Shown here piece after piece: positions 1 through 64,000 of a stretch of DNA of 64,000 nucleotides. The position numbers and the translations under genes were made by a program. This DNA comes from Chrysemys picta bellii (lineage: Eukaryota; Chordata; Testudines; Emydidae), in the NCBI RefSeq assembly GCF_011386835.1, contig NC_088795.1:17279441-17343440 (forward strand), read 5' to 3'. Positions within the stretch are counted from its first letter, which is position 1; every line of letters begins with the position of its first letter. The notes under the pieces are model-generated. The model searched no databases and had not been told where the DNA came from. It saw only the letters and a program-made list of their open reading frames with translations.

Positions 1-1924
1 TGAGTTCCTGAAAAATTCTAAAAAGAGGTACCTTAATAGACTCTTTCTGAGATCAGGGGCAGGGAGTTAGTCTTTAATATAAAGTTCTGCTCTCAAAAGA
101 AGCTATTTTAAAATGCAACTTTCTCAACAGATCTGCTCCTTGAGTGTATTCTGGGTCATATCTGCTTATTATAATGACAAAAAACAAGTTTTAAACACTT
201 CTCCTCCACCTGAAAGATCCCACAGCTATGGGAAAGTAGTGACCTGGAGTATATTCACTCTCCCACATCTCCAACAGAATTAACTAAATTCCATTGGAAA
301 GGTCAAATTCTGCCCTCCATTGAAAGCAGTGGGGGAATGCAGTTATAACTGAGAATTTGGCCTGCATATGTTTTTATTACTGGTAATGAAGAAAAAAATC
401 CAGCTTGACTTTCAGATCCCAGATTGAGTTTGCAGGGGTAGCAATCAGATAAAGCATCCTTTTACATGCAAATAGAGCAAATTTTATCTGGAAATAACTG
501 AGGTATAATAAACGTGAAATCCCTTCATAACATATTTGAGTTACTTTTGAAAGCAGAAACATACTTTAAAGGCGAAACATCAAACATTTGATGGAGAAAT
601 ATTTCTTTTCCTTTCCAACCTTTGCCCATGTAAGTTGCTAGTGTTGGAAAAGAGATTTTGGGAGAAGAGGCCGATCCCTCAAGCAATACCGAGCTAAATT
701 TAGTATTAGATCATATGCTAAAATGTTTAAAAAGTTATATTCGGAGATACCAAGTCTTCAAGCCATCTGCTTCAAAAAATAAAGGAACACAAAATTCCTG
801 AGGATGAATTCTAGTTCGTTTTTGTGTTCAGGATTTCTTCAATTGTTTTTCTTTTGTATTGTTCTTTTGCTCATGGTAGAGTAAAAGTAAAAAAGCAAAC
901 AAAACAAAAACTCCTGTTACGAATTCATTCATAATGTAATTGTGAATACAAAATATTGAACTAATTACTGAACAGACAATCCCCAAGTCTGTGAAAATTT
1001 TTTCCAAGATATTTACTGTTTCCCACGTTCAGCCTTTTTTGAGCCTATCTGAAGAGTGGTTTTGATGAGAAAATGTGAAAGCACCCCTTAAAAATTATAT
1101 TTTAGTGTTTCATTTGTTTTCTCTGACTTCCATACCGTATTTGTTCAGTTTACAAGTTAAGACAAGGCTTTCTAACTGCTCTCACAGCAAATACATCTTG
1201 TCACCTGTAGAATCCTGAACCATCACACAGTTCCAAATTATGCATAAGCCAGATCAGAATCCAGCTTGCTCTTTAACAGATGTACTGACTGCAATATACG
1301 CAGTAGTCAAAGCTTGTTTTTGTCAGTATTAAATATGACTTGAGGGCATAAGGGAAGCAGATGATGTTTAGTTAATAAAATACAGCAGGGTATATAGTTG
1401 TGAGATAACTACATGGCTTAGGCATGTAGCAAGGCACAAGGTCAAAGACCAGGAGGTTTAAACACCCAGAAAGATTAGTTATCCTACAACAGTCTCTCAG
1501 GGACTGGCTAGTGTTTATATGTATTGCTGCCCTCTGCTGGCTAGATTGTTGGACCTACTTACGGGAACAGGGGTCATCTCATTCTCTCGTGAGTGACCCA
1601 TAGTACCTAATAAGGCTACAGGGCCTTGTATTATAGTAATGATTATTTTCTTTGGCTCAAGTTACTGAGACGTCTGTTCTTGGAGGGTAAGATCCTGAAT
1701 TCTATCTTTGGTTAATTTTATTTTGTGATATGTACAAGCATATACAGTGCTGACCTAAACACCAAATTCAAAGTATGCCTAGCTTTCTGACAGAGTCAGC
1801 AACCCTCTGGGGCAATCCCCTGGTTGTCATAGTAGCCATGAAAATCATGACATTGTGTGGCTGTTGTAAACAGACTGGCTGACAGCCACAAAGTCTTGCG
1901 AGCATGCAAAGGCATTGAACCACT
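1..1924. other. AT-rich non-coding DNA, no gene seen
   Basis: Both strands hold only short open frames without recognisable protein similarity. I see no splice-flanked open frame, RNA gene or clear young transposon. Anything repeated here is too diverged to name by eye. Confidence 0.6.
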
Positions 1925-1940
1925 CCCCCCCCCCCCCCCC
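1925..1940. repeat. poly(C) tract, 16 bp
   Basis: An uninterrupted run of 16 C. It is a simple repeat, likely to vary in length and to cause sequencing error. The G-rich complement could form a quadruplex, but nothing around it indicates a function. Confidence 0.95.
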
Positions 1941-2171
1941 AACACGTTTTATACCCTTTTGAAATGTTGTAATTGGTTTTCTCATGGAAAAAAATAGCAA
2001 AGCGAAGTTAATTTCTTCTGAGCCATGTGATTTTTAGCCCTTAATTTCACAGTTTGAAATGTAGCTGGCCAGTCAGACTGGTTCCCGATGTTCCAGTTTT
2101 CTAAATGTCATTAAAAGGTGTCTTTTTTTTTAAACCGAGTCACTTTTCTGGCTGTAACTGCTCTGCGCTAT

Positions 2172-2281
2172 GGGTGTAATTCACCACTGCATCATTCTAG
2201 TTTTAAGCTGGTATAATTCCAGTGAAATCGATGGAGTTATACTGGTATAAAACTGGACTAATGCTGTGGTGAATCGAGCCC
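2172..2281. repeat. Short palindromic ancient repeat (about 55-bp arms)
   Basis: The left arm (gtgtaattcaccac, then gctggtataattccagtg) reappears as an imperfect reverse complement in the right arm (ggagttatactggtat, then gctgtggtgaatcgagccc). The fold covers nearly the whole stretch with almost no loop. It resembles the dispersed palindromic elements centred on a 'cattgacttcaatgg'-like core seen elsewhere in this window. It was probably once a fold-back MITE; no family name can be assigned. Confidence 0.6.
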
Positions 2282-3711
2282 GTGATAGTGTTTTATTTCA
2301 CTTGGTGGAAGGAGGAAGAATAAGAATTACTGAAAACACTGGAATCCTCTTTGTCCTCTAAATAGGTACCTCCCTATGGGCCCTGCCTCAATTCTGGCTG
2401 CAGTTACCACCTTTATTAACAAGAGGATAATCACACTTGGGGTATCCTGTGAGAAGGATTTATTCTCAGGTCCCTATGTTTAATTGGGGGAGCAGGTTTT
2501 TTTACATTAGTCCGAAATGTGTGTACATGAAAGAATGTCCTGTCATACCAACTCTATTTTTGGATGAGCATATAATCAGCTTAAGCACACAATGCAGACC
2601 TCCAGATGTGAGAGGTTAGTACCAACTGCCCTTCAGCAGCTAAATTACTCAAACCCATAAATATTTTTGCTTCTGAAATTATCCGCTGTATGAATTATAC
2701 AAAAGGAAATAATCAGTGTTGACAGCTAACTCTTTTAAATGGCGTGTAATCAAAACCATAATTAAAAATATGCCTCAGAGTTCTCCATTCCGCAGTGCTG
2801 ACTCTCAGCAAGTGTTGAAGGACTATTAGCAAGAACGTATCTGTCCTAAGACTCAGAATTACCCAGGTAGTGCCTGGTCTTAAAACATTTCAGTTTCTCC
2901 TTCCCAAAATGATTGTAATCCCTGGGCACGGCCCCAAATTGTGCAGATGTTTTCAAGATGACCCGATCAACTTAAATTAGGAAATGGGTGTTTCAAACTT
3001 TGCTGTATAAATATGACATCCCTGAGACTTGGCCGCATGTACTGTATGAATTGGGTGGATAATCAGTACAAGGAAGCACAAAAGTTTTCATTGCCTGTTA
3101 ATGAACAACCTTGTTTCAACTCTATTTCATGGACAAAATTACAGCCTGGCTTCTGTCAATCACCTTGATCTCAGTGGAAACCTACACAGAACTCCTGTCT
3201 GTATGCTGCTGCTAATGGCTGAGAAGTTGGTTACAAAATGTTTTATTTTGATGCTTTTTTGCTTTCACTTTATGATAATGGGAAATCTCTCCCCAGCAGC
3301 TTATGAGTGACATAGTTTTTCTCATATTTCTGATGTGGAGAAAACAACCTTTTTTAAATTTCCTGAAGGGTATCATAAATAATAGTTTTCTCCTGTAGCG
3401 TGGCCTTGTTTCTTGAGTATCCTGCAAAAGTGTATGTCTGTTTGTGCATACTTTTGTGTGTACAGCTGTGAGAGGAGACCGCTCAAGTAGGGCCCTCAGC
3501 ACTTGCCTCACCTCTCCCTTTCTTTCCTCAAAATAAGTCAGTCTCGTCTCAATGCCTTCTCAGAGGGCCATGGGCCCTGTCCACAATCCCTTTCTCTTCC
3601 TTCAGTTCTTAGCTCAAGACATGCTGCTCTCTTGCAGCCTCTACAAACCTAGCCTTCTCCTTAAAGTTACAGGATCTAATTATTATTTTTTGTGGTGAAA
3701 CTCAGGAGGTG
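2282..3711. other. Non-coding DNA, no feature recognised
   Basis: Open frames of up to about 100 codons occur here but have no recognisable domain, no codon-like pattern and stops on either side. Nothing repetitive stands out. Confidence 0.55.
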
Positions 3712-4000
3712 AAAACAATGAAGAGTCTTTGTGGCACCTTAGAGACTAACACATTTATCTGGGCATAAGCTTTCGTGGGCTAGAACCCACTTCATCAGAT
3801 GCATGGAGTGGAAAATACAGTAGAGAGGTATAAATACACTGATGGGAGTTGCCTTACCAAGTTGGGGGGTCAGTGCTAACAAACCAATTCAGTGGGCTAT
3901 TCTCAATAGTTGACAAGAAGGGAGGAAAAATCACTTTTGTAGTGATAATGAGTTCAGTGTAATCAAGGTGGCCCATTTCAAACAGTTGACAAGTTGCTAA
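3712..4000 (-). mobile_element. Penelope-like element 3' UTR/3' end, 5'-truncated
   Basis: Read on the minus strand this is the non-coding 3' region of a Penelope-like retroelement. It begins with a spacer containing 'ttggtaaggcaactccca', then a pyrimidine-rich AT stretch, then 'atgcatctgatgaagtggg', 'cccacgaaagcttatgc' and 'gttagtctctaaggtgcca', stopping at about 3712. The spacer matches the plus-strand PLE at 52500-52686 ('ggtaagacaactcccacc'), which ties it to a copy with RT and GIY-YIG coding sequence. The last ~40 nt found in other copies (gcggatacagactaacacgg and onward) are missing, and no coding part remains. The 5' boundary near 4000 is approximate and I found no target duplication. 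Confidence 0.75.
3761..3798 (-). ncRNA. Hammerhead-ribozyme-like motif of the PLE 3' end (decayed)
   Basis: On the minus strand there is a CTGATGA box (3792-3798), a GTGGG/CCCAC stem II, a GAAA box (3771-3774) and a two-pair GC/GC stem III around TTAT (3763-3770). This is the order of a type I hammerhead with a minimal stem III, a motif published for PLEs. The dinucleotide expected as UH at the cleavage site reads CC here, and I could not find a convincing stem I, so activity is doubtful. Confidence 0.45.
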
Positions 4001-4345
4001 TCATAGCAGCAGCATGATGTTGTTAAAATCCTTGCCTACTCTTCTCTTTCCCCTCCCCTGCTCCCGCAACATTTGATCCCAGCTTTTGTCAAGTTACACC
4101 TTAAACTTAGGTTGCAGAACAGGGACACTCCACTCCCATAGATCTCATGTCTTACTAGTTTCCTTCCTGTTCCATATGCTCAACACTGGACTTTTTCTCT
4201 CTCCTTTTCTCTCCAGAGTGGGTAATTAATCCTTCTCCTATGTTGCTTTTTGCTATCTGGAATGCCTTCTCTGTGCCTAGGCCGTGGTTCAGCAAGGTAC
4301 TGTAAGCATGTACTTAGCTTTAAGCATGTGAGTAGGCCTAATGAC

Positions 4346-4593
4346 ATAACTGTGTTTACAACAGAGGGTCCTGTGGCACCTTTGAGACTAACAGAAGTAC
4401 TGGGAGCATAAGCTTTCGTGGGTAAGAACCTCACTTCTTCAGATGCAAGACTTGCATCTGAAGAAGTGAGGTTCTTACCCACGAAAGCTTATGCTCCCAG
4501 TACTTCTGTTAGTCTCAAAGGTGCCACAGGACCCTCTGTTGCGTTTTACAGATTCAGACTAACACGGCTACCCCTCTGATAACTGTGTTTACA
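4346..4593. mobile_element. Fold-back PLE insertion with 15-bp target duplication
   Basis: The insert at 4361-4578 is flanked by the direct repeat ataactgtgtttaca (4346-4360 and 4579-4593). By eye, positions 4361-4539 form a perfect palindrome: two 89-bp arms around a single central base at 4450. The right arm reads as a PLE 3' end (gcatctgaagaagtgagg, acccacgaaagcttatgc, tgttagtctcaaaggtgcc) and continues to the element terminus (cagactaacacggctac) at 4540-4578. The left arm is the inverted copy and lacks that terminus. One duplication around the whole structure means the palindrome integrated as a unit and was not made by two insertions. No coding sequence is present. The hairpin may hinder cloning and assembly. 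Confidence 0.85.
4458..4496 (+). ncRNA. Hammerhead-like motif in the fold-back PLE
   Basis: CTGAAGA (4458-4464), an imperfect stem II, GAAA (4483-4486), a GC-TTAT-GC stem III (4487-4494) and a UC cleavage dinucleotide (4495-4496) follow the hammerhead order. The inverted arm carries the same motif on the minus strand at 4404-4442. The motif starts only eight bases from the palindrome centre. Stem I pairing is not convincing, so this is a motif call and not a claim of activity. Confidence 0.45.
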
Positions 4594-5060
4594 GTTATGC
4601 ATGTGCTTAAGTACTTTGCTGAGAAGTACTTTGCTGAGGCCTTAATAACCCTCTGAAACTTTTCAATTCTCTTCCCAACTATAGATGGGTGAATAAGTTC
4701 TAGAAAAATAAGAACTAGCTACAAGCCCACAATAACCCATCTGTGTTCAAGTTCAGTACTATTGCCACAACATGATGAAGGAACACTCAGCAACAGTAGA
4801 AGGAGAGGCAGATTAAGGAGAACAGTGAGAAGAAAATACAGCTTTGGTTTGAACTGTGCTGTGAAGTTTTTCTTTCTGAGTCAAGCAGTTGGTATGCGGC
4901 ACGTTCTGCAGATCTGAGCTGGCACACGGTCTCTTTTGTGCTTTTCCATTTCTTCATTAACTAAAATATTTTTAAGGCTGACTCCATTACTCACCAGTGG
5001 TGGAGACAGGGAAAGCAGTCAGCTAAAATGCTTTAATATAAACTTGACGTATCAAAGAAG
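4594..5060. other. Non-coding DNA, no feature recognised
   Basis: No gene or nameable repeat seen between the PLE palindrome and the CR1 tail. Confidence 0.55.
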
Positions 5061-5141
5061 ATCATAGAATCATAGGACTGGAAAGGACCTCGAGAGGTCA
5101 TCTAGTCCAGTCCCCTGCACTCATGGCAGGACTAAGTATTA
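5061..5141 (-). mobile_element. CR1 LINE 3' tail, severely 5'-truncated
   Basis: The plus strand begins atcatagaatcatagga, the reverse complement of the short tandem tail that ends CR1 LINEs. It continues with 'ggaaaggacctcgagaggtc' and 'catctagtccagtcccctgc', the standard end of the CR1 3' UTR. Only about 80 bp remain, the usual outcome of incomplete target-primed reverse transcription. Confidence 0.85.
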
Positions 5142-5937
5142 AAAGATAGATATGTTTGATTTATACCACACCGTCCTATAAGAATCGTCACCAATCATCA
5201 GGTTTATGTGGCCATCAGTATTTCTTTCTTCATTAAGGGCCTGAGCCAAAGCTCAGTTAAGTCAGTGGAAAGACTCCAATTGATTTATCTGGGTTTTGGA
5301 TACCTACTCGATGAGTGAACCACAAAGTGTTCACAGGTTGCCTTTAGTTTAAACATGCCTAAGTTTTAGATGCCTGATTTACTCTGACACCTCTGAAGAT
5401 TCATTCGATCGCTTCAGCTATAGGAATCTTCAAGAGGAAGCTGTGAGGCCTTTTTCCCTCTGAGCAGGTGTAAGTAAAACAAGGCACTTATTTTCTGGAG
5501 AGCAGCCTTTGTTTTATATCCTGTTTGAATGTCATCAAAAGGATATAGGATGGAGAAACAGAGGCAAAGAGAAGTGAAGTGACTTGCCCAAAGTCACTCA
5601 TTGCTGTTAATGAGAACATGCTCATAGTTTTCACGTAAACACTTTCTCATTACCAAACTTTTATTATAACTTTTGTCCTGACTATTTATGTACCTATGAA
5701 TATCTTGGATAAAAAACCGTTATATGGATTGAAGTTCTCTTTAACTTAAATATTTTTCCAAAAGCATCAGGCCTGATTGTTACCACATTTACACATGTGT
5801 AAATCAACAGTATTTCCCCTAAAGTAAATGGATATTTCTTATATAACAATGTACTGCTATAAGTATCAGTGAAAAATGAACCCAGTAACTGAATTAAACC
5901 ACGAAGGGTCTTATGCCCCAATACTTAGTCAAAGGGT
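5142..5937. other. Non-coding DNA, no feature recognised
   Basis: Short open frames only; nothing with recognisable similarity. Confidence 0.55.
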
Positions 5938-6060
5938 AGGATTTCCAAAATTCACTTAAAACTGGCCTAACTCTGCTCCCAGTGAAGTCAATCATAAAAG
6001 TCCCATTGACTTGAGTGAGACCAAAGTTAGACGAACTCTGAATGCTTATGAAAATCCTAT
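5938..6060. repeat. Palindromic ancient repeat
   Basis: The left end (aggatttccaaaattcactt) and right end (atgcttatgaaaatcctat) are inverted copies, and the fold continues through 'ggcctaactctgctccc' against 'gagaccaaagttagacg' to a centre near 'agtcaatcataaaagtcccattgact'. It is one of many diverged palindromes in this window sharing a 'cccattgactt' core. Confidence 0.6.
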
Positions 6061-8139
6061 ACTTTTGGCTACTTAAAGAAGTGATAACTATGCCCACTTG
6101 TGTTTGTTCATATCGGCCATATATTACTGACCTTTTCACCAGCATGAGAGGTAGTGAATAGTTTTGCCTAGAAGTGATCAATAAAAGACTGTTAGTAGGG
6201 ATTCATTAATAATATAGTGCCTTCTTAATAATAATATTTTGTAGTGCTGACAATAATAATGTGATGCACAGTGTACAATACACACACAAATACAAAAAAA
6301 TCCCCTGCCCTTAAGGATCTGTTATGGGGTTAATTGTAAGATGGTCCTAACAACCACCAACCCAAAACACACATTTTCCAACTGCCCATTTTCTTTTTTT
6401 ATTACTCTGTCAGTCAAAGTTTGAGTCCCCAACCACACTACCCACCAACCTTCTCCCCAGCTGTGTTTGCTTCTTAAAGAGAAATTATGCAATCATGCAT
6501 TTACTGAAAGAACTGAAACACTTTGCTCATGGAAGACCAATAAGAGTTGGTTGTTAAAACTAATGTTCCGTAGCGCAGTGCCGCTAAAACAAATGCTAAT
6601 GAGGTGCAGGTCAATAAATAAACATAAACAATGTAAGGTCATCCTGTGTGTATTTGCATCCTGAATATGTTCCATGGTGATTTCCCTTGAAGACTACATT
6701 GATACTAAAAGGCATATATACAGAGTTTACAACAGTGCCTTGCAAAATAACTTTCCAGTTACAAGGAATCAAGCTTTCTGGTTTCTATCAGGGTGCTACA
6801 GCCATTATCAAACTTTAATGGCTGCAGGTGCAAGTTATTTTATAGCAAGTTTTTGTTTGACTTAAAGCTGTTATCACTAGGTGTTACAGATGTCAGTTCC
6901 ATCTGCTCTACTTCACCATCCTTTTTTTTTAAAAAAAACAGCTGCTGTAATTAGCAAGGCAATTTTTTTTTGCCATAAGTAAATAGGTTGTTACCCTGTA
7001 TTTTTAGGTTCAAGTGCCTACTACTGCAGAAAGATTCAGTTGACCAAAAGCTTTACCAGCTGTTAATGATAGGTACCTTGTTTTCTCAGGCTTGTATTAC
7101 CATATAATTTTTTTTAGCACTGTCATACATGTTCTTGTATACAATATCCTTTGTGATGTTCCATGTGCCAGTGAAATGGATAACATCTGATTGATTTTTC
7201 CTCGTTTTTAATGTAGACGTCTCTAAGATTTGTAAGCATCTTGTACTCATTATAAAGAGACTCCACATCATGTTCCCTTCTTGCAATCTTGACATACTAG
7301 TTAAAAATGATTTTTATCATCCAAGAGTGTCCCTGCATTAGGACGTTACTGTTGTGTGTTGGTGTATGTGGTGTGATGTGTGGTGCACAGACACTTGGAG
7401 CAGGAAGGAGTGAAAGAGACCAGTCTAACTGGAGAAGAGCCAAAGGAGGCGGAAGATTTGAAGGAAATTATTCAGTTTTATGGTTTCCCCTTCTAAATCT
7501 TACTGTTTACTTGGAGAACAGCCGTAGGTGCTCAGAAGGCTTGATTTAAGCTCTGCACACCTTGAACTATTCAGTTATATATACTTGCCCTTTCCAGGTG
7601 CACAGTATGTCCTGCTATTTATTCCCCCAGAACTGCAAACTGTCCAGTTACTCGTCAGGATGCCAAGTAAACAAAAGTTGCCAAGGTTTTTGCTTGCATT
7701 GAAATAGTTAGAGGTTCCAAGGCAGCGTGATGAACAGCACAGCTTACTTTTATTAATACAGAGACAAGCAAAGTTTAGGAATATACTTTGCTTCCCAGGC
7801 CTTTTGCGTGCAAAGACTTGTCAAGTCACAGGTGTATGTTCTTACCTCTCACGGACTGACAATGCTTACGAATAGAACCATCCCCTTTTTAACTATCAGT
7901 TTTAGGGTAAAAATTCAACATGACTCGTTTTGAGCAGTAGTGGTTACAGAGCAGCTAAACCATGACACACCCCGCGCATGATAGAGGTGAGTGCATACAT
8001 GAAATGAAAGAGCTGGCACTGGCACAGTTGTTCAAGGAACCCCATTTCATGAACAAAAAGCCTAGGGGGGGAATCTCGTGCTGGTGTAAATTGTCATAAC
8101 TCCATTCAACTCAACTTTTGAAAATGGGACTTAGGCTCG
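6061..8139. other. Non-coding DNA, no feature recognised
   Basis: AT-rich sequence with short spurious open frames. The 8092-8131 part ('cttttgaaaatgggacttaggct') is a fragment of the dispersed palindromic repeat described at 41228-41368. Confidence 0.55.
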
Positions 8140-8431
8140 TAAGGCCTGGGCTACACTTGAAAGTTGTACTGGTAGAACTGTGTCAGTTATGAGCATGTAT
8201 TTTTTTTTTTTTTTTACTAATGTAGATTTACTTGAACACACGCTAGGGTAGGCACAGTTATACTGGGGTAGAGGAGCCTTTAGAGCTTATTCCAGTTCCC
8301 ATACACAAATAGCTAGACTGCCATAAAGCACCTTTGTGTTAATTTAACTGCATCCATAATAGGGGTGGTGCTACTTTAACTGTGCCAGTATTGTTAAAGT
8401 GGTACAACTTTCTAGTATAGACAAGGCCTAA
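8140..8431. mobile_element. Harbinger-like MITE with taa target duplication
   Basis: The element at 8143-8428 starts ggcctgggctacacttgaaa and ends with the inverted equivalent (actttctagtatagacaaggcc), giving terminal inverted repeats of about 30 bp. It is flanked by the trinucleotide taa (8140-8142, 8429-8431). A three-base TWA-type duplication with GG-starting ends fits PIF/Harbinger MITEs. It contains no open frame and has a 16-T tract (8200-8215). The family assignment is inferred from ends and duplication only. Confidence 0.65.
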
Positions 8432-8815
8432 GTCACTTGGGCACTTTTGCAAATCCACCCTAGAGCTCAACAGTGCCTAGAAGGCACATCTCTGTATTAC
8501 CAAGTTATGCCCCTCCCCTCCCCCAGCAGGCGTTCTGGGAGGTGGTGTGGTTCAGATAGACACTAGCCCTTTTAGAGGGACAGTGCGCACTCCCCATTGG
8601 GAATATGCCTCTCCTTCTTGTGGTCTGTTCCCCAGCCTCTTTGGCACTTGTACAGGCCAGGGTACAATCAAGCCTAGGGTATTAGATTCATGTTTTAACA
8701 GGACATGATAATAGTGTACTGAAACAAAGGCTTTTATTTGTATGGTTTTGTTGCAGTAGGGTACGGTGAGCCCCTCCTTACTGAAAAAGTTGGGGATACC
8801 AAGATCTGGGGAAAG

Positions 8816-9010
8816 GATAGATGGTCCAGTGGTGGTGATTTGGGAGACCCAGGTTCAATTCCCTGCTTCCAAAAGCTTCCACTGAGACCTTGGAAAATTA
8901 TTTCATTTCTCTAAGCCTCACTTCCCCATTTGTAAAATGGGGATAATGGCACTTCCCTACTTCACAGGGGTGTTGTGAGGAAAGATACATTAAAGACTTT
9001 GAAGTGCTCA
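8816..9010 (+). mobile_element. MIR/CORE-SINE
   Basis: The order is that of a mammalian-wide-interspersed-repeat type SINE: a tRNA-like head with 'gacccaggttcaattccc' resembling a B box, the core 'gagaccttggaaaattattt', 'tctctaagcctcacttcccc', 'atttgtaaaatggggataat', then 'ggtgttgtgagga' and 'ttgaagtgctcagatacc'. It is diverged, as expected for an ancient amniote SINE. Confidence 0.8.
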
Positions 9011-9118
9011 GATACCACATGGAAAAGGGATCCTGATACTCAATATACAGAAGGGGGGGGGGAATGAGATGGTTATATTTTTCCATTCTTTTCTCTCTGA
9101 ATGGTCTTCATAAAGTCA

Positions 9119-9190
9119 TAGCCTCTCTCTCTGCCTCAGTCTCCCAACCTGTGAAAAATGGATAATAATACTCACTTTCCTCACACAGGA
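9119..9190 (+). mobile_element. MIR-like fragment
   Basis: 'gcctcagtctcccaacctgtg' followed by 'aaaatggataataatactca' repeats the core portion of the MIR directly upstream. Only this central section is recognisable. Confidence 0.5.
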
Positions 9191-9394
9191 CTTTTATGTC
9201 CACTGACTCTAGTGGGGGCAGCACTGAGCCCTTAGTGTGTTTTTTTTTATGTACAAGAGAAGACAGAGTTTTAGGTAGCCATATAAGGGTATGCACCTCT
9301 ACTTGCAACCCTACTCTATTGGAGCTCCCTACATAGCAACCGAAAGAGGTTGGGCATAGAGTTGGGCAAAACTTTTGAAACTTCACAAAGGGAT

Positions 9395-9770
9395 TTTATA
9401 ACCGTTAGCCTAGTGGTTAGGGCATTCACTTGGGATATAGGAAACCCAGGGCTTCCACATGCCAGGTCAGTGCTCTAACCAACAGGCTATAGGGCATTCT
9501 GGGATGGGTCTATCTCGGTCTCTCCTGTTGAAGCTGTTCCACTTTGTATAAATAATTAGTCATTGGAGCAGGGACTGGAACTCCACTGTCCTCCCTTCCA
9601 GGAGAGTGTCCTAACCATAGGGCAATAGTCAGTCCTACACACTCTCTCTGGCCCAATGACTATTCAAGTAATTTATATCAAGTGGAACAGCTTCACCAGG
9701 AAAGACTGAGAGACCCACGCCAGAATACCACCAATTGAAATGAGAGCCCTAGGCGAAGGGTTACTCCAGG
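9395..9770. repeat. Fold-back repeat with tRNA-like segments
   Basis: The left part has 'gcctagtggttagggcattc' and 'gctctaaccaacaggctat', typical of tRNA-like SINE heads. Arms at about 9508-9575 (gaagctgttccactttgtat, then attagtcattgg) and about 9650-9720 (caatgactattcaagtaa, then agtggaacagcttcacc) are imperfect reverse complements. The loop (9576-9649) contains another inverted tRNA-like piece (gtcctaaccatagggcaat). Whether this is one fold-back element or two nested SINEs in opposite directions cannot be settled by eye. Confidence 0.55.
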
Positions 9771-11213
9771 GGGCATCCCCACTTCCCCCTAAGCTTTTGT
9801 GACTCTAGCCTGTCATTTCCTTTGCTATTGTTAACATGCCCCAAATGTTTTGCTTATACCGACATAAACGTTTTCCAGCTGTTTTGATTCACTGAAAAAT
9901 CTGAAAAAATTCAGTTGCTGTTCGACCCAAACTGATTTTTTCCCCAATTTTTCTGAACTGCCAGTGAACCAAAAAAAACAGTTATTGACACAAATTTAGT
10001 TGGGCATTGGCAAGCTGGGGCTGAGGGGCACCAGGGGTTCTATGAATCGTTCTGTTGTTGCTCTGCCAGGGGCTCAGTAGAAGGTGATGTATTCCAGTGC
10101 TTACTTCAGCCAATGGGATTTGGTAGCCTCTGGAGGGTGGCACCACCTCTGCTCCATGACCTGTGGAAGGAAACTTTTTCTTTCTCTCCCGCCTACCACT
10201 ACATCTAACCAGAGCATGGCCTGTCTACTTAGGTTGCACAATGGGTTCAGGATTTGGCCCTGAGACGTGATTCATTACATCAGCCTTCCCGCTAGCAACC
10301 TGCTGCAAACATACCTGCTGGAAAGGAGTAATTCCTTCTTTATCAAGCTTTTAACTAACTTGTTTAAGTTACATGTTATCAATGTGCCAAATTCTGTTAC
10401 AGTAAACAAAAATGTGATATATTGTAGCACCTTGTCTGCCTACTGATAAAGGAAAAGGACTTTGTATCCCATAAATTTTATGGTTTGATAGGAATATTTG
10501 CATAGATAGCAAACTTCAAATTTGTTTAAAAGTGTTTCTGAGAGAGTTCATCCAATTTACTTTTCCGGCCCATTCTTGTCCTATTGAATAAACATTGCCA
10601 ACATTTTGCTTCACTGAGAGATTTCCATCCCTTAAGATTGCATCCACATGAAGAACTGCATATGGAGGTGCTTTAAAAAACCAAGGCCCCAGTCTTGATG
10701 CTGTATGGGCACAGGGGTCTGAGGTGGGTGGGAGAATGTAGCTCACCAACTGCCCCAAGAGGCCATTTTTCAGAGCTTAGTAGGGCAGCAGGATGACACA
10801 GGGAGTGTGAGGATTGTGTTTGATAGGGGAAAGAAATGGGATGGAGCAGCAGTGGGTTTCAGATTGAGAGTGGGTTTCAGTTGTGTGGATGTAGTTGGGC
10901 TCAGGTACTGAGGAGAAGTTTATTGATCTTAATTACCTCAGGCTAAAATACTGAGGGCAGGAATACTTAGTGATCAACAGCTAAAATATCTGAGATAACA
11001 GATGGGTTATTCATTCCCATTCTGCATCAGAAACATATGCATTAATAGAGATCTACACAGAGGGCAGGTCATGGGTTGAAGCTCATCTTTGCATTGCCCT
11101 GTTCCTGGTGTTGCTCTGTGAAGGGCTGCAGATCCTACACTGAGTCAGACAAGCCTGAGCATCTGGAACTAAAACAGAAAATCAGCACTAGCAAGGAGTG
11201 TTCCAACCCTTTC
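9771..11213. other. Non-coding DNA with one AT-rich diverged repeat
   Basis: The stretch around 9845-9990 (ctgaaaaatctgaaaaaatt, then aactgattttttccccaatt) resembles 13885-14125 and is probably a diverged copy of the same unnamed repeat. No gene was recognised. The short open frames at 10516-10758 and elsewhere carry no known motif. Confidence 0.45.
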
Positions 11214-11551
11214 TTCTAGATCAGTGGTTCTTAACCTTTACTGCAGCCTGCACCCCTTTGGTTCTCAAAATATGTTCTCGCACCCCTTAAACCTAAAAAA
11301 TATGTTCTCGCACCTCTTAAACCTAGATATATATTTTTGTTTGTATATTACAGTAATCGTTAAAAAATGCATAATGTTAATAAATACATAGGTTTGATGA
11401 AACAAAGTAGTTGTACTTACGTGCCTCTGTTTAATTTGTGTTTTCAATGATTTACCTTCTAAAAAAATCTGGCATGTCTTGCACCCCCAGAAAGGGAATC
11501 TCGCACCCCCAAGGGTGCGTGCACCCCAGGTTAAGAACCACTGCTCTAGAT
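11214..11551. mobile_element. hAT-type MITE with 8-bp target duplication
   Basis: The element at 11222-11543 begins cagtggttcttaacctt and ends ccaggttaagaaccactg, exact inverted ends of about 16 bp. It is flanked by ttctagat and ctctagat (7 of 8 identical). CAG...CTG ends with 8-bp duplications are diagnostic of hAT (Charlie-like) elements. The interior carries internal tandem pieces (aaaatatgttctcgcacc repeated at about 11267 and 11297) and no transposase, so it is non-autonomous. Confidence 0.85.
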
Positions 11552-12479
11552 ATACCCCCTTTTCCCATGTTATTCAATCAACAGGGAGTGGGAGCAGCCT
11601 AAAACACCCTAATTTGCTTCTGTGCCTACACACAGTCACCCTTACAGTGGGACTATCCTCCTTGAGCTCTTTAAACTAGCTTCAGGACTTTCCACCAATT
11701 GTGCAGCCGGAGAACAGAATTTAACCTCAAAACTGCCCTCTTGGGTGGGTAGTTAAATTCTCTGCAATCTGACTACAATATGAATACTGTATATTGAATG
11801 CAGCCAGGCCTGATTCAGTGAACCTTAAAGGGGCTAATAAAAGAGAGCTGACAAAATACATGCTACCAAAACATCAATACTTTCTTTACATTGGATGATT
11901 TATGAGAATAGGGGATGATCTTTGGGATCTGTTTTATGGCTGTCTAATCACTAGGTAGAAGTCTTTTGATGATATAACAAAGAAGGATTTTATGTAAATG
12001 ATAGAGCTACTCAATCAAATGGTGAAATATTTACTTAGCTGTGAGCAATGGACTTCCTTGTAAACTCTCAAGACTTGTCCTATTCATACAAGGTTGTTTT
12101 TTTATTTAACTGCAGCAGATAATGACTTATAATAGGACAGTAAGAAAGTGAAGTTCCTGGTATCACACAAAGAAGAGCATTTAACCTTACTTTTACTATC
12201 AGTTTGAGTGACAGAGGCACTTCCACTTCGATGATTACTTTAACTTCAGTTCTGAGACAGTTCAGTATGTCTTGAAGTCAGAGTTGAAATCCCCCTGTGA
12301 CATGTTGTGGCATGATTTCACAGTGATTTGCTGTGAGACTGAGGGGAGACCAAGGAACTACTGTTAAGGGTTACACACCTTTCTAATTTCACCTCAAATG
12401 TTTAGCATGATTGATATCAAGCCTTGCAGCACAGGGGTTTGAGGCTGTAATTTGAGTAGATGTAAGTTTCATTAAAGTG
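11552..12479. other. Non-coding DNA, no feature recognised
   Basis: Only unremarkable AT-rich sequence and short open frames. Confidence 0.5.
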
Positions 12480-13000
12480 CTGGAAGGGACTGGAGTGTAG
12501 GTGGCTGGCCTAGCGGTAACAGCTGGGCTGAGGTCTGCCCACCCAGGATGGTAGTCACCAGGCAGGAACTGGAGGAATCGCACGAGCCAGGTTCCAGAAG
12601 CAAGAGTCAGGATCAGAGTCAGGCCGGGGTCAGAGACTGAAGATCAGAGATAGTACCAGGTTAGAGTCAAGAGGCAGGAATCAGGGTCAGAGTCAGGCTG
12701 GATTGGAGACCAGAGATCTAGCTAAGTCTGGCATTGCAGCAGGCCAAAGTCTGTGTGGTTGCCCAGACGACTTCCTGGGGTTAAATAGGGTGCTTGGCCA
12801 GTCAGAGGGGTGGGCCAGAGGGTGCCCTCACTCTGGGTCTCTTGGGCAGTACTTCTTGCAACTCCTACTTTCCATAGTGCTCCCTGGCTGTGACTCTGGG
12901 CTTCCCAGTGGCACTGTGGGAGTCTCAGCTGTCCCGGGCTCTTCAGACCCCAGTTCTAGTTCCCAGGTCCTTCCAAATCCCTTTTTAAGTAGAGACCACT
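12480..13000 (+). repeat. Unclassified GC-richer repeat with tandem 'gtcagagtcagg' motif
   Basis: From about 12595 to 12720 a motif of about 65 bp containing 'cagggtcagagtcaggc' occurs twice with variation, inside a GC-richer block. Similar 'tcagagtcagg' strings occur in reptile LTR-type repeats in my recollection, but I cannot show LTR ends or a target duplication here. The open frame at 12703-13107 (134 codons) lies within it and shows no domain I recognise. Confidence 0.35.
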
Positions 13001-13884
13001 TTCGCCATAATGCAATAGAAGCCTTGATCACACAGTTGAAGAGAATGGGACTCCATGCATGCACAAGGGCCGGCCTGCACAGCGTCAACTGCAGGATTGG
13101 AGCCTAACATTGCTGTTTGAGTTCCAGATTAGAGGAAGACTCTACTAACCTGCTTTTAAATGAAACTATACTTACAAAACATTTTCTGCCAGTCTCTTGT
13201 TTAACAATTCCCTCTGTGAAACACTCTTTCCCCTTCATACACACAATTGAAAACAACTGTCATTTCCTCCCACAGCAGTCACTGCTTCCACTGGGAAGTT
13301 TTGATGCTGTGATTAACGGACAGATGTCTTAATGTTTGGTAGGATGGATTTAATTACTCCAGGGTATGGGACTGGCTTATGAGTTTTCTGCTGGGCAGTT
13401 CTGCATTAAAATATAATGATGGGGCTCAAAGCATAATTGTAAATATCCAGCATCAATCTTTCAAGCAATAGACACAGAGAATATTTTAGGAAATGAAGGT
13501 GGAAACCTACAGTAATTGAAGATGTAGAAGTTATTTGATCAACTGTAGCAAAATAGCAGGGTGTTTTTTTACTAGATGGTGTTCTCCTTTCCTCAGAGAT
13601 TAGTTAGACTCTGGGTCCAAATCTGTGGTGGAATTGAAATTATGAAAAGTAATGTCTCCTTTTATTCCTTTATATGTAAAAATTAAATGGATATGAAAGA
13701 ATTTCTATGAAATCTTCTGTTCAGTGGAAGATATATTAGTGTCTTGTTTTTATTTTCAATTATTTTTTTAAGAAAAGAATTGCTGATATACAGCATTGAA
13801 CATTTTATACATATTATGATTGTGATAAGAGCACAGCAATAAAAGAACAGTAGTTTCCCCCTTCATGAACAATACAAAGTTGCA
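13001..13884. other. Non-coding DNA, no feature recognised
   Basis: No gene or nameable repeat seen. Confidence 0.5.
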
Positions 13885-14125
13885 AGAAATCAGTAGAGAT
13901 GGTTGTTTTTTCATCAGAAAATGCTGACTAGTTGAAACCAAAACTGTTTGCAGGAAAGGGTTGGTGTCAAAAAATCTCCCATTTTGAAAAAAAGTTTGAA
14001 ATTGTCAGTGTCCCATTTTGAAAACAAAAAAATGTTTGACCTTTTTGTCACATTTCAGGACAGAAAAAAAATTCAAAATCTCAAATTCTCTCAGGATGGG
14101 AAAAACATTTCCCACCCAGCTCTAG
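13885..14125. repeat. Unnamed AT-rich interspersed repeat with inverted ends
   Basis: It starts 'tagagatggttgttttttca' and ends 'tttcccacccagctcta', a weak inverted repeat. The interior alternates 'cccattttgaaaa' units (three copies at about 13980, 14015 and, diverged, 14050). A related stretch lies at 9845-9990. It is probably a diverged MITE; the assignment is low confidence. Confidence 0.4.
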
Positions 14126-15151
14126 TAATCAAGTGAATTTATCGATGTAGGCTTGCAATTTTCAGAGTCACCTTGAGGATTTTGATACTCATCTTTTGGG
14201 GGGAGAAGGGGAATTGGGCATCCAAATCCTTGAATTGGATATGAAAATCTCAGCCATAGGCTTCACCAAATCCTACATCTCAACCATATAAATGGGGAAT
14301 TGAAACAATGCAAATAGTCTTTTAATTTTTTTTATTTAAATTATTTTCCAGATCTTCCCAAGGCTCTGGCAATTAGACTTCTAGATGGTCTTGCACTCTT
14401 CTAGTAGCTAGTGAGTACTCTTCTAGGGCCTCATCTACAGCCCATAGAAGTCAATGGGGATCTTTCCATTTCAGTGCTTTCGAATCAGCCCCTTAGATTC
14501 CATAACAAAATGACGTAGCAGTTGCTTTCTAGTCAAAGGAATGCTGATAGCCCAACAAAAACTGCCTTTTTTATGTGAGATCACACAGGACCAAAATGGA
14601 CAGAACCACTATGTACTGCATCCTTAAACTATCCTTCCCCCTTAAACGGCACCAGCAACAAAGTGATAACCACTGAATTAACCCTAGGAATTAACTCTAT
14701 TCCTGGCCCCATGAGCTGTTGAGCACCCTCAACTCCCAGAGTTATGCACATTCCTTGTCCTGCTGGTGTTGCTCTGATTTTTATAGGAGAGAGCCCTAAA
14801 ATCTGTGCAGAACTATAATTTGGCCTACTTTACTCTTCAAGAAACAGAAGGGTTTTAACATCATTTAAAATATAGGATCATTCTTCCTCTGAAATCGCTT
14901 TACCTACTAAAATATTCTATGGGTGGTTGTAAGCATAGATGGACTCAAAAGATGGGTTAGAATAAGCCTTGAAAATTTTAGACAAAATGCCATTATATGA
15001 TACAAGTCATGGCTTATGATTTTGCTCTTCCTTGGTACATGTTACTGGATTAGATGCTACTCTGATCCAGTATGGCAATTAGTGCCGTAGCATCTATATG
15101 CCACAATACAAACATAGAGCAAACAATGGTCCCTTCCCAAAAGAGCTTATG
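14126..15151. other. Non-coding DNA, no feature recognised
   Basis: Only a short palindromic-repeat core ('catagaagtcaatggggatc' at about 14440) stands out. Confidence 0.45.
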
Positions 15152-15234
15152 GTCTAGATCAGGGGTCAGCAACCTACAGCACGCGTGCCAAACACGGCAC
15201 GCGAGCCGATTCTGAGTGGTATGCTGCCTGCCCG

Positions 15235-15530
15235 GTGAGAGGAGGAGGAGGGGCCAGAAAGTGTCACGCTGGGGGAAGAAGCGGGGGAGGAGGGAAGCTT
15301 GGCTGCCGCAGGACCAAGCTTTTGCCTCCTGCCGCCGCAGGGGAGAGCGGAGGGGGGGTCCCGGCCCCCCGCCCCACTCAGCCCCCCCAACCGCCCACTG
15401 CTGTCCCCTGCTGGAGCAGGAGATAGAAGCTTGGTCCTGCGGCAGCCAAGTTTCCCCCTTCCCCCGCTTCTTCCCCCAGTGTGGTGCGTTCCGGACTCTC
15501 CTCCTCCTCCTCCCTCTCCCTGCCGGCGAT
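15235..15530. repeat. Internal inverted repeat of the hAT element
   Basis: The left arm (about 15268-15330: gggggaagaagcgggggagg, then aagcttggctgccgcaggac) is mirrored by the right arm (about 15425-15480: aagcttggtcctgcggcagc, then ttcccccgcttcttccccca). The arms enclose a CpG-rich stretch of about 90 bp. The structure would form a strong hairpin. Confidence 0.75.
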
Positions 15531-15711
15531 GGCCCTTGGGAGGGGAAGGGGGAGTGGAGCAGAGCCGAGCGGCAGCGTGCTCGCTGCTCCGTAGAGCAGG
15601 CAGAGAGAGGTAGGGACGGGCCTTGGGGAAGGGGGTGGAACAGGGCATATCCCTCCCAGCCCCCTGCCCTGAGCCGCTCAGGGCAAGGGGCTGGAAGCAC
15701 CCCCAGGAGCT

Positions 15712-16012
15712 GAGCATCCCAGCCTTTTGCCCTGCACCTCCACACACCCCCAGCCCTCTGCCCTGAACCCCCCCACACACACCCAACCTTTTGCCCTGCA
15801 TCTCCACACACCCCCCAGCCCTCTGCCCTGACCTCGAGTCCCCCCCACACCCAGTCTTTTGCCCTGCACCTCCACACACCCCCAGCCCTCTGCCCTGAAC
15901 CCCCCCCACACCCAGCCTTTTGCCCTGCACCTCCACACACACCCCAGCCCTCTGCCCTGACCTCGAGTCGCCCCCACACCCAGCCTTCTGCCCTGCACCT
16001 CCACCCCCCCCC
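15712..16012. repeat. Minisatellite, about 62-68 bp unit, inside the hAT element
   Basis: Five tandem units contain 'ccttttgccctgcacctcca' followed by 'ccagccctctgccctga'. Alternate units carry either 'gaacccccccacac' or 'gacctcgagtcccccc', giving a two-unit higher-order period of about 130 bp. Base composition is strongly C-rich on the plus strand. Confidence 0.85.
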
Positions 16013-16139
16013 CCAGACTTATAGAGAGAGACCTAAAAAACGTTAACATGTATTACCAGCACGCGAAACCTTAAATTAAAGTGAATAAATGAAGACTCGG
16101 CACACCACTTCTGAAAGGTTGCCTACCCCTGGTCTAGAT

Positions 16140-19100
16140 TATACCTATATATATACACACATGGTTATATAAAGCTAATTCTCTTACCAATTACAACCTT
16201 CAATATAGATCTTGGATATAATCCAGTCACATAATTTATATTAGAGTAAAAAATGAAGAAGGAAACCTACAATAATAATTTTTAAAATAATCTAAAACAA
16301 CTATATTTCCAGGTTGGCCTTTTTGAAAAAACCCCCCCACCAAATTTCTAATAAATACATATATATGGTAGCTATTCATGTTTAAAATGCCTACGGCAAA
16401 AAGTTTACTTTTACAAACCATTAACGGGCTTATGTGGTGGTGAAACCAAATGCTACAGACATGTCTGAACACTTCTATTTGTCTTCAATGGAAACAAACC
16501 CAAATGATCATAATGCATATGCTGTCATAATTAATTTACTTAGATGGCTGCGTCTATGTGGATTTTTTTAAAGTAAAACATATCACCCTGCTATGTGAAA
16601 GAGACAGGATGACCTCAGGGATCTGTAGCTCTAAAAACTTCCCTCCATGAGATGAGAGTTCAGGGTTGTGTTTAGATTGATTCCAAATCCTAACTGGCAA
16701 CACATCATAAAGATTAACTTTTGTATAATCTTTTTTTTATTTGGCATTTCAAATTTATCCCATGTGGTACCTAACTTACGTAATTGTCATTTGGCAACAT
16801 CCTGGGACACCCAGATGATCAAGCAAATGGAACTGATTTCCAGAATTACAGTTCCAATGTTTGGCAGCCCATTCACAACAAGATTTGTACAAACTTGTGA
16901 TTGTAAAAAGCTTAAGTTAATTAAAGACCCACCCAGCTCAATTATGATTCAAGGATGTCAGCTAGGTTCAATAAATGAAATTAGGTACTGATCCTGTACT
17001 CCTTACCTAGGCAGAGCTTCCAGTCAATGGGAGTTTACATGAATAACCAGTCCAGGATCAATCCCATAACAGAACAGTCATGTTTCTTTGCAATAGATTA
17101 CATTTATGAAAATTATTAGTATGAAAGTTTGAACTGTTTCAGGATAATGTAGATAGCATCACATACAGGAGTGTTAAAAGACCCATAGATAGAAACAAAT
17201 GATGGATAAAGGTGAATAGGTTTAGCTAAGCAGAAATGCTTATCCAAAGCCTATTTGAACCATGGACAAGGGAAATTCTAGGAATTACAGACCATTAAGC
17301 CTCATGAAATAAACAAAACTCTAACCAAGTGTAGAATAGTATAGCATAACATTTGTAGAAGTTGTACCAGCTGGATCAAACCAGGATGACTTCCGTTAGG
17401 GTAAATCATGCCTCATGAACCTTTTAGTAAATAGAATTGTAGATAAAGTTCACCTGAAAGACATACTTTATTTGGATTTTCAACATGATTTTCATAAGGT
17501 TCCTTATAACACTCTCAAGGAAATTATCCATGAAATCTGAGGCAAAGACTTCTTTATTAAAAATGGGTTTAAGTATACAGCTGCTTACAGAGCAGAGAGA
17601 GGGTGACAGAGTTATCACTGGGACTGGTTATTCACTGAGCCCATTTGCAAACTTGAATGCCTACATTCATGTTTAGGCACCTAAATATAAAAGTGACTTG
17701 GTTGTTAAGAGGTGCTGATCCTCAGAGGGCTGATTGTCTTGGCTGGGAGTTCCTTGCACTCAGCACTCTCGTCAGTGCATTTTTGTGAAGGAGCCTACAG
17801 ACTATGAGCCTAACTTCAAGCACCCAAGTTTGAAAATGTCGGCCTAAATTTAAATAATTCCACATATTAAAATTTTCCCATGTGGTCATTTTAGTTCAAG
17901 GGTCATTTGGCAAATGTTCATAGAGGTCTGGCAAAAGGTGCAGGTCATTGCAGCAAAAGAGATCTTTTTTTTTTGCGGGCCTCCTGTATTTCTTACTAAA
18001 TGGCCCCATAAAGGGATGTTGGCCTTCTTGCTGGATTGCGGAGCAGTGGGTGAGAGTGCCAACCAAACTTCAGGTGGCACTCTGGCACTTATAGGCCAGT
18101 GGCAACTCTTTCTTTTGAGGAAGAGTGCCATTGGTCAGCCCTGGCACTTCTAGCAAGCTTCTGGATTGGCCTGTAGGTGGCTCAGTGCTGACCATAAAAA
18201 GTGGCACCAAACACAGACTCCTTCCTGCTCTGCCCAATACCATTATGAAAATCCCATCTTCTTTCCTTGTAATTATTAGTTTGCTATAGTGTCCCAGTAC
18301 TTTCCTGAGGAATTGAAATTAGGGGGGGTGTTCTAATTTATGGGGGGTGGGGGTTGGAAAATGACTAAATTGGCAATACTGCAGGTAACTATTTGACCAT
18401 TGGGGAGATATGGGGGAGTTCTGGGGGAATGTAGGGAAATCCCTGGTGTCCATATTTCCTTGCTCTGTCAGTATAGATTTGTGTGTTGTCGATTGGGTGT
18501 TGTGGACTATTTCAATTGCAGTCAACAGTATGAGCAGGTACATTAGGACTTTAAATCAATTGTGGGGGTGTGCATCTCACAGGTGCTGTCTGTTGGCTAA
18601 ACAAGCACCAGTTTTATGGTTTGTATTGAAGTATTGCAAATTTGGGCATGCGGCCTCTGGCAATAGAAGTTAAATTCCTTAATGGAGATAGATTTGTTGG
18701 GAGGTGGTTGGTTACTCCCAGTGCCACAGAGACTGGAAGCAGAGAATAATGACCTTTCCTGTAAATTAACCATCACCCCACATTCAACACAGGAGGAGGT
18801 TAGGTACAGAGATTGCTGAGCTTTTATGAGGTCTGGTGGTTTCCTTGTGCAGTAGCCATCATAAGCTGCAGGCCTGGGTTAGGCCTGGGAATTAGGCAGG
18901 ATCCGACAGGGCATTGTGCGTAAGTGGTGGTTAAGTCTGGGGCAGATAAAATATTTTGGATTTGGGCATCAAAAAGAGATGCTATTGTGTTTGCCTTTTC
19001 ATTACTGCCAGGACCAGTTGCTTTGAGGAAGTATCCTGTCTAAGGTGCTACAGTGTAATAAAGTTGCAGACAGTTGGCCAAAATCCAGATATCCATCTCC

Positions 19101-19980
19101 ATCCTCACCGGTCCCTGCCATTTGCAATTCCCTGTTCATGAGTTTTGCTTTACTCACAAATGTCTGCACACAGCTATAATTTAACCAGTTCAGGATTCTA
19201 GATGATTTTTGAAAAAGAACATTTATTTTGCTCTTAGCTTGACCTTTGTTTCATGTGGCCATGTGACCTCTACAAAACCCAACTGGAGAATAATAATTAT
19301 TGGCATCATCGGTCTCCTGGCATTAGCAACAACAGTGGTTTAGTTACTGAGATTCATAAACCTTGGATTAATTGGATTCCACTTGTGGCTTTGTATTCTT
19401 GCAATTCAACCACAATTATTAGGATTCAGTAAGGGAGCACCTGTCCTGTAAAACTAAAAAACCCAGTAAATATTAATTATATCCTTTCTTTTTTATTATT
19501 ATTCTGTGGGTTTGGAACTATTAAGCCTAATACAACTCACTTGCTTCTTTGCCTGTGATTTGTTTGGTCATGTTAAATAGTTGAGGCTCATCTGTGAATG
19601 ACATTGGCAAGAGTCTGTGGTTTTATCACTCATTGGAGCCAACTGGAAAAAAGCACACTTCCTTACTAGTAGCATACTATGGGTAGGCAGGCTAAAAACT
19701 AAGGAAGTCTAAACAATAGCGCTGTGAGCTGTTAAGTACAACTCTTAAGACTTTCAATAGATGCAACTTCCTTTCAGTTACTGTCAACACAGAAGTGTGC
19801 ACTGGAAACGCAAGAAACATATTACACAAATAAAAAGCAGCGTTGGTCACTGTGGTGTGATATTCGTTTCTGACACAAAAACATAAAGCAGATTATCAGC
19901 ATAGCCAATGTAAAAACTAAACATATTCCATACCAAAAAAAAAAAAAGACAGTGATTCTCCAGGTTGGCTTACTGTGTTG
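16140..19980. other. Non-coding DNA, mostly unique-looking
   Basis: No gene recognised. Around 17645-17850 a diverged repeat with 'tttaggcacctaaat' and 'ggtgctgatcctcagagg' belongs to the dispersed palindromic repeats. The rest shows short open frames without motifs. Confidence 0.5.
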
Positions 19981-20085
19981 TAGCAATAGTGGTTAGCACT
20001 TATATAGCACTTTATAAGTGCAAAGTGTGGTACAAACTCTAATTAATCCTCACAACAACATGACAAGGTAATTAAAATAATCCTA
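19981..20085 (+). repeat. Ancient interspersed repeat fragment
   Basis: 'ggttagcacttatatagcac' followed by 'taattaatcctcacaacaac' and 'gacaaggtaa' is a pattern I recall from old amniote interspersed repeats of the SINE/LINE 3'-tail type. The family is not certain. Confidence 0.4.
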
Positions 20086-20589
20086 ACCTGTGTTTCTTGG
20101 AGTTTTCACGATAACTGCCTTGGAAGATTCTAGAATCTCTGGAATTTTAGGAAGGTAAGATGTGTGCTACTAAATGTGTTAAACATCAGTGACCTCCTTC
20201 CTGATGCGTGTTAGTACCCTCCACTCCCTTACTTCTTTGTTAGTGAGGATCTCATTTGTGCCATTTTTATCTCACTTTCTCCCAGTTTCTCTTCCCATTA
20301 CCAGAACAAAAAATGGAGTGACATATTTTCATTTCTGTTATTTTTTAAAGAAAAAAATAGTGGTTTCTTATTTATTCCAGTAACATTTAAACATACCGGA
20401 GCCCTTATTGCTGACTTACCACCACCAAAGAGAAGAAGACATTTCAAGAGTTTGGCCTGTAAATGGATTGTATTGCAGCTCTGCAGGACAAATGTGTGTC
20501 ATGTTCGAGCCCAGTGACGCCTAGACTTTATTCCAAAAGCCCATGGGGCCTGGACTTGACGGCCCAGGAGGTCCCATTCAGTCCTATGT

Positions 20590-21245
20590 AGTGGTGGTTC
20601 GTGACTTTTTTGGCAGGTGAGGCTCAAATCACAAAATAGCTGTTTCCCTAACCCTACCCAATGTATAATTGAATAGCTATTGAAAGCTTACCTTATTTAC
20701 AGTGAAGAAGCAACAGGTGGACCAGGGAGTTGGAGCTACTACAACTACCTTGGCCAGCATGGGGGGCGGAGCCGGAGGCAGACCTAAGGCTCAGCAGTGG
20801 CTTCTTGCACGCATGCACAAGGCCTGCCCCCATGCAGAAGGGTCCAGGGAGGGGCAAGACGCTGCATCCCAACCCCTTTCAAACCTCCTGCAGCCCAGGC
20901 TTAACTGCTACAATCCTGCTGTGGCCTCATCAAGCAGTAGTCAACACAGCAACACCCTTACGTAGAGACTCCTGGGCATGGCAAATTCCCATGGTAACAA
21001 GGCAGTTTGGAGAGGTATACCATTTGCTATACCAAGATTTGAGCTTCATGCAGCACTACATTCTTCGACCTTTCTGGCGTTGTGTTTTGCTACAGGACAC
21101 AGTGAGTACTGACATTTAAATCAAATTTTGCCCTTAAATCTATAGATGGCAATTAAATAAAAAAGAATATGCAAAATGTATTTTGGGAATTCTTGATTAG
21201 GCTGTGCCTCACTTGCCTAGGCTGACAAGCTGCTCCTCCTCCTCT
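20590..21245. mobile_element. Possible hAT-like element, unconfirmed ends
   Basis: The left end 'agtggtggttcgtgac' followed by 'ggcaggtgaggc' and the right end 'gcctcacttgcctaggctga' followed by 'ctcctcctcctctg' are loosely inverted and resemble hAT ends beginning cagtggcggctcgtgac. I find no matching 8-bp duplication. The interior is GC-richer than its surroundings. The open frame at 20730-21119 has no known domain. Confidence 0.3.
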
Positions 21246-21465
21246 GTAGGCAACGTACAGGCAGAGAGCTTGGTCTTTTCTGCCTTGTGATCTTTTCCTT
21301 TAGTTAAGTATTTCTGTCCTCCCAGAAGAATCTCTAGGCCTCCAGGAGCCCCTGTTCATAATCAACCTGTTGCCGGCACAGAGGTCCCGAGGGGGGCAAC
21401 ACTGGGGTTCGTTGCCCAGTGTGCTTCGCACCAATGAACACACCAGGGTGGAGAAGCAGATAAAG

Positions 21466-21471
21466 TTTATT
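21466..21471 (-). terminator. LTR polyadenylation signal AATAAA
   Basis: AATAAA on the minus strand, downstream of the TATA box and about 100 nt before the LTR end, as expected for the R/U5 border. It implies a short R region of about 60 nt. Confidence 0.7.
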
Positions 21472-21540
21472 CGAGATCTCTGAAAAGGCACTAGGAGACC
21501 AGCATGTCTCAAATCAAGCGCCCAGATACAAACAGTTTTT

Positions 21541-21551
21541 CCCTTTTATAC
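21541..21551 (-). promoter_or_regulatory. LTR TATA box
   Basis: On the minus strand GTATAAAAGGG lies about 75 nt upstream of the AATAAA signal in the same LTR, which places a transcription start near 21515. Whether it still works is unknown. Confidence 0.7.
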
Positions 21552-21574
21552 CCAAGTTGTTTACTTCAGCTTAG

Positions 21575-21618
21575 TTTCCCCCTTCCTTCCCTCCCTCCCT
21601 CCCCTTCCTTCCCCTGTA
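21575..21618. repeat. (CCTT/CCCT)n pyrimidine tract in the LTR U3
   Basis: A run of cttccttccctccctccc type within U3 of the solo LTR; a low-complexity tract. Confidence 0.8.
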
Positions 21619-22133
21619 GCAGTTACATTAAGCAATTTTGTCTGCTGTAATTGTAGCTTGTTAGTAATTTTCCCTTCTGCAAGTTATCTTGTCCTTCAGC
21701 TGGAGGCATGTAGGCCCCCTTATCTCTACCGCTTTAGACAGGTTTGAGCTGTGTGGCAACTGATAGCTGACTATTACACATCCTGCTTTTCAGCTGCTGG
21801 CATTTTAGGTCAGTTAGAGTTCAACATGGAGAAGCTTTGGTTCACTTTGGCCTAGAGCAGGAGGGCTTCATCGACACTCGTGGTCTTCCGCCCCCCCTCA
21901 CCCCCCCGAGTTACCTAGGGTGATGCCTAGTGACACCAACAAACCTATAGTTGTATCATCTTTGAGGATAAATGACTAAAGCAAGTGTGTAATTTCTAAA
22001 TGAAGCTGTAATTCAGAAATGTCTCTAGCTGATGTCATCATACAATGCTTCCAAAATTAAGTCCCATACCTTGTCTCCCCCAAGCAATCACAAAAATCCA
22101 CAGAAACGTCTGTGTCTATAAGACCACATCTAA

Positions 22134-22734
22134 CAAATATCCAGAGCCATCCCTTAGGTACGACAAATTGGGGTGACCGCCATGGGCCCCGTGCTTTGGG
22201 GGACCCCGCGCTTCGATAAAATCGTGACGAGGCAGGAGGCAGGCATGCAAGAGGGGTGAGGAGGTGAACGGGGAGGCGAGCGGCAGGCGGACAGTCGGGC
22301 GGGGGGCTGCAAGGAGGAGCCCTCCTACCAGAACCTTCCCCTCCCCACAGCACCTCCTGTCCGCCAGCGGGCCCCACCGATCAGCACCTCCCCTTCCCTC
22401 TCAGCACCTACCTCCTGCCATGGATCAGATGTTTTGTGGTGTCCGGAGGCACTGGGGGGGGAGGGGAGAGGAGCGAGGGTGCAGCACGCTTGGGAGAGGG
22501 GCGGAACTGGGTGGGGAAGATGCGGGGCAGGAAGATGCGGGGGGGTGGAGTGGGGCTCGGAAGAAGCAGGGCCTTCTTGGAAGGGGTGGGACCTTGGGGA
22601 AGGGGTGGAGTTGGGGTGGGGCCCGGGCAGAGCCGGTGGGGAGCCCTCCCCCTCCACCCCCGGCAGATTAGAAACTCGGCGCCTATGTCCTGGGCCCTGC
22701 ACCCCCCTAGAGACTAGGGATGGTCTCTAATATC
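22134..22734. mobile_element. GC-rich hAT-like non-autonomous element
   Basis: The element at about 22142-22726 starts cagagccatcccttaggt and ends ctagggatggtct, imperfect inverted ends. Flanks are caaatatc (22134-22141) and ctaatatc (22727-22734), 7 of 8 identical, as for hAT. The interior is GC-rich with G-runs and encodes nothing recognisable. The several overlapping open frames of 90-135 codons on both strands reflect composition. Ends are less clean than for the 11.2 and 15.2 kb elements. Confidence 0.55.
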
Positions 22735-24567
22735 AAATATCATATGGAAAGGAACTATTTTCCATGATATAGGTAAGGTCAGAATTAGGGTTACAATGGA
22801 AATTGGCTTAGTATGGATTGCTACTTCTGACTCCATATTAAACACAAAATTAAGTGTTTGTTTTACCTTATTTTTCAAAAAGCACTTACATTTATTTTTC
22901 AGTATTTTACTTGAGTTGACTTTGAAGAGTTGTATATATCAACTGTTAACTTGTTTTATACTAATGGATTATTTTGCTGTGTGACATCAGAGAAAAAAAT
23001 TATAGTAAAGCTCTAAAGAAATGAGATTAGAAAAATCTTAATCTAGATTAAATACTTGGAAAAGTTGCATTTTTGAAATTATTAGTTTCAACCCTTCATG
23101 CTTTGGAGTGATAAATGAATATCTTAAAATGCCAATAGATCTGGGTGGGAAGTGGAAAGCCACCATAATTCAATTAATCGCAGAATATTGGATGCCTCTT
23201 TGTCAATGCTAAAGCAACTCAAACACTCACATGCTCAGCTGTTACTGTTTCACAATGAGAACTACAGTTGCCATTAAGAGTCTGTTGCCAGCAAAAACAT
23301 CCGTTGGGTTCATTTTACCACCAAATATTTTTACACTTCTGCACTAATAAATATAAACTACCCTGGCTGGAACAGACGTACAATCCTACTGATCCTTATA
23401 GTGCAACAGGCAGAGTTTTAACCAGTTTTGCTCTACTTCAGCATTCTCAAATGCAGGCTCTGGCTGCACGGTGGATCTTCGACACTGACTTTAACCTCAC
23501 AAAACTGAGAATCAACAGGAAAATAAAAAATCCCGATCGGATAACCTTGCATTGCTAACATGCTGCACTATACACATTTCACTTACAAGAAATGTGAAGG
23601 TATTGGCTTGTATGCTGCTCTTGTCATACACAATTTGAAAGACTGAAGAAGCTACATTCTCTGTAATGCAAGAGAAACTTGCTCAGTCCTAACGTTTTGA
23701 AACATTTTGGCTTCTGGGGGGAAAATGCCAAATGCTTAATAAAGACATTTTTCTGTTGGTCTTGGCTATATTTTATATTTTAACTTTGGTAGTTAAAAAT
23801 ATATAACAAAAGAATGTAATCAATGGAGGAGAAGTATATACATATGAAGAATGCCTGCTACTCCATGTAAGATGGCTACTATAGATCATACCCAGGGCCA
23901 TCTTATATCTGCAGTGGGTTCTCACATAATCATGTTGGTGCACAGGCTTCTGTTACAATTGAGATAGTGTAGCTGATGACAGGGGGAACTAAACAGAGAT
24001 TACATGATCAATCGGTTTCTCCTTTTATTGTATTTTTTGCTATTGATTCTCTAGTCACTTGACATAAAGCAGGAGCATTGCCTGAATGAACAGTGCACTT
24101 TGAATGGGGCTGACTTATGTACTGCATCTGAGCTCTTTTTAGGAACCTGCCAAGTATTTCAGTACTGAAAATTATACATGTTTTCAGTGTTGCATAAGGC
24201 TTATATTGCTGAACTCTCCAATATTTATTTTTAATGGGAATGTTGCCAGAATGAGGAATGCAGGATTGGAACCACAGTTCTGCTTTTTCCTCTAAGCATC
24301 AGTGAGAAATTGCACACGCATATATTGAATGTTGTAGGTTTTATACAATATTAAAACTGGGGCTGTTCTGCCATCATTGTAGTAGTACTTGTATTACAGC
24401 AATTTTGTAACCGATACACCCTAGAGGTGTGTAAAATACTTGTGGCAGAACTTAGTTTCCTGTGAAATTTTTCACGTCAGTGAACATTTTAAAGTGAAGT
24501 GATAGCACAAATGTCTTGGGTTGGATTTTTGAGCTCAGGAAGTTTAGCAGAAGTCATTTTGACTTAT
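22735..24567. other. Non-coding AT-rich DNA, no feature recognised
   Basis: Short open frames only; no nameable repeat. Confidence 0.55.
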
Positions 24568-24648
24568 TTGTATTGCGGTAGCATGCAGGAGCCCAAATCA
24601 CAGACCAGGACCCTATTGTGTCAGGCACTGTACAAACATAGACTTGTG
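24568..24648 (-). mobile_element. Ancient LINE/SINE 3' tail (L2/L3 type)
   Basis: On the minus strand 'tgtttgtacagtgcctgaca' followed by 'caatagggtcctggtctgtg' and 'gggctcctgcatgctacc' is the familiar end shared by old L2/L3-type repeats in reptiles and birds. A plus-strand relative lies at 48985-49045 and another at 26160-26280. Confidence 0.6.
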
Positions 24649-25929
24649 TGGGTTGGAAGAAGAGGAAATATCCCGTAAAGATTCTAGAATGGAAGTAGGC
24701 TAGTCATATGCAAGATAAATTAGACTGGAGTAATAGACGCTTGTCCTACTCATTAAGAAGACAATGAAATATAAAAGGAAGGAAATGTCTCAGGGATGGT
24801 TATGGGGAGAGGAGTTGTCTGCAAAAGGAGGATCATGAGGCCAATATAGGCCTCCATAGATTTAGATAGTTTCTAATAAACATACAAGCAATGAATGAAA
24901 ATTACTGTGTTATAAACCTTGTGGCACATTGGGAAAATTCAGTCCTGCTCCTCTGTTCATTGCTCTTCTACTGTAGTCTTTAGAAGTTAGAATAACACTA
25001 GTGCTGTAAAGCAAATACAGTATTTATTCACAGGAACTTGCTGTTCAGCATGTTACTTTTCAACATAAAAATACAGTAATTACTTCATTTCATGGCTTAT
25101 AAGAGCACTGATCTCCACGTCTAGTATTTCATCTCAGCTAATGACTAGGTGGATAGAAAGATTAGGAACATAAATGGAGGTGTAATGTAACAAAGAACTT
25201 TTAAACGTTAAAATCTCATACAAAACTCATGAAGAAATTTTAACACGGTGGTACTATGATTATAATGCCTGGAACCAGTTACATCTCTGCCAACAGTATT
25301 CTGTGTAAACTACAGTATTCTAGTCAAAAAGGCCAAAAGATTAGAAAGTAACAAATGACAATAACATCATCTAGTATCTCTGCTGAATTTCAGTAGTGAC
25401 CTTAATCTTACAATATGGCAAAAATAAGGCAGGATGGCTTGGTAACAAATTAAATGACTCTCGTTGTAGCAGGGGGAAAACCTCAAAGGTTCAAAGGTGT
25501 AGTTTGGCTAAACCTTGAGAAGCCCAAATGATTGTCTGAGGCTTAACCAAATGTAGCCAGACATCTGTGATTCAGAAATCATGCTGGAAATGTTAGGATA
25601 GCATAGACCAAGCCCTGCTGGCCTGTCTCATACAAGTAGTCCCATTTAAGCCATTGTGACTACTTCTTGAGTATGATCAGGATTTAGCCACGGGTTGGAT
25701 CTTGAAAAAGTCTTGGTTTCTGCTGACTAAGAAACACCATGAGAATAGCTTTCTTGAGGTACTTAGGTATTTCCACTTCTGCCAAAGCCAGGCAGTACTA
25801 AGAAAGATTAATAAATTGTATTGAACCTTAATAAAGATTTGGGTCCATTCTTATTTTATCCAGACTGGTTCACTGACCCTCTGATTTAAATTATGAGTAG
25901 CAGATCCTGGGCCAAATTATGAGAGTGAA
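24649..25929. other. Non-coding DNA, no feature recognised
   Basis: Nothing nameable seen on either strand. Confidence 0.55.
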
Positions 25930-26285
25930 AAGGTAATCATGAGGTGCTTAACCACAGGGACCTGGGTTCAGTGCCCAGATCCGTGACACACTTTCTATGT
26001 GACATTTTTCAAGTCACTTACAGCCATTTTCTCAGGTGGTGGAAATCAGCATAGCTCGAAAGAAGTCAATGGACCTATGTCAGTATACACTTACTAAGGC
26101 TCTAACCTTTAATCTCTCTGTGGCTCACCTCTAAAATGGGGATATTTATTTTGTCTGCCCCGTCTATTAGATTGTAAATTCTCCTAAACAGAGACTTTCT
26201 CTTCCTATGTGTTTGTACAGTATGTGGGATAAAGGGGCCCTGAGCTTGGTGGTATGGTAAAACAAACAATAAATAATAATCATTC
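25930..26285 (+). mobile_element. MIR/CORE-SINE joined to an L2/L3-type tail, interrupted
   Basis: The head 'cacagggacctgggttcagt' resembles a B box. The core 'ctatgtgacatttttcaagtc' is followed, after about 85 bp, by 'taatctctctgtggctcacc' and 'taaaatggggatattt', then 'agattgtaaattctcct' and 'tgtgtttgtacagtatgtgg'. The intervening 26025-26105 segment ('cagcatagctcgaaagaagt', 'caatggacctatgtcag') is a palindromic repeat inserted into the SINE. Confidence 0.6.
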
Positions 26286-29200
26286 TTCTCTCAGGTACAC
26301 TGGAGTAAAGCTGGAGTTTAAATCTGTTGACTTGAAGGGAGTTAGTGGAGCAATTCCATGTTGATGCAATGACGTCAGAATTTGGTGCTCTATATTTTTT
26401 GTTTTGTTTAAAAAAATTACATAACTTGCACTTTATATCTTTTTTGGAGCCCTTCTTATAGGGTTGCAATTTTAAAACATCCTTCCCTTTTCATAGAAAT
26501 CTGAGTACTGTGGCTATACACTATTCTTGTGTTTTAATTAGCATGATTAAGTTTCTCCACACAGATGTTCTAGAAATTTGCATCATTGACATCAACAGCA
26601 TTGTATGTTATTTTCTTTAAAAAGCTCAATTTAAATTTTTTCGAAAGAATTATATAAACAAGAACACGTGTGTAACTAAACAGTATGTTCCCCCAGAACC
26701 TTTTGGAATTCAGTACTTCCCTTCTGGGTGGTCACCATAGCATGGGCTGTTTTTATAAAATGGGATATGTAGTAGGTCCCTCATATATAAACTAAAATAC
26801 AATGGAATTCTGTTTACAATTAAGGTATTTAAGTTATCATATCACAATCGTCCATCACTTCCTGTGGTCACTACTAGGATAATCAATCTCCTGTTACAAT
26901 GATAACTTAGGGGTTCTTCTTAAAACAAAAATTAAATTCACTCTGAGGAGGGGAGGGAGCTTTCCGCTTGTGCGGTGCGTTGACTGTGAATTTGAGCACA
27001 GATGGTAAATACAGACTAAAAAGTCCCTTATTTCCCACTGCAAGGGAATTCTACATGTCTTAACTTAGATTGTGCACTTCACATCTTATTTCTGTCTAAG
27101 ATTTTGCTTCCACTGGAGCGTAAGGTAAGATGGGGTTGATTTCATAATAAACTATGGAAGAATGATCAGTACATCATGTTTATACTGAGGCTGTTGAAAC
27201 TGCCAATTTTGTTGTCATAAAAGCTGCTGCTTCCACATCCTTCCTTGTTGGTTCCACCTACATGTGCACATGTGGCGGCAAATGGGCCAGGTGCCACAAT
27301 GTGAATTTTCACATGTTGAAGTGAAGAAAATCTATTTCAGTCCCATAAAGATCAGAATACTGACTCCAAAAGTCACTGCTTGCTGCTAGTTATTTTAAAG
27401 CTACTAGAGATTTTAAGAGGGAATCCACCACTGCCATGCCCCCCAAAAACAGACATTGGTTTGGCATGGAGCCAGGTGAATGGTTCTAATAAAAATCCAA
27501 ACCTGCCTAAATATTGGGGCTTTGAGCCTGCCAAACCACATTCCTCAATGGCATTTTAGGTTTGGGTTCAAAATAGCAGCAATGTTAATCAGTCCAACCA
27601 GATCCTGTTTTACTAGCCTCCCTGAGAGCCCTATGCTGACCCACCTCTCCTCTCTCAACTTGGTTCATGGATTCTGACCCTCAGACTGGGATTTATTCAG
27701 AACACATGTATTTCTCATAGATGCTTCTTTACCACTGGGCACATTTGGCCCTGGTGATTTAATGGGGACCAGGGAATTACTTGCAGCGCCTTGAAATGCT
27801 GTGTGAATCTTCTAGCCCAAGGATATATTGGTCTGCTCAGTTTTGTGTATGTTTGGTGGTTCTTAATATGTCTGATCATTGTGACCCCTTCAATTTACTG
27901 TCTTTGACTTCACTTTTTCTCATCCCCTGAGAAGCTAAGGCCTTAAACTAAATGCTGACCACCACAGCATCTCCATCCTTTCTAGCTGGGAGTGGTGCCT
28001 TAGAACTTATGACCGTGTCTGTATGAGACTGAGGCTTGGATGAGTGCTAGATGACTGATGCTCAGCCCGGGCAGGATTGAGGCAATGTGGATAGGCTGGG
28101 GGATCAAAGAGAAGAATTCAGAAGGACTAAATCTGCACCCTTGATTTGAGGGGTTGTGCTGCCATTTTTTATGCCGGTGCACAACCTGGGATCTTGTTAG
28201 ACACAAGGTTATTTATGGAAGATGCCTGTGGAAGCATTTCATTCCATCTGCTGTTGGTGAGAAGACTGTGACCTTTTCCTTTAGTTGTGAACCTTTGCTT
28301 TAGTTGTTCATGCTTTTGTCTTCTCAAGAGTAGACTAATGTAATGTGCTCTCCATGGGCATTCAGAAGCATATGCAGATAATCATTGGATAATCATTTGC
28401 TAAGCAAAGTTTCACACCAGCACCACAAAACACACCATTGCACTCTGTAATGTGCAATGACTGCTTTCTAGCTTCCAGGTGTAATGAAGTTGGAGATGGG
28501 GGATCTGGTCACCTGAGAGACACTCAGATACAATCAACCTATTGTGGCTCAATCTTACCTACTCTAACATATGGGAGGGATCTGTCTCTCGTTAGCATTT
28601 TGGTAATGCTTGTATTACTTGTCATGCCAACCAGGTATCATTGAACTGAAATGTTTGCAGGGTCCTTATGAGGATCCTTGACTGTGGAGTGGGTTGTCCC
28701 TCTATAGAATGGTAAATTGCTTTTGTTAAAAGAGAGGGCGATGTTAATTGATTAAGATAAAAAAGAACAAGTCTGGCTGTATGAAAAACCAGTTGCTTCT
28801 TCTGAAAAGTATGTTTTGGGGGGTTTGTGGTGTTGTTAGCTTTTGTAACATGGAGTAATGCAAACGATGAGTTTCACACCTTGGTCAGGGGTAGATTTTA
28901 GGACAGAAAAATATTCTTATTGGGCAAAAATTGCCTTAGGGCAAAGGGGTTCCTCTACACTAATTAGGCCTCACTTAATTCCTGCATGTAAAGATGGAGA
29001 AAGGTCCTGGTTGAGAATTTCACCCTTGATGAGCTTGTGTTTGGGGATTTTTTTAAGTGACTTTATTTTCAAACATGTTTTCCTTTGAGTAAGTGAGGCA
29101 TTTCTGTGGAAAACAAGTTTGCCTTTATGAAAAACTTGCATGTTAGAGGCAGGCATATTTTGGCATTTACAAATGCAGAGATTTTAAAGCCAGATGGGTC

Positions 29201-29374
29201 CATTGTGATCATCTGCGAAACACAGGCCACAGAATTTCACCCGATGATTCCTGCATCCAGCCCAATACTTGTGTGACCTTTTGTTTCTTTTTTTAATGAA
29301 AAAATGAGTGAGTCTGGGATGAGTTTAAAAAAGAAAATCTGAGTTTAAAAAAGATTTAAAAAAAATAATAATAG
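26286..29374. other. Non-coding DNA, no feature recognised
   Basis: No gene or nameable repeat; short open frames only. Confidence 0.55.
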
Positions 29375-29462
29375 AGCCAAATCTTCACCTAAGGTAAACC
29401 GGTGTTGCTCCATTGACTTCCGTGGAGGTGTGCTGATTTACACCAGTTGGGGATCTGGTCTG
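29375..29462. repeat. Short palindromic ancient repeat
   Basis: 'gccaaatcttcacctaaggt' and 'caccagttggggatctggtc' are diverged inverted ends. The centre 'gctccattgacttccgtgg' is the shared core of the dispersed palindromes. Confidence 0.55.
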
Positions 29463-32029
29463 TACCAGTTATATGTTAAAAAGACAAATCGTCTGTTTAG
29501 AAAATCTGGAATTGTTTTGTTCTTTCACATTAATGACTAGTTACTCATGGTGGATAACGATCAGTTAATTTTTTTGGAAGGACGAGATATGGAAAATATG
29601 CCACATCTGAGCCAGTTATATGCTGCCACTCCCATACCCTAAAAAGATTATAAATTTTGGAATATCAGTAGCAATTCATTCCTGAAAAATGTTAACTGAA
29701 ATGTCAAAACTAACTGCTTTCTCTCTCGTACGGATAGAAAACTGAGTGTCAGTCAGTCTCTGGTATTTTTTTATTTTCTAGCTACTGAGTTTTGTGTTTT
29801 CTAGTTATGGCGTTGTGATTTTTGGAGAGGATCTACTCACCAGCCAGCCATGTTGCAGTGTTTCTGATCCGTTTGGGTGCTAGACTCTGTCTTTCATAGC
29901 ATCCCCAAAATATTAAAATATTTAAAAATTATATGAAATCCAATAATTATGAACAGAGAAGGTTTGAGCTAAATCGTTTGGGTTCTTGCCAGTGAAGAAA
30001 CCGCCAGCCAAGAACATTTTGCTCCAGCCATCTTTTGCTCTTTCCACTCCCATCAAGCCAGATAAGAAGTACTCCATCCATAAAGATTATTCAGCCGTCC
30101 ACCATTTCCATCCTCCTTAATATCCTGCAGCCAACTTTACATTCCATTCAGCAGTACCAAGGAGGTCATAGATTTCACCCATGGTATATCCTTTCCCTAC
30201 ACTCCCAATATTGGAGAATTTTGAAGCCAGATCTAAAGCTCAGATAGTTAAACCATTCTCCAGAAAATACAATCTTGATAACGATTGCTCAGATGGAAGG
30301 GACACAAGTATGCTGTGGACTTTCTTTTTTGTCCTCCAGGAGATCACTGCTCTTTCTCTCCTTCTGCATTTAAGAAAAACTGGTACTCACTAGCCCTGCC
30401 TACAGTATGGGTTTAAGTTTAACTACTGTCTTCAATACTTTTACATAATTCATTTTAAAGGGTCACCATCAAGATGATCAATTTCTGGATATAATCTCTC
30501 TGATTTCAGAACAACAGACTTTCCACTAAAATGTATCTCCATTACGCAACAGTCCAAACCCAGAGATGAAATACAGGAGGAATTATCTTAAAGCTGGTAT
30601 ATATCGGCATAGTTCCATTTAAGTTAATAGGACTAGTCCCATGCTTAGAGTTCACCATTCAAGTAAGTGTTTTTTTGGATCAAAGCCTTAAATGGCTCCT
30701 TGTGTCACCACACCCCACGATCTCTGCTCCATGGGTTGCTGTAGATAAGGAACAGGACCATATCCAGTTTCCTCTTTCCCTGCCCCTTTTAATGACTTTG
30801 GCATTGCACTCTGGAACTGGGATTATGGTTGGCCCCGGAGCAGGGCCATAAAATGAGGGTAAATTTGGGACAAGCTTGAATCTTGCCCTTATTTTTAAAA
30901 AAGGCTTGTCTGTCCTACTCATTTGTAAACAAATCCATGAGATAGAGTGAGAAAGGGTCCATGTGTGCTTTCATATTATTTTAATACACCAAAATATTCC
31001 AGTAAGTGACCCGAGTTGCAATTTAGAAACACACTGAGTCAACAAAATACATACTACAATTTGTGCCATTTGAGGGTATTGGCATTCTATGAAAGAATTT
31101 GTGTCTTGTAGAGTAGATGATGGTTCTGGCCGAGGATGATTTTTTTTTAAATGCTGTAGACAAGGCCATTGCTGCCAGCTCCGAGGAACTGTTGCCAACC
31201 GTAACACCATGGCGATATATTTGAAATTGAAATGAACAAGAAGTGCTGTAAGGTATCCTGAGGCTTTAGCATTTCCAAAATCATACTTTAGAAATAATTC
31301 AGGCTGTGCCTTTTCAATGGGATGTAATTGAAGTTTTGTTCAGTGCCTAGATAGGCATTTTAAAACATTGAATAACAAACTACTGTAATACATACTTGTG
31401 TCTGTCAGGCCACATGTATTTAATCCCAGATTTCTCTGCTTGGCTCTGCATAAGGAAGCATATTGGCTGTTTTTATGAGTGGGTGATGCTGTCGTCTAAT
31501 GGCTGGCCCACAAAGAGGATAAGGGACCCACTACTACTGCCAAAGGGGGGAAAGATCCTTTAGCTCAAGTCACCCAGGGCTATATTTTTGGAACAGAAAG
31601 ACAGAAGTTCTAGTCCCAGCTTCCAAAGTGTCTGCGTGGGTCATATAAGGATTTGATACATTGCGACATCCTGACATTGATGCTGCAGTTAGGGGCGAGG
31701 GACACATTAAAACAAAACCACAAGGACTTCATACGCAAACATCCGGGGAAGGGAAAAGGGACGTCTTTCCCTCCACAGATCTTTTTTCAGAAATGGCAAT
31801 AAATTCTGCTTCTAAGATGTTACAGAAGATGGGCTGTTCTGCTGGCTGGGTGAAGAAAGTGGGTTTCTCGAGAATAATAGTCTCTGACTACGGGGGCTGC
31901 TGTTTTGTTCACTTTAAAGGCAGATAAAGCTGCTTCTCTTTTTGTCCCATTCACTGAGCCCTCTGCCAGCTCCTAGCGCCCTACTCTGCCCCTCTCATTG
32001 TCCGAACCACAGAGCAAAGGGGGCTTTAG
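29463..32029. other. Non-coding DNA, no feature recognised
   Basis: Only a fragment at 30590-30655 ('ggtatatatcggcatagttc', 'catttaagttaataggact') resembles the palindromic repeat. No gene recognised. Confidence 0.5.
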
Positions 32030-32345
32030 CAAGTATTTGGTAAAAGAGAAGGTGGGAGCACGGAGGCAGAGAGAATTGAGGGAAGGGAGGAGAGAGAATT
32101 ATTTAATGAAAGAGAATGGACAAGTAATATGTAAAAGAACAAAGAATACGGGGAAAGGAGATCTGCTTTTAAAAGAAAGAAAAGGAAAAGCACGGGTAAA
32201 GGAGAGGGAAAAAAGAGAGAAGACAATAGGCAGAAGTGAGAGAACACTATGGAGATGAAAGGATATAGTGAATAAGAGGCAGAAGAAAGACGAAAGGGCT
32301 AAAGAAGTAAAATTAATGAAAAAGCAAGAAAAGACCTTTAAACAT
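32030..32345. repeat. Purine-rich (GA-biased) low-complexity stretch
   Basis: About 315 bp in which the plus strand is overwhelmingly A and G (agagagaattgagggaaggg, aaaagaaagaaaaggaaaag and similar). The open frames of 86-93 codons on both strands follow from this bias (Lys/Glu/Arg-rich one way, Ser/Phe/Leu-rich the other) and are not credible genes. Confidence 0.75.
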
Positions 32346-33809
32346 GAAAAAATACAAATTTCCATCATTTTGAAGCCCACCCAGAAGTTGGGGCACAGTT
32401 ATTCAGAGATGACCCCATTGACTTTCATTGAGGCGTACGTTCTTAAGTGTCTAGGCCACTTTTGAAAATGCAGCTTAGTCTCTTAAGTCAGGTGCTTTTG
32501 AAAATGTTACCCCTCTACATACATCTTGCACACAGTGGAGAATGGATATTGATTGAGTTAAACAAGGAAGATCTTTGCTCCAGAGCCAATCAATGATGAG
32601 CAAAATTAAATACAGTTGAATTTGTAGGTCATGGGTGATGCCTGTATTTTGTATTTAATATTTTTGCAGGGTTGTCACAACAAGCACCAGTAGCTTTAAG
32701 GCTGCGTTTATGAAGGCCCATGATAACTTCGTGTCTTTCTTGTTCAAAGAAACCAAGAAATTAATGTTACACTAACATACTAGATCTGTAGGGCTGATAA
32801 GCACCAAAGGTTGCATTCGGGACCTAAGAACAATGGCTGGCTTCTGTCGTTCATGTCACAGAGTGCAGTTGGAATCTGATATTATAAACACCAGAATGGA
32901 TCTCTAGCAAATACTTCCCTGTTTTGCTTCTTTGGTACAAGACCACCTGGCCGAGTTTGGCTATAGACTTGAATAGGACTAACTGAAAGGGATGAAGAAA
33001 AACATATTAAACTCTGGTGTTGGTCCAGTAACTCAGCAGGTAATTATAGTGGAAGTTTTAGTTAATCTGCTGTGTTGGCTTCCCACTGAGACCCAGTTTA
33101 TCTACCGTCTGCTGATCATACCTTTCAGTAACACATTAAAGGTGTAAATCTAGTCTAATTATTTTTTGACAATCTACTAGATATTCCATGGACAGCCAAC
33201 TCCATACTGATACCTGCGAGCAAATAGTTCTACTGTCCTTTCGCTCCCCCACCTTCTACCCCCCACACACAAAAGTTTAGAATTTAAAAGGAAAATATAT
33301 GAGTAATGAAAGAAATGTAGCATAATTAGTATGGTACAAGAACAACAGTGGCTTGTTTGTTATGGTGTCCCAATTACATTCTCTCTCTCTGTTTTTTCCT
33401 TTTCCTTTCCTACTTTTTATGAAGACAGAGACAATGATTGAGTGATTTACTCGATCAGCTGAAGCCATTTAAAAAGGAAAGCTGTGAAATTATCGTACTG
33501 TAAGAAAAAAACTCATCTACATTCAGAAAAATAAATATTAATGCGTAATATATCTAATTAGATTTAGAAAAAATAACTAAACAAAGTTCCTCTCCAAAGA
33601 CCTAGGTGTCCTAGCGCACATTAACAATTCAGTTTAAATCTCAGCAGCATTTAAATGATCAATTCAGCATAAGTACCGGTATATATCCTGATGGTGGGGA
33701 ACATATTGTTCCAATGAGAAAATATTGTGCAAAAGTGGCTTGGTCCTTTGTATTGTTTTTCACAAGTCACTGTGCAGGCATTGCTTTCTTGTAAGAGGAG
33801 AATAGGGGA
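32346..33809. other. Non-coding DNA with palindromic-repeat fragment
   Basis: At 32400-32510 'ccccattgactttcattgag' with 'cttttgaaaatgttaccc' is a decayed copy of the 41228-41368 repeat. No gene recognised. Confidence 0.5.
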
Positions 33810-33895
33810 AATCCTCAACTGATGGAAATTGGCATAATTCCATTGACTTCAACAAAGCCATGCCAACTGACACCATCTGAGGATCTGGAACTGTG
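33810..33895. repeat. Short palindromic ancient repeat
   Basis: 'gaaatcctcaactgatggaa' against 'caccatctgaggatctgg' are inverted ends, with 'ttccattgacttcaacaaag' at the centre. Confidence 0.6.
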
Positions 33896-34725
33896 TGACT
33901 ACACTCTGAGTAGGTAGTGAAAGAGAATTACAAGTGTGTGCATATCAGCATAGGTGTATATTTTGTTATAAAAAAATAATTAATACCTTACACCTTTTAT
34001 CCATCTGAAGTTCCTTACAATCATAGAGTAAACTAATCCTTCTAAGATTTATAAATCCCTTTGATATTCCTGGAGAAAACAGGGGTTTCTGACTTCAGTT
34101 AGTCCGTCCCACATTGACTATAACTCAGGTGGTGGAAGTGAAGTGGTGTCTTAGTTGGTGAACTGGTTTATTGATTCTTGTCTTTTTTTTCTTACCTTCT
34201 TCTGTTATGTTTTCTTCAGCTTCTTTTTCTATGGGATGTGTGTAAGCAACTACACTATCAAAAAGATCAATGATGACTCATAGTATGTTGTGTGTTGTGA
34301 ATATGTCTGGCTGCAACTTGATATGTAGGAGCTAAATGTGCTTTTGAGCTTGGAACACACACTGAAGGCAAGGAGAATGACAATATATTTATTAAAATTC
34401 CTGTAACTGTAGGTGTGTCATGTTTTCTTGATGTACAATCTATGCCGCCAGAGCTGCTTATAATGTTACAGCCTTGAGCTTCAACAAACTGTCAAACTGA
34501 TGATGCAGTACTTCATAGGAGTTTAAGGCTTATATAAGGAGCCTACCATTATTCAACCGTTGTCATGCATCTGTCATGAAAATGTGAATTGATTTGTATT
34601 ATATTAGATACGCCCAAGCCTGTTTTAGATCGGTTTGGAATGTTGGGTTTATTTACAGGCATTTCTACAACACTCATCACCATGGTACCATTTGCGAAGG
34701 TGTCCGACATATATATTTAGGCAAT
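33896..34725. other. Non-coding DNA, no feature recognised
   Basis: Nothing nameable. Confidence 0.5.
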
Positions 34726-34820
34726 GATTTTCAAAGTTATCTAAGGGAGTTAAGTGCCTGACTCCCTTTGAATTAGTTGGGTGTCTAACTCCTTTAGGCT
34801 CCTTTGAAAATCCCAGCCTC
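34726..34820. repeat. Palindromic ancient repeat
   Basis: 'gattttcaaagttatctaag' is the inverted counterpart of 'ctttaggctcctttgaaaatc', with 'ggagttaagtgcctgactcc' between. Same class as 41228-41368 and 53395-53500. Confidence 0.6.
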
Positions 34821-36296
34821 AGTGATAAAGGCTTTTTGTTTTATTTATTGTGTGCGTTCATACGCTAGGCTAAGAGTAAAGACAATGAGCCTGATTCTCT
34901 CCTGCCTTTTGTAGTAATGTATTATGTCATTTACAGAGCCATTAACTAAATAAACCAGGACTCTTCAGACACTTTTGCAGTCTTATAACTCAAAATATCA
35001 AATGTATAAACAAAAATATCCAGCCAGTTGCTTTTAATAGGGCGACTGAAAAAATAACTGAAAGAAATAATGAGTTAAGTCCCCCACTGCATCAGAAGCT
35101 GATGCTTTGCCTTTTAGGATTTTTGAACATTTGTTGCTTCCACATGCTCTGCCGCTAGTACCACTGTACAGTCAGGTGAGATGTGGCAGTGAGTGTGTGA
35201 TGAATCTGCATGCCAAGACTAAGATAGTCTCTTCCACTACCTGCATGACCTCTGAAAAAGAGAACCGCATTTGACTGAACAGTAAAGATATAAGGATCCT
35301 TGACAAAGGGATTCCACCACTCCAATCGCCGCCCTTCCCCCCCCACCCAAAAAAAGCACGGAACAAGACTTTACTTTATCCGGTACTTTCTGCCTGGTGA
35401 AACAGTAAGAATAGCACAGAGGAGTTCAAGCATGAATAGAGAAGGGTTTCTATGCATCACATTTTGCTGAAAGGAAAAATAAGTAGAAAGATAAGTTGAA
35501 GAAATGTGGGAGAAAAGTCTCTTTATGTCTAGTACAATGGAGAGATTGTTAAAGGACAGTTCATCAAAATGAAAATACAACCCCAGTAAACTAGCCAAGA
35601 TCGGGAGTCGGGGGGGGGGGGGGGGGGGGCTACAGTATTGAGTACTGATGTACAAAGTAAGTGCAGGCTGTGCAAGTTAAATCTGTATATGGTTTACTAT
35701 TGTGGTTTAATATGGTTGAATATTAACATATTCAATTAACCCTTATTTTGGAAGAGGATGATGGTTGATATTTTCAAAGTCACTAGGCAACTTAGACACG
35801 TATCTTCCATTTATTATTTAATTTATTTGAAAATTGTAACCAATATGCATAATTTGATGAGTGGTGCTTCTTTTCATTTACTGTCTCAAGTCCTTTTTGG
35901 ACATTCATTTTCCAGTTCCTCTCTATGTGCCTGGCTTGTTTCCTGATATGCGCATCAGATTCTCCAGGAAGACAAAATGTATCTGTCTCTCAAGTGTGAG
36001 TGATTGGACTTTGTGAGAGAGCTTCCACAGGGCTGATGGTGGAGATAGAATTCACCCTCCTAAGCACCTGTGGGTAGGCTGCAGGGCAGCCCTACCTAAC
36101 AGCTATTTTAGCTTACGAGTTAGACGGGGAGCAAGTCTGTTCAGTGTGTGCCCTCTACACCATCCATTAGGATGATGCAAATTGCTCTCCTCGTTGCATT
36201 GACTCTGCTCCATAGGAAGATTTGGAGCAGGGGGGCTGGGGGCCGGGCCGTTCTTCAGTCTCCTCCTCATCAAGGGACTGGGGGCAAGCAGTCCCA
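34821..36296. other. Non-coding DNA, no feature recognised
   Basis: Includes the poly(G) tract at 35610. No gene or nameable element. Confidence 0.5.
35610..35629. repeat. poly(G) tract, 20 bp
   Basis: Twenty uninterrupted G. A simple repeat, length-unstable and able to form a quadruplex in principle. Confidence 0.95.
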
Positions 36297-36655
36297 GGCT
36301 GTGTCTACACCACAAAATTAAGTTGACCTAACTTAGGTCGCCATACAGCTACCGCAGTAATTACATCACTCGTGTGCATCTACACTTTGCTCCCCGTGTT
36401 GTGTCATTCTGGAGCATTGTGGGAAGGCTCCTGAAAGCCAGTGATAGTCGACATAAGCAACGCAGTGTCTACTCAGACACTGCATCGACCTAACTACATT
36501 GACCTTGACTCTATGCCGCTCATGGCGGTGCAGTTATTAAGTCAGTGTAGCGGAGCAGTTACGTTGTCAGGAGCGAAATTTCAGTGTAGACACTTCCATA
36601 GTTAGGTCAACATAAGCTGCCTTGCGTCAACCTAAGTCTGTAGTGTAGACCAGGC
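36297..36655. mobile_element. MITE with 'ctacac' inverted ends
   Basis: It begins ggctgtgtctacaccaca and ends tgtagtgtagaccaggcc, inverted with a few differences. Inner segments 'aagttgacctaacttaggtc' and 'gttaggtcaacataagctg' are also inverted. There is no coding capacity. The target duplication could not be fixed because of flanking C-runs, so the superfamily stays open (Harbinger-like or hAT). Confidence 0.65.
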
Positions 36656-37587
36656 CCCCACCACAGGGATTGCTATTGTGATTGATCCTTACATGGGCTG
36701 TGAAATGGGAGGAAGGATTCTTGCAGCTCTCTGCAGGACCCTATAGAGGGCTGTGTTCAAATTTTAATATCAAGCCCACACTGTGTGAAAGTGAAAGGAG
36801 GAAGCTACCTGGGAAGGGAGGCAGTGACATATGAGAAAGCTCTATGAGCTTTACAGATCAGGTTCTTTGATAGGAGGTCTGGTCTCTTTAAAGCAGTTCA
36901 GTGAAGAGAGTGCTGTATGGATGATCTGGAGTGTGGGTTCTACAGGTCTGTTGTTCCCTGAGCTACAAGGTTTGGGAATGAGGAGCTAGAGTACAGTCTT
37001 TTCCTAGCTGGCTCCCTCCCTCATCTAAAATCTTGTTTATTTAAAGATTTAATGGGTCTCCTGAGACCTTCTGAAAAATGGTGTCCTGTTTTAAATCCAG
37101 AATCCATTGTTTAGCACTTTAAATAATTGTTTAAAGAAAATTTATTGTGGCTAAAGGCAAAAGCAGGCACTGCTGGGATAGTTCATCGATTCTGTTCCGG
37201 GCAAACTCGAGGACAGCCGAGCAGGTCATGAGTGAGCTGAGGGTTCCTGAAAGGATATAGTGGGATCCCAGGATGTTGCTGAAGTTTTGGTTTAGCTCTT
37301 TTTTTTTTATTGAGTGGGGAGAGGGGGATATCCCAGAGACATCAAGGAGGGGAAGAATCTGGAGAAGGGGCCTTAAGCCTTGATGAGGAGGAGAAAATGA
37401 GGAGTTTAGTGATTGTCTTTTCAGTGACATAAACATGGCAGAAGCCAAATCAAAGAGGGAATTGAGGCACTAGTTGGAGGTGAGGAAGTAAAGGTACTGT
37501 GAAACAGCATACATGCTCAGTAGGTTTGGATCTTGGAGGTGTAAAGGAGGAAAGAGAGAGAAAGATGGTTGGATAGAGAAGGCAGTG
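36656..37587. other. Non-coding DNA, no feature recognised
   Basis: Short open frames only. Confidence 0.5.
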
Positions 37588-37663
37588 TTGCCAATTCTTG
37601 TAGTTTTATCGCAGCTCTCATGATATATAGTATTCTCCTTAAAGCCCCAGCTTCTGGAGTCAA

Positions 37664-37902
37664 TTGATTATGTGACAGGTTTCAGAGTAGCAGCCGTGTT
37701 AGTCTGTATCCGCAAAAAGAAGAACAGGAGTATTGTGGCACCTTAGAGACTAACAAATTTATTAGAGCATAAGCTTTCGTGGACTACAGCCCACTTCTTC
37801 GGATGCATCCGAAGAAGTGGGCTGTAGTCCACGAAAGCTTATGCTCTAATAAATTTGTTAGTCTCTAAGGTGCCACAAGTACTCCTGTTCTTGATTATGT
37901 GA
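37664..37902. mobile_element. Fold-back PLE insertion with 12-bp target duplication
   Basis: The insert at 37676-37890 is flanked by ttgattatgtga (37664-37675 and 37891-37902). Positions 37720-37805 and 37806-37892 are reverse complements (86 and 87 bp, one single-base indel) meeting at ggatgcatcc (37801-37810). The left side continues to the PLE terminus (gtttcagagtagcagccgtg and gttagtctgtatccgc, 37679-37715). The right, inverted copy stops short of it. The element is thus minus-oriented with an extra inverted copy at its 5' side. The insertion lies in the ancient MITE at 37588-38081. Confidence 0.88.
37809..37846 (+). ncRNA. Hammerhead-like motif in the second fold-back PLE
   Basis: CCGAAGA (37809-37815; a C replaces the U of CUGANGA), an imperfect stem II (gtggg/tccac), GAAA (37833-37836), GC-TTAT-GC (37837-37844) and TC (37845-37846). 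The inverted arm has the same motif on the minus strand. The change in the first box predicts loss of activity. Confidence 0.4.
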
Positions 37903-38081
37903 GAATCTCAGCTTTCATATAAAAAACAAGTTTCTAACTTTCAGGGCTGCCATTTGAAAATCTGACTAGAGTGAACTCCAAAGGGTCAAAAACCAGAAGG
38001 CAGATAATAAGAAGTCCAAATGTTAAAATTTTATGATTTCTTGGGCCTGGTGCATGACTTTTGACTGCTTGGAACTGGCAA

Positions 38082-41000
38082 TACTGGAAGTGGAAGGACC
38101 ATTGTACTTTAAGAGAGAGTGAGAAAGAGACAACGTGAATATAAGAGAAAAGGAAGGGAATGAAAGAGGGAGCCATGGAAGTGGGAAGGGAAGGAATTGA
38201 GGCAGGTAAGCCCTCAGCTAGAGACTGCGGTAAAGGTATAAACATATTTGAAGGAGGAGGGAGATCTAGAAGGCTCAGATTATTTTTGTCCTTTCAACAA
38301 GGGGGAACTGGAGTGTGACTCACAGAGTCACAGTGTGGTTCTTACTCTGTTCCTGAGGCAGGGCTGGATTGTAAGGTGCACTGAATATAGTACCAAAAAC
38401 ATTATACTTTGAAGTGTTTTTCATATCTTAGGGTTCAATCCTATGTTACAGAGAGAGGCAAAACTCCAGAGGACTTTAATGGGAGTTTTGCCCGAAAAAG
38501 GAGTGCTGGATTAGTGCAGATTTTTAAAATACAGGGCCATACTCATCTCCAGTATAATCCTGTTGGCTTCAGTGGACTTACACTGGGTGATTTTGGCCAT
38601 GACTTAAAAAAAAACCCCCAGCATTATTAAGCATTGCTGTTTAAAGGCTCTGATATATATTTTTAGAATCAGGTTCCCCAGTATGCGAGGGCAGCTTTGC
38701 ATTGCTCCATTGACACAAAGCATCAATAAACCTTATTGTATTGGTGCTTTGTCATAAGAGTGGTACAGCCCGCCAGAGCATAGTGAAGAATCTTACCTTT
38801 CCTCTGTAATGTGTCACATCAGTTGAAATGTGGAGCCAAACTCTCTGCTCCATTGAAGTCAGTAGAGTTAACACCAGCAGAGACTTTGAATCCTAACATT
38901 TCAGGACCGGATCTTGAGAGGTGCTGACTTCAGCAGGAGTTGTGGGGGCTCAGCATATCTCAGGATTAGGTCCAGAATCCCTACATAGTCCATGTGCTGT
39001 AGTTACTCCGAGGGTCTGGCTTTCAGGATAACAAAGCTATGAAAGGTAAAATAAATTACCACCAACACTGCTGCTTGCTTTATTTCAAACAGAACGCATC
39101 CTTTTCAAATTGAAATATAATTATGGATTTGATGTGCTCTGAACATTTCATTTAACCAAACTGAAAATTATGTTTTCCGCAAACTACTTTAAAGCTGAAT
39201 AAAAACAAAAAAACACCCCAAAAACATAATTATAGCAACAGCACTCGTGGAGGAGGTCTGCTGGTATAACGTATGATATATTTTGACAGCTGCTTTTTAC
39301 TGGAACATTGTCAGGACCATCACAAAACAATGTTTTAGAATGCTTAAAATGAGTGAATGTTAAATTTGTAGCTGCATTACAGCCATCCAAGACAAAAGAG
39401 TTTCTTTAATGCTGAAGCCGTTGCTTGGTTAAACTGCATATTACATCACCGATTTGTCAGTGGTTAATAGAACATTCTTAGTCCTCTTTTGGATTCTAAG
39501 CTATTTTCAAGGGCTTTACTGAATTTGTGAAAGAGGAAGTTGTACTATTATGGGGAGCATACAAAAATCCTTTGACAATACTAAGGGAGTGGGTGGGGTG
39601 TGTGTGGAAGGCATTTCAGATGGTTCTAATTTTAAGAATTCAGCATGCCAGGTTCATTGTTTTTCTTATGGTCAAGGGGCTGATAGACAGGGCAATTAGA
39701 AAAATGAAAAAAATTCATCTTTAATTCCATCCTCCCTCATACTATATTACCACCAGCCTTACTTTCACATGCAAATTCCTTTTTCAGTAACAACTTTGGG
39801 GATAAGGAGAGTTATTGCAATTATGCTATGTGCATAACTAAACAAAAGAAAAAGTGAAAATCAGAATGGGAAAATGAGTGAGAAGGGAGTAAAGGGAACT
39901 TACTGCATCTGATTTTAGAATGTGAACATGATCGCATGGGTAATTTGCACGGGCAGTTACTGCAGTCAGTTAGGCACCACAAGTTGGGCGTTTTCACAGC
40001 TCTGCTTCCATGGTAACAGGCTATTTGTTGAAATATAAGTTTTGTGAATGAAAATCCCTTCACTGTCACTTACTGACTCCCTCTATTCAATGACCTCCCC
40101 CACACACAAATCCCACATGCCATTTCACATGCAGATTAATTTGTCTTCTTCCCATCTCACACAAATGTATCTCTCCCTTTCCTTCCTCCTCATCCCCTCT
40201 ACTCCTGGTAGCACCGTTTCTCACTCACTCAGGACTGGAAGGGCAGACAGGGCATATAGACCTGATGCTTAATAAAGCTGGGTCTCTTGAAGGGGTGATG
40301 GGTGCATCTTCTCGGATGGTAGCAGGCCTGGAAGTCAAGGAGCACCATTGGGATGGTCTCAACCTGTCTGGAGAGTGGGTCATAGTGGAATGGGACCTCA
40401 GGCCTATCAATTATTGTGTGTTTTGTTATGGCATCCTGCAGGAGCAGGGGGCTGAAACAGACAAGTTACATCTGGGGCTGTGTCAGCTAATATGAAACTC
40501 ACTCACTGGTTGAGTCATAGCATCATCTTTTCAGTGAATCACCTGAGGCACATTTCACAGATGGCTGCTTATAGGGAGAGGGAAAGAAGGGCTGCCAGTG
40601 CAGGTGCCCGTTTAGCATACATCTATATTCAGAAATGGAGCAGGCCTCTGGCCTAAAGAACAAATGTCTGGCTGCCCATTATCTTAGTGCAGGTCTTTGC
40701 AATAATCTTCATCATCTGTAGGCTTTTGTGTCTGTGTGCATATACACAGTGAGTATGATTTTAAAGATTCTAACTGAAGCATCTTGTCAGGATCCTAGGT
40801 GCAGCTTTAGACATACCGAAAGGTACTGTGATTTTCTGCATATTACAAGAGCCTCATAAGGAAACGTTAAGCTGAGTTTTATAAGTATTATTAGGAAGGC
40901 AAATACCTGTCTTTGTATTGTTAGGGAAGCACAAGTATGTGCTGACTCTGGACAGCAACAGGTAAGCAGTAGACAGATGGGCACATGTGGAAAAAGAAAC

Positions 41001-41227
41001 AGGATGTTTCCTTTGATAGAAGTGAATTGTGAAGTACATTGTGACGCATTTTTAGCATACTCTATTTTTAATTGCAAGGGCTTTCATTTGAATTTCAACA
41101 AACATACGAAAAAACAGTCCAAGTCCTTTCATGTATTTTTTATTAATAATGATTATTGCAATTACTGTTATTTGTTAAGAGCTGATGGTCGGTAAAATTT
41201 TTAAAAGCACTTAAATGATTTAGTCCC
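38082..41227. other. Non-coding DNA, no gene recognised
   Basis: Purine-rich around 38105-38215. A palindromic-repeat fragment lies at 38830-38960 ('ctccattgaagtcagtagag', 'gagaggtgctgacttcag'). No gene. Confidence 0.5.
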
Positions 41228-41368
41228 CTTTTCAAAAGTGACTGAGGCACTTAGGTACCCAAGTCCCATTGACTCGCCATGAGTCTTAGGCGCCTAAGTG
41301 CCCAAGTCTCTTTTGAAAATGGGACTTAGGCTCCTGATTCACTTAGGTGCTTTTGAAAATTTTACCCA
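41228..41368. repeat. Palindromic interspersed repeat ('cttttcaaaag...cttttgaaaa')
   Basis: The left arm 'cttttcaaaagtgactgagg', 'cacttaggtacccaagtccc' and the right arm 'gggacttaggctcctgattc', 'acttaggtgcttttgaaaat' are inverted, with nested internal copies ('cttaggcgcctaag', 'tcttttgaaaatgggactta'). It is the best preserved copy of this class here; fragments lie at 8092-8131, 32400-32510, 34726-34820, 53395-53500, 59320-59395 and 63310-63395. Confidence 0.7.
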
Positions 41369-44025
41369 GTGTGCTTGGAACAGTTACAGTATATAGCAGA
41401 GGATGGGTCTGTCTTTGAATATCTTTTTACTTTTTGAATTTCTTGATGATGTGTGTGTGACAGTATTTTGAGGGGGGCAGGTAGGTTATTTGTAGGATTA
41501 TGTGGGGGCAGGTATGGTATTTGTAGGATTAATAGAAGAAATTAGTTATGTGGAGGGACTTTTAATCAACTATAGAATTTTAACATTTGAAACAGATAGA
41601 ACCATCTGTAAAACATGTACGTGAAAATCTTCATGGAAGAATGGATCAGTTCAGGTTACATTTTGAGCATTACCCTATATCCAGATACTGGCATGCACAG
41701 TTACTTGTTTAGGTCACCAATTTGGTTTCAATTTACTGTGAAAGAAATCTCTGCGATAACATTTTCCATCATAATGATTTTGACATTGATTTTACAGTTT
41801 CGTTTTGGTCCATTACAAACTGTACTTCAATCATTCATCAGATAGTTAGACCTATGCACTGAGTTTAGGCCCTGTGCACTTAAATTAGATTCCCACTTGC
41901 GATCTTCATGTGGAAATGATGGAACTGTTTCCGTTATGACCTCAAGAACAATGATACAGTTCAGCTAAGGGAAGTCACGCAAAGAAAAGGGAAAATACCA
42001 AACTTCCAACTTCCTTAGAGTTGGACTCCAACTCCATTAGTTGACTTGTACATTACTCATTGCTAAACAATCTTAAAACCCCAAAAGGATTTAACATGTG
42101 ATTTGGATTACACACCCATACAAGGGAGTACCAAGCAGTAAGAGCCATCCTTCTGCCCCTATTCTACCCAGATCTTTCATCCTGGCACACAGGAGTAGGT
42201 TGGGGCACTTGCCTGTGTACTTCCTCCCTGGAGCGTGTGGGTGGGGAGTAGGTAGAGAAGGGCTACGAAGAATGGGTGCAGCTTTGATTTCACCCCATCT
42301 GGTTGACCAGTGCAGCTGAGCCAACAAGAGAGATGTTGTAATTTGTTGCTGATGTTGCTGGTATGAAGATATAGAGTTAAGATTGTGTGTTGCCCTTTAA
42401 AGCTACATAAAATACACCTATATCCTTGTATTGTATTTAAGTGTGGAACTCAAGAATTTCACATGGAAGATTCCAATACTAGTCAACTCTGTTCCTGTAT
42501 CCCTGCTCATCTTCCACCTACAGATTGGAGACCCTCACCTGTTGCCAAGCTAAACTGAAGCCTGCCCTTTTAGCCTGCATGCATAAGGTCCTCAAAGGTT
42601 TCTGTTATGTATGTAAATGGTGTTGACTCAGATTATGAGCAAATCCTTATGTCTTTGTGATCTGGGCCTTATGTTGTTAAAGACTATCATATTTGTCAGC
42701 ACACAGTGAGCAGCTGATAGTCAGACGCCTGCTGCTGGTGGAACATGGACACACGTTGTGTGAGCGGCATAGCAAGGCTTGACTTGTTACTTGATAAGTG
42801 ACTTGTAGAATGAGGGAAGCGGGGGCAGGAAGGAACTGTTTGTTGGGCACTGCCCAGGGTGCAAGGAGACTACCAAGTATAAGGCCAGCACACATATTAG
42901 TTTCCCTGTCCCTTCAGAAGGTAAAAGAGCAGGAATAAATCTATCACGTTTTCACGGGCCTATCATTCGAAAACAACATAGTCTTTGTTCTTCACTCTTT
43001 CCAAAACCTGCTCTTCTGGTCTGAAACTGAGCATGAGAATTTTCAAAAATCAGACTTAGAATGGGAGAACTGGTCACAACTTTAATTATGCAGCTGTCAC
43101 CCATGGAGCTATATTCATAAGGGGTTTTGTATTTGTCTATAACACTAGGTTAGAACGTGCCTTAATCCTGGATCTTCTCTCTGCCGTTTTTGATACTGAA
43201 CAAAATAACCTTCTTCTGTCTAAAGCTTCCTGATTTCTCCCACACTTACAGGGTAGTGGGTGATGATAATTCAAGTTAGACAGGGAGCAGAGCATCATTT
43301 CTTCAACTGGGTTTATAAGACACTTATAAGACACTTTGTTAACTGAATGTTACCCAGAAAAGTATAATAGTTTGACTCAAGCCGCCAGTTCTACTATTCT
43401 TTTCTCTAATGGTCTATGTCTGTGTTTCTCCATTTTGTTATTAAATGTATTTCAAAGGAAAGTCTAAGTGTAATATTTCTTTGTAGGTAATGTTGCTTTA
43501 AATTTTGTGTCTCTAACCATGGATTTGATGCTGATAGTCAACCTTATCTTTTCAATTTCTCTTGAAAAATTCATGCATGGTTAATACAGGTAGCTAAAAG
43601 GAAATCCCCAGGCTTATATTTGAACTGCATGTAACATTTACTGTGGGTCCGTACTTAAAAACGCTCTGGCGCACAAGTAAATTCTTGATCAAGAGCCACA
43701 CTTAACTCGGTTTCAAAATAAAATAATAAGGGAAATAAAGACATCTCTCTGTAGATGTTTATTCTTTCATGAATTTGAGAAAAATAACTTGATTATACAC
43801 TGTGCCAAGGTTGGCTATTGTGCTACTTATTTAAAAAATAACATAATTTAATCTAATGGGAATATGCACATAATACTATGGATGCTTGGTAGTGACTCCA
43901 AAGTTAGGTTTACATTCTAAAATGGGCTTAAAACGGGGCATACATTCCTGTTTCTCTCTAAAATGATTTAGCCTATTGGTGTGAAATGTCACCCAATGTT
44001 AGCTTGTCTGCCCTTTGCATTTTCT
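41369..44025. other. Non-coding DNA, no feature recognised
   Basis: Short open frames only, no nameable repeat. Confidence 0.55.
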
Positions 44026-44070
44026 CTGTTCTTTTTGTGGATACAGACTAACATAGCTGCTACTCTGAAC
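44026..44070 (+). mobile_element. PLE 3'-terminal remnant, about 45 bp
   Basis: 'ctgttctttttgtggataca' followed by 'gactaacatagctgctactctgaac' is the last 45 nt of the PLE 3' end seen in inverse orientation at 37676-37719. It is an extreme 5' truncation, or what remains after deletion. Flanking 'tctctgtt'-like strings make a target duplication ambiguous. Confidence 0.65.
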
Positions 44071-44649
44071 TCTGTTTCTCTGTAGCCTATATCATCAATA
44101 TTTTAAGGAGAAATTTTGTTCAGTCTCTCTCCTTACACTTTTAATAGGAAGTCTTTGAATCTGAGCTCTGGCTGATATAGCACCACTTAAATTAGTTGCA
44201 ATCTACAGAATTGCCTAAATTAAGAGCAACAAACTATATAAAGTTTTCACCTTTTATAAATATGTAATGATGTGACTGGCTGGATCATTACTTAGGAGCT
44301 TGGGGTGGTGATTCTAACTAGACTCAGGGAGTACGGTTTTGAACTCTGAATTTGGAACCAAGTTAAGATTGCAAGTGATAGGATATAAACATTTATTATT
44401 GTTAATAAAGTTGTAGATTTGTAATGCAAAGAAGCATGAAGCTTCTAAACTAGATGTTAGGCAACTATTTTTGGAAGCACTGTGTATGTAAAATATGTAA
44501 ATATTCCTGGTGTGTGTGTAACTGAAAACCTGTCTTCAAGCATATATGCCATGGTGCCATAGAAGAACATCGTAATGTTTAATTCCAATTTAGAGAGACA
44601 AGATGAGTGAGGTAATATGTTTTATAGGACCAACCTCTGTTGGTGAGAT

Positions 44650-44686
44650 AGACAAGCTTTCAAACCACACAGGAGCTCTTCTTCAG
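44650..44686 (-). ncRNA. Hammerhead-like motif of the second PLE subfamily
   Basis: On the minus strand CTGAAGA (44680-44686), a stem II pairing GAGC with GUUU through wobble pairs, and GAAA (44658-44661) followed by GCTTGTC. Order and spacing match the first subfamily although the sequences differ, which argues for a conserved structure. Stem III is minimal and stem I is not evident. Confidence 0.4.
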
Positions 44687-45003
44687 GTCTGGCAAAGGTA
44701 CTCGGAGTGTCACAGATAAATGCAGGATGGAACAAATTGTTTAGCATAAATAGTTAGCACATATTCTAAGGGACCATTCAAGGTAGAGTGGCCCGTTAAC
44801 ACCTCTGCAGTCATAAAACAAAAAGGGGGGTTAGTGGGTTACAGATTGCTATAATAAGCCATAAATCCCATGTGTCTGTTCAGTCCATGATTGTTAGTGT
44901 CTAGCACAGTAATGAATTTAGGCTCCCAGGCTTGTCTTTTGAAAGCGTTGTGCAGGTTTCCTTTGAGGATGAGGACTGAGAGGTCAGATACAGAGTGATC
45001 GCT

Positions 45004-45204
45004 TCATGAAAAGTGTTCACCCACAAGTGACAGGATGTTTTTGTCTTTTATCATTTTCCTGTGTGAGTTCATTCGAGAGCGTAGTGATTGTCTGGTTTCA
45101 CCTACATAGTTGTTATTGTGGCATTTAGTGCACTGAATGAGGTACACCACATGTTGTGATAGGCAAGGGATCTTGAAAGGTGTGTTGTGGGGAGTGTTGA
45201 TCAT
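45004..45204 (-). pseudogene. PLE GIY-YIG endonuclease fragment
   Basis: A 66-codon open frame with the GIY-YIG-type signature of Penelope endonucleases: VVYLIQC at residues 19-25, a C..C pair (25, 28), YVGET at 33-37, a conserved LRSRMNSHR segment (41-49) and GEHF at 63-66, where the frame ends. In intact PLEs this domain follows the reverse transcriptase in one protein and nicks DNA. Here it is separated from the reverse-transcriptase fragment by about 300 bp with broken frames, and its C-terminal half is lost. Confidence 0.8.
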
Positions 45205-45511
45205 TGTAGCTGTGGAGATATGTCTGCAGGTTATGCATCTGTTATTCTAGCAGGGTCTGGTTCCACTTTGAGTTGGTGTGGCCTGGTCTGTGGGGAGCTT
45301 GCTTTTGATAATGAGCTTGGAGAGGTTGGAAGATTATTTGAAGGCTAGAAGTGAGGGTTCAGGAAAGATTTCTTTCAGGATGGGGTCCCCATCAAGCATG
45401 GGTTGTAGCTGCTTGATGATACCATGTATGGGTTCCAGTGCGGGGTGGTAGGTGACAATTAGGGCTGTTCGGTTGGAGGGGGGGTTTATTTCTGTATTGA
45501 AGTGTGTTTTC

Positions 45512-46006
45512 TCAGGGTATTTGGATGGTCCATTCCATGATGCTATCTACTTCTCTGGTGGAGTGTCCTTGTTTGGTGAAGGTGCTTTGGGGTGTGTTAA
45601 GATGTATATCCTGGACTTTCTCCTCGGAGCATGTTCTGTGGTATCTGAATGCCTGGCTGTAGATAACAGATTTCTTGGTGTATTTGAAGTGGTTACTGGA
45701 TCTATGCAGGTAGGTGTGGTGATCTGTGGGTTTCTTGCACATGGCTGTCTGCAGGTTTTCATTGTTTAAGCTGATCATGGTGCCCAGGAAGTTGATGCTA
45801 ATGTGGGAGTGTTCCAGAAAGAGTTTAATGGACAGGTGGTGGTGGTTGAAGTTGTAGTGGAAATCTAGGTGGGAGTTTAAGCCCTCTGTCCAGATGATGA
45901 ACATATCATCAATGTAACTCAGGTATATCATAGATTCCACGGTGCATTTGTCAAAAAATTCTTCTTCAAGGCGATGCATGAAGAGGTTGGCATATTGGGG
46001 AGCCAT
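45512..46006 (-). pseudogene. PLE reverse transcriptase fragment
   Basis: An open frame of 164 codons covering the palm region of a Penelope-type reverse transcriptase. It has APQYANLFM near the start, the catalytic YIDDMFIIW at residues 31-39, and the following INFLGT motif near residue 70, then KPTDHHTYLH and a stretch ending in VIYSQAFRYHR. In family members this enzyme copies element RNA at a nicked target. Upstream residues recognisable as QT before an expected GTxMG motif are out of frame, so a frameshift lies at about 46010. The start codon shown is simply the first methionine after that break. The endonuclease lies further downstream in another frame. Non-functional relic; opposite-strand frames are shadows. 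Confidence 0.8.
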
Positions 46007-46164
46007 CCTAATTCTATGGTTTGGACAAACTGTTTGTTTTTGAATGTAAAATTGTTATGGGAGAGGATTAAATGGATTAGTTTGGGGATGTGTTTGGGTA
46101 CCTCACCAGCCTTGTCTCTCTAATATCCTGGGACCAATATGGCTACAACTACACTGCATACAAC

Positions 46165-47917
46165 AGTTCCACATTAGACATTTACAGTTGCTGTTCTGAT
46201 CTATACCACGGAGATTAGCCCCATCTACTTTGGTGAGCTAAACTGCCAAGGTCTAGCAATTAATGAGCTATATTCTTGTTATAAAAGTGCTAACTAGGAT
46301 TGTGAAAAAGGATCATGTAGAACTCCATCTGGGTTAAACTGAACTAACTTCACTGGAATCTCTATGGGCCAGATTTTCAAGTGTTCACCACCCAAAATAT
46401 GGACCAAAATTTTCAAAAGATCTTAGCTCCCATGTTGGCACCTAAATAAGGGTCAGGTGTTCAAAACTGCTTAGCATCCAGCTGCTCCCATTGTGACACT
46501 TATGGCCAGACTCAGTGTGATGAATTGTTTTGGAAGATCTACCGACCTGTTATGCTGCCTTAAAAGGAGCTGAACTCTTTACACTTGCTAGCTCTGATTG
46601 CGAGGGATGACCTCTTTGGAAAATCTGGCCCTATGAGCTCAGAACCTCTGATAATCTGGCCACTTATTTAGGTACCCAAATCTTACAATTTTAGCCATTA
46701 TACCTCCAGGGGTTTCTGACTGTCCACATTACGTCATCTGTTGTACAAATGTAGCCTGCAGTGCAAGGTAGTATACAGAGATCAGAAATGTGGCATGCCC
46801 TGTTCCTGCACAGACATGCTTTTTTAGGGCCTAGAGCACTGCCATAGATACTAGCCAGCCTACTTCATTGCATACAGAGAGCACAACCATTGAAAATAGT
46901 GGTTGTCTCCTGTGTGGGTGTGCTGGGTGTAGAAGGCTTCTGGAGATCTCTCCAATTGTAACACATCTCTGCAGGGCCACCATCATTTGGCCTGAAATAG
47001 TTTTTGTTCTTCTTAGCTATTCCAATGAGTCTTTATTTATGAATCAGTAATGGACAATTTGAAGTATGAAGATTTGCCATTGTTTTTTAAAGAAGAATTG
47101 GCACTGAGATAAACTTCAGAACAGTGCAGTTTATATCCTAGATGTCCAGGATCCATCTTCGTTCCTTCTGTTTTCCTTTGTGTCCCTTCATTTGTTCTGT
47201 AGGGATGTTTACAAAAAAACAGCGTCTTTTCTTTTTAGCAGTTCACATATTTCTGCTGCTGATTCTTCACATGAAGTCATAAAGCCTCTATGTTCCTCAC
47301 CTGAAATCGTAAATCCACAGCAATCAAAGAAGGGGTTATGATTTCAGATGTGGGATAAAAGCAAAAGCATATTAATCTTAAAGGACAAATGATCTTCATG
47401 AAGTGAGGGAAAGGACATACAGAAAATGAAGTACGTGTCTGGAGAACTGTTTCTAAATATTATTGAATATTTGGAAACATTTCTGGTGGAATCAGGTACT
47501 TTTTAAACTGGGGAATATCCCATCTTTTGCCTATTTGTACTGGCTATGGGGTGAGCAAGGAGAGTTCAGAGCCTGGCTGTCCAGTTCTCACCTGCTGGGA
47601 AACTGGTTGTAGCCCTCTCTGCTCCCTTTCCCCATCTCTCCTCAGTGCTTGAGGCAGTTTGTCTCCGGGAGTGTTCCCTGAGGTCCTGCCTTTCTCTGGA
47701 GTCCCAGGGCTGGCTGTTCCTTTCCTGTGGTATCCACAGGGGAGAAAGGGATGGTGTCTGAGGTGCCCCACTTTCACCATTAGTCCAGGACTTTGTGAAT
47801 GTAGGGGTTCCTTTCCCCACCTCCCGGTTGATCCGTGGGGCTTTTAGTGCTGCTTCTCCATGCCCACATCTGCCTTCTGTGGAGCCCCATCCCCCACTCT
47901 GATGACTAAGAATGTCA
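46165..47917. other. Non-coding DNA, no gene recognised
   Basis: Contains palindromic-repeat debris near 46370-46500 and a GC-richer block at 47540-47900. The 122-codon and shorter frames there show no known domain. Confidence 0.45.
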
Positions 47918-48180
47918 TTGCCAACTCCAAACACTCAAAAATCATGTGTCAGGCCCCAAAAATCATGAGACTGGCTTAAAAATAATGAGATCTTTTCAAA
48001 TAATACATTTAGGGGTTTTTTAATTGGCCTTCTAGTTTTTGAACCCATAGGAGTCAAGTTTTTCTCCAGAACTATGAAGGCTAGGAACTTCTTTTTTTTT
48101 TTCTAAATGAAAACTGGGATTCATGGGTCCAGGAGCTGGGACTTTAGGAAACCTCACAATAAACTCATGAGAGCTGGCAA
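47918..48180 (-). mobile_element. Ancient MITE, intact copy of the 37588-38081 element
   Basis: 263 bp with ends ttgccaactcc and gagctggcaa. On the minus strand it contains 'gtcccagctcctggac', 'ccttcatagttctggag' and 'ggttcaaaaactagaaggcc', in the same order as the 37.6-38.1 kb copy, and 'aatcatgagactggctta' on the plus strand. No coding capacity. Confidence 0.75.
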
Positions 48181-48548
48181 CTCAGGATCTCCCTCAGGGC
48201 CCCCAGCAAGCCATAAAAACCGCACAGAAAATGAATCAAATTCAAGTTGGGATCTCTGCAGGGTCAATCAAAGAGAACAGAGCAATGAATATAGCATTAT
48301 CCTCTTCCATGACTCCAAAACCATGCCCTATTGGCCTGGTATTCCAGGGGGCTGTAGAAGAGACAATATGACTCACAGTTAAAAGAAAGTAAAAATGATC
48401 AGAAGAAGAGCGGCATTAAGACATAGAGGCAAAGGAGGAGAAGGATGTTTTCAAGTGAGTTTGGAAAAGATGGAGAGTTGATGAGGCAGAGGGAGACAGA
48501 TAGACTGTTCCAGGTGGCCAGAGCTGCAGAGAATGTGTTTGCACCGAC

Positions 48549-48828
48549 AGGGTATGTCTGCACTGCAAAAAAAACACAAGTCACAGAGTTTGGGTCTACA
48601 GATTAAGGTTTGCACTACAGTGCTAAAAATAACAGTGTAGATGTGCCCACTTGGGCTCTGAAGCCTGGCAAGGGGGGTGGATCTCAGAGCCCTTGTCCAG
48701 CCCGAGCGGGACCATTTACACTGCTATTTTTAGTAGCATAGTGCAAGCCCGAGTCTGTAGTCCTGGGCTCTGAGACTCACTGCCATGGGTTGATTTGTTT
48801 GGGGGTTGTTGCAGTGTAGACGTACTCA
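48549..48828. mobile_element. Fold-back MITE ('ggtatgtctgcactgcaa' ends)
   Basis: Ends agggtatgtctgcactgcaa and ttgcagtgtagacgtact are inverted. The interior has a second inverted pair ('gtgctaaaaataacagtgta' and 'tacactgctatttttagtag'). This end sequence is familiar from reptile and bird MITEs. There is no open frame and the duplication is not defined. Confidence 0.7.
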
Positions 48829-48984
48829 CAATGGCTACACTGTGGGAAGTGACTGAGAGAAGCTGGTGCTGGATGATGGGAAGAAGGACAGAGGGTAGTT
48901 AAGAGAGACTAGATCTGTGACTTAGTCGGGAACAAATCACTGAAAGGCAGGGACTATCTACAACTCTGAGTTTGTACAATTTCT

Positions 48985-49045
48985 AGGACAGTGGGACCTT
49001 GTTCTCAGCTAATCCTTAGGCACTATCAGAATAATTATAATCAAT
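48985..49045 (+). mobile_element. Ancient L2/L3-type 3' tail
   Basis: 'tttgtacaatttctaggaca' followed by 'gtgggaccttgttctcagc' and 'aggcactatcagaataatta' is a diverged copy of the tail seen in inverse orientation at 24568-24648. Confidence 0.55.
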
Positions 49046-51214
49046 GATAACAGAAGGATTTTAAAACCATGGACATTTTTTTATCTGGATCCTAAAAGGA
49101 GTTAGGGAGCCAGGGGCGAAGTGTGTGGAGAGGGGAAATCTGGTCACACTCCTTTGCATGTGTGAAAACATGACTCATATGAGGCTTGTCTATATTCAGC
49201 CAAGTTATTTTTAGAAGTGTTTGGGTGTTTTCAAGTGCATTTGTGTATGATCAGGGTATGATAATCAGGGTATGGTAATGTTTACATTTTCTTCTCTCTT
49301 CCCCCAACCATATTTCTTTTCCAAAGGGTAACAAATGCAGGGCTTTACATAAATAAAGTTGGTCATGTTTTCAGTATAAATGATACTGATGTTTGTTTCA
49401 TTAATGCTAGTCTGAAATGTTCTAACTCTCCCACAGTGGAACACTGCACTGTGGTTTTCTCTTTCTTTGATGTTGGAATACTGCCGTCTTTGGAAGATTT
49501 GCTAAGGAAACAGTCAAGATGCAAAGAGGAAACCCTTAGAATTTTACAGATCTTGAGAGGACTTCCCATCCCCCTCCTCAGTCCCCATCAAGTCAGGAGT
49601 TCGCCCTCCATTTTCACAGTGAAACCATTTGGTGGCACACAGAGCACAACAGTTTTGATCATTAGTTGCCTGTGGAGGTAACTGATTCTGGGTTGCGAAG
49701 TGCTGAAATTTGGATTTGGAAATCTGGAAAAGGTCTGAATGTTACTAGTCTGTGACACAACAATACAGAGGGTCTTGGCTCTGGGTATGCTTCAATATAG
49801 AGCAGGGCTGCTCTCCCTTGAAGAACTGGAGAGCCACTTCATCAAAGAAAATCACAGTCTCACAAATTAATTACTGTGTGGAGTCAGGGAGCAAGCCACT
49901 CTCTGTAGTGTGTTCCCATCCACTCCCTGCTTTCCTGTCAGAAATCCAATCGGGTGTTAATGTTGCTCTAAACAGCATTAGCACCTGTGGATTCTCTTCT
50001 CTACTTATTACTTTGTAGCTGAAGGGAGCTGTCAGCCAATGGCAACATGGTTTCTGAATGAGTTTGTTCTGCTAAGGGTAAGGAAATCCAGCAAGGATGG
50101 CTATATGAAGACTTTGGGCCGCTGTAGATCACCTGAGATCTGCATGGATCACCCAAGATCTGCTAGTTAAAGGGAGTCACCAACCCCATGTCCCTTCTGT
50201 GGACTGCAAAACTTGTCCCTAATGGAATTTTGTCTTTTGGAGTTTCCTACCCATTACACACAAAAAATCATATAGGGCCCAGGTCTGCATGGGAGTTGCA
50301 CCTATGTAACTGAGGGCAGAATTAAACCCAGAGTGTAGAATGTTACCACCAAATTGTAATACTTTATAATGGTTCATTCTGCCTGCAAATTCAGTTATAA
50401 ATACACATGGAAACTGTGGGTATTCATGTCTCACCATATTTTAATTTTGAAACTAACCATCACCGAGTACAAAAATAAATCCGTCAATTGCTTTACCACC
50501 ATAATAATTTCATAATTTAGAACTGCAAATTGACCATGCTAATTTATTTAGAATTAAAGTAAAAGAGTAACCCACTCCTCTTGGAAACTTGGATATGAAT
50601 GTAAATATTACAGTATTTCATACATAAATCTCTGTGTTTCCTGATAAAGATGAGTTATAATGCTTTTTATCTCTGTTAGCTCTGCAGTACCAACACTGCT
50701 ATGGGAGAGTGTGTTGGGTTCTAAACAGGCTCATTCATCATTAATAGAATTATCTAAGATGCAGCTGCAAAATCTTTATAATGGGTGATGAAGCCTGAAA
50801 CAGAAAGAACCCAGCATGACTTACAGATTCTAGCATGCATTTGCAGTACTGACATTTACAAAAATACATTATCTTACTCGTAAACTAAATAAATGTGGTA
50901 TGAAGTTACTGTGAGAGAGTAAACATGGTATTGCTGTGAAAATCTGGAAGGTCAAAATGCTGAATTCCATACAACTGTACAGATCTGTTCCTTTACCTTG
51001 ATTCCAGAGAGTAGTTGATATCTTAGGGAATATAGACATGAATGGGGACTGCAGCATCGGGCTCTTACTTTATGGAGGTTTAGTTAAATTTCTTTAGCAT
51101 TGTGAAGTTTAACCCTTTACCAAAAGTCTTCACAGGAGATGCTCCAAAGTTGACATGTTTTTCAGAAATACAAATACAAATATATTATGTATATTTGGGG
51201 TTTTCGGGCATAAT
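49046..51214. other. Non-coding DNA, no gene recognised
   Basis: Open frames at 49436-49681 and 49752-50018 look protein-like at first sight but match nothing I recognise (see findings). Confidence 0.45.
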
Positions 51215-51427
51215 GGTTAGTACCATTACACAAGGCACTGTGAGACCTCATCTGGAATACTGTGTGTGATTCTGATCTTCTGTGTTTAAGAAAGATAAAT
51301 TCAAACTGGAACAGGTGCAGAGGAGAGCTACTAGGATGATGAGAGGAATGGAAAACCTACCTTATGAGAGGAGACTCAAAGAGCATGGCTTGTTTAACCT
51401 AACCAAAAGAAAGCTAATAGGAGATTA
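51215..51427 (+). pseudogene. CR1 LINE ORF2 C-terminal fragment (left part, before PLE)
   Basis: In plus-strand translation the sequence reads, with one stop and a substitution or two, PHLEYCV, then [35 protein letters not shown] and [12 protein letters not shown]. That is the conserved C-terminal end of CR1 ORF2 downstream of the reverse-transcriptase core. The 5' side is truncated near 51215, as is usual for CR1. It is cut at 51427 by a PLE, and its 3' UTR resumes at about 52687. Confidence 0.85.
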
Positions 51428-52690
51428 GCTTGAAGTACATTGATGACATCTTCATCATCTGGACCCATAGAAAAGAAGCCCTTGAGGAATTCCACCATGA
51501 TTTCAATAATTTCCATCCCACCATCAACCTCAGCCTAGATCAATCCACACAAGCGGTCCATTTCCTGGACACTACTGTGCTAATAAGCGATGGTCACATA
51601 AATACCACCCTATACCGGAAACCTACTGACTGCTACACTTACCTACATGCCTCCAGCTTCCATCCAGGACACACCACACGATTCATTGTCTACAGCCAAG
51701 CTCTAAGATATAACCGCATTTGCTCCAATCCCTCAGATGGAGACAAGCACCTACAAGATCTCTATCAAGCATTCTTAAAACTACAATACCCACCTGCTGA
51801 AGTGAAAAAACAGATTGACAGTACCCAGAAGTCACCTCCTACAAGACAGGCCCAACAAAGAAAATAACAGAACACCACTAGCTGTCACCTTCAGCCCCCA
51901 ACTAAAACCTCTCCAGCGCATCATCAGAGATCTACAACCTATCCTGAAAGATGATCCTTTACTCTCACAGATCTGTCCTCGCTTACAGACAATCCCCCAA
52001 CCTAAAGCAAATACTCACCAGCAACCACACATCACTGAACAAAAACACTGACCCAGGAACCTATCCTTGTAACAAAGCCCGATGCCAACTCTGTCCACAT
52101 ATCTATTCAAGTGACATCATCATAGGACCTAATCACATCAGCCATACCATCAGGGGCTCGTTCACCTGCACATCTACCAATGTGATATATGCCATCATGT
52201 GCCACCAATGCCCCTCTGCCATGTACATTGGCCAAACCGGACAGTCTCTATGCAAAAGAATTAATGGACACAAATCTGACATCAGGAATCATAATACTCA
52301 AAAACCAGTGGGAGAACACTTTAACCTGTCTGGCCATTCAATGACAGACCTGCGGGTGGCTATCTTACAACAGAAAAACTTCAAAAACAGACTCCAACGA
52401 GAGACTGCTGAGCTGGAATTGATATGCAAACTAGATACAATCAACTCAGGATTGAATAAGGACTGGGAATGGCTGAGCCATTACAAACATTGAATCTATC
52501 TCCCCTTGTAAGTATTCTCACACTTCTTATCAAACTGTCTGTACTGGGCTAGCTTGATTATCACTTCAAAAAAATTTTTTTCTCTTACTTAATTGGCCTC
52601 TCAGAGTTGGTAAGACAACTCCCACCTGTTCATGCTCTCTGTATGTATGTATATATATCTCCTCAATATATGTTCCACTCTATATGCATC
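51428..52690 (+). mobile_element. Penelope-like element nested in a CR1
   Basis: A plus-strand PLE truncated at its 5' end inside the reverse-transcriptase catalytic motif. It carries the GIY-YIG domain to 52493 and a 3' UTR ('ggtaagacaactcccacc', 'cctcaatatatgttccac') that stops at tatatgcatc (about 52681-52690). The hammerhead-like segment and terminus present in other copies are absent, and CR1 sequence follows directly. About 170 bp of CR1 expected between the two CR1 pieces is missing, so the PLE replaced target DNA. No target duplication. Confidence 0.8.
51430..52493 (+). pseudogene. PLE reverse transcriptase / GIY-YIG protein, broken
   Basis: Three frames are needed. The first (51430-51867) starts in the catalytic YIDDIFIIW and continues with VHFLDTTV, YRKPTDCYTYLH and FIVYSQALRYNRIC, typical of the Penelope reverse transcriptase. 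A second frame (about 51840-51990) has DRPNKENNRTPLAVTFSP. The third (51951-52493) has AYRQSPNLKQ, a cysteine cluster C40-x4-C45-x2-C48, then the GIY-YIG domain: VIYAIMCHQC (78-87), MYIGQT (91-96), R103 and GEHF (121-124). At least two frameshifts and loss of the N-terminal half make it a relic. The family enzyme nicks target DNA and copies element RNA there. Confidence 0.85.
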
Positions 52691-53245
52691 AGAGGAGTGA
52701 AGTTCTGGAACAGCCTTCCAAGGGGAGCTGTGGGGGCAAAAAACCTAACTTGTTTCAAGATGGAGCTTGCTAAGTTTATGGAGGGGATGGTATGATGAGA
52801 CTGCCTACAATGGCATGTAGCAAATCTGCAACTGCTAGCAGCAAATATCGCCAACGGTTGTGATGGGGCACTAGATGGGGAGGGCTTTGAGTTACTACAG
52901 AGAATTCCCAGGTGTCTGGCTGGTGGGTCTTGCCCACATGCTCAAGATCTATCTGATCTCCCATATTTGGGGTCAGGAAGGAATTTTCCCCTGGGTCAGA
53001 TTGGCAGAGACGCCTTCCTCTGCAGCATGGGGCACAGGTCTCTTGCAGATTTAAACTAGTGTACATGGTGGATTGTCTGTAACTTGAAGTGTTTAAATCA
53101 AAATTTAAGGACTTCAGTAACTCAGCCAGAGGTTAGAGATCAATTACAGGAGTGGGTGGGTAAAATTCTGTGGCCTGCCATGTGCAGGAGGTCAGACTAG
53201 ATTATCATGATGGTCCCTTCTGGCCTTAAAATCTATGAATCTATA
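52687..53245 (+). mobile_element. CR1 LINE 3' part and tail (right part, after PLE)
   Basis: Begins catcagaggagtgaagttct, the point in CR1 about 170 bp after the left fragment stops. It continues with 'ggtatgatgagactgcc', 'ggggtcaggaaggaattttc', 'ccttcctctgcagcatgggg' and 'gatggtcccttctggcctta', ending in the CR1 tail 'atctatgaatctata'. Orientation agrees with 51215-51427. The minus-strand open frame at 52776-53066 is a shadow. Confidence 0.9.
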
Positions 53246-53394
53246 ATAGCATTGGAATACGATAAATGCAAAAATAGTGAATTTAAGTGTTAACTCAAAA
53301 TATTGATCTGAAGTACCATGGCCCCCTAATTGTTTCAGTGGAATGCATTTGTCAAAGTCTCCTATAAAGGGGTTTTAAGTTTTGCCTTTATGTT
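53246..53394. other. Non-coding DNA
   Basis: Nothing nameable. Confidence 0.5.
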
Positions 53395-53500
53395 GGATGC
53401 CTTTAATTTGGCCTAAGGGAGTTAGAGATGTAACTCTCATTGTAAGTCAGTGGGATTTAGGCTCTTTCCTCAGATAGGCCCCTTTGAAAATCCTAGCCTA
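53395..53500. repeat. Palindromic ancient repeat
   Basis: 'ttggcctaagggagttagag' with 'cagtgggatttaggctcttt' and 'cccctttgaaaatcctagcc'; same class as 41228-41368. Confidence 0.55.
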
Positions 53501-55655
53501 AATTCTTTCCTGTTTTTCCTTTATCAAGTAACTAGACATTTAAAAAAATAAATAAGTAAATCATGCTGAGTCTGTCAACCCATGTGCTGCACATGTAAGT
53601 CATAAAAGATGTGAATTTCAAATATCCTCTTTGTGTGACAGATCTAGGACCAAATGTGTGTGAGTCCATGGAAGAGACTTGATTCAGTGAACCAAAATTA
53701 TAGGTTAGTTCTAGTTCTCCCTTTTTTATTCATGGCAAAGTTTTAATGTGGTCATGGTGCATAGTCCCGTGATTTACAATCAAATGGATTAACCACTGAC
53801 TTATGCTTCACATAAGTATTATAAATCCACATGCATACCTTCCAGATGCAAGGCAAATGCACTGAGGCATCTTTAAAATGGATTAGTGAGACCATTTTCA
53901 AATACAAAATATTCACATGGGACAAAATCACATTGAAACAACATTTAAGCAGAAATTGCCTAGCTACAGCAAAGATGTACTTGACACAGCCATATAACTA
54001 TTTATAGCTAGATCTGTCAAATTTAGGGTAAACTTTTTTTCCCTTCCAACCACATTTGCTGCAGGATTCTTCTGGTTAATTGTGGGCTGTTGAAACTTTG
54101 CATGAAGACATCTGCGCAGTGTCACACCCTGTAATTATATGGGAAGGGATCTCTCTCTTGTGATTTTGTTGATAGTTGTATTTGACTGGTATTCTTCTGA
54201 ACATGATTAGGAGGGACACATTGTTTTCACTAGGTTTGGATGGGAGATTGACAGAACAAATCCACAGACTGAAAAAAAAAGAAAAAACTTGCTTCAGAAC
54301 TGTAAAAAATGGTTTAAATTAATAGCTCTTCTCTTACCTTGAATCCTTCATAGATGAATTTGTGAAACCTTCCACATAGTTCAGATTCCTTGTTTGTGGA
54401 AACACTTATGAAATTATTCCTAGCTCCTGTGCCCTGAACCTACTGCATTGCTACTGCACGCTGCATCAATTGAACTACCAGTCTTACTGCAGTTAATTTA
54501 GCTCTTTTTACAAAACCCTCAGTGTCTTAGCCATTGGTTCAATGTTCTGATGCTAGTTTATGGTTGACACTTTCAAAGGCTCCTTTAACCTTGGGGAGAA
54601 GTGTTCACCCCAGTTCTGTTACAGTGGGAGCAGGACTTGAACAAATTACAATCTAAATTAAGATTTAACAGTGCTATGCTATCCAGAATGGTCAGAGCAA
54701 AAGAAGATATAAGACTATCATTAAACCTGGGAATTTCCCACACAGCGAACAAGTGCATTGTCAATAAAAACCACAGGTGTAAAAGCCACAGGCAGGTGAA
54801 AATGGAAAATTGCTGTGAGGTACAGTGTCGGTGTTCATAATGCATTAACCTGAAAGTGCACTTAGCATCTCTCTTTTGGGCCTAATCCAAAATCCATTAA
54901 AGTTAATAGGAGTCTTTCTATTTACTTACATGGACTTTGGACAATGGGTTGTTAGTTTGGTTGGTTGGTTGGTTTTGTGCTCTAAACATCAAGTATGTAA
55001 TAAGTAGACTCACTGCCAGCCTCAGGTTCAAATGCAGGCAGGGTTAACTCACCATTTCATTTTCCTGAATTCCAAGACTTATGGGAGTCTTTTGGATAAG
55101 AGCCCCATTCCCCACAGCATGCACTGTACTGTTTGGTTCCTGTCTTCCCATCACAGAGGAGGCTAAATTTCAGTGAGGCTGTAAGTAATTTCTGAAGTGC
55201 TCTAGGATGAAAGATTCTATAAACGTACATTTCAAGGTATTATTAACAGTGACAGCTACAAAGAAGTTCACTTTCCTGCAAGCTGCTTTTGTTTGGACAT
55301 ACCTAATCTTTATGAAACTGTTTCAGCCCATTTTTGGCAACAATAGTTTAAGATAAGAGGTGAAACAGGGTGCTGTAGCCAGCTGAAACGGCAGAAGAAA
55401 TGTAGGTAGTAGAGTGTATTTACAGAGTGTAGGATTTGTCCTGAACCCCACAATTATCATTTCTCTAGGTATTATAATTTATATTTATTATTAATAAGAA
55501 TCTGTACATTTACAAATATATAGTACCACCATTCACTGGCCCAAAGAGTTTACAATTAAAGGCCCCGTTCTTGTATTGTGCAGACTTCTGCACATGCACT
55601 TCATAATAGGTGACCAGGATCTAAGACAGTACAGCAATTAAGACAAGAGAAAGAA
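53501..55655. other. Non-coding DNA, no gene recognised
   Basis: A (ggtt)n run at 54957-54975. The 79-codon frame at 54601-54840 is discussed in findings. Otherwise nothing. Confidence 0.5.
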
Positions 55656-57684
55656 TAGTTCTTCTCTGAGTGATTGCACATGTATGCACACCCCGTGCAT
55701 AGTTGTCAGAGAAGTTTTTCTCTCAGCAGTACCTCTGGGGACAGCTCGAGCACTCTCTGCCATTGCATACCCGTATAGCAGGGGGAACTGCCCCGACTCC
55801 CTCAGTTCCTTCTTTCCATCAGTAGCGGTTGTTGGAAAGCATCCAGACTTGTTGCAAGTTCTTCCCTCCCTCCTTGCATATAGCCCGTTTTTCTTAGATG
55901 TTGGTAGATAGTTAAGTAAAGTGAAGTATAAATATTTGTTAACGTTAAGTTTCAGTTTTTAGGTCTTTAAAGTTGACCAAATTCAAATGTTGGGACTGGG
56001 TCCGAAGCCGTGCCTTGCTCTCTGGGATTTAAGTCCTGCTGGTCTTGTAGTAAGCTGACGCCAGTCAGCAACCCACACCCCAGCTGCCTATAATGCTTGG
56101 GGGAGTCCCACATTAGTGACAAGTGTCACATCTGCAAGACATTCAAACCTCACTTTAGGAAGCATAGAACAAACAGGTTCAAGTGTCTACTTATGGAGGC
56201 AGCACTTCCCCCACCATCAGAGCCATCACATTTGGAACAGACTTTGACTACTGCCGCTTTGGTATGGAGCGACCCACCAGAGATGTCTATTGCACCTCAC
56301 TCTCCATCACCATTGCTGAAGAAGAAGAGAGACAGGCCTTCCAAAGACTGGGTACCCAAGGCAAGATCATCTATACTGAAGTCAGCTAGAAGCAAGGACT
56401 CTATGACAGATTCTGAGGAGAGGCGCTCCATAGAGCATTCCTCATCTAAAAAGAAGGGATCATCAATTGTGGAGCCTGTGCCAGATCTGTCAAGGCAGAC
56501 CTCTGAAGTATCCTTACAAAGTCACCAGGGTCAGGAATCAATACCACTACCGACAACACTGGAGGCATATGCAGATGCAAGAGAACTGCTTAACCTCTCA
56601 GTATCAGTGTTCCCAGTGGTGCAGGAAGGTTGCCAGTTGGTACCAATGCCTGTGGTTCCTACTCTGCCTCATCATGAGCATGTGGTCTCGTTACCTTCCA
56701 TGCTTTTGGTACCTCAGAAGCTGGTGCAATTAAGAGGCAAGCCAGCAATGATATTCCCAATACCACCATCCCTGGGCTCTGGCTACATATCTCCAGTTCC
56801 AATCAGCAGGTGTGGTATTTTGTGTCCCAGCTTAGACAGAGGGTGTATGTCCTTTGTCAGAGACTTGGGGGCCATGACTCACAGCAATGGCCTCCTTTTA
56901 AGGGGCAATGGCCTGGATAAGGATGGGTGCGAGGGCCATGTCAATGGCTTTTGTGGACACTGTGGGGTGTCCCTCCTCCTCCTAAGACTTCCCTTCACTT
57001 GCCTCAGTTGGTTTCTTCGAGAGCCCAGTAAGAGCATCGGCACCACAGGCAACATCCTCTGGAGCCCAGTGCCAGAATCGGTGCCAGGTATCTAGAAGTC
57101 ACTCGGGCAGCTCCCCCCTGCAAGACCTAGAGCAGGCTCTGCCTCAGCATCCTGGTGCATCCTCTTCCTCATCACCAGATGAGGCTGTAGAGGCAATAAA
57201 CAACTCACTGCCACCAGAGGACAACAGGGCTCACCAAGATCTTCTGAGAAGGCTGGCCTCTGTTCTGCATATTCAGGTAGAAGAAGTTCATGAGAAATCT
57301 AATAAGTTGGCAGACATTCTGGCTCCCTCCAAAGTGGCTCTGCCAATTAACAAAGCCATTCTGGAGCCAATTAAGGCACTTTGCAAGACCCCTTCTTACC
57401 TTCCTCCCACAGCAAACTGGGAGGAGGGGAGGTACTATGTCCCTTCTAAAGGATTTGAGCATCTGTATTCTCATCCTCCACGTGGCAACATAGTAGTAGC
57501 AGTAGTTGATGAGCAGGAGAGACGGGACCATGCGTTAATGCCTAAAGGAAGAGATTTAAAGAGACTAGACTTGTTTGAATGTAAACTTTATTCTACTGTG
57601 CCTGGGGCGTGCACACACCTACCGTGCAATGGACATGTGCAACACATCTTGAAAAACAGTTACGCAAAGATAGGTAACCATTTT
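55656..57684 (+). mobile_element. DIRS-type retrotransposon, internally deleted
   Basis: The left end (tagttcttctctgagtgatt, gcacatgtatgcacacc) and right end (gcgtgcacacacctaccg, atggacatgtgcaacacatc, ttgaaaaacagttacgc) are diverged inverted copies, as in DIRS elements of turtles. Between them lie a 5' leader with the conserved 'ctccctcagttccttctttc' and ORF1 (56097 to about 57597). ORF1 passes directly into the right end. The reverse transcriptase/RNase H, methyltransferase-like domain and tyrosine recombinase of a complete element (roughly 4 kb) are absent. It is therefore a non-autonomous deletion derivative, and not just a 5'- or 3'-truncated copy. Confidence 0.75.
56097..57597 (+). pseudogene. 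DIRS ORF1 (gag-like), frameshifted
   Basis: The first frame (56097-57095) opens with a CHICKTFKPHFRKHR segment, a decayed zinc-binding type motif of DIRS gag, followed by a proline-rich SPSPLLKKKR and serine/lysine-rich stretch. After about 56800 the true reading shifts (QQWPPFKGQWPG in another frame). The conserved C-terminal part is in a third frame: SSPDEAVEAINN at about 57170, RAHQDLLRRLASVLHIQVEE, VALPINKAILEPIKALCKTP, YYVPSKGFEHLYSHPP and RLDLFECKLYST. It ends at about 57597, where the element's right end takes over. The role in the family is a gag-like RNA-binding protein. At least two frameshifts and lost downstream ORFs make this a relic. Confidence 0.75.
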
Positions 57685-60099
57685 TGGGGGAGAAAGGAAC
57701 AACGTGGAGTGATTCTTGGAAATAAGGATTCTTGGAAATAAGGAGAAGGTAGGAAGTTTTCTTGGAAGAAGTGAGTGGTAAGGGGGATTTGGTTTAAAAC
57801 TATATCCTAAGCACTAGCTAAAGATAAACTACCACCTGTGAGTCAGGTCAACTTAAAACACAGGCCTGAATTCTCATTTACATTACGGCCCTTTAATACC
57901 ACTCAGGAAGCATAAAGGAGCCTTAAAGTGAGTGGAACTGTATTTTATCCCCATTTTAAGGCCCCTTTTCCTCCTTGGAGTGATGAAAAGGGGCCAGAGT
58001 ATAAATCAAAATCTGGTCCTCAGGTTCAAAATTTAAATTCAGGAGTTTAGCTGAACTTCTTCATATGCTAAAAAGAAAATGTGGGTGTTTAATATGCCCA
58101 CTCCAAACTTTATGTGAGTGGCTTCCTGTCAGACTAGCTGGAAGAAAAGGGGTGTTGCCCCTTTAAGGGCTGTCTAACAGCAGATGGAGAGGAGAGGGAA
58201 AGTTTACAGGGATGGACAGAAGGGCAGGAAGCAGTTGGGGCCAGGCCTGGACCAGATCAATGCATTGCCCTTCCTGCTGACCAGAAGAATATGGGGGGGG
58301 GGGTTATACCCCGTACAGCCACAGAGAGACTCTCTTTACCATGATCAGGCTGGTAGCACCCTCCCATGAACTTGGCCAAAGGACCGGTCCCCTTTGGACC
58401 TGCTGTGGGCATTGCAGTAGTTGCCCCTTTTCCTTGGGGGGCGGGGGAGAAAGGAATTTTTTTCCTCACCACCAGATTGGCCACAGTGGGGTGGGTTTCT
58501 TTGCCTTCCCCACAGTTGATCTGGGACTTGGTGGAGGGGAGTAGGAGGGTTAGGTTATAATGTTGCAACTTAATACTTTTGGTGGATGTCTAGCTATGGA
58601 AGGGATATGGTGATTGGATTAAATGGATTAGAAAATAATTGGTAGGAAAGCGTCCTTTGTGGGAGCTGAGGAAAGGGATTTGGGGCTCCTACATTCGGAT
58701 CAGTGGCGAGCCAACTGCCTCTCTCTGAGCTATTTGTTGCTGGGTACACCAAGGTATTATAAGTTAATAAAGGCATGGCCTAATTAAACCACATCCATGA
58801 CCGCCTGTCTTGCTTCCAGCATGGATACACAAAATGTTGGAGTCCAAATGGACCCACTCCTTTCCTAAGCCTGCTGAAATGGAACAATGTATTAATAGTT
58901 GGTTAATACATTATATGAAAATGTGAAAATTCTTCCTGGATTCTACAGTGTAGCCTAACATTAAGTACACATACATTGTGTACTGTATTCAATGTCAAGC
59001 TCTGAAGTTGCCAAGCAACATGTGTGACTGCTTCAATAAACATTATAAAAAAATAATGGACATTACTAGCTTAGTTAAATGGGGACTGGATGAAGTGCAA
59101 TACAGTCAAATCTGTTCAAATATACTTTGCAAAGTACCAGGAAGGAATATTCTTCAGAGAGGTGGGTTGTTTTGAAAGTTCAGTCATAGACGAAAGAGAA
59201 GGAATGAGCCACTAAGCTTTTAAACCTTTTCATTCCCTTTTGACAGGCTGCATGATTGTGAGAGGCCACTGCAAATGGATGTGTGGGATGGGATTTTTGA
59301 AAGCCCTCAGCATTGATCTCATTCAGCTTCTATTGACTTAAGTGGGGGCAGACCTAGGCCCACATTGAGTGCCTTTGAAAATCCCACCCCCAGAAATATA
59401 TTGGGTCTGATCAGATAGATGTATCTAAAAATCAGCTTTTTAGTGAAGGTTTCAAAATCAACTAACATGTTTGCTTATTAACAAGGAAGGGTGAAACAGT
59501 TTGTATGACGTAAAAACTTTCCTGAAACCTCCTAAAAATTCAAACCAAGCCAAACTTTTTTTGAGGTTTGGAAATTTTCATGAACTCTTTTTCTTATTAT
59601 TTTTTATTTTTCTGAAGCTCTTTTTCCCCCCAATAGACCCAAGGGGATGGATAAAGAACTGCAGTTGTAGGTGCTTTTCGTTCTCTTAACTTGGAACTAT
59701 TTGAGTTTTGCCTGTTTCTACCTGCTACTGACTTACGCTGTGATCCCCTCAGATCTCACAATCTAAGCAGAGTTAGGTTGGGTATGTGCTTGTAGGGATG
59801 ACCTCCAGGAGACCCACAGTGCCCAGATGATGTCTGTTGCCATGGTATCCAAGCACAACACCTATCGGTTTGTCTAGTATTCAGCGTACTGTCCCTTGAT
59901 CTCATCTCTCCACAGCACCAAGATTATTTTCCTTCTGTCTTCTCTTCCTTTTCCTCTTTTCCCTTATTACTTTGTTCTTATGTGTCTCTAACTTCATCAG
60001 AAGCTGCTCAAGACAAATTGATATTGGAATTTTTTAGTAAAAAGGGGTCTTGTATCTTGACTTGGACATGGTCGGATCTGAGCTTAGTCTGATCTCTTC
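57685..60099. other. Non-coding DNA, no gene recognised
   Basis: Contains an 11-G run (58293-58303) and a palindromic-repeat fragment at 59320-59395. The overlapping frames around 58250-58570 are compositional and match nothing I know. Confidence 0.5.
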
Positions 60100-60874
60100 T
60101 GATAAGGAGATCCACAGCCAGCATCACACCATGGAGAGCACCCTGCACCTGAAAATCTAAACCTGTAGTGCAGCTGCCTTCAAGGGTTAGGGATGGGATT
60201 GCAGAAAAGCAGGTCTTAACTCATCTAAATCAGGACCAGGCTTCTGAAATTGTTCCAGGAATGAGCAGGGAACCCGTGAAGCATAGTGAGCACCAGAATG
60301 ATAAACTTATATCTGCCTTTGCTGCTTAAAAGGGAGGCTGCTGCATGTAATACAAATTGTTTCTCTTTCACCCCCAGCTAGAGTAAATTGAATAGTCTAA
60401 TCTGAAGCAATGAAGGCATGGATCACAGTGGGAAGGTCCTTTATAGAAGAGCAGTCTCTTATCCAATTGGAGGTGGTAGAAGGCAGATTTTACCACTGTT
60501 ATAATCTCTGTATCCAAGGGAAGGGGAAAGTCCAATACAACCCAGGAGCTCTGATCCACTGTAATGATTGTCAATTCATGGTGTTCTTCTAGGCATTGTG
60601 CAATATCTTCATGACCGCAAAGGTTACATCTGCTGAGAATGAGATACCACTGAGTCTTGTATGCATTGTGGTGACAGTGGATTTCATGTATTGTGGGTGG
60701 TCTTGTGTATTGTTGAAGGGAGAGGAGAATCCAATCTTGCAGGACTCTACATATGAGGTATCCTGGTGAAGGAGAGGAGGTGCCCATCTTGATCTGTCCG
60801 AGAGGAATGAGTGGATCCCTTGTAGTGCTTCTCCTGCTAGATCTTATATGCATAATGGCAACAGCTCTGGTCAT
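60100..60874 (-). pseudogene. Decayed L2/CR1-clade LINE reverse transcriptase
   Basis: A minus-strand open frame of 168 codons (60368-60874) ends with VLDFPLPLDTEIITVVKSAF, then YHLQL and, after a scrambled stretch, FRLDYSIYSSWG. This follows the L2-type pattern LGVxLDxxLxLxxQVxxVxKSAFYxLR...RLDYCNALY near the end of the reverse transcriptase. The sequence on to about 60100 in the same direction resembles the following C-terminal portion but is full of stops. Earlier residues are too changed to assign. The open length is probably chance in a relic that had already lost function. Family assignment is by pattern only. Confidence 0.5.
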
Positions 60875-62509
60875 TGTTGTCCAAGGCCACTGACAGATCT
60901 AGCAGCGTAAGCATAGAGAGCTGTTTTCTTTATTTAATTTCCAAAGATGTTTTTGTCAGCCCACATATTTGATCTTCAGTCAGTTGCAACTTACCTCCTT
61001 CCTTATTCTATGGTGACTGCATCCACATGCCCTATTCATAGGGCCAATATGCCTTGTAGGGAATATCTTAAAGTGACCTTTTCTACAGCTTTGTGATAGG
61101 GCTAGGATCAGAGGTGTGATCTCAGTCACTTTCATTACATAGTATATGGACCATTATTTTTAACAGTAGCTTTTAGAGACATCTGGGTTGTTAAATTTGA
61201 ACTATTTATCTAGTCCCAAAACCGTGCGTGGGCCCCTTAAATCCATTTTATAATGTCCAAACAAAATAGTCACAAAGGGTCCAGTAATATACATCAATAT
61301 TATATTGCTAAGAAAATTCTGAGTTTATTCTTGGGTCACTGGAAGATCGGGCTGCATAGAAGAAGATTTTAAATTTAAACAGGTGTTTGCTAATTTTTTT
61401 CATCTAATTATAAGTAAGAGATTTTTTCCCCTGAAAACTAAAGTTCAAAATCATGCAAATGAATCCTTTACTATTTTTACAGTAATTTCCCCCCGCTGGA
61501 AAACAAATTATATAAACAGACTTCTAAAAAGAAAACCCCCTCAGAACTAGGCAGAGGAAGCTTTCTTTTGGTAGAACTTAAAATAAAAAAGCAGCACACC
61601 TGCCTACATCTGGTTTCCCTAGTACATCTCTCACACAGGCCCTGTTATGTGAAGTCGCTTCCAAGTCAAACAAGTAGCAATTTTTAAGTAGCACCTAAAG
61701 AGGAACTAAGGCAGGCCTTGCCAGCAAAACCCCAGACCCTAAAAGTTCCTGCTGTCCAGGCTTTATTTTCATTTCCCTGACCCATTTGCACAGAGTTGTT
61801 ACTGATGGCCTGGCCTGCCTCCCTGTACACAGCAAACCAATAATAAACAGTCGCCAGCTGACACCCCTAGACACCTGCAGAAAACTTTACAGTGCATGAT
61901 TGTTCATCCTGGAGGAAACAGTTTAACTGAGGCTTGGTGGGTAGGCTTCCAGTGGCTTGGTATTCACTCACACATGCACATTATTTGATCTGTGCAAGAA
62001 CAGTTCTGGGGCCCTCAAAGGTTGTCTAACCAATTAATAGAAAAGAATCCCTAAAAAAAAAAGGGGGGGGAGAAAAAGAATGACTAATGTGAAAACAGCC
62101 CCTTTTCTGCACTCGTCCTGTTGTCTCTGAAGTGCTCTCCTCAATGGAAATCTAATTTGCACAACATTTGGGCAGGCTTTGAGCAGCTCCTTTCACCAAA
62201 CTTTTAAGGCACAGCCTTATTATTCTAGTTTCTCAGGCCCCAGCTACTTATTTATTCATAAATTAGATGTTTGCCAGTGAAAATACTGTGATGCCCTTCT
62301 GATGAAGCAGGTGCAGGAGAGTAATCCAAAAAAACCTTAAGCAATATTTGCAGACTTTTGGAAGCTGGGATTCTTGGAAAGAGGAGTGAATTTCTTTTCA
62401 CAGATTTTCCAGGTTGAAATCTTTCACTAATTTAGCTCATAGTTTATCTAGATAATAATTAAACAGCTCTTATAAATGGCAGAGGGATGAATAGATGTGT
62501 GTATGTCCA
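60875..62509. other. Non-coding DNA, few recognisable repeats
   Basis: No open frame of note and no repeat I can name; AT-rich with a GC-moderate stretch at 61620-61900. Could hold conserved non-coding elements (see findings). Confidence 0.45.
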
Positions 62510-62540
62510 CTATATCGAGAGCGAGAGAGAGAGAGAGAGT
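62510..62540. repeat. (GA)n microsatellite
   Basis: About ten GA units with one interruption (gagagcgagagagagagaga), a simple repeat. Confidence 0.95.
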
Positions 62541-63309
62541 CATTTTAATGAAAGAAGCCTATGTTTAAATAGGAGGGTGACTTGAATTTCTATATGATCT
62601 CTTTTTATGTGTGTTTTCTTGCATTATACTAGGTGAATTCAAGGAGCTGCTTGCAATCTACACTTTAGATTACCTTATATTCATTTACTTGTGGGATTGC
62701 CTCTCCTTTCTGACCAAGCCCACAGCCTACGATCATCTGGAACACTTAATCTAAACATTCCAACGGTGCTGCTTGAGGGAGCTGGGGATAAGACGGTCTC
62801 AATTTCAGACCATTGCCTCTGAAATTTACTAGCACCAGAAAATACACGTTCAGAAATAACTATAAGGCACACATGTTTAGCCACATGTTTCAGTTTCCCC
62901 TGTCATCCAGTTGACCTCCTCTGACTGTCTTTCTCATCTCTTTTGTCTTGCTGCTGAGGATAACTTCATGATATCAAATCTCTATCCATACAAACTGCAG
63001 TTTTTTATTTGTATGCATCCAATCCAAGTACCGTGCACACACTTACTTTGAAAGAGCATCAAGATCTGTGGATAAAAAGCACTTGACAAGAGATTATTGC
63101 AATCAGTAGTAGTAACATTACTATTGTTAATTTGATTTTATTATTGCTATACAATCTCTGCAAAATTAATAATTTTTAGCTGGTAAATGAGAAATGCTTG
63201 TGTCCGCCACCAAACTGATTTCACCTTACAAGGACAGTGGCTAAAACAAAGGCAAGATAGAAAGTCCAAGTTGTTTTTTCTGAAAGAATTCATGGAGATT
63301 CACTTATGT
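62541..63309. other. Non-coding DNA, no feature recognised
   Basis: Nothing nameable. Confidence 0.5.
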
Positions 63310-63395
63310 ATATGGGGTAGAATTTTCAAAATCTAAGTGACTTAGGCACCTACTTCTCATTGACTTTGGCCCTTTTGGAAATTTTACCCATGATG
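63310..63395. repeat. Palindromic ancient repeat fragment
   Basis: 'gtagaattttcaaaatctaa', 'gtgacttaggcacctacttc', 'tcattgactttggccctttt', 'ggaaattttaccca': inverted ends and the shared 'cattgactt' core. Confidence 0.6.
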
Positions 63396-64000
63396 CCTTG
63401 ATACTATAGTGAGTGTGATGTTAATAATTTCCTATTGCTCTTGTGTGCCAGAGTTCGGCTCAATGCGGTCATGTGGGGGGAGGGGAGATGGTTGAAGCAG
63501 GAGGTCAGGTAACTGGTTGTGGCTTCCAGATCTTCAGAGTTGGCTCCAGTCCCAAGAGCACTTACAACTGTTGTCAGGCCAGGCCACTGATTTAGGGACC
63601 TAAAAGGAGCTCCACTATGCTGCCCATGCTTCTTCTGACAGTCTTCTGACATGCCCTCTCCTTCCCCTGATACATCCCCCACATCAGGAGCCAGGGAGCA
63701 GGACAAGGGACTGCTAGAGCTAGCACAATTACACCCTGCATTCTAAATATTGTATTAATTATCTTGGCTGTCAAGGACACGGAGGCTGTTCTATAGAGGA
63801 AATCTTGAACATACCTCCACTTTTCATCTTAGTTCAACAGACAGAAAAGGCCCAATCTTTCAGTGCTTCCCTCCCATTCTGATTAATTAAGGTACCCGGC
63901 TTCATCAAAAGACGGATTTGAAAAACAGTCTGAATAATGTTTAAAACTCTCTGAAGTGTTCCTAAAATGGTCTTCCTGTAACAACTAAGCCATACACAGA
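63396..64000. other. Non-coding DNA, no feature recognised
   Basis: Short frames on the minus strand (63404-63706) without recognisable motif. Confidence 0.5.

Follow-up and report, generated by a model that had tools for sequence, protein, structure and literature searches.

Comparison of many genomic copies of one Penelope-like element (PLE) suggests that its insertion very probably proceeds from both sides of the target, in that the target would be cut with a stagger, each of the two 3' ends would prime reverse transcription and the resulting cDNAs would be joined head to head. The copy of departure is a tight fold-back at positions 37664–37902 of the window, i.e. of the whole stretch of 64,000 nucleotides of Chrysemys picta bellii DNA that was analysed. 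This object is an ordinary PLE insertion with an architecture that is already known; what is unusual is the mechanism to which the copies jointly point. With its thousands of short natural insertions, this one genome amounts to a recorded experiment, in which two cDNAs can be separated from self-copying, and the numerical rule emerging from them, one start site per DNA end, provides a yardstick for the purified enzyme.

The fold-back is enclosed by the 12-nt target site duplication ttgattatgtga, which occurs exactly twice in the window, starting at 37664 (left copy, 37664–37675) and at 37891 (right copy, 37891–37902). Next to the left copy lies the tail (37676–37719, minus strand), defined by comparison across copies as the terminal part of the long arm that is missing from the other arm, with the outer start site at its outer edge. 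It is followed by the part of the long, tailed arm that is common to the short arm (37720–37805, 86 nt, minus strand), in which a hammerhead-like core CCGAAGA...CACGAAA is recognizable by eye, Rfam assigning no hammerhead, and by the short, tail-less inverted arm (37806–37892, 87 nt, plus strand), which ends at the inner start site in a T-run and overlaps the duplication with its last 2 nt. The arms meet between ggatg and catcc in the centre ggatgcatcc (37801–37810), and this centre region recurs in loci L054, L055, L106 and L133. A sequence-only reading of the window had described arms of 86 and 87 bp around ggatgcatcc and a 12-bp duplication, which we confirm to the base. On the minus strand, one copy of the duplication is followed by the short inverted arm, ggatgcatcc, the long arm, the tail with its ending CTGAAACCTG and the other copy of the duplication. 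The arms are perfectly complementary over 73 nt with a spacer of 0, after which a 1-nt indel follows. For comparison, the longest perfect hairpin arm measured 8–10 nt in ten shuffles of the window (spacer 0–3) and 10 nt in the real window minus both of its fold-backs. Single-strand folding of the fold-back gave z = -27; Rfam miRNA matches to the hairpins stayed below the gathering score and were taken as hairpin look-alikes. With d denoting the distance upstream of the last C of GAAACC, the window copy comprises the 3' unit only of the PLE: both arms stop at a distance of some 130 nt from the outer site, and the inner end falls into the common zone at d126–134 described below.

The second fold-back of the window (4346–4593, plus strand) has a like architecture and belongs to another PLE subfamily. 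It consists of a 15-nt repeat (4346–4360), a short arm (4361–4449), a long tailed arm (4451–4578) and the other 15-nt repeat (4579–4593), the hairpin arms spanning 4359–4449 and 4451–4541. Being different in sequence and opposite in orientation, it is the independent insertion that it had been proposed to be, and the further observation that the extra inverted arm stops before the terminal part holds for both window copies, whose inverted arms are without the endings ctctgaaacctg and cccctctga. In this subfamily an opposite-strand partner was present in 18 of 40 scored loci. The partner ends lay at q93–103 of 130 in ten cases, at q61 in one and at q46–47 in seven, and q130 was reached by none; the seven partners at q46–47 are uninformative, as the window copy is among them though its arm really continues. 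Since ten further genomic loci are identical to the unit at 4452–4581 across all 130 nt (eleven with itself), the subfamily looks recently active. Two smaller PLE pieces were seen in the window. On the minus strand at 3729–3805 lies a single arm of an older subfamily, whose core CTGATGA...CACGAAA is by eye nearer to the canonical hammerhead than that of the younger copies, Rfam giving no hammerhead match there, and positions 44021–44082 hold a very short tail-only fragment (44029–44069), flanked on either side by a possible 8-nt repeat TTTCTCTG that was likewise noted by eye.

Judged from its relatives, the element at 37664–37902 is an endonuclease-bearing PLE, because in longer sister copies the unit is preceded upstream by an open frame with GIY-YIG and reverse transcriptase-like sequence; its initial recognition as PLE sequence was borne out in this way. 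In one such copy, L042, the sequence ahead of this 3' unit was scored: GIY-YIG reached 26.5 bits (Pfam cut-off 22.6) and RVT_1 25.2 bits, the latter under its cut-off of 29.6 and in a partial frame. The 2.37-Gb assembly contains 4711 + 4770 occurrences of the exact 41-nt tail and 9328 + 9458 of the exact 56-nt core, with 0 for the reversed control of each. The pLTR arrangement is inverted in 70 of 100 tail-anchored sites and tandem in L027. At positions 1081–2051 of this locus we found a tandem array of PLE units with a 228-nt period and a fold-back at its end, in which element sequence past the tail (TGTCATTATGCAAGG...) is joined to about d136. On the minus strand of L027 (1175–1405) the RNA fold shows GUUAGUCU and AGACUAAC in a pairing that spans the inner start site; as a whole this RNA folds no better than shuffles (z = -0.32). 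Hammerhead ribozymes share the core motif CYGANGA...GAAA, and by eye a core of this kind with a tiny stem III is discernible in the pLTR; Rfam reported no hammerhead in the window at gathering score and none in two stretches at E up to 1.

For the census, exact tails were taken in order from the start of contig C1 up to a total of 100 (L039–L138), with 1 kb upstream of each. A head-to-head inverted arm was found for 70 of them and none was detected for 23, while 5 ran off the locus and 2 internal sites (L043, L058), which continue into the element, were dropped. In 64 fold-backs the second arm could be read to its outer end, which lay at d29–53, at d36 in 42 of them, and the tail was present in 0 of 64; for the other 6 of the 70 neither outer end nor duplication was testable, the outer end being outside the locus. 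A target duplication (score at least 8) accompanied 61 of the 64 fold-backs vs 19 of 1280 mispaired flanks, with a length mode of 12–13 nt and a middle composition of 74% A+T. Because the duplications tend to start with T.T (46 and 32 of 61) and to end with A.A (34 and 32 of 61), the two cut strands would end alike. The two primers thus look alike, and part of the T start and A end may stem from matches to the bases that come next in the element itself. L045 and L047 represent one insertion with near-identical flanks, about 90 kb apart on C1, and hence a segmental duplication. Re-reading of the 23 armless rows yielded 3 fold-backs (L120, L121, L135), 8 single arms with a duplication (L066, L080, L081, L082, L093, L098, L113, L132) and 12 rows assigned to neither class. 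Two-ended insertion is consequently not obligatory, since a duplication can accompany a single arm, as in these 8 of 23 rows.

A second set (L139–L158) was assembled blind to the tail and comprises 20 of the 24 head-to-head exact-core pairs less than 1 kb apart, among the matches listed. All 20 fold-backs carry one tailed end (d0–2) and one tail-less end (d27–46), the tail amounting to about 36 nt. L148, L152, L156 and L158 are common to this set and the census; for the 16 others, which are independent of it, one of each by independent ends at p = 0.5 has a probability of 1.5e-5. Direct repeats with a score of at least 10 were present at the ends of 19 of the 20 and absent in L143. When the whole fold-back served as query, an opposite-strand match was obtained in 40 of 40 scored loci, starting at query positions 54–84, with the outer end of the tail at 29; this set of 40 loci is biased, as the query itself is one-tailed.

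The arms are not nested. In 50 of the 70 census fold-backs their inner ends lie more than 5 nt apart, the tail-less arm reaching further in 35 and the tailed arm in 15 (p = 0.0066); with the 16 additional pairs (8, 4 and 4 equal) the tail-less arm reaches further in 43 vs 19 of 62 unequal pairs (p = 0.003). Among the 61 copies that have a duplication, there are 18 in which it extends inward beyond its partner by more than 20 nt. For example, the tail-less arm covers d36–745 in L068 and d36–401 in L130, the corresponding tailed arms d0–43 and d0–62, and the duplication is present in both. Each of the two arms here holds sequence missing from the other and a self-copy must sit inside its template, so that two reverse transcriptions are needed: 35 of the 70 fold-backs contain two independent cDNAs.

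This result bears directly on self-priming, which has been suggested for rotifer Penelope (PMC3846280) and in which a 3' end, either that of an antisense template or that of the first cDNA, would fold back and prime its own copying, giving a head-to-head palindrome. It is excluded for the 35 fold-backs with a further-reaching tail-less arm and a tail only on the other one, L068 and L130 among them, and could apply to some of the other 35, whose tailed arm is as long or longer. The junctions hold features that such a process would leave, namely recurrent palindromic centres (GGATGCATCC and CTAACAAATTTGTTAG) and overlaps of at least 10 nt at 12.9% of the 70 junctions vs 3.5–5.0% in simulated joins. 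The excess is restricted to the longer overlaps, those of up to 4 nt being like simulated random joins (0.214 vs 0.185–0.203), and 31% of the junctions contain extra bases. Microhomology as a general joining rule is not supported by these short overlaps and added bases. As the source of the fold-backs at large we regard self-priming as unlikely.

Inner ends are also informative with respect to the template. Among the 82 inner ends at d45–160, taken from the unequal fold-backs and 23 'solo' rows, 24 fall at d126–134 (p = 8e-9 vs uniform), downstream of the TATATATAT box; one might guess at a transcription start in this zone, which would explain the many insertions of about 130 nt. RNA cut by the hammerhead was rejected as the usual template, with 1 of 82 inner ends at d82–86 (predicted cut d84). 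An apparent group of six copies with inner ends at d84–85 contains only one, L096, that reaches the hammerhead cut, the others centring on AAATTT.

The two arms of one insertion agree on a 3-nt (TTC) indel in 50 of 52 scorable pairs, with L046 and L052 discordant, 12 of 64 pairs unscorable, and L045 and L047 both counted though they are one duplicated locus. At four variable sites, one of them CpG-like and one (d81) possibly distorted by the palindrome, the arms agree in 155 of 167 comparisons (L047 left out), vs a mean of 0.776 and a maximum of 0.841 in 1000 shuffles; the minor variants occurred in both arms 14 times and in one arm only 10 times. Furthermore, own arms differ by 1.8% and by 3.3% from those of other copies (n = 39). 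Between the arms the difference is 1.7%, close to the 1.35% that private variants would lead one to expect, although only 32 of 54 differences involve such a variant. Because the arms mostly share source variants, their two templates thus came from one source, be it as a single molecule or as a pair. Shared variants do not prove that the arms were read from one RNA, and a single RNA molecule behind both cDNAs is the more speculative version.

In the two-ended mechanism that we propose, the GIY-YIG PLE would cut an AT-rich target on both strands, the two cuts lying about 12–13 nt apart, as inferred from the duplications; this stagger would leave 3' overhangs, because both 3' ends keep the duplicated bases. 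Both target 3' ends would then prime inside PLE RNA, one primer starting at the outer site between GAAACC and UG and the other at the inner site, which is U-rich and lies about 36 nt upstream of the outer one in the RNA, with each start site used once per two-armed insertion. Each cDNA would stop at its own point, the two would presumably be joined head to head, and fill-in would leave the target duplication. The tight fold-back is best read as the short limit of ordinary PLE integration, because centres scatter and the arms lie anywhere between 0 and about 1 kb apart, with a stretch between them that can contain element sequence. A tentative extension, which we consider possible but would not bet on, is that PLE integration is normally two-ended and that two polymerases within one complex follow each other along the same RNA molecule. 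A leader would start from the inner site on one strand and a follower, about 36 nt behind, from the outer site on the other strand. If true, this would explain the single tail per fold-back, the shared variants and the longer tail-less (leader) cDNA. Against the two-ended mechanism in general stands the longer tailed arm in 15 of 70, which is also obtainable by self-copying.

Fixed tail-less outer ends with independent inner ends would equally result if cDNA synthesis begun on sense RNA continued, after a jump between templates, on an antisense PLE RNA starting at about d36, and bidirectional PLE transcription has been proposed (PMC3846280). This route does not require the similar A.A primer ends at both sides, the spread of the tail-less ends over d27–53 is broad for a transcription start, and the Anolis PLE extends both target strands (PMC11167929), so that we give the jump little credence. 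The sequence-only reading had envisaged a possible non-autonomous class of fold-back PLEs. Such elements would multiply as fold-backs from a master copy, and the recurring junctions, six copies at (85,85) and four at (130,130), might be ascribed to them. With 56 junction classes among the 70 fold-backs and arms up to about 1 kb apart such a class is highly improbable, and the recurring centres lie in self-complementary sequence and can arise repeatedly. The scatter of centres thereby speaks against a separate class; the outer end points, which the same proposal had named for comparison, are fixed across copies, and its view that the repeated design reflects a mechanism stands. A hairpin DNA transposon with terminal inverted repeats would show an inverted repeat and a target duplication, but can practically be dismissed in view of the unequal ends (20 of 20 in the tail-blind set), duplication lengths varying around 12–13 and the reverse transcriptase and GIY-YIG sequence in longer copies.

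The two-ended reading invites comparison with LINE-1 twin priming, in which both target strands prime on the element RNA, giving an inversion and a target duplication. In LINE-1 it is another part of the element that becomes inverted, whereas here one and the same stretch is present twice. For PLEs themselves, inverted pLTRs, one-arm tails and duplications are already known, and inverted pLTRs and 3' extensions are mentioned in PMC8969392. Neither the one-of-each rule nor the nesting argument for two cDNAs was found in the PLE literature searched; older Penelope work lay outside that search, and an earlier statement is possible. The protein of Poseidon PAc from Anolis carolinensis cuts and extends both strands at AT-rich sites, and two adjacent internal start sites bound its tail (PMC11167929). 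Its hammerhead lies upstream of these sites with a cut-to-start distance of about 85–92 nt, compared with 84 nt by motif here. Start sites on top and bottom strand were not different in vitro, a finding that does not predict the one-of-each rule; the account calls the later PLE integration steps unvalidated, and in the portion considered here neither head-to-head products nor their origin from two cDNAs are discussed (PMC11167929). In the PLEs of Adineta vaga, too, inverted pLTRs of which one arm is tailed occur together with duplications and with palindromes at the junctions (PMC3846280). As presented there, however, Adineta vaga Penelope elements such as Pen2a_Av have few copies, usually with an ORF between the arms, and were read as self-priming, whereas the turtle genome holds thousands of mostly short copies that follow the one-of-each rule and have non-nested arms.
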